From positions 1,302,001 through 1,366,000 of the forward strand of contig NZ_CALPBZ010000001.1 of the NCBI RefSeq assembly GCF_943181415.1: a DNA stretch of 64,000 nt, given 5' to 3'. This stretch comes from Microbacterium sp. Marseille-Q6648. GTDB lineage: Bacteria > Actinomycetota > Actinomycetes > Actinomycetales > Microbacteriaceae. Shown here piece after piece: positions 1 to 64,000 of this stretch. Position 1 is the stretch's first letter. Each line of letters begins with the position of its first letter. Below the pieces are notes generated by a model that was not told the origin of the DNA, made no database searches, and saw nothing but the letters and a program-made list of their open reading frames with translations. The position numbers were made by a program, and so were the translations under genes.

Positions 1-437
1 AGTCGTCAACTGTTGCGTCACAGATGCGTACGTCCGCGCGACGCGATCATGTCGCGGCGTCCACCGTGGTCCTCCGATCCGTCGTGCACAACGGAATCGA
101 GACGGCGGCCGGATAGGAGCTCACATGACGCACGGATGGGTCCCGTTCGCGGGCAATGCGCGTTTACGGATCCCCAGCGAGACCCGACGCGGGGTCCCGC
201 GTGGCCTGCTAGACACTGTCACCGGACGCGGCTCACAGCACCGCCCTGGCCCCTTGCCGTCGCGGGAAGAGTGATACCCGGCGCCGGAGGCTCCACCCGC
301 TCGTGGCACAGTTAAGGCACATTTACTCGCGACACGCCGTGTTTTCGAAGGCAGATTCATGCAACTGTGCCGCGAGCGCGGGAGCTGAGAACGGCGGAAT
401 TACGCGGCAAAACGGCCCATTCGTGCCTCAGAAAATG
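1..437. other. Non-coding window edge, no convincing gene
   Basis: Open frames cross this stretch on both strands, but none has a recognisable domain, a good ribosome binding site or convincing protein-like composition. The base composition is a little less GC-rich towards 300-440 than in the neighbouring genes. It ends at a tRNA-like fragment, so it may be the far side of an old integration junction. Confidence 0.5.
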
Positions 438-463
438 AGAGTTCGAATCCCCTATCCTCCGCT
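438..463 (+). pseudogene. tRNA-Ser-like 3' end fragment (T-loop to acceptor)
   Basis: The bases hold a canonical T-loop (TTCGAAT, 442-448) followed by a 3' T-stem strand and the acceptor-like string ATCCTCC plus a G discriminator (454-461), as at the end of actinobacterial tRNA-Ser. The 5' half of the T-stem pairs poorly (two A-C mismatches) and no D-arm, anticodon arm or matching 5' acceptor (GGAGGAT) lies upstream. It is therefore a fragment, not a working tRNA. Such 3' fragments are typical of attachment sites left by elements that integrate into tRNA genes; that origin is inferred. Confidence 0.55.
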
Positions 464-466
464 CCT

Positions 467-497
467 GCGAACCCCTGTTTCCAAGGGATCGCGACTC
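467..497 (+). repeat. Imperfect stem-loop repeat, copy A
   Basis: This 31-bp segment starts 3-4 bases after the tRNA-like fragment and matches the segment at 4264-4295 in 27 of 32 aligned columns, counting one gap. Both copies have complementary GCGA/TCGC ends around a GTTTCC core. In this copy the stem is broken. The pair brackets the GNAT, aldo/keto reductase and XRE genes. Confidence 0.6.
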
Positions 498-572
498 AAT
501 GCCACTTCGGACGTAGCCGAAACGGCACAGGTCTCCGTGCGTCCGAAAGCCCGATGGGGCACCATGGGCGGC

Positions 573-1124
573 ATGACTTCTCCGAGGGTGCCGTCTGGGA
601 CGACGGTGCTCGAGACAGACCGGCTGGTGCTGCGTCGGTGGTTGCCAGCCGACGCCGCCATGCAACGGCAGTTGTGGATGGAGCGTGACGCTCGTGTTCC
701 CCCGCACCGCCGAATCTCATCCGACGGCCGCCCGAGCATCGAGGACCTTGAAGACCGGATCCGGCGTGACGACCGGTCAGCTTCCTTGGGCCTGCTGGCT
801 GCCGTCCGCAAGGACAGCGGCGAGGCGATCGGCTACTGCGGTCTCATCGCGAACGTCCACGGCCAGGATGGCGAGCCCGAGCTCGCATACGAGTTCCTCC
901 GCAAGGAGTGGGGACAGGGGCTGGCGACCGAGGCCGGGAGAGAGATCATCGCCTGGGCCGGGTCGCTCGGGTACACCCGACTGTGGGCGACGGTCCGTGA
1001 GTGGAACGCACCCTCGCGACGTGTCATGGCGAAGCTCGACTTCGTTCAGACATCGCGCGTCCAGTCCGATGCCGAGCACGGGGACTCGCTCTTCTACCGA
1101 AAGGACCTTGTCCTCGCGGGCTGA
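573..1124 (+). CDS. GNAT family N-acetyltransferase (RimJ/RimL-like)
   Basis: A 183-residue acetyltransferase of the Acetyltransf_3 type, which transfers an acetyl group from acetyl-CoA to an amine or N-terminal residue. The start of the fold is the string LETDRLVLRR near residue 11. The acetyl-CoA-binding segment follows as EWGQGLATEAGREI, and the late WNAPSRRVMAKLDF block is typical of ribosomal-protein or small-molecule acetyltransferases. The frame is open far upstream through the tRNA-like fragment. The start at 573 was chosen because it gives normal family length; ATG at 564 is an in-frame alternative. The ribosome binding site is weak. The substrate cannot be told from sequence. Confidence 0.8.
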   Translation: MTSPRVPSGTTVLETDRLVLRRWLPADAAMQRQLWMERDARVPPHRRISSDGRPSIEDLEDRIRRDDRSASLGLLAAVRKDSGEAIGYCGLIANVHGQDGEPELAYEFLRKEWGQGLATEAGREIIAWAGSLGYTRLWATVREWNAPSRRVMAKLDFVQTSRVQSDAEHGDSLFYRKDLVLAG

Positions 1125-1265
1125 GCCCGTGCCGACGTGGCCCACACCATGTCCGCGGACGACGCGATGACGATCGCGCTCGGGCCTATCGCGGGTGAAC
1201 GCGCATGGTGGTCTGTTTGGCCAGCGGACTCGTCATCGCGCGTGTTCCGTCTGACTGGGTCGCGG

Positions 1266-2138
1266 TCATGCTTCGGGAATCTCCCGTCCGTAGGTTTCGA
1301 GTGTGATCTGGTTGGGTTCGGGGCCGCGACGGATGCCGGTGTCGAGCGCGTCGATCGCTGCGAGTTCTGCCTCGGTGAGAGCGAAATCGAACACGGTGTA
1401 GTTCTCGCGGATGCGATCGGGTCGAACCGACTTGGGGATCGCGGAGCGGCCCTGCTGCAGGTGCCAACGCAGCATGACCTGCGCAGGCGTCTTGCCGTGA
1501 GCCGCCCCGATTCGGGCGATGGTGGGGTCCTGAAGGGCGTTGGCTCCGCCCTCGCGGTAGGCGGTGATCCCGCCGATCGGGGACCATGCCTGGGTGAGGA
1601 TCCCTGCAGCGGCATCCGCGTCCTGCACGTCGCGCTGTGCGAAGTAGGGATGCACTTCGATCTGATTCACCGCGGGCACGACGCCGGAATGCTCGAGGAG
1701 CGCGGCGAGGTGATCGGACATGAAGTTGCTGACCCCGATCGCGCGGACGCGTCCGTCGGCGAGGAGTGTCTCGAGAGCCTTGTAGGCGTCGATCGTGAGG
1801 TCGAATCGGGAGGGGAGCGCCTGGTGCAGGATGAACAGGTCGAGGGTGTCGACGCCGAGCTTGCCGGCGCTTTTGTCGAACGCGTGCAGGGTCTGGTCGT
1901 ACCCGAAGTCGCTGATCCAGACCTTGGTCTCGATGAACACGTCGCCACGGTCGAGCCCCGACCGTCGCAGGGCTTCGCCGACTTCGCGTTCGTTGCCGTA
2001 CGCGGCGGCGGTGTCGATGTGCCGGTACCCGGCCTCCAGCGCGGTCTGCACCGCCCCGATGGTCTCGTCGGGCGGGGTTTGGAATACTCCGAAACCCAGG
2101 GCGGGCATCCGGATGCCGTTGTTGAGTGTCAGTTCCAT
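1266..2138 (-). CDS. Aldo/keto reductase, AKR5-like
   Basis: A 290-residue cytosolic NADPH-dependent carbonyl reductase with a TIM-barrel fold. The catalytic tetrad is visible: Asp42 and Tyr47 in HIDTAAAYGNE, Lys72 in IETKVW and His105 in LFILHQ. The C-terminal cofactor segment AIPKSVRPDRIREN binds the NADPH phosphate. The sequence resembles 2,5-diketo-D-gluconate/methylglyoxal reductases; the true substrate is unknown. A strong AGGAGG site lies seven bases before the ATG. It follows a second aldo/keto reductase by 52 bases on the same strand, so the two probably form an operon, controlled by the divergent XRE regulator. Confidence 0.92.
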   Translation of the reverse strand: MELTLNNGIRMPALGFGVFQTPPDETIGAVQTALEAGYRHIDTAAAYGNEREVGEALRRSGLDRGDVFIETKVWISDFGYDQTLHAFDKSAGKLGVDTLDLFILHQALPSRFDLTIDAYKALETLLADGRVRAIGVSNFMSDHLAALLEHSGVVPAVNQIEVHPYFAQRDVQDADAAAGILTQAWSPIGGITAYREGGANALQDPTIARIGAAHGKTPAQVMLRWHLQQGRSAIPKSVRPDRIRENYTVFDFALTEAELAAIDALDTGIRRGPEPNQITLETYGREIPEA

Positions 2139-2190
2139 GAAGATGCCTCCTGAGTGGTGATGGCGCCTGGCGGCACGGTGTCGTTCCCGG

Positions 2191-3186
<996 letters not shown>

Positions 3187-3252
3187 TCACTTTCCTGTCG
3201 GTGATCCCAGCCAACGCCATCCGCCTCCCGGATGACAGTGGGCGATGTGCCC

Positions 3253-3267
3253 GGTACCGCCAGTACC
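3253..3267. promoter_or_regulatory. Candidate operator: GGTAC-N5-GTACC dyad
   Basis: A perfect inverted repeat with five-base arms lies in the gap between the divergent aldo/keto reductase and XRE genes, about 40 bases before the XRE start. MmyB-type regulators commonly control a divergent oxidoreductase, so this is a reasonable binding site. Function is inferred from position and symmetry only; a five-base-arm dyad can arise by chance in GC-rich DNA. Confidence 0.35.
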
Positions 3268-3303
3268 TCCCTCATCGGCCGGGGGCGGCGTACGGTCGAG
3301 GGC

Positions 3304-4233
3304 ATGGACAACCGCAACGACGTGCGCGAGTTCCTGACCACACGTCGCGCGCGCATCACTCCCGACCAGGCCGGCCTCCCCGCCTTCGGCGGCAACCGCC
3401 GCGTCCCGGGACTCCGCCGCGAAGAAGTCTCCCTGCTGTCCGGAATGAGCGTCGACTACTACACCCGCCTCGAACGAGGCGATCTCTCCGGCGTCTCGGA
3501 CAGCGTCCTGGACTCCCTGGCACGCGCCCTTCAACTCGACGACGCCGAGACCGCTCATCTGCACGATCTCGCCCGCGCCGCGAACGCCTCCCCCGTCACC
3601 CGGAAGCCGCGCAGCCGAGCCGGCGGCGATACGCTCCGGCCCAGTATCCAACGGCTCCTGGACGCGATCACCGAAGCCCCGGCGATCATCCGCAACAACT
3701 ACTACGACTATGTCGCCGCCAATCGCCTCGGCCGCGCACTCTACGCGCCGGTGTTCGACGAACCCATCCCCAACAGCGCCCGGTTCGCATTCTTCAACCC
3801 CGCAGCGCAAGAGTTCTACCCCGACTGGGACAAGGTCGTCCAGGAGTTCGTCGCCACCATGCGCGGCGACGCCGGACGCAACCCCTACGACAAGCGCCTC
3901 ACCGACCTCATCGGCGAGCTCTCCACCCGATCCCAGACCTTCCGCACCCTCTGGGCGGCGCACGACGTGCGCTATCACCGAACCGGCATCAAACGGATCC
4001 ACCACCCCGTCGTCGGCGACCTCGATCTCACCTACGAAGCCTTCGAGCTCCCCGCCGACCCCGGACTGCAGCTGTCGACCTTCACGGCCGAACCCGGATC
4101 ACCCTCCGACGACGCGCTCAAGATGCTCGCCAGCTGGGCCGCGACCACCGACCCGCCCGCACCCCGACATGACGTCACCGCCGAAGACACCGGAACGGCA
4201 CCTGACCCGCGACCAGCGGAACCACGCGGGTAG
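3304..4233 (+). CDS. XRE family regulator with MmyB-like ligand-binding domain
   Basis: A 309-residue DNA-binding protein. The N-terminal helix-turn-helix spans about residues 30-85 and contains the MmyB-family signature GLRREEVSLLSGMS followed by YYTRLERG. Residues about 105-275 match the MLTR ligand-binding domain (IIRNNYYDYVAANRLGRALY, FNPAAQEFYPDWD), a pocket thought to bind fatty-acid-like or redox ligands. The ATG at 3304 has a GAGGG site close upstream and fits the family N-terminus; the frame stays open further upstream but without a matching domain. It faces two aldo/keto reductases, which it likely represses until a ligand arrives. Confidence 0.88.
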   Translation: MDNRNDVREFLTTRRARITPDQAGLPAFGGNRRVPGLRREEVSLLSGMSVDYYTRLERGDLSGVSDSVLDSLARALQLDDAETAHLHDLARAANASPVTRKPRSRAGGDTLRPSIQRLLDAITEAPAIIRNNYYDYVAANRLGRALYAPVFDEPIPNSARFAFFNPAAQEFYPDWDKVVQEFVATMRGDAGRNPYDKRLTDLIGELSTRSQTFRTLWAAHDVRYHRTGIKRIHHPVVGDLDLTYEAFELPADPGLQLSTFTAEPGSPSDDALKMLASWAATTDPPAPRHDVTAEDTGTAPDPRPAEPRG

Positions 4234-4263
4234 CAGCGCCACCCCGCCCGGCATCCGACCAGC

Positions 4264-4295
4264 GCGATCCCCCGTTTCCATGGGGATCGCAACTC
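4264..4295. terminator. Stem-loop repeat copy B / bidirectional terminator
   Basis: Between the convergent ends of the XRE gene and arsA lies a perfect nine-base inverted repeat, GCGATCCCC (4264-4272) and GGGGATCGC (4282-4290), with a nine-base loop. It can serve as a terminator for both genes, although no T-tract follows. The whole 32-bp element is a near copy of 467-497, which suggests a duplicated or inserted element rather than a gene-specific terminator. Confidence 0.55.
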
Positions 4296-4298
4296 GGC

Positions 4299-6077
4299 TC
4301 AGCCCCCGTAACGCTCATCCGCCGCCCGGTGTTCGGTGAGCGCGGCCAGCCGAGCGACGCCGACCGGCTCTTCAGCCAGCAGCGGGACGATGGCTACCCG
4401 ATCCTCCAGCTCACGGACGCGGGCGATCTGAGCGACCTCGTTCCGCGCACGGGTACGCAGGAACGCCGACTCCGGGTGCGCCGCGACGATCGAGTTGTTC
4501 ACGACCCACGCCCACGGGTGGATCCCGGCGCGCTCCAGATCGTCCTGCAGATCGGCAGCCTCGAGGACGGGCGTCGTCTCGGCGAGCGTGACGAGGATCA
4601 CTTTGGTCTGCGCCGGATCCTGGAGGCGCATAAGCGGCGTGGAGTAGGCCATGCTCGCCGCGCCCATCTGGCGCGCGATTTCGCGATGGTACGAGCCTGC
4701 GGCATCCAGCAGCAGCAGCGTGTGCCCCGTCGGCGCGGTGTCCATGACGACGAAGGTGCGCCGGGAGTCGTGGACGGCGCGCGAGAACTGCTGGAAGACG
4801 GCGACCTCGGCGGTGCACGGCGACATGAGGTCCTCAGCCAGGGCTGCGCGGCCTTCCTCGTCGAGGTCCTTGCCCTTGGCGGCCATCACCCGGGCGCGGT
4901 ACTGCTCGAGCGCGGTGTCGGGGTCGATCCGCGCCACCGTGAGTCGGTCGACGGCTCCACCCAGCGTCTCGGTGAGATGGGCCGCCGGATCCGTCGTGGT
5001 CAGGAGCACGTCGTGCCCTCGCGCGGCAAGGGCGAGCGCGACGGCGGCGGCGATCGTCGTCTTCCCCACACCGCCCTTGCCCATGCACATCACGAGCCCG
5101 TGCCCGTCGCGCTCGATCTCGTCGACGAGCGTCACCAGCGGAGCATCCGGCACGTCTTCGCTCCCGTGCTCCGCGTCCCCGGCACTGCTCAGCGAGGACC
5201 CCGGCTCGAAGAAGGCGCGAACCGCGTCGATCCCGACGACGTTGCCGGCTTTGAGCTCCAGCACGTCCCGCGGCAGATCGGCGATTGCGGCGGGCATCGC
5301 CGCCATCGCGACGGTCTCGCGACGGCGTACCGCGGCGGCGATCGGCTCCTCGCCAGCACGTGCGGGGAGGACCCCGTTGACGACGACGAAACCGCCGGTC
5401 ATACCGATCGCGGTCAATTCAGAGAAGGTGCGCGCGATCTCGGTGAGCGCCGAGGCCTGGGGACGGGTGACGAGGATCAACCGCGTGCGAGCCGCGTCGG
5501 TGAGCGCCGCCACCGCCGCGGCGTACGTGGCGCGGTGCTTGTCGAGACCCGAGAGCGGCCCGAGACATGAGGCGTCCCCGCCGCCGGCGAGGAACTCGGT
5601 CCACGATCCCGGAAGCTGCAGGAGCCGGATCGTATGCCCGGTCGGAGCGGTGTCGAAGATGATGTGGTCGTACTCGCCGTACGCCGCGTCGTCGGTCAGG
5701 AGCTGGGTGAACTCGTCGAACGATGCGATCTCGGTGGTGCACGACCCCGACAGACTCTCGGTGATGCCCGCGATCTCCGTCTCGGGCAGCAGCCCCCGGA
5801 CCGGACCGATGATGCGCTCGCGATAGGCCTCGACCGCCTGCTCGGGATCGATCTCCAGGGCGGACAAGCCTTCGACCGAGGGGATCGCCGTCACGGCGTT
5901 GCCGGTCGCGATGCCGAAGACCTGGCCGATATTGGATGCGGGGTCGGTGCTGACGAGCAGGATCCGTCGTCCACGGGTCGCCAGCCGGACCGCCGACGCG
6001 CAGGCCACCGAGGTCTTGCCGACGCCGCCCTTGCCTGTGAAGAAGAGAAATCGGGGTACATTCTCGAGGAAGTTCAT
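4299..6077 (-). CDS. arsA: ArsA arsenite/antimonite-stimulated ATPase
   Basis: A full-length 592-residue ArsA with two homologous nucleotide-binding halves that energises arsenite efflux through a membrane partner such as ArsB. P-loops GKGGVGKTS (15-23) and GKGGVGKTT (333-341) are intact, and each half has a DTAPTGHT signature (about 142-149 and again near 444). The three metalloid-binding cysteines known from E. coli ArsA (113, 172, 422) have counterparts at Cys113, Cys171 and Cys421, which argues for arsenite binding rather than a Get3-like role. No arsR, arsD, arsB, acr3 or arsC is in the window. An MFS exporter is divergent, 116 bases away. The ATG follows a purine-rich GGAGGAGAGG tract. 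Confidence 0.93.
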   Translation of the reverse strand: MNFLENVPRFLFFTGKGGVGKTSVACASAVRLATRGRRILLVSTDPASNIGQVFGIATGNAVTAIPSVEGLSALEIDPEQAVEAYRERIIGPVRGLLPETEIAGITESLSGSCTTEIASFDEFTQLLTDDAAYGEYDHIIFDTAPTGHTIRLLQLPGSWTEFLAGGGDASCLGPLSGLDKHRATYAAAVAALTDAARTRLILVTRPQASALTEIARTFSELTAIGMTGGFVVVNGVLPARAGEEPIAAAVRRRETVAMAAMPAAIADLPRDVLELKAGNVVGIDAVRAFFEPGSSLSSAGDAEHGSEDVPDAPLVTLVDEIERDGHGLVMCMGKGGVGKTTIAAAVALALAARGHDVLLTTTDPAAHLTETLGGAVDRLTVARIDPDTALEQYRARVMAAKGKDLDEEGRAALAEDLMSPCTAEVAVFQQFSRAVHDSRRTFVVMDTAPTGHTLLLLDAAGSYHREIARQMGAASMAYSTPLMRLQDPAQTKVILVTLAETTPVLEAADLQDDLERAGIHPWAWVVNNSIVAAHPESAFLRTRARNEVAQIARVRELEDRVAIVPLLAEEPVGVARLAALTEHRAADERYGG

Positions 6078-6193
6078 CTCATGGCCATCCTCTCCTCCCC
6101 ACCGCCGGCCGGCCAGGCCGAACGTCCCTCGTCGCGCACCTCGGGACGAGATGACGCACGCCCGGCGACCGTCGGGCGGACAGGCGGCGCTCG

Positions 6194-7417
6194 ATGATCC
6201 AGGTTCTGCGAAATCCGACGTATCGCGCGCTGTTCAGCGCTCAGGTGATCGCCTTGGTCGGCACGGGTCTGTTGACGGTGGCTCTGGGGCTGCTCGCGTT
6301 CGATCTCGCGGGGGATGCGGCGGGCTTGGTGCTCGGGACGGCGCTGACGATCAAGATGGTCGCGTACGTCGGCGTCGCGCCCCTGGTGGCGGCGCTGGTG
6401 GATCGTCTGCCGAAGAAGGCGGTGCTCATCGGCGCCGACCTGATCCGGCTGGCCATCGCCGCGATCCTGCCGTTCGTGTCGGAGACCTGGCAGATCTACG
6501 CCCTCGTCTTCGTGCTGCAGTCCGCGTCGGCGACGTTCACGCCCGCGTTCCAGTCCCTGATCCCCAGCGTCCTGCCGGAGCCGAACGACTACACCCGGGC
6601 CCTCGCCCTGTCGCGCCTGGCCTACGACCTCGAGGCGCTGCTGTCCCCCGTCATCGCGGCGGCGCTGCTGACGCTCATCAGCTACAGCAACCTGTTCATC
6701 GGCACCGCCCTCGGCTTCGCCGGCTCCGCCCTCCTCGTGCTGATCGCCCGGCTCCCTCCCCGATCCTCGGATGCCGCGACGTCGACGTTCTGGCAACGCC
6801 TGCCCGTCGGCGCGAAGGTCTTCGCCCGCACTCCGAGCCTGCGGTTCGTGCTGTTCACCAACATCGTCGTCGCCGCAGCGACCGCGCTCGTCCTGGTCAA
6901 CTCGGTCGTCTACGCCAAGAGCGTGCTCGACCTCGACGACGCGGCGGTCGCGGTGACCCTCGGCGCGTACGGCGTGGGCTCCCTGCTGATCGCCGTGAAC
7001 ATTCCCCGGCTGGTCGAACGGTTCGGCGTCACCCGCACCATGACCGCCGGGGTCGTCGTCGTGATGACCGGGCTCGGTCTCGCCATCGGCGTGACGGTCT
7101 TCACAGTCGCCAGCGGCGTCGGGTGGTGGATGGTGCTTCTCACCTGGGCGGCCCTGGGCGCGGGCACCTCGCTCATCAACACCCCCACCTCCCGGCTGCT
7201 GGCCGATGCCTCCACACCCGCGAACCGCAACCTCGTCTACACCGCGCAGTTCGCGGCATCCCATGCCTGCTTCCTGATCACGTACCCGCTCGCAGGATGG
7301 ATCGGCGCGATCAGCCTTACCGCCGCGGTGGGCGTCCTCGCCGCGGTCGCCGCCGCCGGGGCTGTCGGCGCCGCATTCGTCAGTCGAGGTGAGCGCGCAG
7401 CGCCTCGAATCCGGTGA
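6194..7417 (+). CDS. MFS transporter, drug/metal-efflux type
   Basis: A 407-residue polytopic membrane protein with about twelve hydrophobic segments in two six-helix halves, split near residue 195 by a short cytosolic loop. The early segments FSAQVIALVGTGLLTVALGL and the LVDRLPKKAVLIGADLIR loop match the MFS_3 (enterobactin/nickel exporter-like) group. The substrate is unknown. It is divergent from arsA, and MFS carriers are frequent companions of actinobacterial arsenic genes, so a metalloid link is possible but unproven. The ATG at 6194 has only a weak AGGCGG site. Its end overlaps a doubtful opposite-strand small ORF. Confidence 0.88.
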   Translation: MIQVLRNPTYRALFSAQVIALVGTGLLTVALGLLAFDLAGDAAGLVLGTALTIKMVAYVGVAPLVAALVDRLPKKAVLIGADLIRLAIAAILPFVSETWQIYALVFVLQSASATFTPAFQSLIPSVLPEPNDYTRALALSRLAYDLEALLSPVIAAALLTLISYSNLFIGTALGFAGSALLVLIARLPPRSSDAATSTFWQRLPVGAKVFARTPSLRFVLFTNIVVAAATALVLVNSVVYAKSVLDLDDAAVAVTLGAYGVGSLLIAVNIPRLVERFGVTRTMTAGVVVVMTGLGLAIGVTVFTVASGVGWWMVLLTWAALGAGTSLINTPTSRLLADASTPANRNLVYTAQFAASHACFLITYPLAGWIGAISLTAAVGVLAAVAAAGAVGAAFVSRGERAAPRIR

Positions 7418-7505
7418 GCTCCACGGGGGCGCCGAGAAGTCGCAGGTGGTCCTGCCGCCGCTCCTCCCATCGCTCCCGCGTCAGCAGGAAGCGCTGCTGC
7501 CTCAC
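7380..7505 (-). CDS. Possible small protein, unknown
   Basis: A 41-codon reading frame starts at GTG 7505 with a GGGAAGG tract about seven bases upstream. Its product is charged and helical-looking (RERWEERRQDHLRLLG in the middle). It overlaps the last 38 bases of the MFS gene on the other strand and lies in the 157-base gap before dinB. No family is recognised. It could equally be a chance frame in GC-rich DNA, so it is recorded only as a candidate. Confidence 0.22.
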   Translation of the reverse strand: MRQQRFLLTRERWEERRQDHLRLLGAPVELTGFEALRAHLD

Positions 7506-7574
7506 GGCGGTGCCTTCCCGATGTCGTCCGTTGGTGCGAGGCTCCCCACGGATGGGCGATCGGCGGGAGGCGCG

Positions 7575-8771
7575 ATGCGGGGAGAGGCGACCGTGCTGCA
7601 CGCGGATCTCGACGCCTTCTACGCGTCCGTGGAACAGCGCGATGCCCCCGAGCTGCGGGGGCGTCCGGTGATCGTCGGCGGCGGGGTCGTCCTGGCGGCC
7701 AGTTACGAGGCGAAGGCCCGCGGAGTGCGGACGGCGATGGGCGGGCGGCAGGCGCGCGAGCTGTGTCCGGATGCCTTCGTCGTGCCTCCACGCATGGAGG
7801 CGTACTCGGCCGCGAGCCGCGATGTGTTCGCGATCTTCCGCGATACGACGCCGCTCGTGGAGGGCCTCTCGATCGATGAGGCGTTCCTCGAGGTCGGGGG
7901 TCTCCGCCGCATCTCAGGCACCCCCGAGCAGATCGCGGTGCGACTGCGCGAGCGGGTGCGCGACGAAGTGGGGCTGGCGATCTCGGTCGGCGTCGCTCGA
8001 ACCAAGTTCCTCGCGAAGGTGGCCAGCGCGGTCAGCAAGCCCGATGGGCTGCTGGTCGTGGAGCCCGATCGCGAGGAGGCATTCCTCTTGCCGTTGCCGG
8101 TCGAGCGCCTCTGGGGCGTCGGTGCGGTGACGGCCGAGAAGCTGCATCGGCTCGGCATCCGCACCGTCGGTCAGCTGTCGGAGCTCGAGGAGGCCGCCGC
8201 AGAACGGCTGCTGGGCAAAGCGACCGGCGCGCACCTGCACGCCCTCGCCCGTCTGCGGGATCCGAGGCCCGTCGACGGCACACGGCGTCGCGGCTCCATC
8301 GGCTCGCAACGCGCTCTCGGCAGCCGGCCCCGTTCCGAGGATGAGCTGGACGTGATCCTGACGCAGCTCGTCGATCGCCTGGGCCGGCGCCTGCGCGAGC
8401 ACGACCGGGTGTGCCGCACGGTCGTGCTGCGCCTGCGCTTCGGCGATTTCACCAAGGCCACCCGGTCGCACTCGATCCGGGCCGCTTCCGACCGCACGTC
8501 GGTGCTGCTCGCGGTCGCACGGCGTCTGCTCGACGGCGCCCGGGACGAGATAGCGCAACGAGGCATCACCCTCATCGGGGTCTCGTTCTCGCAACTCGGC
8601 CGTGCCGACAGCATGCAGCCCGAGCTTCCGATCGACTGGGACGAGGGCGTGCGCCTCGACACCGTCCTCGATGCGGTCCGCGATCGCTTCGGACCGGCGT
8701 CGGTCGCGCGCGCCACGCAGCTCGGCCGCGATCCGGGGTGGTCGACTCCCCTCTTGCCCGAGCACGAGTGA
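7575..8771 (+). CDS. dinB: DNA polymerase IV (Y-family translesion polymerase)
   Basis: A 398-residue error-prone polymerase that inserts bases opposite damaged template. The palm starts with LHADLDAFYASVEQ (metal ligand Asp11) and contains the catalytic pair Asp101-Glu102 in SIDEAFLEV. A helix-hairpin-helix thumb segment (WGVGAVTAEKLHRLGI) is near residue 180 and the little-finger domain follows from about 235. QPELPI near residue 353 resembles a beta-clamp binding motif. Start 7575 was chosen because the catalytic core begins ten residues later; GGGAGG lies four bases upstream. The frame is open upstream but carries no domain. No clear LexA box was seen. Confidence 0.93.
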   Translation: MRGEATVLHADLDAFYASVEQRDAPELRGRPVIVGGGVVLAASYEAKARGVRTAMGGRQARELCPDAFVVPPRMEAYSAASRDVFAIFRDTTPLVEGLSIDEAFLEVGGLRRISGTPEQIAVRLRERVRDEVGLAISVGVARTKFLAKVASAVSKPDGLLVVEPDREEAFLLPLPVERLWGVGAVTAEKLHRLGIRTVGQLSELEEAAAERLLGKATGAHLHALARLRDPRPVDGTRRRGSIGSQRALGSRPRSEDELDVILTQLVDRLGRRLREHDRVCRTVVLRLRFGDFTKATRSHSIRAASDRTSVLLAVARRLLDGARDEIAQRGITLIGVSFSQLGRADSMQPELPIDWDEGVRLDTVLDAVRDRFGPASVARATQLGRDPGWSTPLLPEHE

Positions 8772-8832
8772 CGCGTGGTCGGTATCGACCGGGGCGACCC
8801 CCGCCGGCGGCATCCGGTGGTTGACTGAGCGC

Positions 8833-9195
8833 ATGACCCCCGACCCGCCCTCCGCTGCCGTGGCCACGATCGTCGCGGCCGACGCCGTCGACAAGCTCGA
8901 TGCGCTCGCCGTCATCTCGCGGACTCTCGGGGCGCCCGTCCGGGGTGGCGGAACAGCCAGTCCGACCATCGCCGTCGCCGACGGCCTCTGGATCCAGATC
9001 GACATTCCGAAGTTCGGCGAGCCGCCGCCTCTCGCGATCGACGTGCACGCCGTCGCCGGTCTCGCCGCAGCCCGGCGGGAAGCGATCGAGCTGATGCGAC
9101 GTCTCGCCGACGCGACCGACTGGACGCTCACTCCAGCCTTTCCCCACGAGCCCGCCGAAGCCGCGACCTTCGAACGACCTACTGAACCGAGGTAA
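8833..9195 (+). CDS. Hypothetical protein, 120 residues
   Basis: No family is recognised. The product is soluble, with an Ala-rich N-terminus (VATIVAADAVDKLDALAVI), a middle strand-like segment LWIQIDIPKFGEPPPLAIDV and a helical RREAIELMRRLADATDW segment. The fold looks compact and alpha/beta. It sits 61 bases after dinB on the same strand and 20 bases before a MarR gene. The start ATG lacks a strong ribosome binding site. The reading frame has normal high-GC third positions, so it is probably translated. Nothing in its sequence suggests a role in DNA repair. Confidence 0.6.
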   Translation: MTPDPPSAAVATIVAADAVDKLDALAVISRTLGAPVRGGGTASPTIAVADGLWIQIDIPKFGEPPPLAIDVHAVAGLAAARREAIELMRRLADATDWTLTPAFPHEPAEAATFERPTEPR

Positions 9196-9215
9196 TAGTG
9201 AAGTAGGGTAACAGT

Positions 9216-9680
9216 ATGCCCGAACCGCTCCTCCTCGATCGACTGCTTCTCGTCAGTGAGCTGTTCCAGCGCGACATGGCTCGCGCCTTCGCCGGCACGC
9301 CCCTGTCGCCCGCCCGAATGGCCGTGCTCTGGACGCTCCATCACGACGGCCCGAGCACGCAGCAGGCACTGGCGTCCGCACTGGGGGTGTCGCCGCGCAA
9401 CATCACTGGACTCGTCGACGCCCTTGAGGAATCCGGGCACGTGAATCGGGTGTCACACCCCACCGACCGCCGCGCGCATCTCGTGGAGCTCACCGAGGCC
9501 GGAACCGAACTGATGCGGACCACCGCGCGCGAGCACGCGCACCTCAGCGCGGCACTGTCCGCGGCCGTCGATCCGGCAGATCGCGAGACCCTGGACCGCG
9601 CACTCGACGCGGTCACCGCACGCCTGCGACAGCTGATCGAGGAGCAGCGCGAGGAGGTGCCGCATGACCCGCACCGCTGA
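9216..9680 (+). CDS. MarR family transcriptional regulator
   Basis: A 154-residue winged-helix regulator. After an N-terminal dimerisation helix (LLLDRLLLVSELFQRDMARA) comes the DNA-binding core LASALGVSPRNITGLVDALEE (split here by the recognition helix near residue 60) and the wing GHVNRVSHPTDRRAHLVELT. Start 9216 is preceded by TAGGGT six bases before the ATG and no Shine-Dalgarno, which suggests a leaderless transcript. It overlaps the downstream membrane-protein gene by 17 bases, so the two are co-translated. MarR proteins usually repress their own operon until a phenolic or oxidising ligand binds. Confidence 0.9.
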   Translation: MPEPLLLDRLLLVSELFQRDMARAFAGTPLSPARMAVLWTLHHDGPSTQQALASALGVSPRNITGLVDALEESGHVNRVSHPTDRRAHLVELTEAGTELMRTTAREHAHLSAALSAAVDPADRETLDRALDAVTARLRQLIEEQREEVPHDPHR

Positions 9681-10326
9681 CAGCCAGGACCTCGCACCGA
9701 ACCACACTCGCCGGCTTCTGTCCTTCGCACGCAGAGCTCTGGCGGTGGAGCTGCGCATCTACGCGAGCATCGGCCGGGCGATCGCGCGGCGGCCGGCGAT
9801 CGCGCCGGGCGCGATGGGGTACTCCTACCACCGCCCCGTGCAGACCATCCTCATCATCTTCATCGTGCTGTCTGCGGTCGAGATCCCCATCATCGACCTC
9901 ATCGTCCACCGGTGGCCGACCGTGCGCATCGCCTTCCTCATCCTGGGGATCTGGGGGCTCACGTGGATGGTGGGACTGCTGTGCGGCCAGATCGTACGCC
10001 CGCACACCGTCGGCCCCGCCGGGATCAGCGTGCGCGAGGGCCTCGAGCTCGACATTCCCCTGACCTGGGATCAGATCGCATCGGTATCGCGCTCACTCCG
10101 CGTCGACGAACCGAGATCGCCGCGCGTGACGCAAACCGCGAGCGGCCGCGAGCTCGCCGTGAGGATGCAGGACGAGACCAATATCGAGATCGAGCTCGAG
10201 CTCCCGACGCTCGTGCGCCTTCCCGGCCTCCACCCCAAGGGCGGGACGCACGAGGTCGACAGGGTCCGCATCTGGGCCGACGATCCGGATGCGTTCCTCG
10301 ACGGCGTCCGGGCGCACATCCCCTGA
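9664..10326 (+). CDS. Membrane protein co-expressed with MarR, PH-like C-terminus
   Basis: A 220-residue protein with two transmembrane segments near residues 58-82 (TILIIFIVLSAVEIPIIDLI) and 88-108 (IAFLILGIWGLTWMVGLLCG), followed by a soluble beta-rich domain (VGPAGISVREGLELDIPLTW onwards) that looks like the bacterial PH-type domains found next to paired membrane helices. A GGAGG site lies in the 3' end of marR and the start overlaps that gene, so expression is coupled. No enzyme motif is visible. A role in the envelope response controlled by MarR is inferred. Confidence 0.7.
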   Translation: MTRTADSQDLAPNHTRRLLSFARRALAVELRIYASIGRAIARRPAIAPGAMGYSYHRPVQTILIIFIVLSAVEIPIIDLIVHRWPTVRIAFLILGIWGLTWMVGLLCGQIVRPHTVGPAGISVREGLELDIPLTWDQIASVSRSLRVDEPRSPRVTQTASGRELAVRMQDETNIEIELELPTLVRLPGLHPKGGTHEVDRVRIWADDPDAFLDGVRAHIP

Positions 10327-10397
10327 CCGCGACTCGACGGCCGGCCACTAGACGCATTCAGTGGAATAGACCTCGCCGGCGTACCGTTGGCACCACT

Positions 10398-11426
10398 ATG
10401 CAGCGATTCGGAACACTCTCCTTCGGTCACTACGGCCCCCTCGGCGGAGGCCGCCAGCTCACGGCGCAGGACTCCATGCTGCAGGCCATCGACCTCGCGC
10501 AGGGCATGGACGATCTCGGCGTGGACGGCATCTCGTTCCGCGTCCACCACTTCGCCCGCCAGCAGTCCTCCCCCATGCCCCTGCTCGCAGCCATCGCCGC
10601 GCGCACCGAGCGCATCGAGGTCGGCACCGGCGTGATCGACATGCGCTACGAGAACCCGCTCTACCTGGCCGAAGAAGCAGCATCCGTCGATCTCATCTCC
10701 GGCGGACGACTCGCGCTCGGCGTGAGCCGCGGCTCACCCGAGACGGTGGTGCGCGGCTACGAGGCCTTCGGATACACGGGATCGCAGGACCCCCGCGGCG
10801 CCGACCTCGCCCGCGACCACTTCTCCCTCTTCCTGCGCGCGATCGACGGCGAGGGTCTGGCCGAGCGCGACGCGACGAGCCCCTTCGGCGGCGGCACGGG
10901 GATGCAGCGGGTCGAACCGCACTCCCCCGGCCTCCGCTCACGCGTGTGGTGGGGCGCCGGCAACCGCGACTCCGCCGAGTGGGCGGGGCGAACCGGTGTG
11001 AACCTGATGTCGTCGACGCTGCTGACCGAGGCGGACGGCAGGCCGTTCGACGAGCTGCAGGCGCAGCAGATCGATGCCTTCCGCGCGGCATGGACGGATG
11101 CCGGACACCCCGGCACTCCGCGGGTGTCGGTGAGCCGCTCGATCTTCCCGATCACCACCGCCGAGGATGCGATGTACTTCGGCGGGCGGCAGGACGGCGA
11201 CCAGATCGGCGTCATCGACGGCATGCGCTCGACATTCGGCAAGACGTACGCCGGCGAGCCCGACGAGCTCGTCGAGCAGCTGCGCCAGGATGCCGCCGTG
11301 CAGAGCGCGGACACCCTTCTGCTGACGATCCCGAGCCAGTTGGGCGTCGCGTTCAACCTGCGGCTGGTCGAGTCCTTCGCACGCTTCGTCGCCCCCGCGC
11401 TCGGCTGGCAGGGCACTCGCGTCTGA
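10398..11426 (+). CDS. LLM class flavin-dependent oxidoreductase
   Basis: A 342-residue luciferase-like monooxygenase with a TIM-barrel fold that uses reduced FMN (or F420). Family blocks are GVDGISFRVHHF near residue 45, RIEVGTGVIDMRYENPLYLAEEA split around residue 85, and ISGGRLALGVSRGSP near 105. The C-terminal part (GEPDELVEQLRQD, LLTIPSQLGV) fits the alkanal monooxygenase-like group. The substrate is unknown. The ATG lacks a Shine-Dalgarno; TACCGT lies ten bases upstream. It converges with the FAD oxidase gene and ends inside a strong hairpin. Confidence 0.88.
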   Translation: MQRFGTLSFGHYGPLGGGRQLTAQDSMLQAIDLAQGMDDLGVDGISFRVHHFARQQSSPMPLLAAIAARTERIEVGTGVIDMRYENPLYLAEEAASVDLISGGRLALGVSRGSPETVVRGYEAFGYTGSQDPRGADLARDHFSLFLRAIDGEGLAERDATSPFGGGTGMQRVEPHSPGLRSRVWWGAGNRDSAEWAGRTGVNLMSSTLLTEADGRPFDELQAQQIDAFRAAWTDAGHPGTPRVSVSRSIFPITTAEDAMYFGGRQDGDQIGVIDGMRSTFGKTYAGEPDELVEQLRQDAAVQSADTLLLTIPSQLGVAFNLRLVESFARFVAPALGWQGTRV

Positions 11427-11436
11427 GTGCCCTGCC
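11407..11436. terminator. Bidirectional terminator hairpin over a stop codon
   Basis: A perfect twelve-base inverted repeat, GGCAGGGCACTC (11407-11418) and GAGTGCCCTGCC (11425-11436), has a six-base loop. The TGA of the upstream oxidoreductase gene (11424-11426) lies at the loop/arm junction. It sits between two convergent genes and has no T-tract, as usual for GC-rich actinobacteria. Confidence 0.75.
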
Positions 11437-11452
11437 GAGAGGCGCCGAGCTG

Positions 11453-12823
11453 TCAGTCCACCGGATGGCCGGCCGCGAACATGTCCTGCGGATCCCACGC
11501 GGACTTGAGTTCGCGCAGGCGCCCGCCCGCATCACCGAAGGCGAGCTCGCGGCTCACCCCGCCGTCGATGAACGTCAGAGCGAGCGACGGCGAATGCCAC
11601 GCGGCGGTTGCCGCCACGACCCCGCGGACGGCGGCGAGCGCGCCGACGGCGAACTCCGCGCCGGGCACCATGGCGATGCCCACGACGAGATAGTCGCCGT
11701 CGAGCGCGCCGACCGCCCCGGCATCCGCGGGTCGACGAGAGGCGGCGCCCCCCACGTGCCGCAGTTCCGCGATGAACAGCCCCGGCGCACGACACGCCCC
11801 GAGGAACGCCTCGACCGCGTCGTCGGGCAGTGACGCGAGCATCGCCCCCTCCGAGAAGGCCGGCGCCGGCTCAGGCGGATCCATGTGCATCATCACCAGC
11901 TGCGCGGACGGGATCCGCGCGAACGTGTCCATCTCGGGCTCGAAGGCCCTCATGGGCGCCAGCAGGGCGTCGGCAGCGGCATCCGGCTCGAGGAAGGCGC
12001 CGTCGAGGACGACGAGGCTGCGACCGGACAGGAACGGGGGAAGCTCCGGCATCGGGGGGAAGTGCATGACGCGCATCGAGGTCGACACGCTCTCGGGGAG
12101 AGTGCGCGTCCACGCTGCCCACGCGGGGACGACCTCGGCCGCGCGCGAGGCGTCCCACAGCAGCATTCCCGCGAACACATCCGCGTAGGGCAGCAGGTCG
12201 ATCTCGAGCGAGACGACGACGCCGAACGCCCCGGAGCCGCCGCGCACCGCCCAGAAGAGGTCGGCGTTCTCGTCGTCGGAGGCGCGCACGATGCGCCCGT
12301 CGGCGGTCACGATCTGAACGGCGCGCACGTGGTTCACCGCCAATCCGTGGGTGCGCGCATAGAACGACAGCCCGCCGCTCAGCGCGTACCCGACGACGCC
12401 GACGTCGCCGGCGCTGCCGTGCATGGCGGTCAGCCCATGCGGGGCGGCGGCCTCGACGACGTCGTTCCAGTGCGACCCTCCGAGCACGAGCGCCCGTCGG
12501 GTCTGCGGCGAGACGGTGACACCGCGCAGCCGCGACAGCGACACCAGCACGGTGTCGGCGAGATCGGTGTCGGCGAGGGCCCCGGCACCGTGGCCGGTGG
12601 CCTGCGGTGCGACGCGGAGTCCGGCTGCGGCCGCCGCGCGCACGACATGGACGACGTCCTCCGCCGACTCCGGAAGAGCCACCGCCGCCGGGCGCTGGTC
12701 GATCGCGAGGTTCCACGGTCGGCGAGCGGAATCGTAGGCGTCGTCGCCGGGGAGGACGATGCGCTCGCCCAGCGCAGCGCGCAGGTCGGTGACGACGGGA
12801 AGGGCGGTCTCGTGAATGGTCAT
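11453..12823 (-). CDS. FAD-binding (BBE-type) oxidoreductase
   Basis: A 456-residue flavin oxidase of the berberine-bridge/PCMH group. The FAD domain includes VALPESAEDVVHVVRAAAAA (residues about 45-65) and ATGHGAG, whose His is the usual covalent 8-alpha attachment site. The second covalent site normally has a Cys before VGVVG; here it reads SAGDVGVVGYALSGG, so only single covalent attachment is expected. The C-terminal BBE tail is recognisable but degenerate (AWDPQDMFAAGHP). Substrates in this family are sugars, alkaloids or secondary metabolites. An AGAGGA site precedes ATG 12823. It is divergent from a LuxR regulator. Confidence 0.88.
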   Translation of the reverse strand: MTIHETALPVVTDLRAALGERIVLPGDDAYDSARRPWNLAIDQRPAAVALPESAEDVVHVVRAAAAAGLRVAPQATGHGAGALADTDLADTVLVSLSRLRGVTVSPQTRRALVLGGSHWNDVVEAAAPHGLTAMHGSAGDVGVVGYALSGGLSFYARTHGLAVNHVRAVQIVTADGRIVRASDDENADLFWAVRGGSGAFGVVVSLEIDLLPYADVFAGMLLWDASRAAEVVPAWAAWTRTLPESVSTSMRVMHFPPMPELPPFLSGRSLVVLDGAFLEPDAAADALLAPMRAFEPEMDTFARIPSAQLVMMHMDPPEPAPAFSEGAMLASLPDDAVEAFLGACRAPGLFIAELRHVGGAASRRPADAGAVGALDGDYLVVGIAMVPGAEFAVGALAAVRGVVAATAAWHSPSLALTFIDGGVSRELAFGDAGGRLRELKSAWDPQDMFAAGHPVD

Positions 12824-12890
12824 GGGGTGTTCCTCTCGGGTCGCACAGGGTGAGTGCGCGCTCAGTCTGCGCCGAGCACCGGCACCGCCT

Positions 12891-12938
12891 CCATCCCAGA
12901 TGGGAGGGGATTTCGCTCCCCCCAGATACCTGGGATGG
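12891..12938. promoter_or_regulatory. Nested inverted repeats in a divergent promoter
   Basis: Between the FAD oxidase and LuxR genes, CCATCCCAG (12891-12899) is matched by its exact reverse complement CTGGGATGG (12930-12938). Two smaller dyads sit inside: TCCCA-GA-TGGGA (12894-12905) and CCCAG-ATAC-CTGGG (12921-12934). The shared core is CCCAGAT. This arrangement suits two regulator dimers, probably the adjacent LuxR protein. Binding is inferred. Confidence 0.5.
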
Positions 12939-12970
12939 CGCAGCGTCGTCCACAGGAGCACACTGTGTGC

Positions 12971-14107
12971 ATGCCGACCGCACTGGGGATCGGGCGCGCG
13001 CGCAGCGACATCGATGTGATGTCGCGGGCCGGCCTGCCGCTTCACGAGTTCATGGACGAGGCCACGGCCGCCGTGGGCCGCGTCGTCCCGATGGCCGCGG
13101 CGTGCCTGTCGACGCTCGACCCGGCCACCTCGATGGTGTCGAGCACGCGCAAGATGGGTGATCTCGACGGCAGGAACGAGGACGATCTCACCTGGGCGCG
13201 CATCGAGTACGGCACGCCCGACCCGACGGCGATCGAGGCCATGGTGCGCACGGGGGTCGACGCGATCGGAGTCCGGGCAGCCCTGGGCGATCACCTGGAG
13301 CAGTCGGTCCGTATGAGCGAACTGCTCGTCCCTCGATTCGGCTATCACGACGAAGCCCGGGTGGTCTTCCGTGATCGACACGGCGCGTGGGGCGCGATCG
13401 CGATCTTCCGCGGCTCCGAGGACGCCGCGTTCTCGAACGATGAAGTCGCCTTCCTCGCCGACGTGGCCCCGTCGTTCACCCGCGGCATCCGCGCGGGACT
13501 TCTCGCGCAGCTGCGGCGCGCCGACGCTCCCGGCGACGTCGGCCCCGCGGTGATCATCGTCGACGCCGCCGGCTCGGTGCTGCAGACCAGCGCGGGCGCG
13601 AGCGCGCAGCTGGCCCGCATGGCGGACGTGCCGAACACCGGAGACCCGCTCACCATCGTCTACGCGCTCGTCCACGCGGCGCACCGCTTCGCCCGCGGCG
13701 ACATCGATCGGATGCCGCGGGTGAGGGTGCGCACGACCGACGGCGTGTGGCTCGTGCTCCACGCCTCGCCGCTCTCGGGAGTGCTCGATCGGGCCGGTGA
13801 CGTGGTGGTGACGATCGAGGAGGCCCGCCCGCAAGAGGTCATCGGCCTCGTCGCGGACGCGTTCGGGCTCACCGCGCGCGAGCGCGACGTCACCGGCATG
13901 GTGCTGCGCGGCGCCGACACGAAAGAGATCGCCGCCTCGATGCACGTTTCGCCCTACACGGTGCAGGACCATCTGAAGTCGATCTTCGACAAGGCCGGCG
14001 TCGCGAGTCGGCGGGAGCTGGTCTCGCGCGTCTACTTCGATCAGTACGTCCCGCGGTGGGGCGACGCCGTGGCCGCCGACGGCTGGTACGCCCGAACTGC
14101 GTCCTGA
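12971..14107 (+). CDS. LuxR family transcriptional regulator with sensory N-terminus
   Basis: A 378-residue regulator. The C-terminal LuxR helix-turn-helix covers residues about 298-357 (FGLTARERDVTGMVLRGADT, then SPYTVQDHLKSIFDKAG). The N-terminal 290 residues form GAF/PAS-like folds: a first block with VRMSELLVPRFGYHDEARVV and FRDRHGAWGAIAIFR, and a second around VIIVDAAGSVLQTSAGASAQ. The ligand is unknown. No receiver Asp or NB-ARC motif is present, so it is not a NarL- or MalT-type protein. It is divergent from the FAD oxidase, its likely target, across a region with nested dyads. Confidence 0.85.
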   Translation: MPTALGIGRARSDIDVMSRAGLPLHEFMDEATAAVGRVVPMAAACLSTLDPATSMVSSTRKMGDLDGRNEDDLTWARIEYGTPDPTAIEAMVRTGVDAIGVRAALGDHLEQSVRMSELLVPRFGYHDEARVVFRDRHGAWGAIAIFRGSEDAAFSNDEVAFLADVAPSFTRGIRAGLLAQLRRADAPGDVGPAVIIVDAAGSVLQTSAGASAQLARMADVPNTGDPLTIVYALVHAAHRFARGDIDRMPRVRVRTTDGVWLVLHASPLSGVLDRAGDVVVTIEEARPQEVIGLVADAFGLTARERDVTGMVLRGADTKEIAASMHVSPYTVQDHLKSIFDKAGVASRRELVSRVYFDQYVPRWGDAVAADGWYARTAS

Positions 14108-14127
14108 GCCGGGCGGAGGCACGGCCG

Positions 14128-14256
14128 TTAGACTGGGCACCCCCTATCGCGAAGGAATCCCCCCGTGAACCGCCGCAGCCATTCCGGGTCGTCGTCCGAC
14201 GACCCGGGACATAGTCGCCCTTTCACTGAACACCCCGCCTCGCAGGCGGTGACCCC
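14128..14256 (+). promoter_or_regulatory. Structured leader upstream of CNNM/DUF21 operon
   Basis: A TAGACT -10-like box at 14129-14134 would start a transcript near 14141. The leader then contains a perfect eleven-base inverted repeat (14184-14194 with 14197-14207) and a second hairpin CCGCCT-CGC-AGGCGG (14235-14249). The right arm of the second hairpin is the AGGCGG that should serve as Shine-Dalgarno for ATG 14257, so folding would hide the start site. A 32-codon upstream ORF overlaps both hairpins. It does not match the M-box or other metal riboswitch sequences that I can recall. Regulation of a metal-transport operon by ribosome position or ligand is inferred. Confidence 0.5.
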
Positions 14257-14263
14257 ATGGTGA
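14165..14263 (+). CDS. Candidate leader peptide (uORF) of CNNM operon
   Basis: GTG 14165 opens a 32-codon frame whose TGA (14261-14263) overlaps the start of the CNNM gene at 14257. The product is Ser/Asp/His/Pro-rich (for example SSSDDPGHSRP) and unlike any known protein. Translation through it would melt the hairpin that covers the downstream ribosome binding site. Its own ribosome binding site is weak (GGAATCC...). Leader peptides are known to control Mg2+ transporters (MgtL, CorL), but similarity of mechanism here is inference. Confidence 0.35.
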   Translation: MNRRSHSGSSSDDPGHSRPFTEHPASQAVTPW

Positions 14264-15684
14264 CCGCCGTTCTGCTCCTCCTCGTCGGCCTCCTCGTCAT
14301 CGCGCTGATCATCGCCGCGAACGGCTACTTCGTCGCACAGGAGTTCGCCTACATGTCGGTGGACCGCTCACGGCTGCGGTCTCGCGCCGACGGCGGCGAC
14401 CGCGCCGCACAGCGCGCGCTGGCGGTGACGAAGCGGACGTCGTTCATGCTGTCGGGCGCCCAGCTCGGGATCACCGTGACCGGTCTGCTCGTCGGCTATG
14501 TGGCCGAGCCGCTCGTCGGCGAGGCCCTCGGCGTCCTGCTCGGAGGCGTGGGAGTCCCCGCCGCCATCAGCGTGACGGTGGGCACGGTGCTCGCCCTGGC
14601 CGTGGCGACGATCGTGCAGATGATCTTCGGGGAGCTCTTCCCCAAGAACCTGGCGATCGCAGCCCCCGAGCCGCTCGCGCGATGGCTGGCCCGCTCCACC
14701 CTCATCTACCTCGCCGCGCTGGGGTGGCTGATCGTCATCTTCGACAAGTCCTCCAACGCCCTCCTGCGGCTCATCCACGTCGAGCCGGTCCACGACGTCG
14801 ACAGCAGCGCGACGGCGAAGGACCTGGAGCGCATCATCGAGGACTCCCGCCAGAGCGGCGATCTGCCCGAGGAGCTGTCGATCATGCTCGACCGGATCCT
14901 CGACTTCCCGGATCGCGACGTGGAGCACGCCATGGTGCCGCGCGCGTGGATCGACGCCGTCCGGCCCGATCTGTCGCTCGCCGACGCGAAGGTCCTGATG
15001 GCGCAGGCCCATTCGCGGTACCCGGTGATCGGCGAGAACGACCAGGCGGTCGGGGTCATCCACCTGACCGACCTGCTCGACACCGCCCTGCCCGAACAGG
15101 CACCGGTCCGGCAGATCATGCGGGAACCGCTCGTCCTTCCCGCGCTCATGCCGCTGCCGGTCGCGCTCGAGGAGCTGCTGGCCACGCGCAATGAGATGGC
15201 GTGCGTCATCGACGAGTACGGCGGCTTCGCCGGCATCCTCACCGTCGAAGACATCGCAGAAGAGCTGGTCGGAGAGATCACAGACGAGCACGACAGCGAC
15301 AACTTCACCGGCATCGATGTGCACGGCGACGACACCTGGACGATCGACGGTGACGTGCACCTCGACGAGGTCGAGCGCGCGATCGGCCACGATCTGCCGC
15401 GCGGGGACTACGAGACCGTCGCGGGGCTGCTCATCGCCGAACGCGGGGACTTCCCCAAGCCGGGCGACCGCATCACCATCGCGCTCCCGGTGGCCGCCGC
15501 CGAGATCATCGACGACGACCCGATGATCACGCTCGTCGGCGTCGACGTCCGCGAGGTCGACCGGCACGTCCCGAGCCTGATCGACGTGTCGCTGCGGAGG
15601 CAGTCCGCGGCCGCCACGGAGGACGAGGACATCGAGGCACCAGAAGTCCACGAGACGCTCGACGAGGAAGGGGGCGAGCGATGA
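14257..15684 (+). CDS. CNNM/CorC-type membrane protein (DUF21-CBS-CorC_HlyC)
   Basis: A 475-residue inner-membrane protein of the hemolysin C/CNNM family, members of which export Mg2+ or affect Co2+/Mg2+ balance. A DUF21 domain with about four membrane segments covers residues 1-190 (including VQMIFGELFPKNLAIA). A CBS pair follows (about 215-345; HSRYPVIGENDQAVGVIHL and EYGGFAGILTVEDIAEELVG), and then a C-terminal CorC_HlyC domain (WTIDGDVHLDEVERAIG). Length and domain order are complete. It overlaps the next DUF21 gene by four bases (ATGA) and sits behind a structured leader. Confidence 0.92.
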   Translation: MVTAVLLLLVGLLVIALIIAANGYFVAQEFAYMSVDRSRLRSRADGGDRAAQRALAVTKRTSFMLSGAQLGITVTGLLVGYVAEPLVGEALGVLLGGVGVPAAISVTVGTVLALAVATIVQMIFGELFPKNLAIAAPEPLARWLARSTLIYLAALGWLIVIFDKSSNALLRLIHVEPVHDVDSSATAKDLERIIEDSRQSGDLPEELSIMLDRILDFPDRDVEHAMVPRAWIDAVRPDLSLADAKVLMAQAHSRYPVIGENDQAVGVIHLTDLLDTALPEQAPVRQIMREPLVLPALMPLPVALEELLATRNEMACVIDEYGGFAGILTVEDIAEELVGEITDEHDSDNFTGIDVHGDDTWTIDGDVHLDEVERAIGHDLPRGDYETVAGLLIAERGDFPKPGDRITIALPVAAAEIIDDDPMITLVGVDVREVDRHVPSLIDVSLRRQSAAATEDEDIEAPEVHETLDEEGGER

Positions 15685-16697
15685 GCCCCGTCGTCGTGAC
15701 GGTCGTCACCGCCGCGCTCATCGTCCTGAGCGCGTTCTTCGTCGTCATCGAGTTCGCCCTGCTCGGGGCACGACGGCACCGACTCGAGGAGCAGGCCGAG
15801 CGGAGCGCGTCAGCTCGCGCAGCCGTCCGCGGCATGAACGAGCTGACCGTCATGCTCGCCGGCGCGCAGCTGGGCATCACCGCGTGCACCTTCGCGCTCG
15901 GCGCCGTGACCAAGCCCGCGGTGGACGCGTGGCTGGGACCGGTGTTCGCCGGGTGGGGAGCTCCCGAGTGGCTCGCCGGCGGCGCGGCGTTCGCCCTGTC
16001 GCTGCTGTTCGTCACCTTCCTGCACCTCGTCGTCGGCGAGATGGCGCCCAAGTCCTGGGCCATCGCGCACCCCGAACTCGCGGCGCGCATCATCGGCCTG
16101 CCGGCACGCGCGTTCATCTGGCCGTTCCGCCCGCTGCTGCTGTGGATCAACCACATCGCGAACCGTCTCGTCGCGCGCGTCGGGATCGAACCGGTCGAAC
16201 GTGCCGCGGCGGGCGGGCACGACGCCGACACGCTGCGGCACCTGGTGGAGTACTCCACCGAGGTCGGAGTGCTGGAGCCCGAGATCACCTCGCACATCTC
16301 GCACGCGATCGAGCTCCAGACGCTCACCGTGGCCGACATCGTCCGTCCGGATGCCGCCCCCACGGCCGTGGGCACGGACGCCACGCTCGCCGATGTACGC
16401 CAGGCCGCCGCGCGGACGAAGCACCTGCGCATCCTCGTCCTGGCGGGCGCGGATGAGCGGCCGGGCGTCGTGCACGTGCGCGACACCCTGCTCGAACCCG
16501 CGGACGCTCTGGTCGGCACACACCGCCGGGACGCGCACATCGTCCGCCCCGACGCCCCCGTGCACGAGGTGCTCCGCGACATGCGGGAGCGCGGCATGCA
16601 GCTGGCCGTCGTGATGGACGACGGCCGCATGACGGGTGTGGTCACGATCGCCGACATCATCGCGCGCGTCCTCCCCCGCCAGAGCACGGCCGCCTGA
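15681..16697 (+). CDS. DUF21-CBS membrane protein lacking CorC domain
   Basis: A 338-residue second member of the CNNM family. It has the DUF21 membrane domain (LSAFFVVIEFALLGARRHRL at the start, HLVVGEMAPKSWAIAHP near residue 120) and a CBS pair (residues about 210-335), but stops where the C-terminal CorC_HlyC domain would begin. Such shortened partners are common as the second gene of actinobacterial pairs, and the two proteins may form a heterodimer. The ATGA overlap with the upstream gene means coupled translation. The TGA stop forms the loop of a hairpin terminator. Confidence 0.9.
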   Translation: MSPVVVTVVTAALIVLSAFFVVIEFALLGARRHRLEEQAERSASARAAVRGMNELTVMLAGAQLGITACTFALGAVTKPAVDAWLGPVFAGWGAPEWLAGGAAFALSLLFVTFLHLVVGEMAPKSWAIAHPELAARIIGLPARAFIWPFRPLLLWINHIANRLVARVGIEPVERAAAGGHDADTLRHLVEYSTEVGVLEPEITSHISHAIELQTLTVADIVRPDAAPTAVGTDATLADVRQAAARTKHLRILVLAGADERPGVVHVRDTLLEPADALVGTHRRDAHIVRPDAPVHEVLRDMRERGMQLAVVMDDGRMTGVVTIADIIARVLPRQSTAA

Positions 16698-16705
16698 GGC
16701 GGCCG
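16687..16705. terminator. Hairpin terminator with the stop codon as its loop
   Basis: CGGCCGCC (16687-16694) and GGCGGCCG (16698-16705) form a perfect eight-base stem. The three-base loop is exactly the TGA of the DUF21 gene. The convergent pyruvyl transferase gene ends at 16707, so one hairpin serves both strands. Confidence 0.65.
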
Positions 16706-16706
16706 G

Positions 16707-17891
16707 TCAGCGGGAGAAGGTCCTCGCCACCGCATCCCACCACCGGGATGCGGTGGCGCGGTGCGCGTCGAAACGCTCCGCGGCGCGGGCCGAGACCGTC
16801 TCTCGCGACCCGGCGGCCCGAGACAGCGCACCCGCGGCGGCGCCCGCGTCCGCCAGGTCGTCGAGGTCCAGCACGGTGTCCTGACCCCAATGGCCGAGTG
16901 CGCCGCCGAGCTTGATGCGGGTGTAGTCGTCTGCGGCGAGCGCGACGATCGGCACGCCGGCCGGCGCGGCGAACACCGCGGGGTGATAGCGGCCGGTCAC
17001 CAGAAGCCGCGCGCTGCGGGCGAGCGCGGCGGCACCGAGCGAGTCGCCGGTCGGCTCCACGCGACTGGGCTCGCTCATGCGGGCGCGGATGCGTTCGTGA
17101 AGCGCCGTGTCTCCGGACGGCTCCGCCGCGGATCCGAGCGGACCGAAGTGCGCGTGGAAGACGACCGGGCCGACGTCGCGGACGGCGCGGTCGAGGACGG
17201 CGGCGATGCGCTGCTCCACCTCGTCGGCGGGGCGGTGGGCGAACCACCCCGACAGACTCACCAGGACCGAGCCCGCGGCATCCGTCGACCGGCTCGGCCA
17301 TCCCAGGAACGACGCATCGTCGACGGTCACGACCGCCTCGGCCCCCCAGGCGCGGACCAGCGCCGCCGAGTCCGACTCGCGCGTGCTCGTGAGCGCGGCG
17401 GTCCGGACGAGCTCGGCGACGCGCGCGGCGTCGGCGGGTTCGAGGTCGGGACCGAAGGTCTGCCCGCTGACGACGACGGGAAGGCCCCGCGCACGTGCCA
17501 TCGCCGCGAGGGTGGAACGCTCGTAGATGTGCACCGGCCAGCGCGAGGCGAGGTTTCCGCCGCCGGCGTTGAGCAGACCGGATGCCGCGTCGAGCTCGCC
17601 GAGCACGCCGCGCGCCGGATCGTCGTCGGCGAGGTCTGCTTCGCCGCCCGCCGCGGCAACGAGTCGTGCTGCGCGGCGCTCGGCGGCGTCGCGATCGAGC
17701 CCGACGAAGCCCAGCCGCGGCACGGTGCGCACGCCGTAGCGTGCGGCTGACTCCTCCGGCGCCGACGACACCCCGACGACGTCGACGCCGCGCGCGGCAA
17801 GCTCGTCGCGCGCCGCCTCGAACATCGCCTCGTCGCCGATGTGCATCATGTCCGACACCACGCCGATGTCGCCGATCGCCAGCACGGCCAT
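16707..17891 (-). CDS. Polysaccharide pyruvyl transferase family protein
   Basis: A 394-residue enzyme of the PS_pyruv_trans family (CsaB/WcaK-like), which adds pyruvate ketals from phosphoenolpyruvate to cell-surface glycans. The N-terminus has VLAIGDIGVVSDMMHIGDEA, the family nucleotide-like fold with GDEA; LLNAGGGNLASRW lies near residue 115, SGQTFGPD near 150, and the C-terminal GRYHPAVFAAPAGVP block (about 320) is the conserved region that binds the donor. ATG 17891 was chosen because an AGAGGGAG site is correctly spaced there; GTG two codons upstream would sit on that site. It diverges from glycosyltransferase genes, consistent with cell-wall glycan work. Confidence 0.85.
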   Translation of the reverse strand: MAVLAIGDIGVVSDMMHIGDEAMFEAARDELAARGVDVVGVSSAPEESAARYGVRTVPRLGFVGLDRDAAERRAARLVAAAGGEADLADDDPARGVLGELDAASGLLNAGGGNLASRWPVHIYERSTLAAMARARGLPVVVSGQTFGPDLEPADAARVAELVRTAALTSTRESDSAALVRAWGAEAVVTVDDASFLGWPSRSTDAAGSVLVSLSGWFAHRPADEVEQRIAAVLDRAVRDVGPVVFHAHFGPLGSAAEPSGDTALHERIRARMSEPSRVEPTGDSLGAAALARSARLLVTGRYHPAVFAAPAGVPIVALAADDYTRIKLGGALGHWGQDTVLDLDDLADAGAAAGALSRAAGSRETVSARAAERFDAHRATASRWWDAVARTFSR

Positions 17892-18048
17892 CGCCACTCC
17901 CTCTCGCCTCGCCGCGGCAAGTCACCTCGCGGTCGGAGCGACCGTGAGGATGCCGGGGGTTTTGTCAACCGTATGCTCCCGGCCACCCACCGCTACTACG
18001 ATCGCATCTGCTCGCATGCGGCGAGACCGCGTGCGGAAGGGACCGGCC

Positions 18049-20229
18049 ATGGGGATTCAGACGGCGATGGATCGGGTCGTGGAGGCCCCGTCGATCATCG
18101 AGGCTCTGCGCGCCGCGGACGACCTGGCCTTCGAAGCAGGACGCGACCCGAGCGTCCGCACCCTCCGCGTCCTCTCGGCCGCCCTCGGCGGCGCCGACGA
18201 CATCGCCGCGCTCGCGTCGGTGCACGCGCTCGCCGAGATGCACGACGAAGAGGCGGGGCGGCTCCTGGTCTCGCTGATGTCGGACCACCGCGCGTTCGTC
18301 CGCGAGCACGCCGCCTGGTCACTGGCCCAGGGGCTTCCCCGGACTGCCGCCGTCGCCCGACTCATCGGCATGGTCGCCGCCGGCGGATTCTCGGGGATGC
18401 TGGCGCAGCACACCCTCGAGAAGTGGTCGGCCGGCGCAGGAGAACTGCTCGCCGTGGCCCTCGAAGCCGCCCTCAGTGGGCATCGCGAGACCGGGGCGCG
18501 CAGCCGTCTCGTCGAGACCTTGGGCCTGGTCCGTCAAACGCTCGCGACCCGCCCGCTGCGCCGCATCGCGCTCGACGACACGGAGCCGATCCGCGTCCGC
18601 GAGGCGGCGATCGCCGCGCTGGGCCAGCGCGAGGCGAACGCCGGAATCGTCGCGGACCTCGAGGACCTCCTGGCCACCGGCGGCCCCGTCGGGGACGTCG
18701 CCCGGCTCGCTCTGATCGACCTCGAGCCGCCGCACGCGACGGGCACCGTGCGGGGCGGGCTCACCGTCGCCCAGCTGTTCCTGCACGCGGACATCGACCC
18801 CACCCTGTCGTCGGCCGGCGCCGGCGACAACGGCGGGATCGCGACGCTCCTCGTTCGGCTGGGCAACGCCCTGGCCGTGCCGTCCGGTGAGACGGCTCCG
18901 TCGAGCGACGAGTCACCCGCCGTCGAGCGCGTGCTCACCATGTCCCGGGGGTCGGTCGCGCAGGCGAGCATCGATCTGCTCGACGTGGCCGGGACCGCGT
19001 CGGGGCACGTCTACGGGCACGTGCCGCTCGGAGACCAGCCGACGCCGTCGGCCGCGGCGTGGCCGCTGCGGGTGACGGCGCGTCGCGGCATCCGTCGTCT
19101 TCTGCGCGCCGCCGGGCAGGTGGACGTCCTCCACCTGCGGATGGCCGATGTCGGCAGCCTCGCTGCGGCCGACGTCGCGCGCGAGCTCGGCATCCCGACC
19201 GTGTTCACCGTCGCCCCCGATCCCCACAGCGTCATCCAGTCGATGGACCGTTCGGGGGCGCTCACCCGCGAGGGCTTCGGCGCGGCCGACCTCAAAGAGC
19301 ACTTCTGGTTCCGCATCCGACTGGTGCAGAGCCTCGCCGGATCGGCCTCGCACACCGTCCTCTTCCCCCGCCCCGACCTGGCCCGCGACATGCGGGAGCT
19401 CGTCGGCATCGACATCGGCTCGCACCAGGAGCGCCACACGGTCGTGGCCGAGGGGGTCGACCTCGAGGTCGTCGATCGCTCGGTCGCGCAGGCGCAGCGC
19501 GCGATCGCCGGCGACATGCCCGCGCAGGACGGCTTCGCAGACCTCGCGGCGCTGCTCGACCAGCTGGACCCCGCGCGACGCGAACTGCCCCTGATCGTCT
19601 CGGTCGGCCGCCTGCACCGTGTGAAGGGCATGGCGACCCTCGTGGAGTCGTGGGCGGGGTCCCCGCTTTCGGAGCGGGCCAATCTGCTCGTCATCGGCGG
19701 AGACCTCGACGCGCCGTCGCTCGATGAGCGCGAGCAGCTCGATCTCATCGAAGCCGCCGTCCCGACTCCCGAGCGTGCCGCGCGGGGTCTCGTGATCGCC
19801 GGACACCGCCCGAACGATGTGACGGCGCGGTGGCTCGCCGCAACGCGATTCGGGATGCCGGGGCGTGCCGCCCCCGGCGGTGTCTACGCCTGCGCGAGCA
19901 TCAAGGAGGAGTTCGGCATCGCCCTCCTCGAGGCGATGGCGACGGGACTCGTCGTCGTCGCCCCCGACGGCGGCGGCCCGGCGACCTATGTGGACCACGG
20001 TGACACCGGCTTCCTTGCCGCCACGTGGGATCGCGAGCGCCTCGTCGAGGCCATGACCGCGGCGCTCGATCGCGCCGGCGGGGCCGACGACGGTGTCGCC
20101 GAGCGCGCCCGCGAGGTCGTGTCGTCGCGCTTCACCATCCAGGCCATGGCCCGCGCTCTCGCACCCGTCTACTCGACCGTGGCGTCGATGGAGGAAGAGC
20201 TCATGCGCGCAGCGGGTCTGCCGGCATGA
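18049..20229 (+). CDS. HEAT-repeat / GT4 glycosyltransferase fusion protein
   Basis: A 726-residue two-part protein. Residues about 30-230 are alpha-helical repeats of HEAT type (LASVHALAEMHDEEAGRLLV, LMSDHRAFVREHAAWSLAQG, IRVREAAIAALGQREAN). Residues about 235-720 form a GT-B glycosyltransferase of the GT4 kind, with LIVSVGRLHRVKGMATLVES starting the donor half and the E-x7-E region EEFGIALLEAMATGLVVVAP. The acceptor and donor sugars are unknown. GGAAGGG precedes ATG 18049 by seven bases; the frame is open further upstream but without a domain. Its stop overlaps the next glycosyltransferase start (ATGA). Fusion of HEAT repeats to GT4 is unusual. Confidence 0.85.
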   Translation: MGIQTAMDRVVEAPSIIEALRAADDLAFEAGRDPSVRTLRVLSAALGGADDIAALASVHALAEMHDEEAGRLLVSLMSDHRAFVREHAAWSLAQGLPRTAAVARLIGMVAAGGFSGMLAQHTLEKWSAGAGELLAVALEAALSGHRETGARSRLVETLGLVRQTLATRPLRRIALDDTEPIRVREAAIAALGQREANAGIVADLEDLLATGGPVGDVARLALIDLEPPHATGTVRGGLTVAQLFLHADIDPTLSSAGAGDNGGIATLLVRLGNALAVPSGETAPSSDESPAVERVLTMSRGSVAQASIDLLDVAGTASGHVYGHVPLGDQPTPSAAAWPLRVTARRGIRRLLRAAGQVDVLHLRMADVGSLAAADVARELGIPTVFTVAPDPHSVIQSMDRSGALTREGFGAADLKEHFWFRIRLVQSLAGSASHTVLFPRPDLARDMRELVGIDIGSHQERHTVVAEGVDLEVVDRSVAQAQRAIAGDMPAQDGFADLAALLDQLDPARRELPLIVSVGRLHRVKGMATLVESWAGSPLSERANLLVIGGDLDAPSLDEREQLDLIEAAVPTPERAARGLVIAGHRPNDVTARWLAATRFGMPGRAAPGGVYACASIKEEFGIALLEAMATGLVVVAPDGGGPATYVDHGDTGFLAATWDRERLVEAMTAALDRAGGADDGVAERAREVVSSRFTIQAMARALAPVYSTVASMEEELMRAAGLPA

Positions 20230-21536
20230 CGCTCCTGGTCATCAGCCCGGACTACGCCTCGCACCTGCTCCCCCTCGCCACCCTCGCGACCGAGTGGCAG
20301 CGGAACGGCCACGACGTCGTCGTGGCGACGGGCCCGGCGACCCAACCGATCGTGTCGGACTTCGGCTTCGCACGCGTCGACCTGCCGCTCGGGAGGGGCG
20401 CCAACGCGGGTGTCATCCGATCGCAGGAGCAGCAGGCCGCCGAGGCCGCGTCACTCGAGGGCTTCTTCGCCGCCACCCGGCGCGGCATGGTCGAGACGCT
20501 GACCTACCAGGCCCGGGAGCGCCTGACGGATCTGATGTGGATGCCGGTTGATCGCGCCCGCGCGACCCTCGACGTCGTCGAGCGTGTCGCCCCCGACGCG
20601 ATCATCGTCGACCACCTGGCATTCAGCGCGCGGCTGGCCCTGCACACGGCGGACGTCCCGTACGGCGACGTCGTGCTCGGGCATCCGTCGGCGCTGCCCG
20701 TGGCCGGCGAAGTCTACGGATTCCCGCCCGCCTGGCCGGCCGCGTTCGCACCGCGCGAGAGCGACCTGCGCGACCTGCGCGCCCTGTGCGAAGAGGTCTC
20801 CGCGCGCTTCGCGACCCAGTGGTCGGAGGCCGCGCGAGAACTCGACCCCGCCGCGACGGGCGTCGCGGATGCCTTCGCGCTCCACGGCGACACCGTTCTG
20901 TACAACTATCCGGACGCCCTCGCCGCCGGCGACGGTCGGTCGCTGCCCCCGCACGTGTTCCTCGGGTCGACGCGGCGCACCGAACGGCCGGATCCGCAGG
21001 TGGACGCGTGGATCGCCGAGGCCGGCGCGTTCGTGTACGTCAGCTTCGGGAGCTTCCTGTCGGTGCGCGGCGACGTGCTGGCGAGAGTGGCGGCGGCACT
21101 CCGGCGCCTCGGCGTCCGTGCGGCCATCGCGACCGGTGTGACGTCGCCCGACGAACTCGGCCCCCTCCCCGCCGACTGGCTGGTCCGCGACTACCTGCCG
21201 CAGGTGCGGCTGCTCGGCGCGGCATCCGCGACAGTCACCCACGGCGGGAACAACTCGGTGACGGAAGCGGCGGGGCAGGGGGTGCCGCTGCTGGTGCTGC
21301 CGTTCTCGACCGACCAGTTCGCCGGCGCCGCGGCGGTCGAGCGCGTCGGGGCGGGGCGAGCGCTCGATCCGAACTCGGCATCGGTGGACGATCTCACCTC
21401 GGCTGTCGCCGAACTCGTCGACCCGGCGTGGGGCGGCCGCGTGGCGCTCGAGAACATCGCCGCGGCCCAGCGGGCGCGGACGGGGCCCGAGATCGCCTAC
21501 GCGACCCTCTCTGCTCCGACGAGCCCGACCAGCTGA
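20226..21536 (+). CDS. Glycosyltransferase, GT1 (MGT/UGT) type
   Basis: A 436-residue GT-B enzyme that moves a sugar from a nucleotide donor to a small acceptor or lipid. The N-terminal half begins LLVISPDYASHLLPLATLATEW. The donor-binding segment near residue 335 reads THGGNNSVTEAAGQGVPLLV followed by LPFSTDQ, the classic His-Gly-Gly, Glu and Asp-Gln pattern of GT1. The start overlaps the HEAT-GT4 gene by four bases, so the two are coupled. Its 3' end overlaps a convergent glycosyltransferase gene by 40 bases. Antibiotic- or lipid-modifying roles are typical; the acceptor here is unknown. Confidence 0.88.
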   Translation: MTLLVISPDYASHLLPLATLATEWQRNGHDVVVATGPATQPIVSDFGFARVDLPLGRGANAGVIRSQEQQAAEAASLEGFFAATRRGMVETLTYQARERLTDLMWMPVDRARATLDVVERVAPDAIIVDHLAFSARLALHTADVPYGDVVLGHPSALPVAGEVYGFPPAWPAAFAPRESDLRDLRALCEEVSARFATQWSEAARELDPAATGVADAFALHGDTVLYNYPDALAAGDGRSLPPHVFLGSTRRTERPDPQVDAWIAEAGAFVYVSFGSFLSVRGDVLARVAAALRRLGVRAAIATGVTSPDELGPLPADWLVRDYLPQVRLLGAASATVTHGGNNSVTEAAGQGVPLLVLPFSTDQFAGAAAVERVGAGRALDPNSASVDDLTSAVAELVDPAWGGRVALENIAAAQRARTGPEIAYATLSAPTSPTS

Positions 21537-22195
21537 GCCATCGCGGTGGGGTCGCCGGCCGCGGCGGTGTAGCGCTCCATGCGCGCCGCGTTGGCGTCGT
21601 ACGCGGCGCCGGCGCGGACCTCTCCGATGTGGTGCAACGCGTAGACGCGTCCGGAATGGCGCTGGGGAGGCGCTCCGAGCAGGGTCTGGTGGGCGAGGAA
21701 CCATGCGGCGTCCTCGAATCCCCAGCCGCGGAAGTTCTCGTCCTGACCGCCGTGGCGCTCCCACGTGCGCGGCGTGGCCACGTAGACACCGGAACAGGCG
21801 CCCTCGACCAGGTCGTACACGCAGTCGATGAGAGGCACGCCGGCGGCGAACTGCGTCGAGCCTTCGCGACCCAGCCAGCGGTACTCGTCGTAGGGCAGGT
21901 GGACGACGTCGCTGTCGCGGGCGGCGGCGATGGCCGCCCGCAGCGCGGCGGGCTCGGGCAGCGTGTCGGCGTCGCCGATGACGACGACCTGTTCGGGATC
22001 CGCGGCGCGCATGGCCGCATTCCGGCAGGCGGCGAGGACGAACGGCTGATCGTCGGTGTCGATCGTCTCCAGCGGAAGGTCCGGGAAGTGCGTGCCGTAC
22101 CACTGGACGACGCGCTCGAACGCGTCGAGACGCGACGGCGCGGGACGCCACGGCAGCACGATCTTCGCGGGCGCGTCGGTGGGATGCTCGGGCAC
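21497..22195 (-). CDS. GT2/GT7-like glycosyltransferase
   Basis: A 232-residue GT-A protein. It shows DADTLPEP (the metal-binding DxD motif) near residue 75 and the galactosyltransferase-C motif GGQDENFRGWGFEDAAWF near 150, which contacts the acceptor. It is short for GT2, matching small single-domain members found in actinobacteria. Translation starts at GTG 22195, eight bases after GGAGGAG. Its last 40 bases overlap the end of the convergent GT1 gene, so the two could not be fully transcribed at once without collision. It probably takes part in surface glycan building with its neighbours. Confidence 0.8.
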   Translation of the reverse strand: MPEHPTDAPAKIVLPWRPAPSRLDAFERVVQWYGTHFPDLPLETIDTDDQPFVLAACRNAAMRAADPEQVVVIGDADTLPEPAALRAAIAAARDSDVVHLPYDEYRWLGREGSTQFAAGVPLIDCVYDLVEGACSGVYVATPRTWERHGGQDENFRGWGFEDAAWFLAHQTLLGAPPQRHSGRVYALHHIGEVRAGAAYDANAARMERYTAAAGDPTAMAQLVGLVGAERVA

Positions 22196-22252
22196 AGGCT
22201 GCTCCTCCTGGGGGACGGGGGCGGTCGGTGTCGAGCCGACGATGGAACGAGC

Positions 22253-22966
22253 CTACGACGTGTCCGCCGCGGCGCCCAGCACGCGCCTCACGCGGTCGGG
22301 GATGATCTCGCTCGCCGGCCCGAGCACGACGTCGTCGTAGAGGGTGACGTCGTCGTGCGCTTCGAGGTTGAGCAGCGCCGTCCGCGCGCCGACCGCGGCG
22401 GCGACCGCGTGCAGCGTCGAGGCGGGCGCGACCTGACTCGACGTGCCCACGACCCAGAACTCACGGCAGCCCTCGACGACGGCGTAGATCTCGTCGAGGT
22501 GGTGCACGTGTTCGCCGAACCACACCACGTCGGGGCGGAGCGCGCGCTCACCGCACACCGGGCAGGGCGGTTCCGGGGCGAGGTCCTCGGTCCACCGGGG
22601 CCGTGCCCCGCACGAGGTGCACCGGGCGCGGGCGAGCTCGCCGTGGATGTGGATGACGTTGCGCGACCCGGCGCGCTCGTGCAGATCATCGACGTTCTGG
22701 GTGATGATCACCACGTCATCACCGAGCGCCTGCTCCAGGTCTGCGAGCGCGCGGTGGGCGGCGTTGGGCTCGGCATGACGGGCGGCGAGCCGACGGGCGT
22801 CGTAGAAGGCGTGGACGAGAGCCGGGTTGCGCGCGAACCCCTCGGGGCTGGCCACGTCCTCGATCCGGTGGTCCTCCCACAGTCCGTCGGCCGCGCGGAA
22901 GGTCCGGATGCCGGACTCGGCCGAGATGCCGGCCCCGGTGAGCACGACGATCCGGGATGCCGTCAC
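22253..22966 (-). CDS. cobB: Sirtuin NAD-dependent protein deacylase
   Basis: A 237-residue SIR2-family enzyme that removes acyl groups from lysine with NAD+. The NAD motif GAGISAESGIRTFR (11-24), the TQNVDDLHERAG block (89-100), catalytic His108 and a zinc site Cys116, Cys119, Cys135, Cys138 are all present. Tyr55 and Arg58 (FYDARR) match the Y-x-x-R pair that gives class III sirtuins activity on succinyl and malonyl lysine, so desuccinylation is predicted. The start is GTG 22966, overlapping the stop of the VOC gene by four bases (GTGA), which couples the two. Confidence 0.93.
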   Translation of the reverse strand: MTASRIVVLTGAGISAESGIRTFRAADGLWEDHRIEDVASPEGFARNPALVHAFYDARRLAARHAEPNAAHRALADLEQALGDDVVIITQNVDDLHERAGSRNVIHIHGELARARCTSCGARPRWTEDLAPEPPCPVCGERALRPDVVWFGEHVHHLDEIYAVVEGCREFWVVGTSSQVAPASTLHAVAAAVGARTALLNLEAHDDVTLYDDVVLGPASEIIPDRVRRVLGAAADTS

Positions 22967-23328
22967 CCGGCGTCCTCGATGAGATGCAGCTGCGTTCCGT
23001 CGAGGTCGACGAGGTAGCCGGCGCGCCGGCCCCACTCCTGCAGAGCGACGGGGACCAGGCGCGGGATGCCTGACGAAGCCTCGGGGACCCCGGCGGCACG
23101 GATCTCGGCGTAGAGGCCGTCGAGATCGCCCACGCGGATGCTCGCCATGAACCAGCTGGAATAGGGATCGAGCTCCGGCGCGAGGAAGAACTCCAGCCGA
23201 AGCGTCCCCCGCGCGAGGATCAGCCACCCGCCGTCGCGGTAGTCCACCCCGAAGCCGAATCCACCATAGAAGTCCGCCGTCGCGTCGAAGTCCCGCGACG
23301 GCAGGTTCGGCACCGCTCGATCCGCCAT
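22963..23328 (-). CDS. VOC/bleomycin-resistance-like protein
   Basis: A 121-residue vicinal-oxygen-chelate fold protein (MADRAVPNLPSRDFDATADF at the start, SWFMASIRVGDLDGLYAEIR in the second half). It resembles bleomycin-binding proteins (BLMA/BlmT), which sequester the drug without catalysis; metal-ligand positions of glyoxalase I are not evident. The ATG at 23328 gives the family N-terminus; the frame is open further upstream but the added residues are Arg/Ser-rich and without similarity. Its stop overlaps the sirtuin start, so the two are co-translated. Actual resistance is not established. Confidence 0.82.
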   Translation of the reverse strand: MADRAVPNLPSRDFDATADFYGGFGFGVDYRDGGWLILARGTLRLEFFLAPELDPYSSWFMASIRVGDLDGLYAEIRAAGVPEASSGIPRLVPVALQEWGRRAGYLVDLDGTQLHLIEDAG

Positions 23329-23462
23329 GACCAGACGATACCGCCGGAGATTCCCCCGTGCACTCCGTCGCCGGGTGTGTGAGCATGAACTCACACGCGT
23401 CAGGAGCATCCCGCGGCAGCGACATCGAGGCCGGTGCGACGGGGCCTGGGATCGGAACGGCC

Positions 23463-24467
23463 ATGCGCACCCTGGACTCCGCCGTGATCGACGCCGCCGC
23501 GGCGAAGAATTCCTTCAGCGGGGTGGTGAGCGTCCACCGGGGCTCGGAAGAGGTGTTCGCCCGCGCGTACGGCAGCGCGCACCGCGCGCTCGGCGCACCG
23601 AACACCCTCGACACCCGGTTCGCCATCGCGAGCGGCAGCAAGATCTTCACGGCGATCGCGACGCTGAAGGCCGTCGAGGTGGGCGCGCTGCGGTTGAATC
23701 AGCCGGTGCGCGAGGTGCTCCGCGATGATCTCCCGCTCATCGACGACGCGGTGACGATCGAGCAGCTCATCGCTCACACGTCCGGTATCGGGGACTACCT
23801 CGACGAGGACGCCGACTGGGATGTCGCGGACTACGTGCTCGCCGCGCCGGTGCACACCCTGGACACGGCCGCGGCCTTCCTTCCCCTGGTCGACGGGTTT
23901 CCGCAGAGATCCACGCCCGGAGCGGGCTTCTCGTACTGCAACGGCGCGTACATCGTGCTGGCCATCGTGCTCGAGCGGGTCATGGGCGGCACCTTCCACG
24001 ACATCCTGCGGCGCCTCGTGTTCGCACCGGCGGCGTTGCCGCATACGGACTTCCTCCGGCTCGACGAGCTGCCGGGGTCCGCCGCCGTGGGCTACCTCTT
24101 CGACGCGGGCGATCGGGTCAACACCCTGCACCTTCCCGTCCTCGGAAACGGCGACGGCGGCGCGTTCACCACCGCTGGCGATCTCCATCGGTTCTGGCGG
24201 GCGCTGTTCGAGGGGCGGCTCGTGACCCCGGACGTCGTCGCCGAGATGACGCGCCCCCGCTACGACGTTCCCGATGAGGACATGATGTCGGGTCTCGGAG
24301 TCTTCCTCAGCCCCGATGGCGAGGCGGCGATCATCGAGGGGTACGACGCGGGCGTGTCGTTCCGCTCCACCCACATCCCGGCATCCGCGACGACGGCAAG
24401 TGTGCTCGGCAACAGCTCGGAGGGCGCCTGGCCGGTGATCGGGGCGATGGCCGAAGCGATTTCCTGA
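23463..24467 (+). CDS. Serine hydrolase, beta-lactamase (class C/PBP4-like) family
   Basis: A 334-residue protein of the Beta-lactamase/D-aminopeptidase family. The nucleophile motif is SGSK (Ser57, Lys60) and a Tyr-x-Asn equivalent (SYCNGAY) is near residue 158. The third motif is unclear (GYDAGVSF near the end). No signal peptide is obvious, so it may be cytosolic or an esterase rather than a beta-lactamase. ATG 23463 gives a natural N-terminus (MRTLDSAVIDAAAAKNSFSG); ATG 23385 is an in-frame alternative. It is divergent from the VOC/sirtuin pair. Its substrate is unknown. Confidence 0.8.
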   Translation: MRTLDSAVIDAAAAKNSFSGVVSVHRGSEEVFARAYGSAHRALGAPNTLDTRFAIASGSKIFTAIATLKAVEVGALRLNQPVREVLRDDLPLIDDAVTIEQLIAHTSGIGDYLDEDADWDVADYVLAAPVHTLDTAAAFLPLVDGFPQRSTPGAGFSYCNGAYIVLAIVLERVMGGTFHDILRRLVFAPAALPHTDFLRLDELPGSAAVGYLFDAGDRVNTLHLPVLGNGDGGAFTTAGDLHRFWRALFEGRLVTPDVVAEMTRPRYDVPDEDMMSGLGVFLSPDGEAAIIEGYDAGVSFRSTHIPASATTASVLGNSSEGAWPVIGAMAEAIS

Positions 24468-24471
24468 TTCA

Positions 24472-24498
24472 TGTCGATTCCGCTCGCCGCCGTTCGAC
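24472..24498 (+). promoter_or_regulatory. ECF42-type promoter (TGTCGA-N17-CGAC)
   Basis: TGTCGA (24472-24477), a 17-base spacer and CGAC (24495-24498) lie about 50 bases before the YCII gene. This matches the bipartite motif reported for ECF42 sigma factors, TGTCGA at -35 and CGA/TC at -10. The next gene but one encodes an ECF42-like sigma factor, so autoregulation of the pair is expected. The motif is seen directly; use by this sigma is inferred. Confidence 0.75.
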
Positions 24499-24547
24499 GA
24501 GATAGTGAGAGGGGATGAAGGATCCCCACCGAACGAGGAGCAGGACG

Positions 24548-24967
24548 ATGAAGCACATGCTGATCATGCGGGCGACGCAGGAAGGCGCGGAGCGCTACGC
24601 CGAGATGGACTTCGAAGCCGTCATCAACGCGATGGGTGCCTACAACGAATCGATGATGAAGGCCGGCGTCATGGTCAGCGGCGACGGCCTGGCCCCCGAG
24701 CCCGGCTACGTCGTGGAGTTCGGCGGCGACGCGCCGATCGTGAGCGATGGCCCTTACGGCGAGGTGCACGAGCTGTTCAACGGCTTCTGGATCATCGAGA
24801 CCTCGACCGCCGAGGAGGCCCTGGAGTGGGCGAAGCGGTGCCCTCTCGGACCGGGCGGCAAGCTCGAGGTGCGGCGCGTGACCGATGAGAGCGACTTCGC
24901 CGACTTCGCCGACAACGAGTACATCCGGAAGGAGAAGGGCTGGCGCGAGGAGCTCGGCGCGAAGTGA
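24548..24967 (+). CDS. YCII/DGPF-domain protein, ECF42 partner
   Basis: A 139-residue protein of the YCII-related (DGPF) family. The naming motif is seen as VSDGPYGEVHELFNGFWII near residue 65, and the N-terminus MKHMLIMRATQEGAERYAEM is typical. A GAGGAGCAGG site sits before ATG 24548. DGPF proteins are the characteristic partners of ECF42 sigma factors, and the sigma gene follows 42 bases downstream. The biochemical function of the family is unsettled; stress or secondary-metabolite roles have been proposed. An ECF42-type promoter precedes it. Confidence 0.9.
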   Translation: MKHMLIMRATQEGAERYAEMDFEAVINAMGAYNESMMKAGVMVSGDGLAPEPGYVVEFGGDAPIVSDGPYGEVHELFNGFWIIETSTAEEALEWAKRCPLGPGGKLEVRRVTDESDFADFADNEYIRKEKGWREELGAK

Positions 24968-25009
24968 GCGCTCCTGCGACCATCGGCCGTCCCGTGAGAG
25001 GCCGTGTCG

Positions 25010-26284
25010 ATGGATGATGCTCGGCGCACGGTCGAGGCCGTCTGGCGCATCGAGGGCCTTCGGATCGTGGCATCCGTGGCCAGGATGACCGGCGACCTCG
25101 GCCTGGCCGAGGATGTCGCACAGGACGCGGTCCTCGAAGCGCTCGGGTCATGGCCGGATGCCGGCATCCCCGACAACCCCGGAGCGTGGCTGACGTCGGT
25201 GGCCAAACGTCGCGCCATCGACGCGTGGCGACGCCGCGAGCGACGGGATGAGCGCTACGCGGCGATCGCGCACACTCTGGACGAGGCTGCGGACGACGAG
25301 TGGGAGCTCATCGACGACGATGTCCTGCGCCTGGTCTTCACCGCGTGCCATCCGGCGCTCTCCCGCGAATCCCAGGTGGCGCTCACGCTGCGCGTGGTGG
25401 CCGGGCTCTCGACCGACGAGATCGCACGGATGCTGCTCACCGGTGTGCCGACGGTGCAGGCCCGCATCACACGAGCCAAGAAGACGCTCGCCGCCGCCCG
25501 GGTGCCGTACGAGCCCCCCGACCCGGCGGAGTGGCGGGCGCGTCTGGGGGCGGTGCTCGGCGTGGTCTACCTCGTCTTCACCGAGGGGTACGCCGCCACA
25601 GGCGGCACCCGCTGGGTGCGACCGGATCTGGCCGACGAGGCGCTGCGACTCGGTCGTATCGTGGTCGGACTGCTTCCGCACGAGCCCGAAGCGCTCGCGC
25701 TCGTGTCGCTCATGGAGTTCCAGCGTTCCCGGTTCGCCGCCCGCGAGACGCCCGACGGCGAACCGGTGCTGCTGGCCGATCAGGATCGCCGCCGCTGGGA
25801 CCACGGCCAGATCGCACGAGCGGGGCGGATGCTGGCACGGTCGGACGCCGCCGCGGCGGCGCGGGGCACGGGCCGCGGCGCCTATGCGCTGCAGGCGGCC
25901 ATCGCGCAGTGCCACGCGGTCGCGGCGAGCGTCGACGAGACCGACTGGGCGCGCATCGCGCTGCTGTACGACGTGCTGTCGCGCGTGGCGCCGGGTCCTG
26001 TGGTCGAGCTCAATCGGGCGGTCGCGGTGTCGATGTCGCAGGGTCCCGAACATGCGCTGCCGATCCTCGACCGCTTGGAAGAGGCGGGGGCGCTGCGAGG
26101 ATCGCACCTGCTGCCGAGCGTTCGCGGCGAGCTCCTCGCACGACTGGGCCGGGTGGACGAAGCGCGCTCGGAACTGCGCACGGCGGCGGCGTTGACGGGC
26201 AACTCCTCGCAGCGGGACGTCCTGCTCCGCAAAGCGGATCGTCTGGTGAACACCGGCCCGACCGCGGCGAACCCGAGCCCCTGA
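25010..26284 (+). CDS. ECF42-type RNA polymerase sigma factor
   Basis: A 424-residue extracytoplasmic-function sigma factor with a long C-terminal extension. Region 2 is near residues 10-80 (DLGLAEDVAQDAVLEALGSW, AWLTSVAKRRAIDAWRRRER) and region 4 near 110-165 (LTLRVVAGLSTDEIARMLLT, then VQARITRAKKTLAAARVP). From about residue 170 the protein carries the TPR-like extension that defines ECF42 (VYLVFTEGYAATGG, FEFQRSR-like blocks). No anti-sigma gene is adjacent; these factors are thought to be controlled through the extension. ATG 25010 is eight bases from GAGAGG; GTG 25004 is too close to that site. Confidence 0.92.
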   Translation: MDDARRTVEAVWRIEGLRIVASVARMTGDLGLAEDVAQDAVLEALGSWPDAGIPDNPGAWLTSVAKRRAIDAWRRRERRDERYAAIAHTLDEAADDEWELIDDDVLRLVFTACHPALSRESQVALTLRVVAGLSTDEIARMLLTGVPTVQARITRAKKTLAAARVPYEPPDPAEWRARLGAVLGVVYLVFTEGYAATGGTRWVRPDLADEALRLGRIVVGLLPHEPEALALVSLMEFQRSRFAARETPDGEPVLLADQDRRRWDHGQIARAGRMLARSDAAAAARGTGRGAYALQAAIAQCHAVAASVDETDWARIALLYDVLSRVAPGPVVELNRAVAVSMSQGPEHALPILDRLEEAGALRGSHLLPSVRGELLARLGRVDEARSELRTAAALTGNSSQRDVLLRKADRLVNTGPTAANPSP

Positions 26285-26394
26285 CCGGGACTTTTTCGCA
26301 CCGCCGCTCACACCGATCATCCAGGTTTCGCACACGAACCGTCCAGACACGGTGGGCAGACTCGGGGACTTGTGTTCGCGGAAGCGGACGCCTT

Positions 26395-26411
26395 GCGCCT
26401 ACCCGAGGCGC
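26395..26411 (+). promoter_or_regulatory. Hairpin in the leader of the transglycosylase gene
   Basis: GCGCCT-ACCCG-AGGCGC is a perfect six-base stem in the 155-base gap between the sigma-factor and transglycosylase genes, 29 bases before ATG 26440. The same gap has a T-run just after the sigma gene (26290-26294). In many actinobacteria genes of this kind carry c-di-AMP (ydaO) riboswitches, but its conserved sequences were not found here. The role of the hairpin is open. Confidence 0.3.
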
Positions 26412-26439
26412 GGAATGTCTATACGGAACCCGGTTTTAC

Positions 26440-27474
26440 ATGCGCTCCACCACGTCTTCTGTGCCCGCCCGTCGCGCTCGTCGCCTTGCAGACCGCCGCA
26501 ATCGCAGGCGTCCCGCGGTGATCGCCGGAGGCCTCACCCTCGGTCTCGTCGCCGCCGTCGGGGTGAGCCTCGCCCCCGCCTCGCTGGCCGAGGCTTCCGA
26601 CACCCAGCCCCGCTTCGCACTCGCGTCGTTCACGGTCTCCGACAACCCGGCGCCGATCGTCACGGCCACCGGCACGGACGAGATCTCGGTGGACGTGCGC
26701 AGCGCTCTGGCCGATGCGGAGGCCGCCGTCGCGGCATCCGTGAAGATCTCCGCCGTCATCGAGAAGTCCGGTCTGGACGTCGGCGACGTAGAGACCACGG
26801 TCGACACCAGCGATCTCGAGGCCGCCGCTGAGCGCCTCGAGGCCGCGCGCACCATGCCCGCCCCCCTCGTGCCGAGCCTGACCGAGAGGGTCACCGAGGA
26901 GACCGCAGCGGTCGACGGGAAGGTCGACGGACTGCAGGAGCGCTTCGAGGACGCCAAGGAGCGCAAGGCGAAGCAGGAGGCCAAGGCCAAGGCCAAGCGC
27001 GCAGCAGCCGCCAAGGCCGCGGCCGAGAAGAAGGCCGCCGAAGAGGCAGCTGCCGCCGAGGCCGCCGCCGCGGAAGCCGCCGAGGCTCAGTCCGCCGAGC
27101 AGTCCTCCGCTTCCACCCCTGCTGCTCCCGCGGCTCCCGCCGCGCCGGCATCGACCGGCGGCGGCGCCAGCCCCGCCGAGGCTCAGGCCATCGCTCAGGG
27201 CATGCTCGGAAACTACGGCTGGGGCGGCGACCAGTTCTCGTGCCTGGTGTCGCTGTGGAACAAGGAGTCGGGCTGGAACTACCAGGCCATGAACCCGTCC
27301 AGCGGCGCGTACGGCATCCCGCAGGCGCTTCCGGGCAGCAAGATGTCCACCGCCGGCGCCGACTGGCAGACCAACGCCGCGACGCAGATCGCGTGGGGGC
27401 TCGGCTACATCGACGGCCGCTACGGATCGCCGTGCGCCGCGTGGTCGCACTCGCAGGCGGTCAACTGGTACTGA
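26440..27474 (+). CDS. Secreted lytic transglycosylase-domain protein
   Basis: A 344-residue exported cell-wall enzyme. An Arg-rich N-terminus and hydrophobic segment (AVIAGGLTLGLVAAVGVSLA, residues 26-45) form a signal peptide, probably cut near ASLAEA. Residues about 100-220 are a Glu/Lys/Ala coiled coil (KAKAKRAAAAKAAAEKKAAE). A Pro/Ala linker leads to a C-terminal SLT-like domain with catalytic Glu276 in LWNKESGWN and the substrate-groove block SSGAYGIPQALPGSK. It likely cleaves peptidoglycan at daughter-cell separation, as in aggregation-promoting-factor-like or Rpf-like proteins. No clear Shine-Dalgarno is seen. Confidence 0.88.
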   Translation: MRSTTSSVPARRARRLADRRNRRRPAVIAGGLTLGLVAAVGVSLAPASLAEASDTQPRFALASFTVSDNPAPIVTATGTDEISVDVRSALADAEAAVAASVKISAVIEKSGLDVGDVETTVDTSDLEAAAERLEAARTMPAPLVPSLTERVTEETAAVDGKVDGLQERFEDAKERKAKQEAKAKAKRAAAAKAAAEKKAAEEAAAAEAAAAEAAEAQSAEQSSASTPAAPAAPAAPASTGGGASPAEAQAIAQGMLGNYGWGGDQFSCLVSLWNKESGWNYQAMNPSSGAYGIPQALPGSKMSTAGADWQTNAATQIAWGLGYIDGRYGSPCAAWSHSQAVNWY

Positions 27475-27490
27475 CCCGCAGCACACGACA

Positions 27491-27534
27491 CGAGAGGTCG
27501 GGCTCCGTCACACGGTGACGAGCCCGACCTCTCG
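27491..27534. terminator. Long bidirectional terminator hairpin
   Basis: Positions 27491-27511 and 27515-27534 pair over twenty base pairs with one bulged C (27505) and a three-base loop. The hairpin lies directly after the transglycosylase gene, and the stop codon of the convergent yfcE gene (27508-27510) falls inside its left arm. Confidence 0.85.
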
Positions 27535-27999
27535 CACGTCTGCGTCCTCCACCCGCACCGTCATCATCGTGCGGTGGGGCTGGCGCCTGCGATCCGTCGG
27601 CGACCCCGGGTTGAGCAGTCGCATCCCTCGCGGGGTCGTGGTGTCCCACGGGATGTGACTGTGGCCGAAGACGAGCACGTCGGTGTCGGGGAACGCCTCG
27701 TCCATGCGCGTCTCGCGCCGACGGGCATCGCCGGTCTCGTGCACGACGGCGAACCGCACTCCGTCGATGACCCGATACGCGACCTCGGGCAGACGCGCAC
27801 GCAGGTCGTCGGGGTCGTTGTTGCCCCACACTCCCATGACCTCGCCGTGTCGCTGCAGGTCATCGAGGACGGATGCCGCCACCCAATCGCCGGCGTGGAT
27901 GATGAGGTCCGCGGCATCCGCCGCTCGTCGCACCGGGTCGGGGAGCGTACGCGCGCGGCCGGGGATGTGCGTGTCCGAGATGAGGAGCAGTCGCGTCAT
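27508..27999 (-). CDS. YfcE/MJ0936-type metallophosphoesterase
   Basis: A 163-residue calcineurin-like phosphodiesterase. Metal ligands are visible in SDTHIPGR (near residue 9), IIHAGDWV (near 35), GVWGNNDPDD (near 58), VVHETGD (near 88) and VFGHSHIP (near 112). These proteins cleave phosphodiester bonds with Mn2+; physiological substrates are mostly unknown. The ATG at 27999 was chosen because the metal site begins eight residues later. The ribosome binding site is weak (GGGCGG). It converges with the transglycosylase gene and shares a terminator with it. Upstream lies a 13-bp tandem repeat. Confidence 0.88.
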   Translation of the reverse strand: MTRLLLISDTHIPGRARTLPDPVRRAADAADLIIHAGDWVAASVLDDLQRHGEVMGVWGNNDPDDLRARLPEVAYRVIDGVRFAVVHETGDARRRETRMDEAFPDTDVLVFGHSHIPWDTTTPRGMRLLNPGSPTDRRRQPHRTMMTVRVEDADVREVGLVTV

Positions 28000-28034
28000 C
28001 CGCCCATCATCCCTCGCAGCCGCCATGGGGGCTC

Positions 28035-28126
28035 CGCACAGCCGGCGAGCACCGTCGGCCAGCACAGCCGGCGAGCACCGTCGGCCAGCACCGCTGGCGA
28101 GCACCCGCCGGCTAGCACCCACCGGG
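28035..28126 (+). repeat. 13-bp tandem repeat array, about seven units
   Basis: Seven contiguous 13-base units resembling AGCACCGCCGGCG run from 28035 to 28126. Units 1/3 and 2/4 are near or exactly identical, giving a 26-base higher-order period; units 5-7 are more diverged. The array lies between the divergent yfcE and F420-type oxidoreductase genes, so it is in a promoter region. Copy-number change is likely by slippage. Confidence 0.85.
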
Positions 28127-28216
28127 ACCGGCCGCAATCCCCCGCCCGGGCCTCCGCACCTCGCCTAACGTCTCGTGCAGGCGCTCACCGGCGCCGACGA
28201 CGACTGGAGGCGCGGC

Positions 28217-29182
28217 ATGACCCGTTTCGGCTACACCCTGATGTCCGAGCAGAGCGGCCCCCGCGAGCTGGTGCGCTACGCGCAGGCGGCGGAGGACGTC
28301 GGCTTCGACTTCGAGGTGCAGAGCGACCACTACTCGCCGTGGCTGGTCGACCAGGGTCACTCCCCGTACGCATGGACGGTGCTCGGCGCCGTCGCCCAGG
28401 CCACGTCGAGCGTCGAGCTGATGACCTATGTCACCTGCCCCACCATGCGGTACCACCCGGCGGTGGTCGCGCAGAAGGCGGCGACGCTGCAGATCCTCAG
28501 CGAGGGCAGGTTCCTGCTCGGTCTCGGCTCGGGAGAGAGCCTGAACGAGCACGTGGTCGGACGCGGCTGGCCGCACGTCACGACCCGCCAGGAGATGCTG
28601 GCCGAGGCGATCGACATCATCCGCGACCTCCACACCGGCGAACTGGTGACCTTCAAGGGCCAGCACTTCCACGTCGACTCCGCACGCATCTGGGACACGC
28701 CGGACACCCCGGTCGAGATCGGCGTCGCCGTCTCGGGTGAGGAGTCGATCGCGATGTTCGCCCCGCTCGGCGACCACCTCATCGCGGTGCAGCCCGATGC
28801 CGAGCTCGTGCAGCAGTGGGATTCGGCGCACGACGCCGGCTCGCGCAAGATCGGTCAGATCCCGATCTCATGGGACCCCGACAAGGATGCCGCGATCGAA
28901 CGCGCCCACGAGCAGTTCCGGTGGTTCGGGGGCGGGTGGGCCGTGAACGCGGACCTTCCCACGCCCGCCGGGTTCGAGGCGGCGAGCCAGTTCGTCCGCC
29001 CCGAGGACGTCGCCCAGTCGATCGCGTGCGGCCCCGATCTCGACGAGATCGCCGAGAGCGTGCGTCCGTACATCGAGGCCGGGTTCACCGATGTCGCGAT
29101 CGTGCAGGTCGGTGACGAGCTGCAGGACCGGTTCCTCGCCGAAGCCGCCGGTCCCCTGCTGGAGAAGCTGCGGAAGCTGTGA
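28217..29182 (+). CDS. F420-dependent LLM oxidoreductase (TIGR03557-like)
   Basis: A 321-residue TIM-barrel reductase of the F420-dependent glucose-6-phosphate dehydrogenase-like group. The start MTRFGYTLMSEQSGP and the FEVQSDHYSPW block (near residue 35) are characteristic, as are LSEGRFLLGLGSGESLNEHV (about 95-115) and the Gly-rich cofactor region. The substrate is not predictable; in mycobacteria such proteins act on sugars, quinones or drugs. A GGAGG site is six bases before the ATG. It lies behind the 13-bp tandem array and converges with a sulfide:quinone reductase gene. Dependence on F420 rather than FMN is inferred from the family. Confidence 0.88.
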   Translation: MTRFGYTLMSEQSGPRELVRYAQAAEDVGFDFEVQSDHYSPWLVDQGHSPYAWTVLGAVAQATSSVELMTYVTCPTMRYHPAVVAQKAATLQILSEGRFLLGLGSGESLNEHVVGRGWPHVTTRQEMLAEAIDIIRDLHTGELVTFKGQHFHVDSARIWDTPDTPVEIGVAVSGEESIAMFAPLGDHLIAVQPDAELVQQWDSAHDAGSRKIGQIPISWDPDKDAAIERAHEQFRWFGGGWAVNADLPTPAGFEAASQFVRPEDVAQSIACGPDLDEIAESVRPYIEAGFTDVAIVQVGDELQDRFLAEAAGPLLEKLRKL

Positions 29183-29206
29183 CCCCGCCCGACGCGGTGC
29201 GCGCGC

Positions 29207-29221
29207 CGGGTCTCAGACCCG
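29207..29221. terminator. Short hairpin with a stop codon as its loop
   Basis: CGGGTC (29207-29212) and GACCCG (29216-29221) pair perfectly around TCA, which is the TGA stop of the minus-strand reductase gene. The hairpin lies between two convergent genes. The stem is short, so termination strength is uncertain. Confidence 0.45.
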
Positions 29222-30415
29222 ACCGGTGAGGATCAGGTTCCAGTAGACCCACGGCAGCACGTACCGGTCGGCGATCCACGAGAGCCGGTTCTCGCGATAC
29301 ATCGTCGGCAGGAACGGGATCGTCGGCTTCAGCGCGCCGGTGTCGTCGAACTCGGCCCACACCACGCTCGAGCGCGAGACGGTGAACGGGCAGACCGCAT
29401 ACCCGTCGTAGCGGTGCGCGGGCTCGTGGCCGCGCAGGACCGCGGCCACATTCTTCGCCAGCACGAAGGTCTGCTTGCGCAGCGCGCCCCCGCATTTGGA
29501 GTTCCGCGTCGCCGCGGCATCCCCGAGTCCCCACACATTCGGGTAGCGGGGGTGCCGCAGGGTCTCGGGGTCCACCTCGACGAAGCCGCCCCCATCGCCC
29601 TCGTGCGGCAGCGTCGACGTCTTGAGCCAGTCGGGGGCCGACTGCGGGGGAACCGCATTGAGCACGTCGTACGACAGCCGTTCGTCCCCGCCTGGCCCCG
29701 AGATGACGACGGCGCCGGCTGCGGCATCCACGTTGATCACTTCGCTGCCGGTGCGCAGTTCGATGCCGTACGCGTCGATGCTGCGCTCCAGCTCCCGGTC
29801 GATGGCGGGGATGCCGAAGACCGTGTCCGTGGGAACCACCATGACGACGCGGATGTCATCGAGGACCCCGGTCGCTCTCCAGTAGTCGCATGCCTGGTAC
29901 ATCGGCTTCTGCGCGGCTCCCGCGCAGGATGCCGGCCCGGCGGGCTCGGTGAAGACGACCGTCCCGCTCGTGAGGTCGCGCAGCAGCAGCGACGCCTTGG
30001 CCGCGAGGGCGTGCTCGTAGTGCGAGGCGACCGTGGGCGAGTCGAGCCCCTCGACCAGACCGGGGATGCGGGACCAGTCGTTCTGGAGGCCGGGGCTCAC
30101 GATCACGTGGTCGTACGTGACGCGCGAGCCGTCGTCCAGACTCACCGCGTTGTCATCGGGGTGGATGCCGGTCACGGCGGCCCGGATCCAGTGCACGCCT
30201 CGCGGGATGACCGCCTGCTGCGGGCGGACGGTGATGCTCGCGCGGGCGGTTCCGCCCGCGACGTGCGAGAACAGCGGCTGGTAGTAGTGGTGCTCCCGCG
30301 GCTCGACGAGCGCGATGTCGGTGACGCCGGCGCGGCGCAGGCGGGCGGCCACCGAGACGCCGCCGTTCCCGCCCCCGATGACGAGGACGCGGTGATGGGT
30401 CGCTGAGTCGGACAT
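29213..30415 (-). CDS. sqr: Sulfide:quinone oxidoreductase, type II-like
   Basis: A 400-residue FAD flavoprotein that oxidises sulfide and passes electrons to quinone. The FAD motif VLVIGGGNGGVSVAARLRRA opens the protein. Redox cysteines are Cys164 in PASCAGAAQKPMYQACDYW and Cys342 in GYAVCPF, matching the two active-site cysteines of mitochondrial SQOR (in KCAGAPQ and TSCP contexts). The RYPNVWGLGDAAATRNSK block (about 290) binds the flavin. The C-terminal WVYWNLILTG helix suits membrane association. TACGGT lies six bases before the ATG and no Shine-Dalgarno is seen, so the mRNA may be leaderless. No persulfide dioxygenase or rhodanese gene is nearby. Confidence 0.88.
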   Translation of the reverse strand: MSDSATHHRVLVIGGGNGGVSVAARLRRAGVTDIALVEPREHHYYQPLFSHVAGGTARASITVRPQQAVIPRGVHWIRAAVTGIHPDDNAVSLDDGSRVTYDHVIVSPGLQNDWSRIPGLVEGLDSPTVASHYEHALAAKASLLLRDLTSGTVVFTEPAGPASCAGAAQKPMYQACDYWRATGVLDDIRVVMVVPTDTVFGIPAIDRELERSIDAYGIELRTGSEVINVDAAAGAVVISGPGGDERLSYDVLNAVPPQSAPDWLKTSTLPHEGDGGGFVEVDPETLRHPRYPNVWGLGDAAATRNSKCGGALRKQTFVLAKNVAAVLRGHEPAHRYDGYAVCPFTVSRSSVVWAEFDDTGALKPTIPFLPTMYRENRLSWIADRYVLPWVYWNLILTGRV

Positions 30416-30477
30416 AGCGCTACCGTACGTCCGGCGCCGCCGTGCATCGCAGGGGTTGCGGCGCGCGCGGGGGCGGG

Positions 30478-30822
30478 CTACGCGACGCGGAGGACCTTCT
30501 CCATCGGCCGGCCCTTCGCCAACTCGTCCACGAGCTTGTCGAGGTAGCGGATCTTCTGCATCAGCGGGTCCTCGATGTCCTGCACCCGCACACCGCAGAC
30601 GACTCCGGTGATGAGTTCGGCTTTCGGGTTCAGGCGGGCGTCGGCGAAGAAATCCTCGAACGTGGTGTGCTCATCGAGGTGCCGCGCGAGGGCCTGGTCG
30701 TCGAAGCCGGTGAGCCATTCGATGACGCGGTCGACCTCGTCCTTGGTCCGGCCCTTCCGCTCCGCTTTCGCGACGTACAGCGGATAGACCGAGGCGAAGC
30801 TCTGCGAGAAGATCCGGTGCAC
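30478..30822 (-). CDS. DUF2200 family protein
   Basis: A 114-residue protein of the DUF2200 family. The start [20 protein letters not shown] and the [17 protein letters not shown] segment are diagnostic. The role of the family is not known. The start is GTG 30822, matching the N-terminal ends of homologues. It lies 21 bases after a NUDIX hydrolase gene, so co-transcription is likely. There is no signal peptide or membrane segment. The family is scattered in bacteria and tends to travel horizontally, but codon use here is like that of the neighbours. Confidence 0.88.
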
Positions 30823-30843
30823 GAGCGCAAGCGTACTCCGCCG

Positions 30844-31611
30844 TCAGTCGGTCGACGAGCCCGCCGACGAGCTCAGCTCGGACTCGTCGAAGCCAGGACC
30901 GGTGAGGGGCAGCTCCCGCTCCTGGTCCCACGGCTCGGTCCACCCCAGCCGGTCGAACAGTCCGTTCAGCAGCATCCCGGTGAAGCCCCACACGAGGTGC
31001 GCGCCGTGACCATCGTGGCGCGGCACGAGGAATCCGGGCCCGCGCCATTCCCGCCCGTCTCGGCGGATCACCGTGACGCCCCGGCGCGCGGGATCGAGCA
31101 GGTCGGCCACGGGCGCGCGGAAGACCGCGGACGACTCGGCTTCGTCGACGACCCCGACGGGCGAGGGATGCCGCCACCACGCCAGCACCGGAGTGACGAG
31201 ATGCCGGGAGTAGGCCAGCGGGACGGGCTCGACGGCGCCGAGCACGTCGACGCCCGCGGGATCGAGACCCGTCTCCTCCTGGGCTTCGCGGAGGGCTGCC
31301 GCCACGGGGCTCTCGTCGCCGTCGACACGGCCACCGGGGAAGGCGACCTGTCCGGGGTGCGAGCGCAGCGTCGTCGCGCGCGCCAGCAGCAGCACATCGA
31401 GGTCGCGCGACACCGACCTCTCGTGCGCATGGTGGCTGCTGGGCAGCGCGTCGAGGACCCCGAACAGGATCAGCACCGCCGCCGGGCGCGGATCGAGGGC
31501 GGGCGGCAGGTCGGGTGCCCCGATACCGCGTCGGTCGTCACCGCGGGCTGCGGCCCGGGCCAGCGACTGCAGCTGTTCGCGCGCGGGGGACGGCGGCGGC
31601 TCAGCGGGCAT
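30844..31611 (-). CDS. NUDIX hydrolase, CoA pyrophosphatase type
   Basis: A 255-residue enzyme that cleaves CoA or its thioesters into 3',5'-ADP and phosphopantetheine. The CoA-specific motif precedes the Nudix box: LRSHPGQVAFPGGRVDGDES (near residue 82) continues into AALREAQEETGLDP, giving G-x5-E-x7-REUxEExGU. The C-terminal tail (ELSSSAGSSTD) is extra and Ser-rich. It starts 10 bases after the TctA gene end and runs in the same direction, so it may be at the end of the tricarboxylate transporter operon. A CoA-recycling role next to an organic acid importer is plausible. Confidence 0.9.
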   Translation of the reverse strand: MPAEPPPSPAREQLQSLARAAARGDDRRGIGAPDLPPALDPRPAAVLILFGVLDALPSSHHAHERSVSRDLDVLLLARATTLRSHPGQVAFPGGRVDGDESPVAAALREAQEETGLDPAGVDVLGAVEPVPLAYSRHLVTPVLAWWRHPSPVGVVDEAESSAVFRAPVADLLDPARRGVTVIRRDGREWRGPGFLVPRHDGHGAHLVWGFTGMLLNGLFDRLGWTEPWDQERELPLTGPGFDESELSSSAGSSTD

Positions 31612-31620
31612 CGCCCCAGG

Positions 31621-33183
31621 TTACGCCCGCCCGGCGCCGACCCGCTCCGCGTCGTCCGCGACCGTCGCCGCCCGCGCGCGGGACCGCGCCGCGTGCCGGG
31701 AATGCTGGATCACGCTGACAGCGACGACCACCGCCAGCAGCGCGTAGAGCACGATCGTGATCGGCGAGGACACCAGCACGGCGGCGTCGCCCTCCGACAC
31801 CGCGAGCGCACGCCGCAACTGGGTCTCGGCGAGCGGCCCGAGGATCGCGGCGATGAGGACCGGCGCGAGCGGGATCGAGAAGTGACGCATCGCGAACCCG
31901 ATGACCCCGATCGCGAGCGCCATCCACAGGTCCACGACCCGTGAGGCGATCGCGTACAGCCCGAGCATCGCCACGACGGTGATGCCGGCGTACAGGTAGT
32001 GGCGCGGGATGAGCAGGAGCTTGGCCCACACGGCGGCGAAGGGCAGGTTGATGATCAGCAGGATGATGAGGCCGAGGAACAGGCTCGCCAGCAGCGGCCA
32101 GACCAGGTCGCCGCTGCGCTCGAACAGAAGCGGGCCGGGCTGCATGCCGTACTGCTGGAACGCCGCGATCATCATGGCGGCGGTCGCCGATGTGGGAAGC
32201 CCGAGTCCGAGCAGGGCGCCCATAGCCGAACCGGCGGTGGCGTTGCCGGCGGCCTCGGGCGCGGCCACCCCCTGCAACGCGCCGCGGGTTCCGAAGTCGG
32301 GGTCCTTGCGGCGGCGGGCGAGACGCTTCTCGGTGCCGTAGGCGAGGAACGTCGGCACTTCGGAGCCGCCGACCGGGATCGCCCCGAACGGCACGCCGAA
32401 CGCGGTTCCGCGCAGGAAAGCCGGCAGCGCCATCCGCCACTCGGCCCATGTGAGCAGCGGCGATCCGTGCGGAGCGACCAGCGTGCCGGGACCACCGCCG
32501 CGACGGATGTGCGAGGCGACGTGGATGACCTCGCCGAGGGCGAGGAGGCCGACGGTGACGACGATGATCGAGATCCCGTCGAAGAGCACCGGACTGTCGA
32601 GGGTGAAGCGCTCGGTGCCGCTCATGCCGTCGATCCCCACGAGGGCCAGCGCGAAGCCGAGTCCGAGTGCGACGAGCCCGCGGACGATCGAGTCGGCGAC
32701 GACCGCCGAGATGGCCACGAAGGCGAACACCGCGAGGGCGAAGTACTCCGCCGGGCCGAATATGGTCGCGAGCCTGACGATGTAGGGCGAGAAGAACACC
32801 ACGAGCACGCACGCGATGGTGCCGCCGATGAAGGCGCCGATCGCGGATGTGCCGAGCGCCTTGGCGGCTCGTCCGCTCTTGGCCATGCGATGACCCTCGA
32901 ACGTGGTGGCGATCGCGGAAGAGTTGCCCGGCGTGTTGAGCAGGATGCCGGAGGTGGAGTCGCCGAACAGGCCGCCGAAGTAGATGCTGGCGAACATGAT
33001 GAAGGCGCCGGTCGGGTCGAGGCTGAAGGTCACCGGCAGCAGCAGCGCCACGGCCATGGCCGATCCGAGCCCGGGGAGGACGCCGACGGCGGTGCCGAGC
33101 ACGGCGCCGATGACGAGGAAGAGCAGGTTCTGCGGAGTGAAGGCGACCGTGAAGCCCTCGAGCAGGTGCGTGAGCTGATCCAT
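31621..33183 (-). CDS. tctA: Tripartite tricarboxylate transporter, TctA large membrane subunit
   Basis: A 520-residue membrane protein with about twelve hydrophobic segments. Signature blocks are LGTAVGVLPGLGSAMAVALL (near residue 25), IYFGGLFGDSTSGILLNTPG (near 70) and the duplicated GLGLPTSATAAMMIAAFQ (near 340), typical of the TctA family. It forms the substrate channel for citrate, tartrate or similar acids, together with TctB and the TctC receptor. An exact GGGAG site precedes the ATG at 33183, which overlaps the tctB stop by one base (TGATG). Operon order is tctC-tctB-tctA. Confidence 0.95.
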   Translation of the reverse strand: MDQLTHLLEGFTVAFTPQNLLFLVIGAVLGTAVGVLPGLGSAMAVALLLPVTFSLDPTGAFIMFASIYFGGLFGDSTSGILLNTPGNSSAIATTFEGHRMAKSGRAAKALGTSAIGAFIGGTIACVLVVFFSPYIVRLATIFGPAEYFALAVFAFVAISAVVADSIVRGLVALGLGFALALVGIDGMSGTERFTLDSPVLFDGISIIVVTVGLLALGEVIHVASHIRRGGGPGTLVAPHGSPLLTWAEWRMALPAFLRGTAFGVPFGAIPVGGSEVPTFLAYGTEKRLARRRKDPDFGTRGALQGVAAPEAAGNATAGSAMGALLGLGLPTSATAAMMIAAFQQYGMQPGPLLFERSGDLVWPLLASLFLGLIILLIINLPFAAVWAKLLLIPRHYLYAGITVVAMLGLYAIASRVVDLWMALAIGVIGFAMRHFSIPLAPVLIAAILGPLAETQLRRALAVSEGDAAVLVSSPITIVLYALLAVVVAVSVIQHSRHAARSRARAATVADDAERVGAGRA

Positions 33184-33869
33184 CAGAGAACTCCCTCGAG
33201 GAAGCCGGCCGGCAGCGACAGGCCGAGGCCGGCGCCGAAGGCCAGCTGCACGGTGGACGACATGATGACGCCGATGGCGATGTCCATCAGCGGGCGTCGG
33301 CTGCCGAACGCCCACGCGATGACCCAGAACAGCGCCGCGGCCGACAGCAGCCAGCCCGCCAGCGGCAGCACGAGGATGAACGCGGCGAGCGCTCCGACGG
33401 TGAGCAGCACCGTCTTGACGTCGACGCCCGACCCGCCGGTCTCGCCGGCGGAGTCACCGGCGGAGTCGCCGACCGACGGTCGCTGCTCCTCGGGCGAGAC
33501 GACGCGGATCTCGCTGGTCGCGTCGAGGCCGCCGAGGTCCTGCAGCATGTGGTCCGAGATCTCGACCGGGTCGTCCGCCACATGGCGGCGGCGGCGCGGC
33601 CGGAGGACCTCGATGGCGAGCGCGGTGCCGACGACGTAGAGGAACACCACGACGAGTGTCGGGAAGAACGTCGGACCGGGGAACGCGGTGCCTTCGGGCA
33701 CGTCCATCGTGAGGATGCCGGCGGTGAACGCGATGGCGAGGGCGTAGACGCCGGCGACGACGACGAGCTCACTGCGTCCGGTGTACCACCGCGGCATCCG
33801 CTGGACACGGAGTGCTCCTGTGGTGAGGGTGTGGGGTTCGGTGCGGGGCTGGGGTTCGGTGCGGCTCAC
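33183..33869 (-). CDS. tctB: Tripartite tricarboxylate transporter, TctB small membrane subunit
   Basis: A 228-residue membrane protein with about four hydrophobic segments: residues 30-52 (LVVVAGVYALAIAFTAGIL), 65-85 (FFPTLVVVFLYVVGTALAIE), 155-180 (VLLTVGALAAFILVLPLAGW) and a final one near 200. The long loop between the second and third segments (about 70 residues) is unusual for TctB, which is commonly near 150-180 residues. GTG 33869 overlaps the tctC stop by four bases, and the gene ends on the tctA start, so all three subunits are co-translated. Confidence 0.9.
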   Translation of the reverse strand: MSRTEPQPRTEPHTLTTGALRVQRMPRWYTGRSELVVVAGVYALAIAFTAGILTMDVPEGTAFPGPTFFPTLVVVFLYVVGTALAIEVLRPRRRRHVADDPVEISDHMLQDLGGLDATSEIRVVSPEEQRPSVGDSAGDSAGETGGSGVDVKTVLLTVGALAAFILVLPLAGWLLSAAALFWVIAWAFGSRRPLMDIAIGVIMSSTVQLAFGAGLGLSLPAGFLEGVL

Positions 33870-34846
33870 AGTCCGAGCTCCTCGATGACGGCCGTGGTGA
33901 GGCGGGTCTCCTCGGCGATGAAGTCGGCGAATTCGTCGCCGGTCATGAAGCTGTCGACCCAGCCGTTGCGTGCGAGGACTTCGTCCCACGCAGGCGTTTC
34001 GCGGAGCTCGGTCACCATGGCGACCAGTTCGTCGCGGACGTCGTCGTCGATGCCCGGCGGGGCGACGTATCCGCGCCAGTTCGACATCGCGACGTCGACG
34101 CCGGCCTCGCGGAACGTGGGCACGTCGATGCCGGGAACGGGCTCGCCCGCCGAGACGGCGAGGGCGCGGAGGTTGCCCGAGGCGATCTGGTCACGGAACT
34201 CGTTGTAGCCGGACAGTCCCGCTTCGGCCGTGTGCGAGAGGATGGAGGTGACGACCTCCCCTCCGCCCGGGTAGGCGAGGTAGTTCACCGCCGCCGGGTC
34301 GGCGCCGACCTCCCGCGCGAGGAGTCCGGCGAGGATGTGGTCGATGCCGCCCAGGGAGCCGCCGGCGATCGCCGTGCCGCCCGGGTCTGCGGCGAGGGCC
34401 TCGGCGAAGTCGGCGAGCGTCTCGTAGGGCGAGTCGGCGGGGACGACGAGGACGTTGAAGTCGTCGGCCAGGCGCGCGATGGGAACGACGTCGTCGAGGG
34501 TGACCTGCGAGTCGTTGATGACGATGCCGCCGACCATCACGCCGCCCGTCACCATCATGAGGTCGTGGCGGTCGCCCATCTCGGCCACCTGTGCCAGGCC
34601 GATCGTGCCGGACGCCCCCGGGACGTTGACGACCTGCACGCCCTGGGCGATGTTCTCGGCGCGCATGACCTGCTGCGCCTCGCGGGCGAAGGCGTCCCAA
34701 CCGCCGCCGGGGGCGGCGGGCGCGACGAGGGTCACTTTGGTGCGCGGACTGGCCGCTCCCCCGGTCGAGCCGGCGTGGACCGCAGCGGTGAGGAAGAGGG
34801 CTCCGGCGAGGACCCCCACAATCGTCCCGATCACTTTTCGACGCAT
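33866..34846 (-). CDS. tctC: Tripartite tricarboxylate transporter substrate receptor (TctC/Bug)
   Basis: A 326-residue extracytoplasmic solute receptor of the Bug family. The signal peptide is MRRKVIGTIVGVLAGALFLT followed by AAVHAG; no lipobox cysteine is present, so anchoring by lipid is not expected. The mature receptor starts TKVTLVAPAAPGGGWDAFAR, the standard Bug N-terminus with the ligand-binding first beta strand, and SGTIGLAQVA lies near residue 80. It captures a carboxylate and delivers it to TctA/TctB. AGGAGCGAAG precedes the ATG. The gene is divergent from the two-component system that most likely senses the same acid. Confidence 0.95.
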   Translation of the reverse strand: MRRKVIGTIVGVLAGALFLTAAVHAGSTGGAASPRTKVTLVAPAAPGGGWDAFAREAQQVMRAENIAQGVQVVNVPGASGTIGLAQVAEMGDRHDLMMVTGGVMVGGIVINDSQVTLDDVVPIARLADDFNVLVVPADSPYETLADFAEALAADPGGTAIAGGSLGGIDHILAGLLAREVGADPAAVNYLAYPGGGEVVTSILSHTAEAGLSGYNEFRDQIASGNLRALAVSAGEPVPGIDVPTFREAGVDVAMSNWRGYVAPPGIDDDVRDELVAMVTELRETPAWDEVLARNGWVDSFMTGDEFADFIAEETRLTTAVIEELGL

Positions 34847-34967
34847 CTTCGCTCCTGTACCGACTTCGTCGTCGTCGTGGATGTGGACGGTAGACTCGCA
34901 CCCTGCGAGCCTCGGCTGGCGGTCGGACCGACTTTCGCTCTTTGATGCTCACGCCGCGGAGGAGCCG
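34847..34967. promoter_or_regulatory. Divergent tctC / kinase promoter with dyad and direct repeats
   Basis: The 121-base gap holds a TAGACT -10-like box for the kinase gene (34891-34896) that runs into a perfect CTCGCA-CCC-TGCGAG dyad (34895-34909). ACCGACTTCG at 34859-34868 and ACCGACTTTCG at 34927-34937 form a direct repeat on either side. The dyad would overlie the transcription start, and the repeats could be sites for the response regulator. Function is inferred. Confidence 0.4.
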
Positions 34968-36227
34968 ATGACGACCTCGAGCGGGCACTCCCCTCAGGCG
35001 CCGACGCGCCTGGCGCTGGTGCTCGTGGTGCAGTGCCTCGTGGTGCTCGCCTGCGTGGCCGTGACCACGGCGGTGGCCGCCGCGGTGCAGGAGCGCACGC
35101 TGCGCACCGCGACCGCCGAACGCGTCCTCGACGTGTCGCAGAGCCTCGCCGAACTCGAGCAGGTGCGGACCGCGGTGCAGACCGAGCGGGTGGCGGCGAT
35201 GGCCGATCTGCAGCCGCTGGCGGATCTCATCGAACAGGCCGCGGGCGTGGACTATGTCGTGATCACCGACGCGAACGGCATCCGTCTCACCCATCCGACT
35301 CCTTCCGAGCGGGGACGCCCCGTCTCGACGGACGCCACCGACGTGCTCGCCGGTGAGACGTTCGTCGGCACCGAGGTCGGCACCCTCGGGGCGACTCTGC
35401 GGGCGAAGGTGCCGGTGGTCGTGGATGGGGACGTCGTGGGTGCGGCATCCGTGGGGATCCTGGAGAGCGAGATCGCCGGAGCGGTCGAGAGCGCGGTCGC
35501 AGGTCTCGTGCCCTGGGTGCTCGGCGCGGTCGTGGTGGGATGCTCGATCAGCGCCGTGGTCATCTGGTTCCTCCGGCGGCGGGTGCGCCGACTCGAGGAT
35601 CGGGCCCGCGAATTCGAGACCCAGCGGCGGATCGCGGATGCGCTGAGGGATCAGACGCACGAGTTCCGCACGCGCATCCATGTGGTGCGGGGACTGGTCG
35701 CCGAGGGCGCCGCCGACGAGGCGCTGGCTTACGTGGACCGCATCGCGCCGGTGACCACCGCCGCCGATGCGGCGATCGACGTGCCGGATGCGGCGTTGCG
35801 GGCGCTGTTGCGCTCGCTCGCCGACGATGCCGCCGCCCGGGGTGCGACGTTCGAGGTGGATCCGCTCACCACGGTGACGACCGGGGCGCTGGTCGACGAG
35901 GACATGGTGGTGATCGCGAACCTGTGCCGCAACGCCGTCGAGGCCACAGGAGAAGGCGGGCGGGTCCGCGTACTCGTCGTCGCGGACGGGAGCACCGTGC
36001 ACGTCGACGTCGGAGACGACGGACCCGGCGTCGCTCCGGGCTCCGCCGCCGGCCTGTTCGAACGCGGCGCTTCATCCAAGGGAGCCGCCGGGGAACGCGG
36101 GGTGGGACTCGACATCGTGCGCCGCGAGGTCTCCGCTCGTGGAGGCACCATCGAGGTCGGGCAGTCGGAATGGGGCGGTGCCCGCTTCACGGTGGACGCC
36201 CCCAGCAAGGGGCGGGTGGTGTCGTGA
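34968..36227 (+). CDS. CitA/DctB-type sensor histidine kinase
   Basis: A 419-residue membrane sensor. Transmembrane segments near 15-40 and 181-203 enclose a periplasmic PAS-like domain (VDYVVITDANGIRLTHPTPS, about 94-113) that in this family binds citrate or C4-dicarboxylates. There is no cytosolic PAS domain. The phosphoacceptor is His231 in DQTHEFRTRIHVV, a CitA/DcuS-type H-box; the ATP domain has NLCRNAVEAT, DDGPGV and GVGLDIV. GGAGGAG before ATG 34968 decides the start over ATG 34944. It overlaps the response regulator by four bases. It should control the divergent tctCBA operon. Confidence 0.93.
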   Translation: MTTSSGHSPQAPTRLALVLVVQCLVVLACVAVTTAVAAAVQERTLRTATAERVLDVSQSLAELEQVRTAVQTERVAAMADLQPLADLIEQAAGVDYVVITDANGIRLTHPTPSERGRPVSTDATDVLAGETFVGTEVGTLGATLRAKVPVVVDGDVVGAASVGILESEIAGAVESAVAGLVPWVLGAVVVGCSISAVVIWFLRRRVRRLEDRAREFETQRRIADALRDQTHEFRTRIHVVRGLVAEGAADEALAYVDRIAPVTTAADAAIDVPDAALRALLRSLADDAAARGATFEVDPLTTVTTGALVDEDMVVIANLCRNAVEATGEGGRVRVLVVADGSTVHVDVGDDGPGVAPGSAAGLFERGASSKGAAGERGVGLDIVRREVSARGGTIEVGQSEWGGARFTVDAPSKGRVVS

Positions 36228-36961
36228 TCCCGCGCGTTCGCACCCTGATCGTCGACGACGACCCCGCCGTCGTGCGCCTGCACTCGACGTATCTTGCGGC
36301 GGTTCCCGGCTTCGATCTGGTCGGAGCCGCTCGCACAGGGGCTGCTGCCGCGCGATTCGCCGCGGACAACACCGTGGACCTTGTTCTGCTGGACATGAAC
36401 CTGCCCGACTTCAGCGGGATCGAGGTGCTTCACCGCTTGCGGATGGTGCGCGAATGGGACGTGGACGTCCTGGTCATCAGCTCCGCGCGCGACGGCTTCA
36501 CCGTCCGCCAAGCACTGGCGGCGCACGTCGTGGGGTATCTCGTGAAGCCCTTCACGAAGGACGCCTTCGTCGCCCGCCTGACCGAGTATCACACGGCGCG
36601 CGCCCGACGCATCACCGAGGCCGCCGCCGAAACCACGGTCGGGCTCGGACAGGGCGAGATCGATCGCCTTGTGGCGCCGTCCACGGGGGCGATATCCACG
36701 TCCACCGGAGCCTGGGGCGGCGGGATCGACCCTCTGCCGAAAGGCCTGTCCGCCTCCACGATGCGGACGGTGCTGGACCGTCTCGACACGGTTGCGCCGA
36801 CGAGCGCGCGCGCGATCAGCGACGACACCGGTGCGTCCCGGGCGACGGTGCGGCGGTATCTGGATCACCTCGTCGCCATCGGAGCCGTGACGGTCTCGCA
36901 CCGATTCGGCGCCCGCGGTCGCCCCGAGGTGCTGTATCGGCGAGCGGGGGGAGGAGCATGA
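36224..36961 (+). CDS. CitB/DctR-type response regulator
   Basis: A 245-residue regulator. The receiver domain has acidic residues 11-13 (DDD), the phosphoacceptor Asp57 in LVLLDMNLPDFSG and Lys108 in YLVKPF. The C-terminal helix-turn-helix (TMRTVLDRLDTVAPTSARAI, then ASRATVRRYLDHLVAIG) is the IclR-like DNA-binding domain of the CitB/DcuR/MalR group, with the family phrase RFGARGRPEVLYR. GTG 36224 overlaps the kinase stop (GTGA). The pair should activate the divergent tricarboxylate transporter genes in response to an external carboxylate. Confidence 0.93.
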   Translation: MIPRVRTLIVDDDPAVVRLHSTYLAAVPGFDLVGAARTGAAAARFAADNTVDLVLLDMNLPDFSGIEVLHRLRMVREWDVDVLVISSARDGFTVRQALAAHVVGYLVKPFTKDAFVARLTEYHTARARRITEAAAETTVGLGQGEIDRLVAPSTGAISTSTGAWGGGIDPLPKGLSASTMRTVLDRLDTVAPTSARAISDDTGASRATVRRYLDHLVAIGAVTVSHRFGARGRPEVLYRRAGGGA

Positions 36962-37539
36962 CGGGTACCGGGGCCGCTCCGGGGTGGTACGACGACGGCA
37001 CAGGAAAGCAGCGCTGGTGGGATGGCGCGCGCTGGACCGAGCAGTACATCGACCTTCGCGAGCAGACCATCGACCTTCACACGGATGCGGGCCCCCCGTC
37101 CGTCGCCGCCGCGCAGGCGGGGTGGTACGACGACCAGCACGGGCGCTCGCGGTGGTGGAACGGGCGCCAGTGGACGGACGCAGTCCGTTACAGCGGTGAA
37201 GAGCGGGAATTCTCCGGCATCGTCATCGACGGCCGGTGGATCCACTTCGGCGAAGCCAGCCAGCGGGTGGGTGAGGTTCAGGCGTCGCACGAATCGGGGG
37301 ATGCGCTGCTCAGGCGTCCCGCTTTCACCCGCACGGCCGTCGCCCGTCGCCTACTCGGACCTGCGGGACTGATCACCCCGCGCACCCTCAACCGCGTCAT
37401 CGCCCGGTCGCAGTCGTATGTCGTCGTGAGCGCGCCGGCGCAGACGTGGGTCGCGCCGGTCAGCGCAGGTCAGGAGGCGCAGGCGCGGGACTTCGTGGCG
37501 TGGGTGAACGCGAGCTCTGCCCACTACCGATTCGGCTGA
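36958..37539 (+). CDS. Protein with two DUF2510 repeats
   Basis: A 193-residue protein with two N-terminal DUF2510 motifs, PGWYDDGTGKQRWWDGARWT (residues about 8-28) and AGWYDDQHGRSRWWNGRQWT (about 54-74). The C-terminal half (from EFSGIVIDGRWIHFGEA) is of unknown fold and appears soluble. DUF2510 is common at the ends of actinobacterial membrane or secretion-linked proteins, and its function is unknown. The ATG overlaps the response-regulator stop (ATGA) with GGGGGAGGAG just before it, so it is translated with the two-component system; why is unclear. Confidence 0.8.
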   Translation: MTGTGAAPGWYDDGTGKQRWWDGARWTEQYIDLREQTIDLHTDAGPPSVAAAQAGWYDDQHGRSRWWNGRQWTDAVRYSGEEREFSGIVIDGRWIHFGEASQRVGEVQASHESGDALLRRPAFTRTAVARRLLGPAGLITPRTLNRVIARSQSYVVVSAPAQTWVAPVSAGQEAQARDFVAWVNASSAHYRFG

Positions 37540-37548
37540 ACGTGTGTG

Positions 37549-39009
37549 TCAGAAGGGCGCGGGCGTCGCCTCTTCGGGCTCGGGTTCGGGCCGGAAGGTG
37601 GGAACCCGCCGCTCGGGCTCGACGAGATAGCTGCGCCCGGACGGCGAAACCCATTCGATGACCCCACCAGGGTGCTGCGTGACGCTCCATCCCCCGTGAT
37701 GCTTGACCATATGGTGCCCGCGGCAGATCGGGGCGAGATTGCCGATCGACGTCTCACCTCCGTCCGAGAACGCGATCGTGTGGTCCACATCGCATCTCGA
37801 GGCGGGCAAGCTGCACCCCGGGGCCACACACCGATCCGCTCGCCACATCACCAGCCTCCGCAGCGCCGCCGGAGGCTCGTAGCTGTCCCGTCCGACCGAC
37901 AGCACCATTCCGGTCTCGGGGTGGGTCAGTACCCGCATCCACGATGAGGCCGAACCGCACAGCTCCCGCGCCCGGGCGATCGGTATCGGCCCGACTCCTT
38001 CCACCACCGCCGGATCCCCGGCGGCTGCGCTCCGGTCGTCCAGCAGGGACAGCACCGGGACGGTCACGACGACCTGGGGGCGGATCCCCCGCGCGGCTAC
38101 CGGCAGCACGGTGGTGTCACCATCGATCAGCAGATCCAGCGCGACGTCGGCCCGCACCTGATCCAGCGAGCGGGGATCGTCGGGCACGCTCTTGCGCACG
38201 GCCTTACCGGTGCGGGTGATCCGACCGAACACGGCGTGCACCTCGACCTCGGGAGCGTAGAGGTGCAGCCAGGCCATCCCGTCAGCGCCCGATTCGGTGT
38301 AGACACGGCGCGCCTGCAGGGCGGCGTGGAACCGTTCCGGCACCGTCTGCACCCGTGTCCGGTCGATCAGCGCCCGCAGCAGACGGCGGAACACACCGAC
38401 CGGGTGCGCCTCGGCCAGCGCCAGCGCCTCCTTCGCCAGGCCGGCCGAGATCGCGGGCTCGAGCGGAGACATCAACGACACGAACACCCTCGCGTGCTGC
38501 TCGGTGATCCGCGCCTTCGACAAGGACTCCCCGACGCTCGGGAAGGTCGCCACCACCGCCTCCGCGAGGGTCATCAGGTCCGCTGCGGCGTGCTCCGTGA
38601 TGCCGAGGCCGGCTGCCAGCTCGAGCCGCAGCGCACGATCCACGACGTCCGTCAGTTCGCGGCCGTGCCGAGCGGCATCCTCCCGCCACTCCATGCAGAG
38701 GGCATGGACGGCCCGGAAGCGATCGGCGGCGTACGAAGCGAGCAGTGTCGACAGTCCTCGCACCACCTCGAGCTCGTCGGGCGGTTCGGGCACGAACTCG
38801 CTGGCCGCGACCATATCCCACCACTGATCCTCATCCGGGCCGAGCCCCGACGGATCGGAGTCGAACCACGCCTCGTCGGGAAGAGGCCACATCCCGGCAC
38901 CGGCCACCCCTGTCCGAGGTGACGGGTTCCCCGCGGCGGGGCCGACCGGATCCGGCGGATCCGCGGACGCAGGCGGACTCTCTGAATCGAACGCATCATC
39001 GAATGTCAT
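37549..39009 (-). CDS. DUF222 / HNH endonuclease-domain protein
   Basis: A 486-residue protein with a central DUF222 domain (residues about 90-330; RALRLELAAGLGITEHAAAD, ITEQHARVFVSLMSP) and a C-terminal HNH nuclease domain with CVAPGCSLPASRCDVDHTIA followed by NLAPICRGHHMVKH. These proteins are multicopy in Microbacteriaceae and are suspected mobile or toxin-like nucleases; the biological role is unsettled. ATG 39009 was chosen because TAGCGT lies seven bases upstream with no Shine-Dalgarno, the usual leaderless layout of this family. An imperfect LexA-like box overlaps the promoter. Confidence 0.88.
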   Translation of the reverse strand: MTFDDAFDSESPPASADPPDPVGPAAGNPSPRTGVAGAGMWPLPDEAWFDSDPSGLGPDEDQWWDMVAASEFVPEPPDELEVVRGLSTLLASYAADRFRAVHALCMEWREDAARHGRELTDVVDRALRLELAAGLGITEHAAADLMTLAEAVVATFPSVGESLSKARITEQHARVFVSLMSPLEPAISAGLAKEALALAEAHPVGVFRRLLRALIDRTRVQTVPERFHAALQARRVYTESGADGMAWLHLYAPEVEVHAVFGRITRTGKAVRKSVPDDPRSLDQVRADVALDLLIDGDTTVLPVAARGIRPQVVVTVPVLSLLDDRSAAAGDPAVVEGVGPIPIARARELCGSASSWMRVLTHPETGMVLSVGRDSYEPPAALRRLVMWRADRCVAPGCSLPASRCDVDHTIAFSDGGETSIGNLAPICRGHHMVKHHGGWSVTQHPGGVIEWVSPSGRSYLVEPERRVPTFRPEPEPEEATPAPF

Positions 39010-39036
39010 AGCATCAACGCTAGAACACACCTCCGA
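39010..39036 (-). promoter_or_regulatory. Leaderless promoter with imperfect LexA-like box
   Basis: Reading the minus strand, TAGCGT sits seven bases before the HNH gene ATG, a -10 position for a leaderless mRNA. Overlapping it is TCGGAGGTGTGTTCTA (39021-39036), which shares nine of twelve informative bases with the actinobacterial SOS box TCGAAC-N4-GTTCGA. The right half-site is good and the left half is degenerate. SOS control is inferred. Confidence 0.35.
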
Positions 39037-39127
39037 CATCGCCGTCGTGACGTCGCGTGGCCGCGGACTCCGCACCCGGCGGCCGCGAGGCCACTCCGAC
39101 GAGAACCACCACCCCACCCGCGTCTGC

Positions 39128-40414
39128 TCACGCCGAGAAGAACGCCTCCGCCACACGCGTCAGGTCCCAGAGGTCACTGACACCCGCCAGCTCCCGAGCG
39201 GAGTGCATCGACAGGATCGGGATGCCGACATCCACCGTGCGGATGCCCAGGCGCGTCGCGGTGATCGGCCCGATCGTCGACCCGCACGGCACCGCGTTGT
39301 TCGAAACGAACTCCTGCGTCGACACGCCCGCCGCCTGGCACCAGGCGTTCCAGGCAGCGGCACCCTCGGCATCCGTCGCGTAGCGCTGATTGGCATTGAT
39401 CTTCAGGATCGGGCCGGAGCCGAGAACAGGCTGGACCACCGGATCGTGCTTGTCGGGATAGTTCGGATGCACGGAGTGTCCGACATCGCTCGAGGCGCAC
39501 CACGACGAGCCGAGCGAGCGCAGCTGCTCTTCGCGGTCGGCGCCGAGCGACAGCCACACCCGCTCGAGCACGTCGGCCAGGAACGGTCCGGCCGCCCCCG
39601 ACCGCGTCGCGGAGCCGACCTCTTCGTGATCGAAGACCGCCAGCATGGCGATGTGCTCGGCGTCGCCGCTGCCGGCGGCCCGCTCCAGCGCGACGACCCC
39701 GGCGTGCACCGAGGCGAGGTCATCCAGGCGGCCCGCGGCGAAGAACACGTCGTCCCGCCCGAAGACGGCCCCGCGCGCAGCATCCGCCGTGACGATGTCG
39801 TATCCGCGGATGCGCGACGCGTCGACACCGGCAGCCGAGGCGAGCTCTCCCAGCAGATCGGCGGAGTCGGCCTCGCCGAGGCCCCACACCGGCTGGGTCT
39901 GCGCCTGCTTGTGCAGCGCGAGGTGGTCGTTGGCCTCGCGATCCAGATGGATCGCCAACTGGGGCAGCCGCAGGAGCGGCCCGGTCGCGGCGAGCGCCAT
40001 CGTTCCGTCGTCGAGCACCAGTCGGCCGGCGAGGCGCAGCTCGCGGTCGAGCCACGAGTTGAGCAGCGGTCCCCCGTAGATCTCGACACCCGCCTGCAGC
40101 CACCCGAGTCGACCCGTCGTGGGCTTCGGCTTCAGCTTGAAGCCCGGTGAGTCGCTGTGGGCACCGAAGATGCGGACCCCGGTCGCCGCCGTCGCCGAAG
40201 CGGGGGCCACCCACGCGATGACGGCCCCGTCGCGCACCACCACGAATCGCCCGCCGGCGGCCGAAGGCCAGGCCTCGCCTTCGGCCAGGCGCACGAAACC
40301 CGCCTGCTCGAGCCGGGAGGCGACCTCCGCGGCGGCATGGAAGCTGGAGGGCGACGCGTCGACGAACGCCGCGAGGTCGGCGGCGTGGTCGAGTGAGGGG
40401 GAAGCGGCAGACAC
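39128..40414 (-). CDS. M18 family aminopeptidase
   Basis: A 428-residue di-metal aminopeptidase that removes N-terminal acidic or neutral residues. Metal ligands and motifs are seen: GAHSDSPGFKLKP (near residue 92), AAGRLDDLASV (near 225), FDHEEVGSAT (near 260) and ILSMHSARE (near 403). Length matches the aspartyl aminopeptidase/ApeB family. GTG 40414 follows AGGAG by nine bases. It is in the same direction as the HNH gene but 118 bases upstream of it, so an operon is unlikely. Confidence 0.92.
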   Translation of the reverse strand: MSAASPSLDHAADLAAFVDASPSSFHAAAEVASRLEQAGFVRLAEGEAWPSAAGGRFVVVRDGAVIAWVAPASATAATGVRIFGAHSDSPGFKLKPKPTTGRLGWLQAGVEIYGGPLLNSWLDRELRLAGRLVLDDGTMALAATGPLLRLPQLAIHLDREANDHLALHKQAQTQPVWGLGEADSADLLGELASAAGVDASRIRGYDIVTADAARGAVFGRDDVFFAAGRLDDLASVHAGVVALERAAGSGDAEHIAMLAVFDHEEVGSATRSGAAGPFLADVLERVWLSLGADREEQLRSLGSSWCASSDVGHSVHPNYPDKHDPVVQPVLGSGPILKINANQRYATDAEGAAAWNAWCQAAGVSTQEFVSNNAVPCGSTIGPITATRLGIRTVDVGIPILSMHSARELAGVSDLWDLTRVAEAFFSA

Positions 40415-40596
40415 GGGCGGACTCCTGAGGCGTGAGGCGGTGCTTCGATCGTAGGCGGATGCCGCGACAGCCCGTTCGCGCACCGATCGCGAGCCGGGGC
40501 TGCACCGGCTCCTCCCCAGCGGCAGCCCGCCGGCGTCTGTCCACAGCCTCGGCTGCGTGCGTCGACCCGCCTCGGCGGACTCCCTACCGTCGCTGC

Positions 40597-42237
40597 ATGC
40601 GCAACCCCGACCTCCGACACGTCGTCAAGCTCCGCTTCACCCTTCTCGGCACCGGCCCGGCCGTGTGGCGTGAGGCGTGGGTCGACCGCGAGCTCACCCT
40701 CGCCACTCTCAAAGAGGGCACGCGGGCGCTCTTCGGTGGACCGGAGTGCCGCCACCACGTCTTCGCCGAGGACCTCGACCATGCGGGGTGGTCGCCGCAG
40801 CGCCGGCGCTGGGGCGACCGGTGGACGATGATCGACTTCCGCGACCCGACGGTCGTCGATGAGTCCACGGCGAGGGTCGCCCACGTCTTCCGCGACGAGT
40901 CGATCGTCTTCGCCCACACGTGCAACAGCGATTGGGCGGTGGCGATCGAGTCGGGCGTGAGCGACATCGTCGCCGCCTCGACGGGCCCGTTCCGGGTCGC
41001 AGAGGGCGAGGGGATCGAACCGTTCGCCTGCTCGCGAGGCCCGTTCGAGCGCGAGGTCCTCCTGGGCATACTCGCCGATCCGTCCCACGCGCTCCACGGC
41101 GATCTGCGGGAGCGGCTGGCCTGGACGGTCGGCCCGTGGGGCTCGTACGCTCCCGACGTCGTCGACCTCGTCGCGGCGCAGCGCCGCATCGACGCCGCAC
41201 TCACCGGCCTGGTTCCCGCCGAGCAGGTCGTTCCGACGGCGCTCGACCACGTCGTGCAGGCGCTCCCCCGCCTCGCCAGACCGGGCATGCGCGCGCACAT
41301 CGACGACGCCGGGCTGCACCTTCCGCCCGTGGTCACGGAGGACGAAGCGGAACGGCTCACGCGAGGGTTCCGGTGGGTCCTCGGCCGCGCCGGCGCAACC
41401 GGCATCCCGATGATCGACGGCGCGGTCGACCCCGACGCGGTGCGGGAGGGCTCGGCAGCGCTGTCGTGCACCGAGGCGCACGTGCGGGCGCTCTTCGCCG
41501 CCGCTCGCAGGATGCGCCTGATGTACGTGCGCAGCCGACGGCTCGTGGTGAAGAAGTCCTTCCTGTCCGCGTCGGGTTCGGCCACCGAGCTGTGGTCGCT
41601 TCTCGCCGAGAGCCTGCGGCTGTGCGGCGCCGGGTGGCGCGCCGCCGACCTGCTCCTGCTGGCCATCGCGGACGGCAGCCTCTCCGACCCCGCCATCGGA
41701 CTCGATCGCGTCGCACGCACCCTCGTCTTGGCCGGGCGCCACGACCGCGGCGCGTGGGGACCGTACGGGAACCGCGGGTACAGCGACGCGGACGACGACT
41801 GCGACGCGCGGTGCGACTGCCCGCCCATCGACGGCTCGACCTGGCACGACGTCGTCGCACAGGCGATCCAGGATGCCGCCACCGCGGCGTCGACGGAGGG
41901 CGCACGAACTGTCGCGTCACTCGCGGAGTACGGCGATCTGCGCAGCGCCGCGGTTCGAGCGGATTGGGTCGACCTCGACAGCCCCCCGACGTGGCGAGCG
42001 GGCGCGCTACGGCGGGCGTCGACGGACTCCGTCGTCTCTGCCGACGAAGCGCAGGCCGTCATGCTGCGCGAGGCCGACGAGCTCATCGGTGTGCTGCATC
42101 TGCTCGGGCTGGAGCGCGCAGACGACGGCTCATGGCTGGTCTCGTCCACTCTGCGCGAGTTCGCACGCGCGGCGCTGCGCCCCCGCACCGCACCTCGCCG
42201 CGGACACGGCGGTGGTCCCGGCGGCGGGCTCTGGTGA
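40597..42237 (+). CDS. Large unknown protein, possible pRiA4b ORF3-like N-terminus
   Basis: A 546-residue soluble protein. The first 60 residues (VVKLRFTLLGTGPAVWREAW, then LTLATLKEGTRALFGG) resemble the pRiA4b ORF-3/TnpR-like domain, which has the same strand-Trp-Arg pattern, but the match is by eye only. The rest is mainly helical with an unusual Asp/Cys segment SDADDDCDARCDCPP near residue 405 that could bind metal, and a Gly-rich tail. TACCGT lies six bases before ATG 40597 with no Shine-Dalgarno, suggesting a leaderless mRNA. It converges with the APH-type kinase gene. Function is unknown. Confidence 0.6.
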   Translation: MRNPDLRHVVKLRFTLLGTGPAVWREAWVDRELTLATLKEGTRALFGGPECRHHVFAEDLDHAGWSPQRRRWGDRWTMIDFRDPTVVDESTARVAHVFRDESIVFAHTCNSDWAVAIESGVSDIVAASTGPFRVAEGEGIEPFACSRGPFEREVLLGILADPSHALHGDLRERLAWTVGPWGSYAPDVVDLVAAQRRIDAALTGLVPAEQVVPTALDHVVQALPRLARPGMRAHIDDAGLHLPPVVTEDEAERLTRGFRWVLGRAGATGIPMIDGAVDPDAVREGSAALSCTEAHVRALFAAARRMRLMYVRSRRLVVKKSFLSASGSATELWSLLAESLRLCGAGWRAADLLLLAIADGSLSDPAIGLDRVARTLVLAGRHDRGAWGPYGNRGYSDADDDCDARCDCPPIDGSTWHDVVAQAIQDAATAASTEGARTVASLAEYGDLRSAAVRADWVDLDSPPTWRAGALRRASTDSVVSADEAQAVMLREADELIGVLHLLGLERADDGSWLVSSTLREFARAALRPRTAPRRGHGGGPGGGLW

Positions 42238-42319
42238 CGACGGGCCGCGCCTCAGCGGACCGGTTGCCGCAGGATCGTGCGCAGCTTGGCCGGATCCGTG
42301 CGGCCATGGGGATCTACGC

Positions 42320-43174
42320 TCATCGGAACAGGCCCACCGCCTCGTCGAGCATCCGATGTCCCTCTTGCTCGAAAGCGCGATCGCCGACGAGATACGCCCA
42401 TACCGCCGTGCTGACGGCCTCGCGCAGAAGGTCCATGCGCCACACATCGCCATCCCGCGGATCTTCACCGTACGCCTCGAGGAACGCCCGTTCCAGGCGC
42501 GTGTCGCGACGCCACTGGCCGGTGGCCAGGCGACACAGGTCGGTGGCGGCGGGGCGCAGATCGAATCGACCGAAGTCGATGACGCGGAGTTCCCCGCCGT
42601 CGTCCAGCCAATTGCGCGGGTGGTAGTCGCCGTGGGTCGGGACCACCTCCACCGCACGCGGCCGGTATCCCTCCAGCAGGCGCCGCACGGTCTTCTCGAG
42701 CGCGGGGGCGATGCGGTGCTCACGGTCCAGCCACGCCCGGGCCTTCGCGGTGACGTGGCATTCGTCCGCGTCGTCGACGTGACGTTCCTGGTCGTGCAGG
42801 GCGCGCAGCACCGCACCGGCCTGCACGTGCAGCGCGACGTCGTGTTCGGATGCCGCCCCCTCGACGAGCACGCCGGGCAGCCGGTCGAGCACGAGCGCAT
42901 TCGCCTCGTCGCTCGCGTGGCGCATCCGTCCGGTGCGGCCCAGCGCGACCAGCGGTGCGGTCCACCGCGCGTGCGCACGGATCTCGCGGCGGATGTGGTG
43001 GTTGTCGCGCCCTCCCGCCTTCACGATGACGTCACTGCCGTCCGAGGCGCGGACGTGCAGCACCACGGTGTCGACCAGTCCCCAGGAATGATCCTCGATG
43101 AGGGTCGGCGCACCGAGCCACCCGCGAACGACCGCCGACTGTGCGGGAGCCAGCAGCCCGCCGTCCCACGTCAT
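42320..43174 (-). CDS. Aminoglycoside phosphotransferase-fold kinase (APH-like)
   Basis: A 284-residue small-molecule kinase. The catalytic loop THGDYHPRNWL (Asp and Asn of the Brenner motif) is near residue 190, and the metal-binding Asp lies in RVIDFGRFDLRP shortly after. The nucleotide-binding part starts near VVLHVRASDGSDVIVKAGG. The substrate is unknown; homologues phosphorylate aminoglycosides, choline or sugars. Its ATG (43174) overlaps the stop of the DUF3054 gene by four bases. It is the last gene of a three-gene operon that begins with another APH-type kinase. Resistance should not be assumed. Confidence 0.85.
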   Translation of the reverse strand: MTWDGGLLAPAQSAVVRGWLGAPTLIEDHSWGLVDTVVLHVRASDGSDVIVKAGGRDNHHIRREIRAHARWTAPLVALGRTGRMRHASDEANALVLDRLPGVLVEGAASEHDVALHVQAGAVLRALHDQERHVDDADECHVTAKARAWLDREHRIAPALEKTVRRLLEGYRPRAVEVVPTHGDYHPRNWLDDGGELRVIDFGRFDLRPAATDLCRLATGQWRRDTRLERAFLEAYGEDPRDGDVWRMDLLREAVSTAVWAYLVGDRAFEQEGHRMLDEAVGLFR

Positions 43175-43617
43175 CGACGACCGACCGACCGGCGCGAACC
43201 GCGGCGTCGACGTCGACGTACGACGAGCGTGGCCACCGCGCGCCACCCGATGAGAAGAGCACCGAGCACGGTCGCCGCAACCGTCACGAAGGCCGCTTGC
43301 ACGCCCTGGTCGCTCACGACGCGCAGCAGCATGCCGCCCGCGACCGTCACGACCCACAGCATGGCCCCCGTGCGCAGGGGCGCGAACGGATGCCGCCACG
43401 CTCGCGTGACGAGCCACCCGACCGTCAGTGCGACGGCGAACGGCCAGGCGGTGACCATCAGCCCGCCGATCACGTCCTCCCGGTGGCTGGCCCGACCGGT
43501 CGCCGCGAAGAGCGTCACCAGGGCGACGTCAGCGACATACGCCCCCGCGATCGTCCGCACGGAGGAGGGCGATCCCGCGCGTGGGTCAGCCCCCCGGGCT
43601 GCCGGGTCGAGCCGCAT
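43171..43617 (-). CDS. DUF3054 family membrane protein
   Basis: A 148-residue membrane protein with four hydrophobic segments, at about residues 17-35 (IAGAYVADVALVTLFAATG), 45-65 (IGGLMVTAWPFAVALTVGWL), 75-95 and 105-128. It has the DUF3054 pattern with WRHPFAPLRTG between the second and third segments. The C-terminus is Arg-rich. The function is unknown. The start at ATG 43617 overlaps the upstream kinase stop by one base (TGATG), with GTG 43620 also possible. It is sandwiched by two APH-type kinase genes in one operon, an unusual arrangement. Confidence 0.82.
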   Translation of the reverse strand: MRLDPAARGADPRAGSPSSVRTIAGAYVADVALVTLFAATGRASHREDVIGGLMVTAWPFAVALTVGWLVTRAWRHPFAPLRTGAMLWVVTVAGGMLLRVVSDQGVQAAFVTVAATVLGALLIGWRAVATLVVRRRRRRGSRRSVGRR

Positions 43618-44351
43618 CACGTGGCGTTCCACAATCGCTGGTAGTAGGTCATCCGCTCGGCGTCCATCGGCACGCCGTAGGCGTCGACGACCGCCTCCTC
43701 CCACCCCGGGCCGTAGTTCCAGACCGTGCTCATGGCGGCCACGGCGAGGTCGGCCCAGAGGTCGCCGACCCCCAGCGCACCCAGGTCGACGTGCCCCGCC
43801 CACGAACCGTCGTCGGCAATGAGGGTGTTCGGCGCACACGCATCGCCGTGACACACCACGAGGCGATCTTCCGCGGGAGGAACGCGCAGGTCGTCCGGCA
43901 CACGGATGCCGCGGACCTCCGCCGCCGCCGTCCGCGCCGAGACCCGCCAGTCGAACGGACACTGCGCTACCGGCATCCGATCGTGGAACGCGCGAAGACC
44001 GCGTCCGATCGCCCGCACTGCGGTGGCCGGGTCTCGGACCCACCGCGGAGCGACGGCACTCGCGCCGGGCAAGGCCACCGTCACCAGCCATTCGTGGGTC
44101 TCGTCAGCGCCGGCCCCGACCACGCGCGGGACGGGCGTGTACTCCCGTGCCCACGACAGACGCTCAGCCTCGCCCGCGCTCGTGGTCTCGAGGTTCTTCG
44201 GGCCGTGCTTGATGAAGCGGATGCCGTCGCGACCCTCGGCGCGGAAGGTGACGCCGCCGAGCTCATTGCGCCATACCGGCTCGAGCGTCGCGCCTGCGGC
44301 GAGTTCTCGCACGCGTGCGGGAACCGGGGCGCCGGCGGCGGGGATACTCAT
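43617..44351 (-). CDS. Aminoglycoside phosphotransferase-family kinase, APH(3')-like
   Basis: A 244-residue kinase of the APH(3')-like group. The catalytic loop VVCHGDACAPNTL gives the catalytic Asp and Asn near residue 183, followed by the metal Asp in GHVDLGALGVGDLWADLA. This resembles APH(3') enzymes that phosphorylate kanamycin or neomycin, but the N-terminal ATP-lysine region (IRFIKHGPKN) is divergent. Some members act on other hydroxyl substrates. ATG 44351 heads the operon, whose products also include DUF3054 and a second APH-fold kinase. It diverges from the DUF2975/HTH pair. Confidence 0.85.
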   Translation of the reverse strand: MSIPAAGAPVPARVRELAAGATLEPVWRNELGGVTFRAEGRDGIRFIKHGPKNLETTSAGEAERLSWAREYTPVPRVVGAGADETHEWLVTVALPGASAVAPRWVRDPATAVRAIGRGLRAFHDRMPVAQCPFDWRVSARTAAAEVRGIRVPDDLRVPPAEDRLVVCHGDACAPNTLIADDGSWAGHVDLGALGVGDLWADLAVAAMSTVWNYGPGWEEAVVDAYGVPMDAERMTYYQRLWNAT

Positions 44352-44389
44352 CCATTCATCCTGCCCAACGGGCGGCCATCTTGCCCAAA

Positions 44390-44427
44390 CTATCGAATAA
44401 CGATAGATTGCACACGTTCTTCGATAG
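44390..44427. promoter_or_regulatory. CTATCG-AATAA-CGATAG operator with extra half-site
   Basis: A perfect six-base inverted repeat, CTATCG (44390-44395) and CGATAG (44401-44406), is followed by a third copy of CGATAG (44422-44427) just before the ribosome binding site of the DUF2975 gene. The region is AT-rich compared with its surroundings and lies between divergent genes. The HTH protein encoded at 44923 is the obvious candidate ligand; binding is inferred. Confidence 0.6.
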
Positions 44428-44435
44428 GAGTCGCC

Positions 44436-44921
44436 ATGGGCAAAGCCACCATCCTCACCCTTCGCATCATCATCGTGCTCGCCGTTCTCGGATCGCTCCT
44501 GGTGCAGACCGTCATCGTCCCCCTGCTCTGGTACGACCTCGAGGGTGAGGCGCTGTGGGGCCGGATCGCGTTCGTCACCATCGCCGTCCTGGGCGTGGCC
44601 ACGATGCAGGTCTTCGCGATCTGCGTATGGCAACTGCTCACGCGGGTGAGCCACGGGTCGGTGTTCTCGGTCTCGACGTTCCGCTACGTCGACGTGATCA
44701 TCGGGTCGATCGCGACCGCAGCCGTCCTCACCTTCGCCCTCGCCGTGCTCCTGGCTCCCGGGGACGTCGCACCGGGAGTCGTCGGCCTCATCTGCGGCGC
44801 CGCGCTCGTCCTGGGCGGGATGGCCCTGCTCGTCGTGGTCATGAAGGCCCTCCTGCGCCAGGCGATCGAGCGCGACAACGAGGCTCGCACCCTTCGCAGC
44901 GAACTCGACGAGGTGATCTGA
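44436..44921 (+). CDS. DUF2975 family membrane protein
   Basis: A 161-residue protein with four transmembrane segments near residues 8-30, 42-65, 88-108 and 115-137, ending in a charged cytosolic tail (RQAIERDNEARTLRSELDEV). It has the DUF2975 layout. An AGGAG site lies before ATG 44436. The XRE-type gene one base downstream of its stop is the usual partner of this family in actinobacteria and firmicutes (YoaS/YozG-like). The biological role is not known. Expression is probably controlled by the CGATAG repeats upstream. Confidence 0.88.
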   Translation: MGKATILTLRIIIVLAVLGSLLVQTVIVPLLWYDLEGEALWGRIAFVTIAVLGVATMQVFAICVWQLLTRVSHGSVFSVSTFRYVDVIIGSIATAAVLTFALAVLLAPGDVAPGVVGLICGAALVLGGMALLVVVMKALLRQAIERDNEARTLRSELDEVI

Positions 44922-44922
44922 C

Positions 44923-45171
44923 ATGCCGATCGTCGTCGACGTCGACGTCATGCTCGCCCGCCGCAAGATGTCGGTCGGCGCCCTCGCCGATCGGATCGGC
45001 ATCACCCCGGCCAATCTCGCGGTGCTCAAGAACGGCCGCGCCAAGGCGGTGCGCTTCACGACCCTCGACGCCATCTGCGAAGTGCTGCAGTGCCAGCCCG
45101 GCGACGTCCTGCGCTGGGAGCCCGCCGACGCCGACCGCAGCCCCGAGCGCGCCACGCCGACGGCCGACTGA
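44923..45171 (+). CDS. Small XRE/Cro-CI HTH regulator, YozG-like
   Basis: An 82-residue DNA-binding protein that is almost entirely a helix-turn-helix: MLARRKMSVGALADRIGITP, then ANLAVLKNGRAKAVRFTTLD and ICEVLQCQPGDVLRW. This is the HTH_26/YozG-like type that accompanies DUF2975 membrane proteins. It starts one base after the DUF2975 stop and its ribosome binding site is inside that gene, so the pair is coupled. It most likely represses its own promoter through the CGATAG repeats at 44390-44427. Confidence 0.9.
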   Translation: MPIVVDVDVMLARRKMSVGALADRIGITPANLAVLKNGRAKAVRFTTLDAICEVLQCQPGDVLRWEPADADRSPERATPTAD

Positions 45172-45206
45172 CCGCACCGCACCCGCACCGCACGCGCGGC
45201 TCTCGG

Positions 45207-46898
45207 TCATCCTCGCGGGCGTCCGGCGAACCCGGCGAACAGGGCGTGGAGCAGCGGCGGCACCGAGGCCGCCATCATCACCGTGCCGGTCACGGGCTCC
45301 TCGGGCCGCAGCACCGCACCGCCGATGAGGAGTCCCGCGAACAGCACGGCGGAGACGACGCGGCGGCTCATGCGCTCCAGCCCGCGCAGCCGCTGATCCA
45401 ATCGCGGGGTGTCGACCTGCAGGCGCCCCTCCTCCACTCGCGACACCACGTCGTCGAGCCGGCGGGGAAGGCGAGCGGCGACGCCCGCGAACGACACCGC
45501 CTCGCGGCCGATCGACTGCACGAAGCTGCCGCGCTCGTCGCGGATGAGCTGCTGAGCGTACGGCTCCACCGCATCCCACATGTTGAACTCCGGCTGCAGT
45601 GAGCTGCACATGCCGGAGGTGAGCGAGACGGCGCGGATGATGAGGAGGAAGTTCTCGGGCAGCTGGAACGGCAGCGACCGCACGACGTCGCCGAACTCCG
45701 TGGCGAAGTCCCGGAACTCGCGCGGGTCGACCCGCTGCAGCTCGGCGAAGCCCATCCCTCCGAACCGGGCGAACAGCGCGGAGAGCGCTCGTTCGAGTTC
45801 CGCGGCGTCCGCGGTGGGCAGCAGCACCCCCACATCTCGGATGCCCTCGACCATCTGCCGGCTGTTGCGCGCGGCCACCGCGATGATCAGGCGCTGCAGA
45901 CCGTGACGGAGGCGGTCGGGAACCTCGCCCATCATGCCGAAATCGACGAAGCTGAAGCGCCATCCCGCGGCGCCGGGCGCGGCATCCGGCACCGGTGTCA
46001 CGAAGATGTTGCCGGGATGCGGGTCGGCGTGGAAGTACCCATCGACGAAGAGCTGGTCGAACATCACATTGGCGAACGCCGTGGCGACCTCGCCCGGGTC
46101 GATCCCCGCCGCTCGCAGCGCGTCGATGTCGTTGATCTTGATGGCGGTGACGTCCTCGAGCGTCAGCACGCGCCGCGTGGTCCGCTCCCACGCGACATCG
46201 GGCACCGCCACTCTGCCGTCCCCGGCGAAGTTCGCGTCGAACAGCTCGGCGTTGCGCGCCTCGTGCAGGTAGTCGATCTCCTCCATGCTCGTGACCGCGA
46301 ACTCCTCGATGAGGGTCGGCAGGTCCACGTGCTGACGGATGACGTGCACGCGATGGAGCCATCCGGCCACCTTCCGCAGTGCCGCCAGGTCGACGTCGAC
46401 GATGCGGTCGATTCCCGGTCGCTGCACCTTGACGACGGCGTCGGCGAATCCGGCGTCGGCGGCGTCGGCGGGCAGCAGGCGCGCGCGGTGGGCCTGACCG
46501 AGCGACGCGGCTGCAAGGGGCACCGGGTCGACGAAGGCGAAGGCGCGATCGAGCGGCATCCCGAGCTCGCTCTCGGCGTGCGCGCGGATGGCCGCGAAGT
46601 CGACGGGCGGGACTTCGTCCTGCAGCCCCTCGAGCTCCTTCGTGATCTCGGGCGGGAGGACGTCCAGTCGCGACGACATGAACTGGCCGACTTTGATCAT
46701 GAGACCGCCGAGGCCGAGTGCGAGGCCGTGGAAGTTGCGGGCGATCCCCTGCAGGCGGCGTCGACGACCGAGGGCCGAGAAGCGCTCCAGTCCGATGCGG
46801 GGCAGGAACAGCTCGTACCACCACGCCTGCGCCATGTAGCGCATCGCGAAGCGCATGATGCGGCGATAGCGCGCGCGGGAACCGTCGGCGTCGGACAT
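45207..46898 (-). CDS. UbiB/AarF/ADCK family kinase-like protein
   Basis: A 563-residue ABC1-type atypical kinase. The family KxGQ motif is in LMIKVGQFMSSRLDVLPPE (near residue 67). The AAASLGQAHRA segment (near 130) replaces the Gly-rich loop, VVKVQRPG gives the ATP lysine, the catalytic Asp-containing loop is DGYFHADPHPGNIF (near 295), and FSFVDFGMMG is the metal motif. Two hydrophobic segments near the C-terminus (VSAVLFAGLLIGGAVL) anchor it in the membrane. Homologues aid quinone biosynthesis; in menaquinone-using actinobacteria the role is unclear. It follows padR by 36 bases, so both probably share a promoter. Confidence 0.9.
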   Translation of the reverse strand: MSDADGSRARYRRIMRFAMRYMAQAWWYELFLPRIGLERFSALGRRRRLQGIARNFHGLALGLGGLMIKVGQFMSSRLDVLPPEITKELEGLQDEVPPVDFAAIRAHAESELGMPLDRAFAFVDPVPLAAASLGQAHRARLLPADAADAGFADAVVKVQRPGIDRIVDVDLAALRKVAGWLHRVHVIRQHVDLPTLIEEFAVTSMEEIDYLHEARNAELFDANFAGDGRVAVPDVAWERTTRRVLTLEDVTAIKINDIDALRAAGIDPGEVATAFANVMFDQLFVDGYFHADPHPGNIFVTPVPDAAPGAAGWRFSFVDFGMMGEVPDRLRHGLQRLIIAVAARNSRQMVEGIRDVGVLLPTADAAELERALSALFARFGGMGFAELQRVDPREFRDFATEFGDVVRSLPFQLPENFLLIIRAVSLTSGMCSSLQPEFNMWDAVEPYAQQLIRDERGSFVQSIGREAVSFAGVAARLPRRLDDVVSRVEEGRLQVDTPRLDQRLRGLERMSRRVVSAVLFAGLLIGGAVLRPEEPVTGTVMMAASVPPLLHALFAGFAGRPRG

Positions 46899-46934
46899 CG
46901 AATCTCCCTGATGCCGACGTTCCGACGGCATCCC

Positions 46935-47519
46935 TCAGCCCTGGGCGAGGATGGAGTAGAGCTTACGCCGCGCCTCGTCCAGCACCGCCACAGCCTCGGC
47001 CACCTGCTCGGGCGAGCCCGCCTTCGCCACCTGCGCGGCCGCCTGGGCGAGCTTCGCCCCGGACTTCGGCAACGCGGTCGCGCGCGATGCCTCGCGCATT
47101 CCCGGCATCTCCCACGGCGCCGAACCGTCTTCGGCCTGCTCCGCCTCGGCGCGACCGGCCTCGGTGAGCGAGTAGGTCTTCTTCCCCGCCGCCTCCTCCG
47201 CGACGATCAGACCCTCATCGGCGAGCATCTGCAGGGTCGGGTACACCGAGCCGGGGCTCGGCTTCCACATGCCGTCGCTGCGCTGCTCGATCTCGTGGAT
47301 GATCTGGTACCCGTGCATGGGCTGCTCCTTGAGCAGCGACAGGACGGCGGAGCGGACGTCGCCGCGACCCATCCGTCCCGTGAGCTTCTGCTCGAAACCG
47401 CCCCACAGCTGGTCCATGGCCTCCCACAGGCCCGCTCCGGGGAATCCGCTCGCCCCGCCGGGTCGCCCCGCGCCCCGGTGCCGCGGACCGAACAGGTTGC
47501 CGGTGTCCGATGCGTTCAT
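46935..47519 (-). CDS. PadR family transcriptional regulator
   Basis: A 194-residue winged-helix regulator. A Gly-rich leader (GPRHRGAGRPGGASGFPG) precedes the PadR core: RGDVRSAVLSLLKEQPMHGY, QIIHEIEQRSDGMWKPSPGS and VYPTLQMLADEGLIV (residues about 60-115). The C-terminal helix (EQVAEAVAVLDEARRKLYSI) forms the dimer. A GAGGAGGACATC site precedes ATG 47519. The upstream AT-rich patch with CGATATATCG is its likely operator. It precedes the UbiB-like gene by 36 bases and should control it. Confidence 0.9.
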   Translation of the reverse strand: MNASDTGNLFGPRHRGAGRPGGASGFPGAGLWEAMDQLWGGFEQKLTGRMGRGDVRSAVLSLLKEQPMHGYQIIHEIEQRSDGMWKPSPGSVYPTLQMLADEGLIVAEEAAGKKTYSLTEAGRAEAEQAEDGSAPWEMPGMREASRATALPKSGAKLAQAAAQVAKAGSPEQVAEAVAVLDEARRKLYSILAQG

Positions 47520-47553
47520 GATGTCCTCCTCGCGATCCGCCCGCACAACGCAA

Positions 47554-47574
47554 GCGATAGTTACCGATATATCG
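47554..47574. promoter_or_regulatory. Candidate PadR operator
   Basis: CGATATATCG (47565-47574) is a perfect ten-base palindrome in an AT-rich patch, and GCGATAG lies just beside it at 47554-47560. The site is 46 bases before the padR start, where a regulator would block its own promoter. The core CGATA also occurs in the operator-like repeats at 44390-44427. Binding is inferred. Confidence 0.45.
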
Positions 47575-47735
47575 TTCGGGATGCCGCGACACAAGGCATT
47601 CGCTCTCTTTCACACCGCGTTCCCAGCAGCCGCGAGGGGATATCGTGCCGGGGCGCCCCCGGTCAAGGGGGTGATGACGCGAGCCCGACGCGCGCAGGCT
47701 GGAACCACCCATCACCACCGCGATCGAGGAGCATC

Positions 47736-47921
47736 ATGAGCCACCTTCCCAGCGATTCGCCCGACGCCCCCGACTCCACCGGATACGAAGGCGTGGAGCC
47801 GGAGTCGAGCCAGCCGATCGTCCCCGAGCCCGAAGAGCCGCTCGCCCCCTCCCCCGACGAGCCATCGGCGCCGTCGCCCTCGGAGCCTCTCGCACCGAGC
47901 CCCGACGAACCGTCGATCTGA
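47736..47921 (+). CDS. Small acidic proline-rich protein
   Basis: A 61-residue protein with no recognised family. Beyond a short N-terminus it is built of the repeats PEEPLAPSPDEPSAPSPSEP and LAPSPDEPS, about one repeat per ten residues, and it is highly acidic with no cysteine, tryptophan or membrane segment. It is probably unstructured. GAGGAG is spaced five bases before ATG 47736. A strong hairpin follows its stop by eight bases, which supports it being a real gene. Similar low-complexity ORFs occur in Microbacteriaceae; the role is unknown. Confidence 0.6.
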   Translation: MSHLPSDSPDAPDSTGYEGVEPESSQPIVPEPEEPLAPSPDEPSAPSPSEPLAPSPDEPSI

Positions 47922-47929
47922 CGACGGAG

Positions 47930-47962
47930 TGACGTCGACGGGCGACGACCCCGTCGACGTCA
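47930..47962. terminator. Bidirectional terminator hairpin
   Basis: A perfect thirteen-base stem is formed by 47930-47942 and 47950-47962, with a seven-base loop. It follows the small proline-rich gene, and the stop codon of the convergent photolyase-family gene (47960-47962) is part of its right arm. Confidence 0.85.
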
Positions 47963-49411
47963 TCCCTCCTGCTCGCGCCGCCGTCGCATCTGCGCCAGGG
48001 GCATCGTGAGCCGGGGGTTGCCCACGAGCGCGTCCTCGTGCTCGTCGAGGAATCTCCAGTACGCGTCGGTGAAGACCGAATTCCGCGCCTCCTGCGCCGA
48101 CCTCCACCACGAACCCATCTTCTGCAGGTAGGCACCGCCCGAGATGTAGGGCTTCGTCGCCACCCGCCCGCCGTCGGCGTACTGGCTCATGCCCTGCACG
48201 TTGGGGACCATCACCCATTCGTACGCGTCGACGAACAGCGCGCTGTACCAGTCGAACACCTCGCGCGGGTCGTAGCCCTGCAGCAGGAACCAGTTGCCCA
48301 GCACCATGAGCCGCTCGATGTGATGCGCGTACCCCCAGCGGTGCACGCGCTCGAGCACGGTCCTGACCGGGACGGGCACCTCGTCGGGGATCCCCTGTCC
48401 GGTGTACCACCACGGTTCCAGCTGACGCGCGAGGGCGAAGTGGTTGGCTCCGGCGAGCGCGGGCCACGCACGGTACGCGCCGCGCATGTACTCGCGCCAC
48501 CCGATGATCTGGCGGATGAACCCCTCGAGCGAGGCGAGCGGGACGTCCCCGGCGTGGGCGGTGGCGGCATCCACCACCTCGTCCACGCGCAGCAGCCCGA
48601 CGTTGAGCAGCGGGCTCAGGACCGAATGGAACAGGAACGGCTCGTCGGCCTTCATGGCGTCCTCGTACCGCCCGAACGACGCGAGCCGGTCGCGGACGAA
48701 CACCGTGAGCCATGATCGCGCCTGCTCGGGTGTCACCGGCAGCCAGAAGTCCTCGGGGTCGCCCGGGTGGTCGCCGAACGTCGCCCGGGTCTCGGCGATC
48801 GCGCCGCGCACGATCTCGTCGCGCGGCACCTCGGGAAGCGCCGGGACGACGACCCCGGTCCGAGGCAGCGGCTCGCGGTTGTCGGCGTCGAAGTTCCAGC
48901 GGCGGCCCACGGGGCTCGATCCGTCCATCAGGATGCCGGTGCGACGGCGCTGCCACCGGTAGAAGTCCTCCATGCGCGCACCCGGGTGCTCGGCGAACCA
49001 CCGGTCGACATCGTCCGCCGGGGTCAGGAACAGCTCGTCGGCGTACACGCGCGTGGCCACGCCCTCGTCGGCGCAGATGCGGCGAAGGCGGGCATCGACG
49101 TCGCGATCGGTGGCGCTCATCCACGCGAGCCCTTCGACGCGCTCGCGCCGGAGCACTCCGCGAAGGCCCTCGGCGAATCCCGCCCCGTCGCCGAGCGGCA
49201 CGCGCACGACTCGTCGGCCGGCCGCCTCGAGCCGCGCCGCGGCGTGCCTCATGCCGGCTAGCAGCAGCACGATCTTGTGCGAGTGATAGGGCCGCCGGTC
49301 GAACACCGCCGCCGACTCGACGAGGACGAAGACGTCGATGTCGATGTCGGGATCGTCCTCGGCCGGATGCCGGTCGAACAGCTGCGTCGCGAGCACCAGC
49401 GCGGCCTTCAT
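47960..49411 (-). CDS. Cryptochrome/photolyase-related protein lacking Fe-S cysteines
   Basis: A 483-residue protein of the bacterial FeS cryptochrome/photolyase (PhrB/CryB, DPRP) group, which uses FAD and a lumazine-type antenna to repair (6-4) photoproducts or sense light. The N-terminus KAALVLATQLFDRHP and the FAD-site stretch FVDAYEWVMVPNVQGMSQYA (near 390) are clear. The four cysteines that bind the 4Fe-4S cluster in PhrB are absent; the only cysteine is Cys113, and the loop after KPYISGGAYLQKMG is short (SWWRSAQEARN). Length and fold otherwise look complete. ATG 49411 follows GAGGATGAGGGG. Whether it repairs DNA is unknown. Confidence 0.85.
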   Translation of the reverse strand: MKAALVLATQLFDRHPAEDDPDIDIDVFVLVESAAVFDRRPYHSHKIVLLLAGMRHAAARLEAAGRRVVRVPLGDGAGFAEGLRGVLRRERVEGLAWMSATDRDVDARLRRICADEGVATRVYADELFLTPADDVDRWFAEHPGARMEDFYRWQRRRTGILMDGSSPVGRRWNFDADNREPLPRTGVVVPALPEVPRDEIVRGAIAETRATFGDHPGDPEDFWLPVTPEQARSWLTVFVRDRLASFGRYEDAMKADEPFLFHSVLSPLLNVGLLRVDEVVDAATAHAGDVPLASLEGFIRQIIGWREYMRGAYRAWPALAGANHFALARQLEPWWYTGQGIPDEVPVPVRTVLERVHRWGYAHHIERLMVLGNWFLLQGYDPREVFDWYSALFVDAYEWVMVPNVQGMSQYADGGRVATKPYISGGAYLQKMGSWWRSAQEARNSVFTDAYWRFLDEHEDALVGNPRLTMPLAQMRRRREQEG

Positions 49412-49499
49412 CCCCTCATCCTCGCACCGGCGGTGCGCGGGGGGTTCGAGCTGCGCACGATCTATGCTGGCCCCGCCCGCGACGAGGCGAGGAGAAGCC

Positions 49500-50408
49500 G
49501 TGATCAGAACCCGGACGCGGACCGAGGACGACCCTCGAGTCGGAGCGTGGGCCCTCCTCCCCCTCGGTGTCGCCGCTGCCGCGATCGCGCTGGCCCCGTG
49601 GTGGCTGACCGGCGCCCGCCTGCCGTTGCAGAACCTGTGGGCCGAGACCGCGACCGCCGCGCAGATGCCCGTGGTGCTCCTCCCCTTCAGCCAGTACACG
49701 GTCGTCCAGGTCTTCGCGTACCTGGTGGTCGGGTCGGCCCTCGCCGGCATCGCCGGTCGTGCCCTGCGGGTGCGCGGGTGGGGGCTCACACTGCTCCTCG
49801 CCGGCATCCTGCTGGTCCAGGTGACCGCGACCGTCCAGCCGGCGCTCGTCGTCCGCGACGGCCTCCAGGACCGCCTCGAATCGACGCTGTACCTCGCAGG
49901 CCTGGTCGTCGGCACGTCCCTGTCGGTCCTCGTCGGGATGACGGTCACGATCCTCATCGCACGAGCCCCGCGCGCCGGCGCCCTGCTGGGACTCGCCGTC
50001 GCGGCGATCGCGACCGGCGCGTGGCTCGGCGCCGTCCTCAGCCGTGGTCTCGGCGACGACGCGTTCGCGGCGGTGATGCCGCTCCTGCCGTGGATCGCCC
50101 CGATCCTCACCGGAGCGGCCATCGCCTGGGCCGGTCTCAACACCGTCGGACGCGTGCTGGCCGCACTTGTCTCGGTCGCCTTGGTGTGGATCGCTCCCGC
50201 ACTGGTGACGGGGATCGCGAACGCCCTGGGAACCCGCGTGCTGCTGCGCTCACCCGGCGACCTCGCCGACTACGGCCTGGGCGTCTTCCGCATGGCGCTG
50301 CTGACCCCCGAGCTCGCCCTGCGTCCCGTGGTCGCGACGCTCGTCGTCGCCGCCATCGGGCTGGTCATCCGTGCCGTGCTGCGGCGCCGCGCGATACCGG
50401 CCGGGTAG
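49500..50408 (+). CDS. Polytopic membrane protein, unknown
   Basis: A 302-residue integral membrane protein with about eight hydrophobic segments, beginning WALLPLGVAAAAIALAPWWL and ending VATLVVAAIGLVIRAVLRR. No family or catalytic motif is recognised. GTG 49500 was chosen for the GAGGAGAAGCC site immediately upstream. It may be the first gene of an operon with the GT2, EEP and YjdF-like genes that follow in the same direction with gaps under 75 bases. A role in polysaccharide or lipid handling fits the neighbours but is only contextual. Confidence 0.75.
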   Translation: MIRTRTRTEDDPRVGAWALLPLGVAAAAIALAPWWLTGARLPLQNLWAETATAAQMPVVLLPFSQYTVVQVFAYLVVGSALAGIAGRALRVRGWGLTLLLAGILLVQVTATVQPALVVRDGLQDRLESTLYLAGLVVGTSLSVLVGMTVTILIARAPRAGALLGLAVAAIATGAWLGAVLSRGLGDDAFAAVMPLLPWIAPILTGAAIAWAGLNTVGRVLAALVSVALVWIAPALVTGIANALGTRVLLRSPGDLADYGLGVFRMALLTPELALRPVVATLVVAAIGLVIRAVLRRRAIPAG

Positions 50409-50480
50409 CACCGCGTCAAGGCGCGGGCCCTCCCCCGCGCGCCCGCTACCGTGGCGCAGAGGCAGCCCGAGAGGAGAACC

Positions 50481-51275
50481 GTGACCGCAGCAGCCCCGCC
50501 GGGCACACGGACGACCGTGTCCGTCGTGATCCCGGTGAAGGACGACGACACCGAGCTGCGCCGATGCCTCCGCGCCCTTCACGCGCAGACCCTCGCTCCG
50601 GACGAGATCATCGTCGTCGACAACGATTCCTCGGATGCCTCACCCGACGTCGCCCGGGCGGCCGGCGCCCGCGTGGAGCACTGCGCCCGCCCCGGCATCC
50701 CCGCCGCCGCGTCGCACGGCTACGACCACGCCCGCGGCGATCTGATCCTGCGGCTGGACGCGGACTGCGTGCCCTCACCCACGTGGGTGGCGGACATGGT
50801 CGCGGCCTTCGAGCGCCGCCCGGACGTCGGCGCGTTCACGGGCGGTGCCCGCTTCATCGACGGTCCGACGTGGCTGCGCACCCCCCTCGCCGTGATCTAC
50901 CTCGGCGCGTACGCCGGCACGACGGCCGCCGCCCTCGGTCACCTGCCGCTGTTCGGATCGAACCTCGGCATGCGGCGAACCCTGTGGCGCGGCATCCGGG
51001 AGCGCGTGCACCGCGACGACCCGCGCGTGCATGACGACCTCGACCTGGCGTTCCACCTCGGCGAGTACGCGCGCATCCGCCTCGTCCCGGCCAGGACCAT
51101 GGGCATGTCGATGCGCCCGTTCGCGAGCGCCCGGTCCTTCGCGCGGCGGAGCGCCGCGGGCTGGCGGAGCGTTCTGGTGCACTGGCCCGCCGACTTTCCT
51201 CCGATCCGCTGGTCGCGGCACGCGATGCGACGGATGCGGGCGCGCGCGCCCCGGTCGAGGGGCGGCGTGTCGTGA
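50481..51275 (+). CDS. Glycosyltransferase family 2
   Basis: A 264-residue GT-A glycosyltransferase. The N-terminus VSVVIPVKDDDTELRRCLRA gives the nucleotide-sugar fold, EIIVVDNDSSDASPD follows, and LILRLDADCVPSPTW holds the metal-binding DxD region (near residue 95). HDDLDLAFHLGEYARI near residue 195 is the acceptor-side acidic motif. There is no membrane segment. GAGAGGAGAACC precedes GTG 50481. It overlaps the EEP gene by four bases. Donor and acceptor are unknown. Confidence 0.88.
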   Translation: MTAAAPPGTRTTVSVVIPVKDDDTELRRCLRALHAQTLAPDEIIVVDNDSSDASPDVARAAGARVEHCARPGIPAAASHGYDHARGDLILRLDADCVPSPTWVADMVAAFERRPDVGAFTGGARFIDGPTWLRTPLAVIYLGAYAGTTAAALGHLPLFGSNLGMRRTLWRGIRERVHRDDPRVHDDLDLAFHLGEYARIRLVPARTMGMSMRPFASARSFARRSAAGWRSVLVHWPADFPPIRWSRHAMRRMRARAPRSRGGVS

Positions 51276-52099
51276 GCGCCCTCATCGGACCGGTCATCGC
51301 CCCCGACCTGCACGTCATGACCTTCAACGTGCGGCGCAGACTGCGGCGCACGTGGCCGCCCGCGGACAGCTGGCACCGGCGTCGGCCGCGGCTGCAGTCG
51401 CTGCTGCGCGACGAGCTCCCCACCCTGCTGGGGGTCCAGGAGGCGCTGCCCGATCAGGCTGACGCGATCTCGGATGCCCTCGGGGATCGGTACGAGCGGA
51501 TCGGACGCGGGAGGCGTGCGGACGGAGCCGGCGAAGGCTGCCCGGTGTTCTTCGACGCAGGCCGGCTCGAGCTGATGGATTGGTCCCAGACCGCGCTGTC
51601 GGACCGCCCGCACGAACCGGGTTCGCGCACGTGGGGCAACCTGATTCCCCGCATCGTCGTGCGGGCGGTGCTCCGCGACCGAGAGACCCGGACGCGCTTC
51701 GCCGTCTTCAACACCCACCTCGACCCGTTCTCGCGGCGCTCCCGCGCGCGCGGCGCCGCCCACGTGCGCGGCCTCGTGCAGGCGGCCGCCCTGCCCGCCC
51801 TGGTGACGGGCGACCTCAACGACCGGCCGGGGACCACGGCGCTGGACGAGCTGTTCGCCGACGACGTCCTGCGCGACGCGTGGACCAGCGCCGAGCGGCG
51901 GCTGACGAGCGAATGGGGCACCTTCGGCGGGTATCGTCGACCGCGGGCCGGCACCGGGCGCATCGACTGGATCGCCGCCACCGCGGAGGTCCGCGTCCGC
52001 GGCATCGGCATCAACACCCGCCGCGCTCTCGGAGGGTGGCCCTCCGACCATCTGCCGGTCCAGGCGATCGTGCAGCTACGCGAACGGACGAATCCATGA
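51272..52099 (+). CDS. Endonuclease/exonuclease/phosphatase family protein
   Basis: A 275-residue EEP-superfamily metal-dependent phosphoesterase. Motifs are HVMTFNVRR (Asn of the N motif, near residue 18), [11 protein letters not shown] (Glu near 55), [16 protein letters not shown] (near 150), [10 protein letters not shown] (near 182), RIDWIA (near 232) and WPSDHLPV (near 258). This set is typical of phospholipase/sphingomyelinase-like or deadenylase-like EEP enzymes. No signal peptide is present. GTG 51272 overlaps the GT2 stop and its own stop overlaps the next gene, so it is tightly coupled to a glycan-type operon. Confidence 0.88.
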
Positions 52100-52713
52100 G
52101 GCGCAACTTCCTGCGGCCACCGGGCACCCCCGGCGAATACGCCGCCGACCTCGTTCGGGTCCTCGGCCTCGTGAGCGTCCTGGCGGTCGCCGTCTGGGGC
52201 ACTCCCACCCACGTCGGCGTGCTCGCCCTGTCGCTTCCGGCGCTTCTCGTGCCGCGCTTCCTCGGCGTACGGGCGTGGTTCGACATCTTCTACGGGATCA
52301 CGGTCCTCGTCGCCGCGTGGAGCAACGTGCTGGACCTCTACACGACCGTCGTCGGGTGGGACCTGCTCATCCACTTCGTGTGCACCGGCGTCATCGCCGT
52401 CGTCGCGTATCTCGGTCTGGCCGACCTGCGCGTGGTGGCTCCGCCCCGCGCGGCGGACACACCGCGCCGCGCGCCGGTGGTGCTGGCGGTGGTCCTCGGG
52501 CTCGCGGTCAGTGCCGTGTGGGAGATGGTCGAGTGGGTGGGCTGGGCCTTCATCACCGACGACATCTTCGTGGCCTACTCCGACACGATCGGCGACATGG
52601 CCGTGGGCGGGCTGGGAGCCGTATGCGCAGGTGTGCTGCTGGCGTCGGCGTCGCTGCGCGAGCCGGAGGCGTCGCGCGAGCGCCGACCGAGCGCGCGGTC
52701 GATCGCCACGTAG
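52096..52713 (+). CDS. YjdF/DUF2238-like membrane protein
   Basis: A 205-residue membrane protein with about six hydrophobic segments. [20 protein letters not shown] and [16 protein letters not shown] followed by [19 protein letters not shown] match the YjdF/DUF2238 pattern, in which His, Glu and Asp residues lie in the membrane. The function is unknown. The start overlaps the EEP gene by four bases (ATGA). Its last 139 bases overlap the end of the convergent Pr6Pr gene on the other strand, so the C-terminal charged tail is encoded opposite another protein's tail. Confidence 0.82.
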
Positions 52714-53336
52714 CCGAATCCCACGAGCTCCAGCGCGACCGCGAGCCCCAGAATCCACAGCGCGACCCCGCCCACCCCGAGCGTCGCCACGTCCATGAAC
52801 GGATACGGATACGAGACCCCGGGCTCGAACTCCCCGCCCAGCGCGCCGAAGACGAAGGCGAACGCGAGGTAGCCGAGCGGCAGCAGCGCCCACAGGAGCG
52901 GGTCGCGCCAGCGCATGCGCCCCTTCGGGGTGAACAGCAGCCAGTCCAGCACCACCAGCACCGGGGCGACCACGTGGACGAGCGAGTCGGTCAGCGTGTA
53001 CGCCTCGTACGTCGGGTCCTGGGTGAGTGTGGGGACGAGCACCACGGTGTAGACGAGCATCGTCACGGTGACCGCCATCAGCACCGCGCCGTGGAACTCC
53101 GGCGAGGGGTTGGTCAGTCCCCGCGCCCCGCGGCGTACCAGATCACGCGCGGTGGCGACGGCGACGATCGTGAGCCACACCAGGACGATGACGTTCGTCA
53201 CCGCGGTGAAGTACAACATCGTGCGCCAACTCGGGTCGGGCGTGAACAGATCGAGGAGTCGGATGACACCCGTCGCGACCACCACGACCGCGACGGCGCG
53301 GAAGGCGAGGGCGACGGGTCGGAACGGGATGGCCAC
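52575..53336 (-). CDS. Pr6Pr family membrane protein
   Basis: A 253-residue protein with six transmembrane segments, starting [20 protein letters not shown] and including [14 protein letters not shown] and [20 protein letters not shown], typical of the Pr6Pr/FAR-17a/AIG1-like family. The C-terminal 45 residues are Ser/Asp/Pro-rich, unconserved in look and lie opposite the YjdF-like gene. The start is uncertain: GTG 53336 has TATCGT six bases upstream (leaderless), and GTG 53357 is an in-frame alternative. It diverges from msrA. The role is unknown; relatives are hydrolases of fatty acid esters in eukaryotes. Confidence 0.82.
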
Positions 53337-53420
53337 GACATGACGATAGAGGCTCACCACGGCCCCGGCTCCGCGACGATCGGCGAAACTGGAATCTCCG
53401 CACCGCAGAAGGAGCACACA

Positions 53421-53969
53421 ATGAGCACCGACACCGGTACCGTCACCCAGGTCCCCGGCATGGAGACCGCCGTCCTCGCGGGCGGCTGCTTCTGGGGCAT
53501 GGAGGACCTGATCCGCCGTCAGCCGGGCGTGGTGGACACCCGCGTCGGCTACACGGGCGGCTCGAACGACCACGCCACCTACCGCCATCATCCCGGTCAC
53601 GCCGAGGCCGTCGAGATCGTCTTCGATCCCGCCCAGACGTCCTACCGCGACATCCTGGCCTTCTTCTTCCAGATCCACGATCCGTCGACCATGAACCGCC
53701 AGGGCAACGACATCGGCTCCAGCTACCGGTCGGCGATCTTCCCCCTCTCCCCCGAGCAGGAGCGCGTGGCACGCGAGACCATCGCCGACGTCGACGCGTC
53801 GGGGCTGTGGCCCGACAAGGCGGTCACGACCATCGAGCCGGCCGGACCGTTCTGGGAGGCCGAGCCCGAGCACCAGGATTACCTGATCCGCTACCCCAAC
53901 GGGTACACCTGCCACTTCCCGCGCGCGGGATGGGTGCTTCCGGCACGCGACAAGACGGCGACCGCGTGA
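53421..53969 (+). CDS. msrA: Peptide-methionine (S)-S-oxide reductase MsrA
   Basis: A 182-residue enzyme that repairs oxidised methionine with thioredoxin as electron donor. The active site GGCFWG carries the nucleophile Cys23, followed by GYTGG near residue 44, [12 protein letters not shown] near 59 and [20 protein letters not shown] near 85. The usual resolving cysteine(s) at the C-terminus are not apparent; Cys165 in GYTCHFPRA may substitute. AAGGAG precedes the ATG. A hairpin terminator follows. It is a single gene, divergent from the Pr6Pr gene. Confidence 0.93.
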
Positions 53970-53972
53970 CGA

Positions 53973-54008
53973 CGCGCCCCGCGGTCGCCGAAGCGATCGC
54001 GGGGCGCG
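53973..54008. terminator. Bidirectional GC-rich terminator
   Basis: CGCGCCCCGCG (53973-53983) and CGCGGGGCGCG (53998-54008) form a perfect eleven-base stem with a fourteen-base loop between the convergent msrA and SDR genes. There is no T-tract. Confidence 0.75.
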
Positions 54009-54021
54009 CGCCGCCTCCTCG

Positions 54022-54918
54022 TCAGGGCGTGGGCATACCGCCGTTGACGTTGAGCGTCTCGCCCAGCACGTAGCTGGACTCCGCCGACGCCAGGAACACG
54101 TAGGCGGGAGCGAGCTCTGCCGGCTGTCCCATCCGGCCGAGCGGCGTCTGCTCGCCGAACGATTCCAGCTTCTCGGGCGGCTGGCCGTCGCTCGGCTGCA
54201 GCGGCGTCCAGATCGGGCCGGGAGCGACGGCGTTCACGCGGATGCCCTTCGGCGCGAGCTGCTCGGCGAGTGCCTTGCTGAAGGCGTTGATCGTCGCCTT
54301 CGTCGAGGCGTAGTCGACCAGGATGCCGGACGGCGAGTACGCCTGGACCGACGTCGTGTTGATGATCGTCGAGCCCGCCCGCATGTGGGGCACCGCGGCC
54401 TTGGTGATCCAGAACATCGCGTAGACGTTGGTCTTGAAGGTGTGGTCGAACTGCTCGTCGCTGAGGGTCGTCAGATCCTCGTTGTAGATCTGCTTCCCGC
54501 CGTTGTTGACCAGGATGTCCAGTCCGCCGAGACCCTCGACGGTCGAGGCGACGAGGTCGCGGCAGTAGGCGGCGTCCTTGAGGTCACCGGGGAGGGTCAG
54601 CACCGTCGCGCCCGCGTCGCGGAGGATCCCGGCGATCCGCTGCGCGTCCTCCTCCTCTTCGGGCAGGTAGGACAGCGCGACGTCCGCACCCTCGCGGGCG
54701 AACGCGATCGCGGTCGCCGCTCCGATGCCGGAGTCGCCTCCGGTGATGAGCGCCTTGCGGCCGGCCAGCCGGCCGGTGCCCCGGTAGGACTTCTCGCCCA
54801 GATCGGCGCGGGGCGACAGATCGGCGTCGAGCCCCGGCTCGGGCATCTCCTGCTTCTTGGGCTCGATGTCGGCGTAGAGCTTCGCCGGGTCGGTGAAGGT
54901 GTACTGGTCGCGGGTCAT
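54022..54918 (-). CDS. SDR family oxidoreductase, YghA/YhdF-like
   Basis: A 298-residue short-chain dehydrogenase with the extended N-terminus of the general-stress subgroup (FTDPAKLYADIEPKKQEMPE). The cofactor motif is ITGGDSGIGAATAIAFAREG (near 58), followed by NNGG near 138, catalytic Ser in INTTSVQAYSPSG (near 190) and YASTKATINAF (Tyr and Lys, near 203-207). It probably reduces aldehydes or ketones with NADPH. A GAGGAGGAATC site precedes the ATG. It lies 75 bases after another SDR gene, the last of the carbohydrate group, on the same strand. Confidence 0.92.
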   Translation of the reverse strand: MTRDQYTFTDPAKLYADIEPKKQEMPEPGLDADLSPRADLGEKSYRGTGRLAGRKALITGGDSGIGAATAIAFAREGADVALSYLPEEEEDAQRIAGILRDAGATVLTLPGDLKDAAYCRDLVASTVEGLGGLDILVNNGGKQIYNEDLTTLSDEQFDHTFKTNVYAMFWITKAAVPHMRAGSTIINTTSVQAYSPSGILVDYASTKATINAFSKALAEQLAPKGIRVNAVAPGPIWTPLQPSDGQPPEKLESFGEQTPLGRMGQPAELAPAYVFLASAESSYVLGETLNVNGGMPTP

Positions 54919-54993
54919 GATTCCTCCTCGTGGGTGGGTGTGGTCGGATGGTCGGTGGGTGATCGGTCGGGTCGAGTCGGGCTCTCTCCGGGT

Positions 54994-55794
54994 TCAGATG
55001 GTCGCGACCGAGCCGGAGTCGACGCGGTAGTTGGATCCGTTCACGAACGACGCCAGTCCGGAGCACAGGAACGCGACGACCGCCGCGACCTCCTCGGGCT
55101 CGCCGCGGCGCTTCAGCTCCATGTACGGCCGCTCCTCGTCGAGGAACGACGCGATCGCCTGCTTCGTCGGGACGCCGAGCTCCTTCGATCGCTTCTGCAT
55201 CATGGCGTCGGTCATCGGCGTGTGGATGAACGCGGGCGACACGCAGTTCACGAGGAGGCCTTCGCGGGCGTACGAGCGCGACAGCCCCTTCGCGAGAGCG
55301 AGGATCCCCGCTTTCGCGGCGCAGTAGGGAAGCTCGTCGTCGTAGGGCTGCACGGCGTCCTCGGACGCGAGGAAGACCAGTCGCCCCCAGCCGCCCTTGC
55401 GCAGCGACGGAAGGAACTGCCGCACGAGACGCACCGGACCGAGCAGGTCGATGTCGATGGTCTTGGTCCATCCTTCATCGGTGATCTCGTGGAAGAGTCC
55501 CTGGGCACCGGTGACGCCGGCGGACTGCACGAGGATGTCGATGTCGCCCACCGCCTGCTGCACCTGCTCGTGCAGGGCCGACAACGAGTCGAGGCTGGTG
55601 ATGTCGGCGGCGAAGGCGTGAAGCCGTCCCTTGGGTGCGCGCAGCTCGGTGGCCGCGGCATCCAGTGACTCCTGATCCTGGTCGCTGATCACGACCGTCG
55701 CCCCCTCGTCGAGGAGCATGCGGGCGGTGTGCCAGCCGATGCCGGAGTCGCCGCCGGTCACGAGCGCCTTCTTTCCGGTGATGCCGAGGTCCAT
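54994..55794 (-). CDS. SDR family oxidoreductase
   Basis: A 266-residue classical short-chain dehydrogenase. The NAD(P) motif VTGGDSGIGWHTARMLLDEG starts at residue 12, followed by QSAGVTG near 90, SEDAVQPYDDELPYCAAKAG with the catalytic Ser/Tyr/Lys region near 145-160, and PAFIHTPMT near 188. Glucose 1-dehydrogenase-like and gluconate-like enzymes are in this family; the substrate is not assured. ATG 55794 follows the SMP-30 stop by one base, so the genes are in one operon with the glucoamylase. Confidence 0.9.
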   Translation of the reverse strand: MDLGITGKKALVTGGDSGIGWHTARMLLDEGATVVISDQDQESLDAAATELRAPKGRLHAFAADITSLDSLSALHEQVQQAVGDIDILVQSAGVTGAQGLFHEITDEGWTKTIDIDLLGPVRLVRQFLPSLRKGGWGRLVFLASEDAVQPYDDELPYCAAKAGILALAKGLSRSYAREGLLVNCVSPAFIHTPMTDAMMQKRSKELGVPTKQAIASFLDEERPYMELKRRGEPEEVAAVVAFLCSGLASFVNGSNYRVDSGSVATI

Positions 55795-55795
55795 G

Positions 55796-56704
55796 TCAGT
55801 TCTCCTTGCTGTCGTGCAGGTCGTCGGAAGCGGTGCGGTCCTCGCCGAAAGTGTGGACGGGAAGGCCGGTGGCGCCGGTATCGAGGCGGAAGATGCCACC
55901 CGAGAGCGGATGCTGCGACAACGCGTCCTCCGAGAGGTTCTCCCGGGCCGTGCCGACCAGAAGGACGTCGAGCGCCGGCCCGGCGAACGCCACCGACGTG
56001 ACGTTCGGCACCGGGATCGTCCGTTCGCCCAGCACGCCGCCGTCCGCTCCCCAGTGGACGACCACGCCGTCGCCGTAGATGCCGTTGAAGAACGAGCCGT
56101 CGGCCGCCCGGACGAGCCCGTCGCTCATCCGCCCGACGAGGAACGGCTCCAGCTCGCCCAGGTCGCCATCGGGTCCGTACGCGCCGCGATAGACGGTGCG
56201 GGTCATGGTGTCGGTGACGAACATGACAGAGCCGTCGTCGTTCCACTCCAGCCCGTTGGTGATGCCGAAACCGCCTCGGAGGGTGCGGGCGGAGCCGTCG
56301 GCGCCGACGGCGTAGAGCCCGGCATCCGGATCGTCGGCGCTGAGATCCATCGCGCCCACGACGAATCGCCCGAACGGGTCGACCTTGCCCTCGTTCAGGC
56401 GAATGCCGTCGTGCCGGTGCGGCAGAGCGGCGAGATCGCGGGTGATACCGCCGGCGGCGTCGAGCAGGACCACCCGGTCCTTGAGGGCGGCGACGTATCC
56501 ACCGCCGGTCGCGGGCTGCACGGCGCTCACCGGCGGCGGCAATTCGATGACGCGATCATCGCTCCCGTCGACGGCTCCGTCCCAGCGCCCGCGGTGGACC
56601 GTGCCGGCGGTGATGTCGACCCACACGACCTCGTCGGTGCGGGCATCCCACCAGATGCTCTCGATCAGGATCCCCCGGGTGTCGCGGAACAGGTCAGCGG
56701 CCAT
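55796..56704 (-). CDS. SMP-30/gluconolactonase family protein
   Basis: A 302-residue six-bladed beta-propeller that hydrolyses sugar lactones with a divalent metal. Metal-site residues are in LIESIWWDARTDEVVWVDIT (Glu near residue 15), RLNEGKVDPFGRFVVGAMD (Asn/Asp near 105), ITNGLEWNDDGSVMFVTDT (Asn/Asp near 150 and 160) and MSDGLVRAADGS (Asp near 193). It overlaps the GH15 gene by 11 bases and precedes the SDR by one base. In this order (glucan hydrolysis, sugar dehydrogenation, lactone hydrolysis) it would open gluconolactone. Confidence 0.9.
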   Translation of the reverse strand: MAADLFRDTRGILIESIWWDARTDEVVWVDITAGTVHRGRWDGAVDGSDDRVIELPPPVSAVQPATGGGYVAALKDRVVLLDAAGGITRDLAALPHRHDGIRLNEGKVDPFGRFVVGAMDLSADDPDAGLYAVGADGSARTLRGGFGITNGLEWNDDGSVMFVTDTMTRTVYRGAYGPDGDLGELEPFLVGRMSDGLVRAADGSFFNGIYGDGVVVHWGADGGVLGERTIPVPNVTSVAFAGPALDVLLVGTARENLSEDALSQHPLSGGIFRLDTGATGLPVHTFGEDRTASDDLHDSKEN

Positions 56705-58487
56705 GGAGCTTCTCCTCCGGTACGAGTTCGCGGATGGTCAAGACCGCGTTGATGAAGGCGAGGTGGCTGAGCGCCTGGGGCGTGTTCCCCCACGCCGACC
56801 CGTCGTGCTCGTCGATCATCTCGGCGTACACACCGACGTCGTTGGCCATGCCGACCAGCTCGTCCATCAGCGTGAGGGCCTCGTCGTGGCGTCCCACGCA
56901 CGCCAGGGCGTGCGCGCGCCAGAACGCGCACGCGACGAAGGTCTTCTCCTCGCGCTCGACGCCGGTGTAGCGGTAGACCAGCGCGCCGGCGCCGAGCCCG
57001 GCGGTGATGGCATCGATCGTCCGCGACATGCGCTCTCCGCGGTCGAAGCCGGTGGGCGCATGGAGCAGGACGGAGGCGTCGAGGTCGGTCCCGCCGGCGA
57101 TGGCGACATACGCCCCCAGCTCCTCGGACCAGCAGTGCTCGTCGATCCAGGCGCGGATGCGATCGCGCTCGGCGCGCCACCGGTCGGCGCTCCCGGGGAT
57201 GACCCCCGCGTCGGCGAGCGCGGCCGCATCGTCGAGGGCCTTCCAGCACCCCATCTTCGACGAGGTGTAGTGCGCGATCTCGGGCAGTTCCCACATGCCG
57301 GAGTCGGGGTTGCGCCAGACGTCGCACGTGCGGTCGGCGACATCGACGAGGATGCGCGCGGTCGCGGGATCCAGCAGATTGCCCGCCTGGACATAGGTCC
57401 GGCAGATGGCGATGAGGTCGCCGTAGACCCCCAGCTGGAGCTGCCGGTTCGCGGGGTTGCCGGTCACCACCGGAGGGATGCCGTTCCACCCGGCAACCTC
57501 GTACTGCTGCGGCGCGGGCACGAGATCGCCCTGGAGGGTGTACATCACGTGGAGCTCCGGCCCCTGCTCGCCGATCGTGCGCAGCATCCACGACAGCGCC
57601 GCATGCGTCTCTTCGCGCAGGCCGAACCGCACGAGCGCCTCGGTCGTGTAGGCGAGATCCCGCACCCACGCGAAGCGGTAGTCCCAGTTCTTGCCGCCCC
57701 GCGGATTCTCGGGAAGCGACGTCGTCGCCGCGGCGGCGATCGCCCCCGTGGGGCTGTAGATGAGCAGCTTGAGCACGAGGGCGCTGCGCTGCACGTGGCG
57801 CGCCCACGGTCCGTCGTACGAGAAGACTCGAGACCAGTGCCGCCAGTTCTCCACGGTCCGGTCGATGCCCACGTCGACGTTGAGCGGGTCGGGCAGGTGC
57901 AGCGGCTCGCGGTGCGTCGAGGCGAGCACCAGCACGTGGCGGGTACCCGGCCGGGTTTCGAACTCGCCGGCCAGCACCGGCCCTCCCGGACCGTCGGGCT
58001 CGGGCGGCTTCGGGCCGTGGCCGTCACCGACCACGGCCAGCGCGGTGTGGCCGCAGCGGATGATGGCGGCGTGCGGCGTCTGCTCGATCCAGGGCGCTCC
58101 GGTGTGGAAGGAGGTTCCCGGGCGCACGGCCCAGGTCATCCGCACACTGCCCTCGACGCCGTCGATGCGGCGGGCCAGCTCCGCCCACGGCAGGCGCCCC
58201 GCCACCCCCGACACGAGCGCATCGGTCACGGTGACCCGGCCGCCGGCGGTCGTGAACTCGGTCTCGAGCACATTGGTGCGCGGCAGGTACCTGCGGCTCA
58301 CCGTGTGCTCATCGACGGGGGCGAGTTCGACGTATCCACCGGTCTCGTCGTCGAGGAGCCGCGCGAACACGGGCGTGGAGGTGAGCTCCGGAAGCGGGAG
58401 CCAGTCGATACGGCCCCCACGGCCCACGAGAGCCACGGTCCGACCGTCCCCGATGGGGGCGTAGGACTCGATGGGATCAGAGGTCAC
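56694..58487 (-). CDS. Glycoside hydrolase family 15 (glucoamylase/trehalase-like)
   Basis: A 597-residue GH15 enzyme with an N-terminal beta-sandwich (residues about 1-230) and an (alpha/alpha)6 catalytic barrel. Barrel blocks are [20 protein letters not shown] (near 285), [20 protein letters not shown] with a likely catalytic Glu (near 425-435), and [14 protein letters not shown] (near 535). There is no signal peptide, so it acts inside the cell, as do many actinobacterial GH15 trehalases. GTG 58487 follows AAGGAG. The gene heads an operon with SMP-30 and an SDR. Confidence 0.9.
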
Positions 58488-59106
58488 GTGGGGCTCCTTG
58501 CGCTGTGCCTCAAGTGTGGGCGCCGAAGGGCGTCGACGCCGAGGGTTGACAACGCGGACGGAGTCGGCGAACCTGGCCCGCGCATCGACCACCCGGGATG
58601 ACGTGCTAGGGTGGGTTTCGCCCTTCGGGCCGCACGCGTCGATACTTTTCTGCCTCATTGTGGAGAAGCAGACCGCCGGACGCCCGCCGCAGATCGCGGC
58701 TCCCTATAGAAACCACCGACTTCCGCACAGCGAACGTGACATCGCCTTTCGCCTGCGGCTCCTGCTGAAAGCTCTTTTGACACTCGTCACCACCCCCATC
58801 ACCGGCTCGTCCCGGCCGACGCTCGACTGGCGTCAGGCCGACGACGACGTTTTCGTCGCCACCCTGGCCGGCGAGTACGCCGGTTTCATCGCCGTCGAGC
58901 CCGACGGCTACCAGGCGCACAGCGCCCGAGGCGACGCTCTCGGCCGCTACGACTCCCGCGAACTCGCCTCGGCGGCGGTCGCGGCATCCACCACCCGCGT
59001 GGCTCCGGTTCCGGCCGGCGCACCGCACATCACACGTCCGCTCCGCACACGTCGGCGCGGCACCCCCGGTCGCTCAGGCGGCCCGAAAAGTAGAAGGAAA
59101 GACACG
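58488..59106 (+). other. Long leader of cspA with an open in-frame upstream extension
   Basis: There is no stop codon in the cspA frame across this 619-base gap. Part of it reads like protein ([20 protein letters not shown], then [37 protein letters not shown]; about 58795-58985), then becomes Arg/Pro-rich up to the cspA ATG. Possible starts are TTG 58777 or GTG near 58660, both without a good ribosome binding site. TGCTAGGGT at 58604-58612 is an extended -10-like promoter. Either a small gene fused to cspA or a long cold-shock-type leader is possible. Confidence 0.4.
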
Positions 59107-59310
59107 ATGGCCACTGGCACCGTGAAATGGTTCAACTCCGAGAAGGGCTACGGGTTCATCGCACCCGACGACGGCTCGGCCGATCTCTTCGCGCACTTCA
59201 GCGCGATCGCCGGCGACGGCTTCAAGGAACTCCGTGAGACCCAGAAGGTGGAGTTCGACGCCGAGCGCGGACCCAAGGGCATGCAGGCAGCCAACATCCG
59301 GCCGCTCTGA
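59107..59310 (+). CDS. cspA: Cold shock protein CspA family
   Basis: A 67-residue single-domain RNA chaperone. RNP1 is [13 protein letters not shown]2 is DLFAHFSAI, and the start [12 protein letters not shown] is canonical. ATG 59107 has the AAGGAAAG ribosome binding site. The domain is complete. Upstream the frame is open for over 600 bases with no stop, so an extended form is possible. A strong terminator follows. Cold or growth-phase control through the long leader is expected from the family but not shown by sequence. Confidence 0.93.
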
Positions 59311-59324
59311 CCCACACGTTCCAC

Positions 59325-59366
59325 CGCGAAAGCCGGGGCAGCCACAGCGCTGCCCCGGCTTTCGCG
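59325..59366 (+). terminator. Strong terminator after cspA
   Basis: Positions 59325-59342 and 59349-59366 form a perfect 18-base inverted repeat with a six-base loop (CACAGC), starting 15 bases after the cspA stop. There is no T-tract, as is common in this GC range. Confidence 0.88.
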
Positions 59367-59449
59367 CGTCCGCACTCGCTGTCAAGCCCGGCCACGTCGC
59401 CCGCCGCGGATCTACTCTTGCGGCATCCGAAGAAATGCGAGGGCAGATC

Positions 59450-59668
59450 ATGACCGAGAACCTCCGGAAGGGCGACCGCGTCAGCTGGGGAACACCGCAG
59501 GGACGCACGCAGGGCGAGGTCGTCGAACGCCGGACGAAGGACTTCGAGTTCGAGGGTCAGACGTTCACCGCCTCGGACGATGAGCCGTCGTTCATCGTCG
59601 AGTCCGAGAAGAGCGGCCGGCGCGCAGCCCACAAGGGTGCGTCGCTGCGAAAACTGAAGAGCGACTGA
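59450..59668 (+). CDS. DUF2945 (HVA1-like) small protein
   Basis: A 72-residue protein. LRKGDRVSWGTPQGRTQGEV, then KDFEFEGQTFTASDDEPSFI and the end HKGASLRKL match the hypervirulence-associated TUDOR/DUF2945 family. The function is unknown. GAGGGC before ATG 59450 supports the start. It lies 16 bases before the DUF2071 gene on the same strand. It is basic at both ends and likely soluble. Confidence 0.85.
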   Translation: MTENLRKGDRVSWGTPQGRTQGEVVERRTKDFEFEGQTFTASDDEPSFIVESEKSGRRAAHKGASLRKLKSD

Positions 59669-59684
59669 CGCGGGCGATCGGGCC

Positions 59685-60419
59685 ATGGACGAGATCTCGA
59701 CCTCGGCCCCTCCGCTGCGCGGAGGTGTGGTCGCCGCCCAGGACTGGCGCGATGTCGCCTTCGTCCACTGGCGGGTGCCACCCGAAGCGGTCGCTCCCCT
59801 GCTGCCGTCGGGCCTGGCGCCCGACGTCCACGACGGAACCAGCTGGGTCGGCCTGATCGCCTTCGAGCTTCGCGACGCCCGCATCGGGCCGTTCCCGGCG
59901 ATGACGAGGTGGGGCTCGTTCACCGAAGTGAACGTCCGCCTGTACGCCGTGGATGCGCGCGGCCGTCGCGGTGTGGTGTTCCGCTCGCTCGAAGCAGCGC
60001 GCCTCCCCGCGGTGCTCGCCGCTCGTGCGGTGTTCTCCCTCCCCTATATGTGGGCACGGACCGCGCAGCGACCACTCCCCGGCGGCTGGGAGTACGCATC
60101 CCGCCGCATCGCGGTGCGCCCGGGCGAGCTCGGACCGGGTTTCCGACTGGCTGTCACCGTCGATCCCTCGCACGTCGTCGACGACGCCACGGCTCGGTTC
60201 CTCACCGCGCGCTGGGGTCTGTTCGAGAGCCGCCTGGGACGCACCCGCTGGCTGCCCAACGAGCACGAGCCCTGGGTGCTCCATCCCGCGCGGGTCGACA
60301 GCCTGCGGGACGATCTGTGCGCCGCCGCCGGGCTTCCCGGAGTCACCTCGCGAGCGCCCGACTCGGTGCTGTTCAGTCCCGGGGTGTCGTCGCGATTCGG
60401 ACGGGGCGAGATGATCTGA
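59685..60419 (+). CDS. DUF2071 (YqjF-like) protein
   Basis: A 244-residue protein. QDWRDVAFVHWRVPPEAVAP near the start, WVGLIAFELRDARIGPFPAM (about 45-65), EVNVRLYAVDARGRRGVVFR and FSLPYM are typical of the DUF2071/YqjF family, a beta-barrel related to acetoacetate decarboxylase folds. The role is unknown. The ribosome binding site is weak. It follows the DUF2945 gene by 16 bases and converges with the GNAT gene with a seven-base gap. Confidence 0.88.
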   Translation: MDEISTSAPPLRGGVVAAQDWRDVAFVHWRVPPEAVAPLLPSGLAPDVHDGTSWVGLIAFELRDARIGPFPAMTRWGSFTEVNVRLYAVDARGRRGVVFRSLEAARLPAVLAARAVFSLPYMWARTAQRPLPGGWEYASRRIAVRPGELGPGFRLAVTVDPSHVVDDATARFLTARWGLFESRLGRTRWLPNEHEPWVLHPARVDSLRDDLCAAAGLPGVTSRAPDSVLFSPGVSSRFGRGEMI

Positions 60420-60426
60420 GCACGGG

Positions 60427-60927
60427 TCAGTCCCCCGCGAGTGCGGACAGCGCGTCCCCGCTCAGGCGCTGCGTCGTCCACTCCGACATCGGGTCCGCCC
60501 CGATCGACCGGTAGAAGGCGATGGAGGGCGCGTTCCAGTCGAGGACGGTCCACTCCAGGCGCCGATAGCCGCGCTCCACGCAGACCTCGGCCAGCGAGGC
60601 GATGAGCGCCTTGCCGTACCCGCGCCCGCGCTGCTCGTCGTGGACGTAAAGATCCTCGAGCCAGATGCCGTGCGTGCCCGTCCAGGTCGAGTACGTGAGG
60701 AACCAGATGGCGATGCCGACGACCGCGCCGTCCCGCTCGACGACGTGGGTGAACGCCTTGGGGTCGGCGCCGAAGAGCGTACGCGTGAGGTCGTCGGCCG
60801 TGTTCTCGACAGCGTCGGGCTCCCGCTCGTAGTCGGCCAGGGCCTGAATGCACGAGAGGATGCCGGGCTCATCGCCCGGGCGCGCTGCGCGCAGCACCGC
60901 GCCGTCGGAGAGGACTCGAAGGGTCAT
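60427..60927 (-). CDS. GNAT N-acetyltransferase, SSAT-like
   Basis: A 166-residue acetyltransferase of the diamine N-acetyltransferase-like group. It starts with AVLRAARPGDEPGILSCIQA, has WLEDLYVHDEQRGRGYGKAL (acetyl-CoA loop, near residue 95) and LEWTVLDWNAPSIAFYRSIG (near 130). This set is typical of spermidine/spermine acetyltransferase-like proteins, though the substrate is not proven. TACGCT lies six bases before the ATG and no Shine-Dalgarno is present, so the transcript may be leaderless. An 8-bp tandem repeat lies just upstream of this -10 box. Confidence 0.9.
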   Translation of the reverse strand: MTLRVLSDGAVLRAARPGDEPGILSCIQALADYEREPDAVENTADDLTRTLFGADPKAFTHVVERDGAVVGIAIWFLTYSTWTGTHGIWLEDLYVHDEQRGRGYGKALIASLAEVCVERGYRRLEWTVLDWNAPSIAFYRSIGADPMSEWTTQRLSGDALSALAGD

Positions 60928-60949
60928 CGCACGAGCGTAGCGAGCCCGC

Positions 60950-60986
60950 CGAGCCTCCGAGCCTCCGAGCCTCCGAGCCTCCGAGC
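60950..60986 (+). repeat. 8-bp microsatellite (CGAGCCTC)4
   Basis: Four perfect copies of CGAGCCTC (60950-60981) and a partial fifth lie in the 61-base gap between the GNAT start and the end of the lipid kinase gene. They begin ten bases upstream of the TACGCT -10-like box of the GNAT gene. Slippage would alter promoter spacing or upstream sequence. Confidence 0.85.
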
Positions 60987-60988
60987 GA

Positions 60989-61921
60989 TCAGCGCACGGT
61001 GAGCGAGCCAGGTTCCAGACGGACCGCGAAACGCGAGATCTCGCCGACCTCTTCGCCGTCGATCTCGAACAGGATGGGCTTGGGCAGGTCCACGCGGACC
61101 GCTTCCCCGCTCAGGTGCACGGCGGTGTCGGAGCTCACCGCCGAGGCGTCCTGCACGAAGAGCTTGCGCACGCCGTTGTCCCACACGAACGTCTTGAGCG
61201 TTTCGAGCCACTGGGCCGGCGATTCGGCGCTCACCACGAGGAGGTCGAGCCGACCGTCGTCGAAGAGCGCGTCCGGCAGAAGCGCGACGCCGCCCTGCAG
61301 CGTGCCGCAGTTGCCGATGAGAAGGGTGTGGGCACTGAGCTGCTGCGGCTCGCCGTCGTCCAGCGTGATCGTCACGTCCACGACCTCGGATGCCGAGACC
61401 GCACGCCCGATCGCCTCGACGTACGCCAGCCAGCCTGCCTTGTCCTTGAGGTCGTCGTCGGTCTCGGACAGCATCTGCGCGTCGAGCCCGAAGCCGACCA
61501 TCACGGTGAAGGCCCGCTCGGGCTCTCCGTTGTCCATCTCGACCCACCCCATGTCGATCACGCGCTCCTGCGCCGGATCGAGAGCGCGCTCGAGCGCCTT
61601 CTTGACGCTGCCGAGGGGTACGTCGAGATTGCGGGCGAGAAGGTTCCCCGTGCCCTGCGGCACGATCCCCATCGCCACGCCGCTCCCGGCGAGCGCTTCG
61701 GCCGCGGCACGGACGGTCCCGTCACCGCCGGCCACCAGCACCAGGTCGCACCCTGCTGCCAGGGCCGCCTCCGCGGCTCCGCGCCCCGGGTCTTCCACAC
61801 TGGTCTCGAACCACTGGGCGGTGGCCGCGACATCCGGGTCGACGCTGTCCACGGCGTCACGGAGTTCGTCCTGATCGATCTTGCTCGGGTTCCATACGAT
61901 CCCGACACTCGCTGAAGTCAT
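60989..61921 (-). CDS. Diacylglycerol kinase catalytic-domain (lipid kinase) protein
   Basis: A 310-residue enzyme of the DagK/YegS/BmrU group that phosphorylates diacylglycerol or related lipids with ATP. Nucleotide motifs are GGDGTVRAAAEALAGSG (near residue 66) and PQGTGNLLARNLDVP (near 88). The C-terminal lobe contains VEMDNGEPERAFTVMVGFG, IGNCGTLQGGVALLPDALFD and IDGEEVGE. ATG 61921 gives the family N-terminus (SASVGIVWNPSK). The direction is towards the GNAT gene with a microsatellite between. It diverges from the 5'-nucleotidase gene. Confidence 0.9.
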   Translation of the reverse strand: MTSASVGIVWNPSKIDQDELRDAVDSVDPDVAATAQWFETSVEDPGRGAAEAALAAGCDLVLVAGGDGTVRAAAEALAGSGVAMGIVPQGTGNLLARNLDVPLGSVKKALERALDPAQERVIDMGWVEMDNGEPERAFTVMVGFGLDAQMLSETDDDLKDKAGWLAYVEAIGRAVSASEVVDVTITLDDGEPQQLSAHTLLIGNCGTLQGGVALLPDALFDDGRLDLLVVSAESPAQWLETLKTFVWDNGVRKLFVQDASAVSSDTAVHLSGEAVRVDLPKPILFEIDGEEVGEISRFAVRLEPGSLTVR

Positions 61922-62182
61922 GCGCTCACTCTCGGGCTCGGCCGCAGGGAATGCAAGCACTGGCGCACCGTGTCCGACTGTGCATCCGGATGACGGCATG
62001 CACGCACATGAAGGAACTCTCATGATGAGCGGACCGGGGAACGTCGGCGGACTCTTCCCTGCCGCACAGCCCGAACATAGGCTCGATCCCGTGCCCGCTC
62101 GAACCCGAGGTCGGCACGTGCGACACCGGACGATCGGCGATCCGTCGGCCGCCGGCATCCGTCTTGCAGAGGAGACAACGGA

Positions 62183-64000
62183 ATGCAGCAACGAACGCGC
62201 GGCCGCGTCGCCGCCGGAGCACTCGCGGGAGCCACGGTCCTCGCGCTCAGCCTGGGCGGTGTGGGTGCCGCTCAGGCGGCCCCGAAGGATCCGAAGAACC
62301 CTCCGGCGAACGGCCGCACGGTCGAGATCAACCTGGTGACCGTCAACGACTTCCACGGTCGTATCGAGGAGTCGGGAACGGCAGGCGGCATCGCGCGCCT
62401 GTCCGGTGCGGTGAACGAACTGCGAGCCGAGAACCGGAACACGCTGTTCGCCGCCGCCGGTGACATGATCGGCGCCTCGACGTTCACCTCGTTCATCCAG
62501 GACGACGTTCCGACGATCGAGGCGCTCAACCTCGCAGGGCTGGACGTCAGCGCGGTGGGCAACCACGAGTTCGACCGCGGCTTCGCCGACCTCACCGACC
62601 GGGTCATGCCGCTGGCCGACTGGGAGTACGTCGGGGCGAACGTGTACCTGAAGGACACGATGGAGCCCGCCCTGCCGGAGTACTGGATCGAGAAGGTCAA
62701 CGGTGTGCGCGTCGGCTTCGTCGGCGCCGTCACCGATGAGCTGCCGTCGCTGGTCGCCCCGGCCGGCATCGAGGACATCACCGTCGGCAGCCCCGTCGAG
62801 GCTGCGAACCGCGTCGCCGCTCAGCTGAGCGACGGCAAGGGCGGCAACGGCGAGGCCGACATCGTCGTGCTGCTGGTCCACGAGGGCGCCGCCGAGCCGA
62901 CCGTCGAGTCGGCGACCGATCCGGACACCCGCTTCGGTCAGATCGTCAACAACGCCAACGACGACATCGACGCCATCGTCTCGGGCCACACCCACCTGGC
63001 CTACAACCTGGTGATCGACGACCGTCCGGTGATCTCGTCGGGGCAGTACGGCGAGCGCTTCTCGAACATGGAGATCGTCTGGGACCGCAAGGCCAAGGCG
63101 ATCACGTCGATGGAGAACACCATCTACACGATGGCCATCCGCAACGACCGCGGTGACGTCATCGGCTACAACTACGAGCCCGACCCGGCGCTCGAGCCCC
63201 TCGTCGCCGAGGCGAAGGAAGTGGCCGACGAGCTCGGCAGCGTCGTTCTCGGCGAGGCGGACGCGAGCTTCGGCCGCGCGGTCTTCGCCGACCCGGCCAC
63301 CGTGACGGACTTCCCCGAGAACCGCGGCGGCGAATCCACGCTCGGCAACTTCGTCGCCGACGTGCAGAAGTGGTCGCTGAACGCCGAGGGCACGCGTGAC
63401 GTGCAGATCACCTTCATGAACCCGGGTGGCCTGCGCGCCGACATCGCCTCGGGCGAGGTGACCTACGCCGAAGCGGCCGCGGTGCAGCCGTTCGCCAACA
63501 CCCTGGTGTCGATGAACCTCACCGGCGACCAGATCCGCCAGGTGCTCGAGCAGCAGTGGCAGCCGGCCTCGGCGTCGCGTCCGTTCCTCAAGCTCGGCGT
63601 CAACTCGGAGTTCCGCTACACCTACGACCCGACCGCCGCCGCCGGCAGCCGCATCACCCAGATGTGGCTGGACGGGGTCGCGATCCAGGCAGACCAGGTC
63701 TACTCGGTCGGCGCCAACTCGTTCCTGGCGTCGGGCGGAGACAACTTCACCGTCTTCCGCGCGGGTACGGCGAAGGCCGACAGCGGAAAGATCGACCTCG
63801 AGTCGATGGTGGACTGGTTCGACACGTTCGAGACGGCGACGCCCGACCTCACGCAGCGTGCCGTGGGCGTCCACGTCGACGGCGGCACCACGGTCGCGGC
63901 AGGGTCGTCCGTCACGGTCGACTTCTCGTCGCTGGACTTCACCCGTGACGAGACCGACGCCGACACCGCTGTGGTCTCGCTCGGCGGCGCCGTGCTGGGA
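62183..64000 (+). CDS. Secreted 5'-nucleotidase/metallophosphatase, partial
   Basis: The first 606 codons of an exported UshA-type enzyme; the window ends inside the gene. A signal peptide (hydrophobic ATVLALSLGGVGAAQA, cut before APKD) is followed by the metallophosphatase domain with NDFHGR, GDMIGAS, GNHEFDRG and VSGHTHLAY (residues about 50-280). The nucleotidase domain contains FMNPGGLRADI (near 415) and later SGGDNFTVFRAG (near 520). It removes phosphate from extracellular nucleotides. AGGAGA is spaced eight bases before ATG 62183. The last visible part (TVAAGSSVTVDFSSLDF) looks like a linker or Ig-like domain, so more domains may follow. Confidence 0.92.
   Translation, partial: MQQRTRGRVAAGALAGATVLALSLGGVGAAQAAPKDPKNPPANGRTVEINLVTVNDFHGRIEESGTAGGIARLSGAVNELRAENRNTLFAAAGDMIGASTFTSFIQDDVPTIEALNLAGLDVSAVGNHEFDRGFADLTDRVMPLADWEYVGANVYLKDTMEPALPEYWIEKVNGVRVGFVGAVTDELPSLVAPAGIEDITVGSPVEAANRVAAQLSDGKGGNGEADIVVLLVHEGAAEPTVESATDPDTRFGQIVNNANDDIDAIVSGHTHLAYNLVIDDRPVISSGQYGERFSNMEIVWDRKAKAITSMENTIYTMAIRNDRGDVIGYNYEPDPALEPLVAEAKEVADELGSVVLGEADASFGRAVFADPATVTDFPENRGGESTLGNFVADVQKWSLNAEGTRDVQITFMNPGGLRADIASGEVTYAEAAAVQPFANTLVSMNLTGDQIRQVLEQQWQPASASRPFLKLGVNSEFRYTYDPTAAAGSRITQMWLDGVAIQADQVYSVGANSFLASGGDNFTVFRAGTAKADSGKIDLESMVDWFDTFETATPDLTQRAVGVHVDGGTTVAAGSSVTVDFSSLDFTRDETDADTAVVSLGGAVLG

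Follow-up and report, generated by a model that had tools for sequence, protein, structure and literature searches.

Overlapping acidic leader peptides upstream of CNNM-type genes as candidate ribosome-based sensors for putative Mg2+ exporters

The closest described counterparts of the leader considered here are uORFs of Mg2+-related genes and small ORFs of mycobacteria. The mgtA leader peptide MgtL carries an acidic/proline-containing N-terminal sequence, EPDP, and is associated with ribosome drop-off at low Mg2+ (PMC11282234), and mgtQ contains the acidic codons Asp2 and Glu5 (PMC8092293). As cited in PMC12421838, YoaL overlaps mgpA/yoaE, and replacement of its start codon by a stop codon lowers MgpA translation; the same source cites an IRD sequence said to lie in the N-terminus of CorC (YbeX). 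Mycobacterial leaderless or RTGA-coupled small ORFs have been proposed to feed ribosomes to the gene that they overlap (PMC4633059). Among the papers listed by a literature search, no title or abstract apart from those on YoaL dealt with a uORF before the CNNM genes studied here, a provisional result with subscription papers and preprints outside its scope.

The window (the whole 64,000-nucleotide stretch of Microbacterium sp. Marseille-Q6648 DNA that was analysed) contains a uORF lying in front of a CNNM/CorC-domain gene, for whose product Mg2+ transport is putative. The following features, all on the plus strand, were assigned.

14129 to 14134, plus strand: -10-like hexamer TAGACT, the presumed leader promoter (read from the sequence)
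14152 to 14156, plus strand: Shine-Dalgarno sequence AAGGA of the uORF (sequence; SD score 5.5)
14165 (GTG) to 14263 (TGA), plus strand: uORF of 32 codons with the acidic motif SSSDDPGHS (ORF translation, relatives)
14184 to 14207, plus strand: hairpin 1, a perfect 11-bp stem over the SSSDDP codons (inverted repeat, recoding rank, covariation)
14198 to 14206, plus strand: codons Asp12-Asp13-Pro14, the proposed ribosome-destabilising motif (conserved in a set of relatives)
14210 to 14215, plus strand: CATAGT, which encodes His (CAT) and Ser (AGT) by rare codons (retained in relatives)
14235 to 14249, plus strand: 6-bp hairpin CCGCCT-CGC-AGGCGG over the CNNM ribosome-binding site (read from the sequence)
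14245 to 14268, plus strand: competing hairpin GGCGGTGACC/GGTGACCGCC, spanning the start codon of CNNM (folding, inverted-repeat search)
14257 to 15684, plus strand: CNNM gene 1 (CNNM + CBS + CorC_HlyC), putative Mg2+ exporter (domain matches)
15681 to 16697, plus strand: CNNM gene 2 (CNNM + CBS), its start overlapping the gene 1 stop (domain matches)

The layout given in the original prediction was borne out. TAGACT is present as the -10 box, and a consensus scan of positions 13900-14400, which also requires a -35 element, returned neither a promoter nor a terminator. The perfect eleven-base hairpin was recovered by the inverted-repeat search (arms 14184-14194 and 14197-14207, 2-nt spacer), as was a second hairpin over the CNNM Shine-Dalgarno sequence (arms 14245-14254 and 14259-14268, 90% complementary), accompanied by the competing 6-bp stem. 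The 32-codon uORF, with the predicted peptide VNRRSHSGSSSDDPGHSRPFTEHPASQAVTPW, overlaps the CNNM ATG at 14257 with its TGA end (stop position +4), and its SD score counts five base matches and a bonus of 0.5 because the start is not TTG. The assignment to the CNNM family was upheld by matches of gene 1 to PF01595 (CNNM), CBS and CorC_HlyC. Genes 1 and 2 are joined by an ATGA overlap and were adjacent in all eight other genomes tested, which belong to four classes. A gene for a LuxR-family (GerE) regulator occupies 12971-14107 on the same strand, its end separated from the -10 box by 21 nt. Inspection by eye also led us to discard CATAGT as a second promoter, as its first -10 position is not T and no -35 element is present.

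Close orthologues of the CNNM gene (E of 1e-130 or better, among the matches listed) were present in 35 of 198 genomes of the genus, the own genome counted; Microbacterium suaedae (L123) also carries the gene. At E of 1e-120 or better, it was found in 20 of 249 genomes of the family (own genome and one genus-mate counted). At the same threshold the figure was 16 of 81 for Vibrionaceae-type genomes, 2 of 44 for the Halobacillus family, 5 of 99 for one Pseudomonas genus and 37 of 37 for one Rhodococcus-type genus. Plasmid relatives amounted to 2 and 8 records; the viral contigs searched contained none, and a search of E. coli genomes with the Klebsiella gene gave no match. A profile search of GTDB contigs confirmed at least 572 loci, the best 80 of which were kept and belonged to Actinomycetota, Bacillota, Alpha- and Gammaproteobacteria. 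The patchiness of this distribution suggests that the gene has spread horizontally. A DNA search with the leader revealed no leader homologue; its matches, in 28 of 58 genomes, were short, for the most part covered the CNNM start and carried no information on the leader.

The comparison of leaders was carried out on 165 distinct sequences, obtained from 184 by dropping 19 duplicates before counting. Also left out were three loci on truncated contigs (L201, L051 and L056, the last being represented by L074), the surplus loci L072 and L073, and the paralogues L057-L066. A uORF was defined as an ORF of 14-60 codons ending within -12 to +18 of the CNNM start, and the null consisted of 20 rounds of dinucleotide shuffling of the 140 upstream bases. 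An overlapping uORF was found in 163 of the 165 leaders, from Actinomycetota, Bacillota and Pseudomonadota, versus 48.7% of shuffles; since about half of the shuffled leaders have one too, the mere presence of a uORF is weak evidence. An SD score of at least 4 was reached by 120 of 165 leaders versus 16.2% of shuffles, and Asp or Glu stood at codon 2 in 80 of 163 uORFs versus 6.2% of uORF-bearing shuffles. The uORF stop fell at -2, +1 or +4 of the CNNM start in 141 of the 163. These counts come from sequences related by descent, with Rhodococcus, Vibrionaceae and the Microbacterium core clade heavily sampled, and for some core-clade rows (L018, L020, L022, L024, L032, L069) the automatic rule settled on a start further upstream or on a different frame; these rows were counted unchanged. 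When the 80 named loci were grouped by genus-level name, at least half of the leaders carried a uORF for all 40 names (78 of 80 leaders), a stop at -2, +1 or +4 occurred in some member of 33 names, and an acidic codon 2 in some member of 22 (13 of 23 actinobacterial, 0 of 5 Bacilli, 3 of 6 alphaproteobacterial and 6 of 6 gammaproteobacterial names). Codon 2 is not acidic in the Microbacterium core clade (MSxHRTSTDQEG), and the window uORF has its acidic pair at codons 12-13 instead. Under the same rule, the 30 long ORFs of the window, which include some probably spurious ones, had a uORF in front of seven (the present finding included) and an acidic codon 2 in none.

Substitution patterns pointed in the same direction, uncorrected pN/pS being lowest in the uORF frame in three clades: 0.43 versus 1.66 and 1.63 in the other frames in Rhodococcus (19 sequences), 0.47 versus 0.77 and 1.50 in the core clade (28 distinct sequences), and 0.61 versus 1.39 and, with a small contrast, 0.70 in Vibrionaceae (16 sequences). 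Judged from these sequence comparisons, the uORF is what is conserved in the leader, and the leader peptide is very probably translated and coupled to CNNM. A hidden ORF in the frame ending at the TAG of CATAG was rejected, as no start codon was common to the 16 leaders. Ten of ten uORF peptides had no match in Pfam or NCBIfam at E up to 1, such very short peptides being hard for profiles.

The peptides themselves fall into several types. The DDP at codons 12-14 of the window uORF agrees with the acidic/proline motif, within the first 30 or so codons, of MgtL-kind peptides. Its surroundings, GSSSDDPGHS, recur as GSSTDDPGHS in L010, GSSSDDPSHS in L039, AADDPDHSP in Cellulosimicrobium, SDPDHCC in Cryobacterium and TQDPDHCSQ in Halobacillus. 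Other uORFs carry STDQEGRSS (Microbacterium core), MDSDKPGPD (Rhodococcus), MDPNSSRLCN (Vibrionaceae) or MDPSPATHG (Pseudomonas), and likely homology of the uORF peptides is seen only within the DDPxH set. In this set, codon choice was conserved along with the residues. Four of 24 rows (L055, L126, L180, L181) were dropped because their frame was not that of the uORF; in the remaining 20, some of them close kin, His was encoded by CAT in 19, where codon usage in the CNNM genes would predict about three, and the Ser after it by AGT in 14 of 14. CATAGT was nearly invariant even in Cellulosimicrobium, whose CNNM codons have A or T in third position in only 2% of cases.

The universal Microbacteriaceae CNNM paralogue, approximately 36% identical, had been chosen as a negative control and failed in that role, as it proved to carry a uORF of its own; shuffles, synonymous recodings and the long ORFs of the window were therefore used as controls. 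In the own genome, the uORF of this second operon encodes MDDPPSCRRSPHRPSSRVIGGDV, ends in TGATG on the CNNM start and lies 10 nt after TACACT, from which spacing it is predicted to be probably leaderless. The 3.49-Mb genome contains a single copy of the signature of this uORF, ATGGAYGAYCCNCC (L210, C3:95283-95296, minus strand), before the second CNNM pair. The signature was present in 99 of 99 genomes of the genus, some with extra matches elsewhere, versus 16 matches of a reversed control pattern in the 99 genomes, and it lay 67-107 nt upstream of the CNNM match in all 63 genomes with comparable coordinates (the other 36 fell outside the comparison). An M[DE] uORF, by a permissive rule (at least 10 codons, ending within -80 to +30 of the CNNM match), was found in 40 of 40 upstream regions picked regardless of sequence, and 38 of these began MD[DE]P; MDDPP itself was present in eight of the first ten second-operon loci. 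Across the class, 7 of 20 second-operon regions had an M[DE] ORF, three of them judged weak. Inspection by eye of second operons in other actinobacterial families revealed acidic or PSHSP-like uORFs in four further regions, L265, L266, L268 and L270 (MPSPDIPSHSP, MSTPPDDPPS, MKDSDDAGCSS and MKSSDDAGCSS). In the MDDPPS set (49 sequences), Pro4 was encoded by CCT in 39 of 48 and Ser6 by an A/T-ending codon in 47 of 47; in eleven CNNM genes taken for comparison, CCT accounted for 7 of 235 Pro codons and A/T-ending codons for 19 of 280 Ser codons. We infer that slow wobble decoding just after the acidic residues would prolong a vulnerable state of the ribosome; pairing of CCUCC with the downstream ribosome-binding site is an alternative explanation for the Pro4 CCT.

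The folding of the whole leader carried no constraint beyond that of the peptide. The window leader was only modestly more stable than its shuffles, with a folding z of -1.73 and 13 of 200 shuffles folding equally well, and its z against synonymous recodings was +0.19. Against 100 recodings, mean z was 0.02 in the DDP group (20 leaders), -0.19 in Rhodococcus (28), +0.13 in gammaproteobacterial leaders (26) and +0.73, that is, weaker than the recodings, in the mixed others (54); the core clade (35) alone leaned to stability, with a mean of -0.76. Hairpin 1 behaved differently and is constrained in a sub-clade. Its segment ranked third among 1000 synonymous recodings of the same peptide in the window, 1st in L076, 7th in L010, 9th in L079, 12th in L044 and 24th in L136, so that 6 of 20 segments fell within the best 5%. 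L039, L048, L109 and L117 ranked at 89-153 and L040 and L075 near 300; the eight segments that lack the GSS palindrome ranged from 261 to 974. In nine sequences picked for sharing the ungapped motif, 97.5% of cells paired, two pairs changed on both sides, and the covariation score was 0.176 versus 0.082 in shuffles, 1 of 500 of which scored as high. The palindrome could also be read as a DNA operator; the U-A, U-G and C-G types found at one of its pairs fit an RNA better than an operator.

In 122 of 163 leaders the CNNM ribosome-binding site was more paired than the average over ten shuffles of the upstream bases: 30 of 35 in the core clade, 28 of 28 in Rhodococcus, 18 of 18 in Vibrionaceae and only 46 of 82 in the mixed group that includes the window leader. 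The core-clade hairpin over this site was paired in 93.8% of cells; five of its eight pairs were invariant and one changed on both sides. Compensatory changes among relatives, on which the original prediction had staked its RNA, were thus found in two pairs of hairpin 1 in nine chosen relatives, and the same comparison was nearly uninformative for the ribosome-binding-site hairpin in this best-sampled clade, because five of the eight pairs never vary. In the Rhodococcus-type leaders L178-L207, the uORF contains a nearly invariant arm, GCCGGACAC, able to pair with GTGTCCGGC at the CNNM ribosome-binding site; the middle of the uORF is variable.

Taken together, the leader of the window may be read as encoding a peptide of the MgtL/MgtQ kind that destabilises its ribosome and is coupled to the translation of a putative Mg2+ exporter. 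Ribosomes initiating at the uORF would reach Asp-Asp-Pro, set in an mRNA hairpin, and then the rare codons. The acidic/proline nascent chain would destabilise the ribosome, more so at low Mg2+, by intrinsic ribosome destabilisation. A surviving ribosome would melt the hairpins over the CNNM ribosome-binding site and terminate on the CNNM start codon, and CNNM would therefore be translated by coupling; if the ribosome aborted, the site would stay closed. Synthesis of the putative exporter would accordingly take place at high Mg2+. We infer translation, ribosome drop-off, the Mg2+ signal and the direction of the switch from this comparison with described systems: Mg2+ sensing by an acidic uORF from what is reported on MgtL (PMC11282234) and mgtQ (PMC8092293) and from the discussion of CorC and YoaL (PMC12421838), and the sign from the uORF overlap together with reported roles of CNNM/CorC proteins in efflux, which make a switch that is on at high Mg2+ the most likely one. 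For the mechanism as a whole, our confidence stops just short of an even chance. Conserved overlapping uORFs, acidic/proline motifs and, in a sub-clade, hairpin 1 are what the comparison of relatives established. Between the two modes of control first envisaged, ribosome movement or a ligand, the evidence favours ribosome movement (near-universal uORFs, lowest pN/pS in their frame, compensation in hairpin 1) and does not support a ligand. Slightly more tentatively, overlapping ribosome-aborting leader peptides may govern CNNM/CorC exporters in at least three phyla, as SDDPxHS, MDDPPS, MDPNSSxLC and MDSDKPGPD types that arose or were rebuilt several times, with the acidic/proline motif, the wobble-read rare codons and, in some clades, a hairpin setting the drop-off threshold and efflux being switched on when ribosomes are intact, as a mirror image of MgtL/MgtQ.

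An mgtQ-like attenuator would have the opposite sign: an aborting or slow ribosome would shift stems 1:2 and 3:4 to 2:3, which would free the CNNM ribosome-binding site and turn the gene on at low Mg2+. The three mutually exclusive pairings of 34 core-clade leaders match the layout reported for mgtQ (PMC8092293), with CCUCC/GGAGG formed in 165 of 170 cells, GAGGG/CCCUC in 170 of 170 and the ribosome-binding-site hairpin in 255 of 272. This layout comes from the Microbacterium core clade only, most of its pairs hardly vary and so offer little covariation, and no matching 2:3 pairing was seen by eye in the window. Moreover, several CNNM/CorC proteins are tied to Mg2+ efflux (PMC12421838), a role that does not call for induction at low Mg2+. 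We consider the attenuator an unlikely reading. Plain translational coupling, with a uORF that merely brings ribosomes to a closed CNNM start site and senses nothing, agrees with the preferred stop positions and with the RTGA coupling described in PMC4633059. We consider it doubtful as a full account, as the acidic/proline motifs of different uORFs and the near-invariant rare codons would be left unexplained.

The leader peptide might also work by stalling the ribosome instead of by drop-off, in response to a cue such as EF-P or ABC-F activity, a drug that acts on ribosomes, or a metal other than Mg2+. In favour of this possibility, DPP provides a context for stalling at proline. The action of the ABC-F factor EttA on acidic motifs (PMC11282234) is likewise in its favour. 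The linkage to CNNM in three phyla points to ion homeostasis instead, and RAPP/RGPP is absent from the window peptide and was not seen by eye in the uORF peptides of relatives; we therefore hold a different cue to be distinctly improbable. The original prediction had suggested that the leader may be a new cis-regulatory RNA. A ligand-binding riboswitch or other cis-regulatory RNA acting without the peptide would fit the compensatory changes of hairpin 1 in nine sequences and the conservation of CATAGT at the nucleotide level. Rfam gave no match in the window at the gathering score, in line with the original prediction, which recognised no known Mg2+ or Mn2+ riboswitch, and only a tmRNA (L112) in 20 relatives. 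Since the whole-leader fold is not selected beyond the peptide in either the window or the 20-member group, and 8 of 20 segments, from several genera, keep the peptide motif without hairpin 1, such an RNA appears very improbable. The tmRNA gene lies at L112 277-636, upstream of the CNNM leader of Jeotgalibacillus campisalis.

In sum, the CNNM uORF has the look of an ion sensor built on the ribosome, and not of a new riboswitch. Two CNNM operons with different leaders are preceded by uORFs of one logic. If the proposal is true, sensing of Mg2+ through ribosome stability, described for importers of enterobacteria, would also apply to exporters, and to those of Actinomycetota, Bacillota and Pseudomonadota. 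It is also a warning that a structured leader matching no known riboswitch may be a leader-peptide device.

Among the described systems, the mycobacterial leaderless/RTGA small ORFs (PMC4633059) are likewise actinobacterial and resemble the MDDPPS uORF; they differ from the CNNM uORFs in that no case of ion sensing or CNNM was noted in that paper, in whose main text "magnesium", "Rv2366c" and "Rv1842c" have 0 occurrences. CorC/YbeX belongs to the same protein family, and its motif sits in the CorC protein itself, not in a separate uORF. The CorC N-terminus encoded by E. coli K-12 ybeX (L208), MSDDNSHSSD, is similar to SDDPSHS, a motif found in uORFs of distant bacteria; this likeness may be coincidental. 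As in YoaL of E. coli and Salmonella (PMC12421838), the stop of the window uORF overlaps the start of a CorC-domain gene, and E. coli YoaL begins with Met-Asp (MDRHRRHFS); unlike the window uORF, YoaL has 52 codons and no DDP-type motif, and the gene downstream encodes TerC-CorC rather than CNNM. With MgtL the window peptide shares an acidic/proline motif, although MgtL operates through Rho-dependent transcription termination instead of overlap and controls an importer (PMC11282234), in the reverse direction to the proposed CNNM switch. The uORF mgtQ of Salmonella mgtB (PMC8092293) is similar in being a short ORF with acidic codons before a Mg2+ transporter gene, with the ribosome-binding site in a stem-loop and control at the level of translation. 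It differs in having 8 codons, an intergenic position and alternative stems, with no evident sequence similarity, and in that destabilisation of the ribosome turns an importer on (PMC8092293), the opposite of what is proposed for CNNM.
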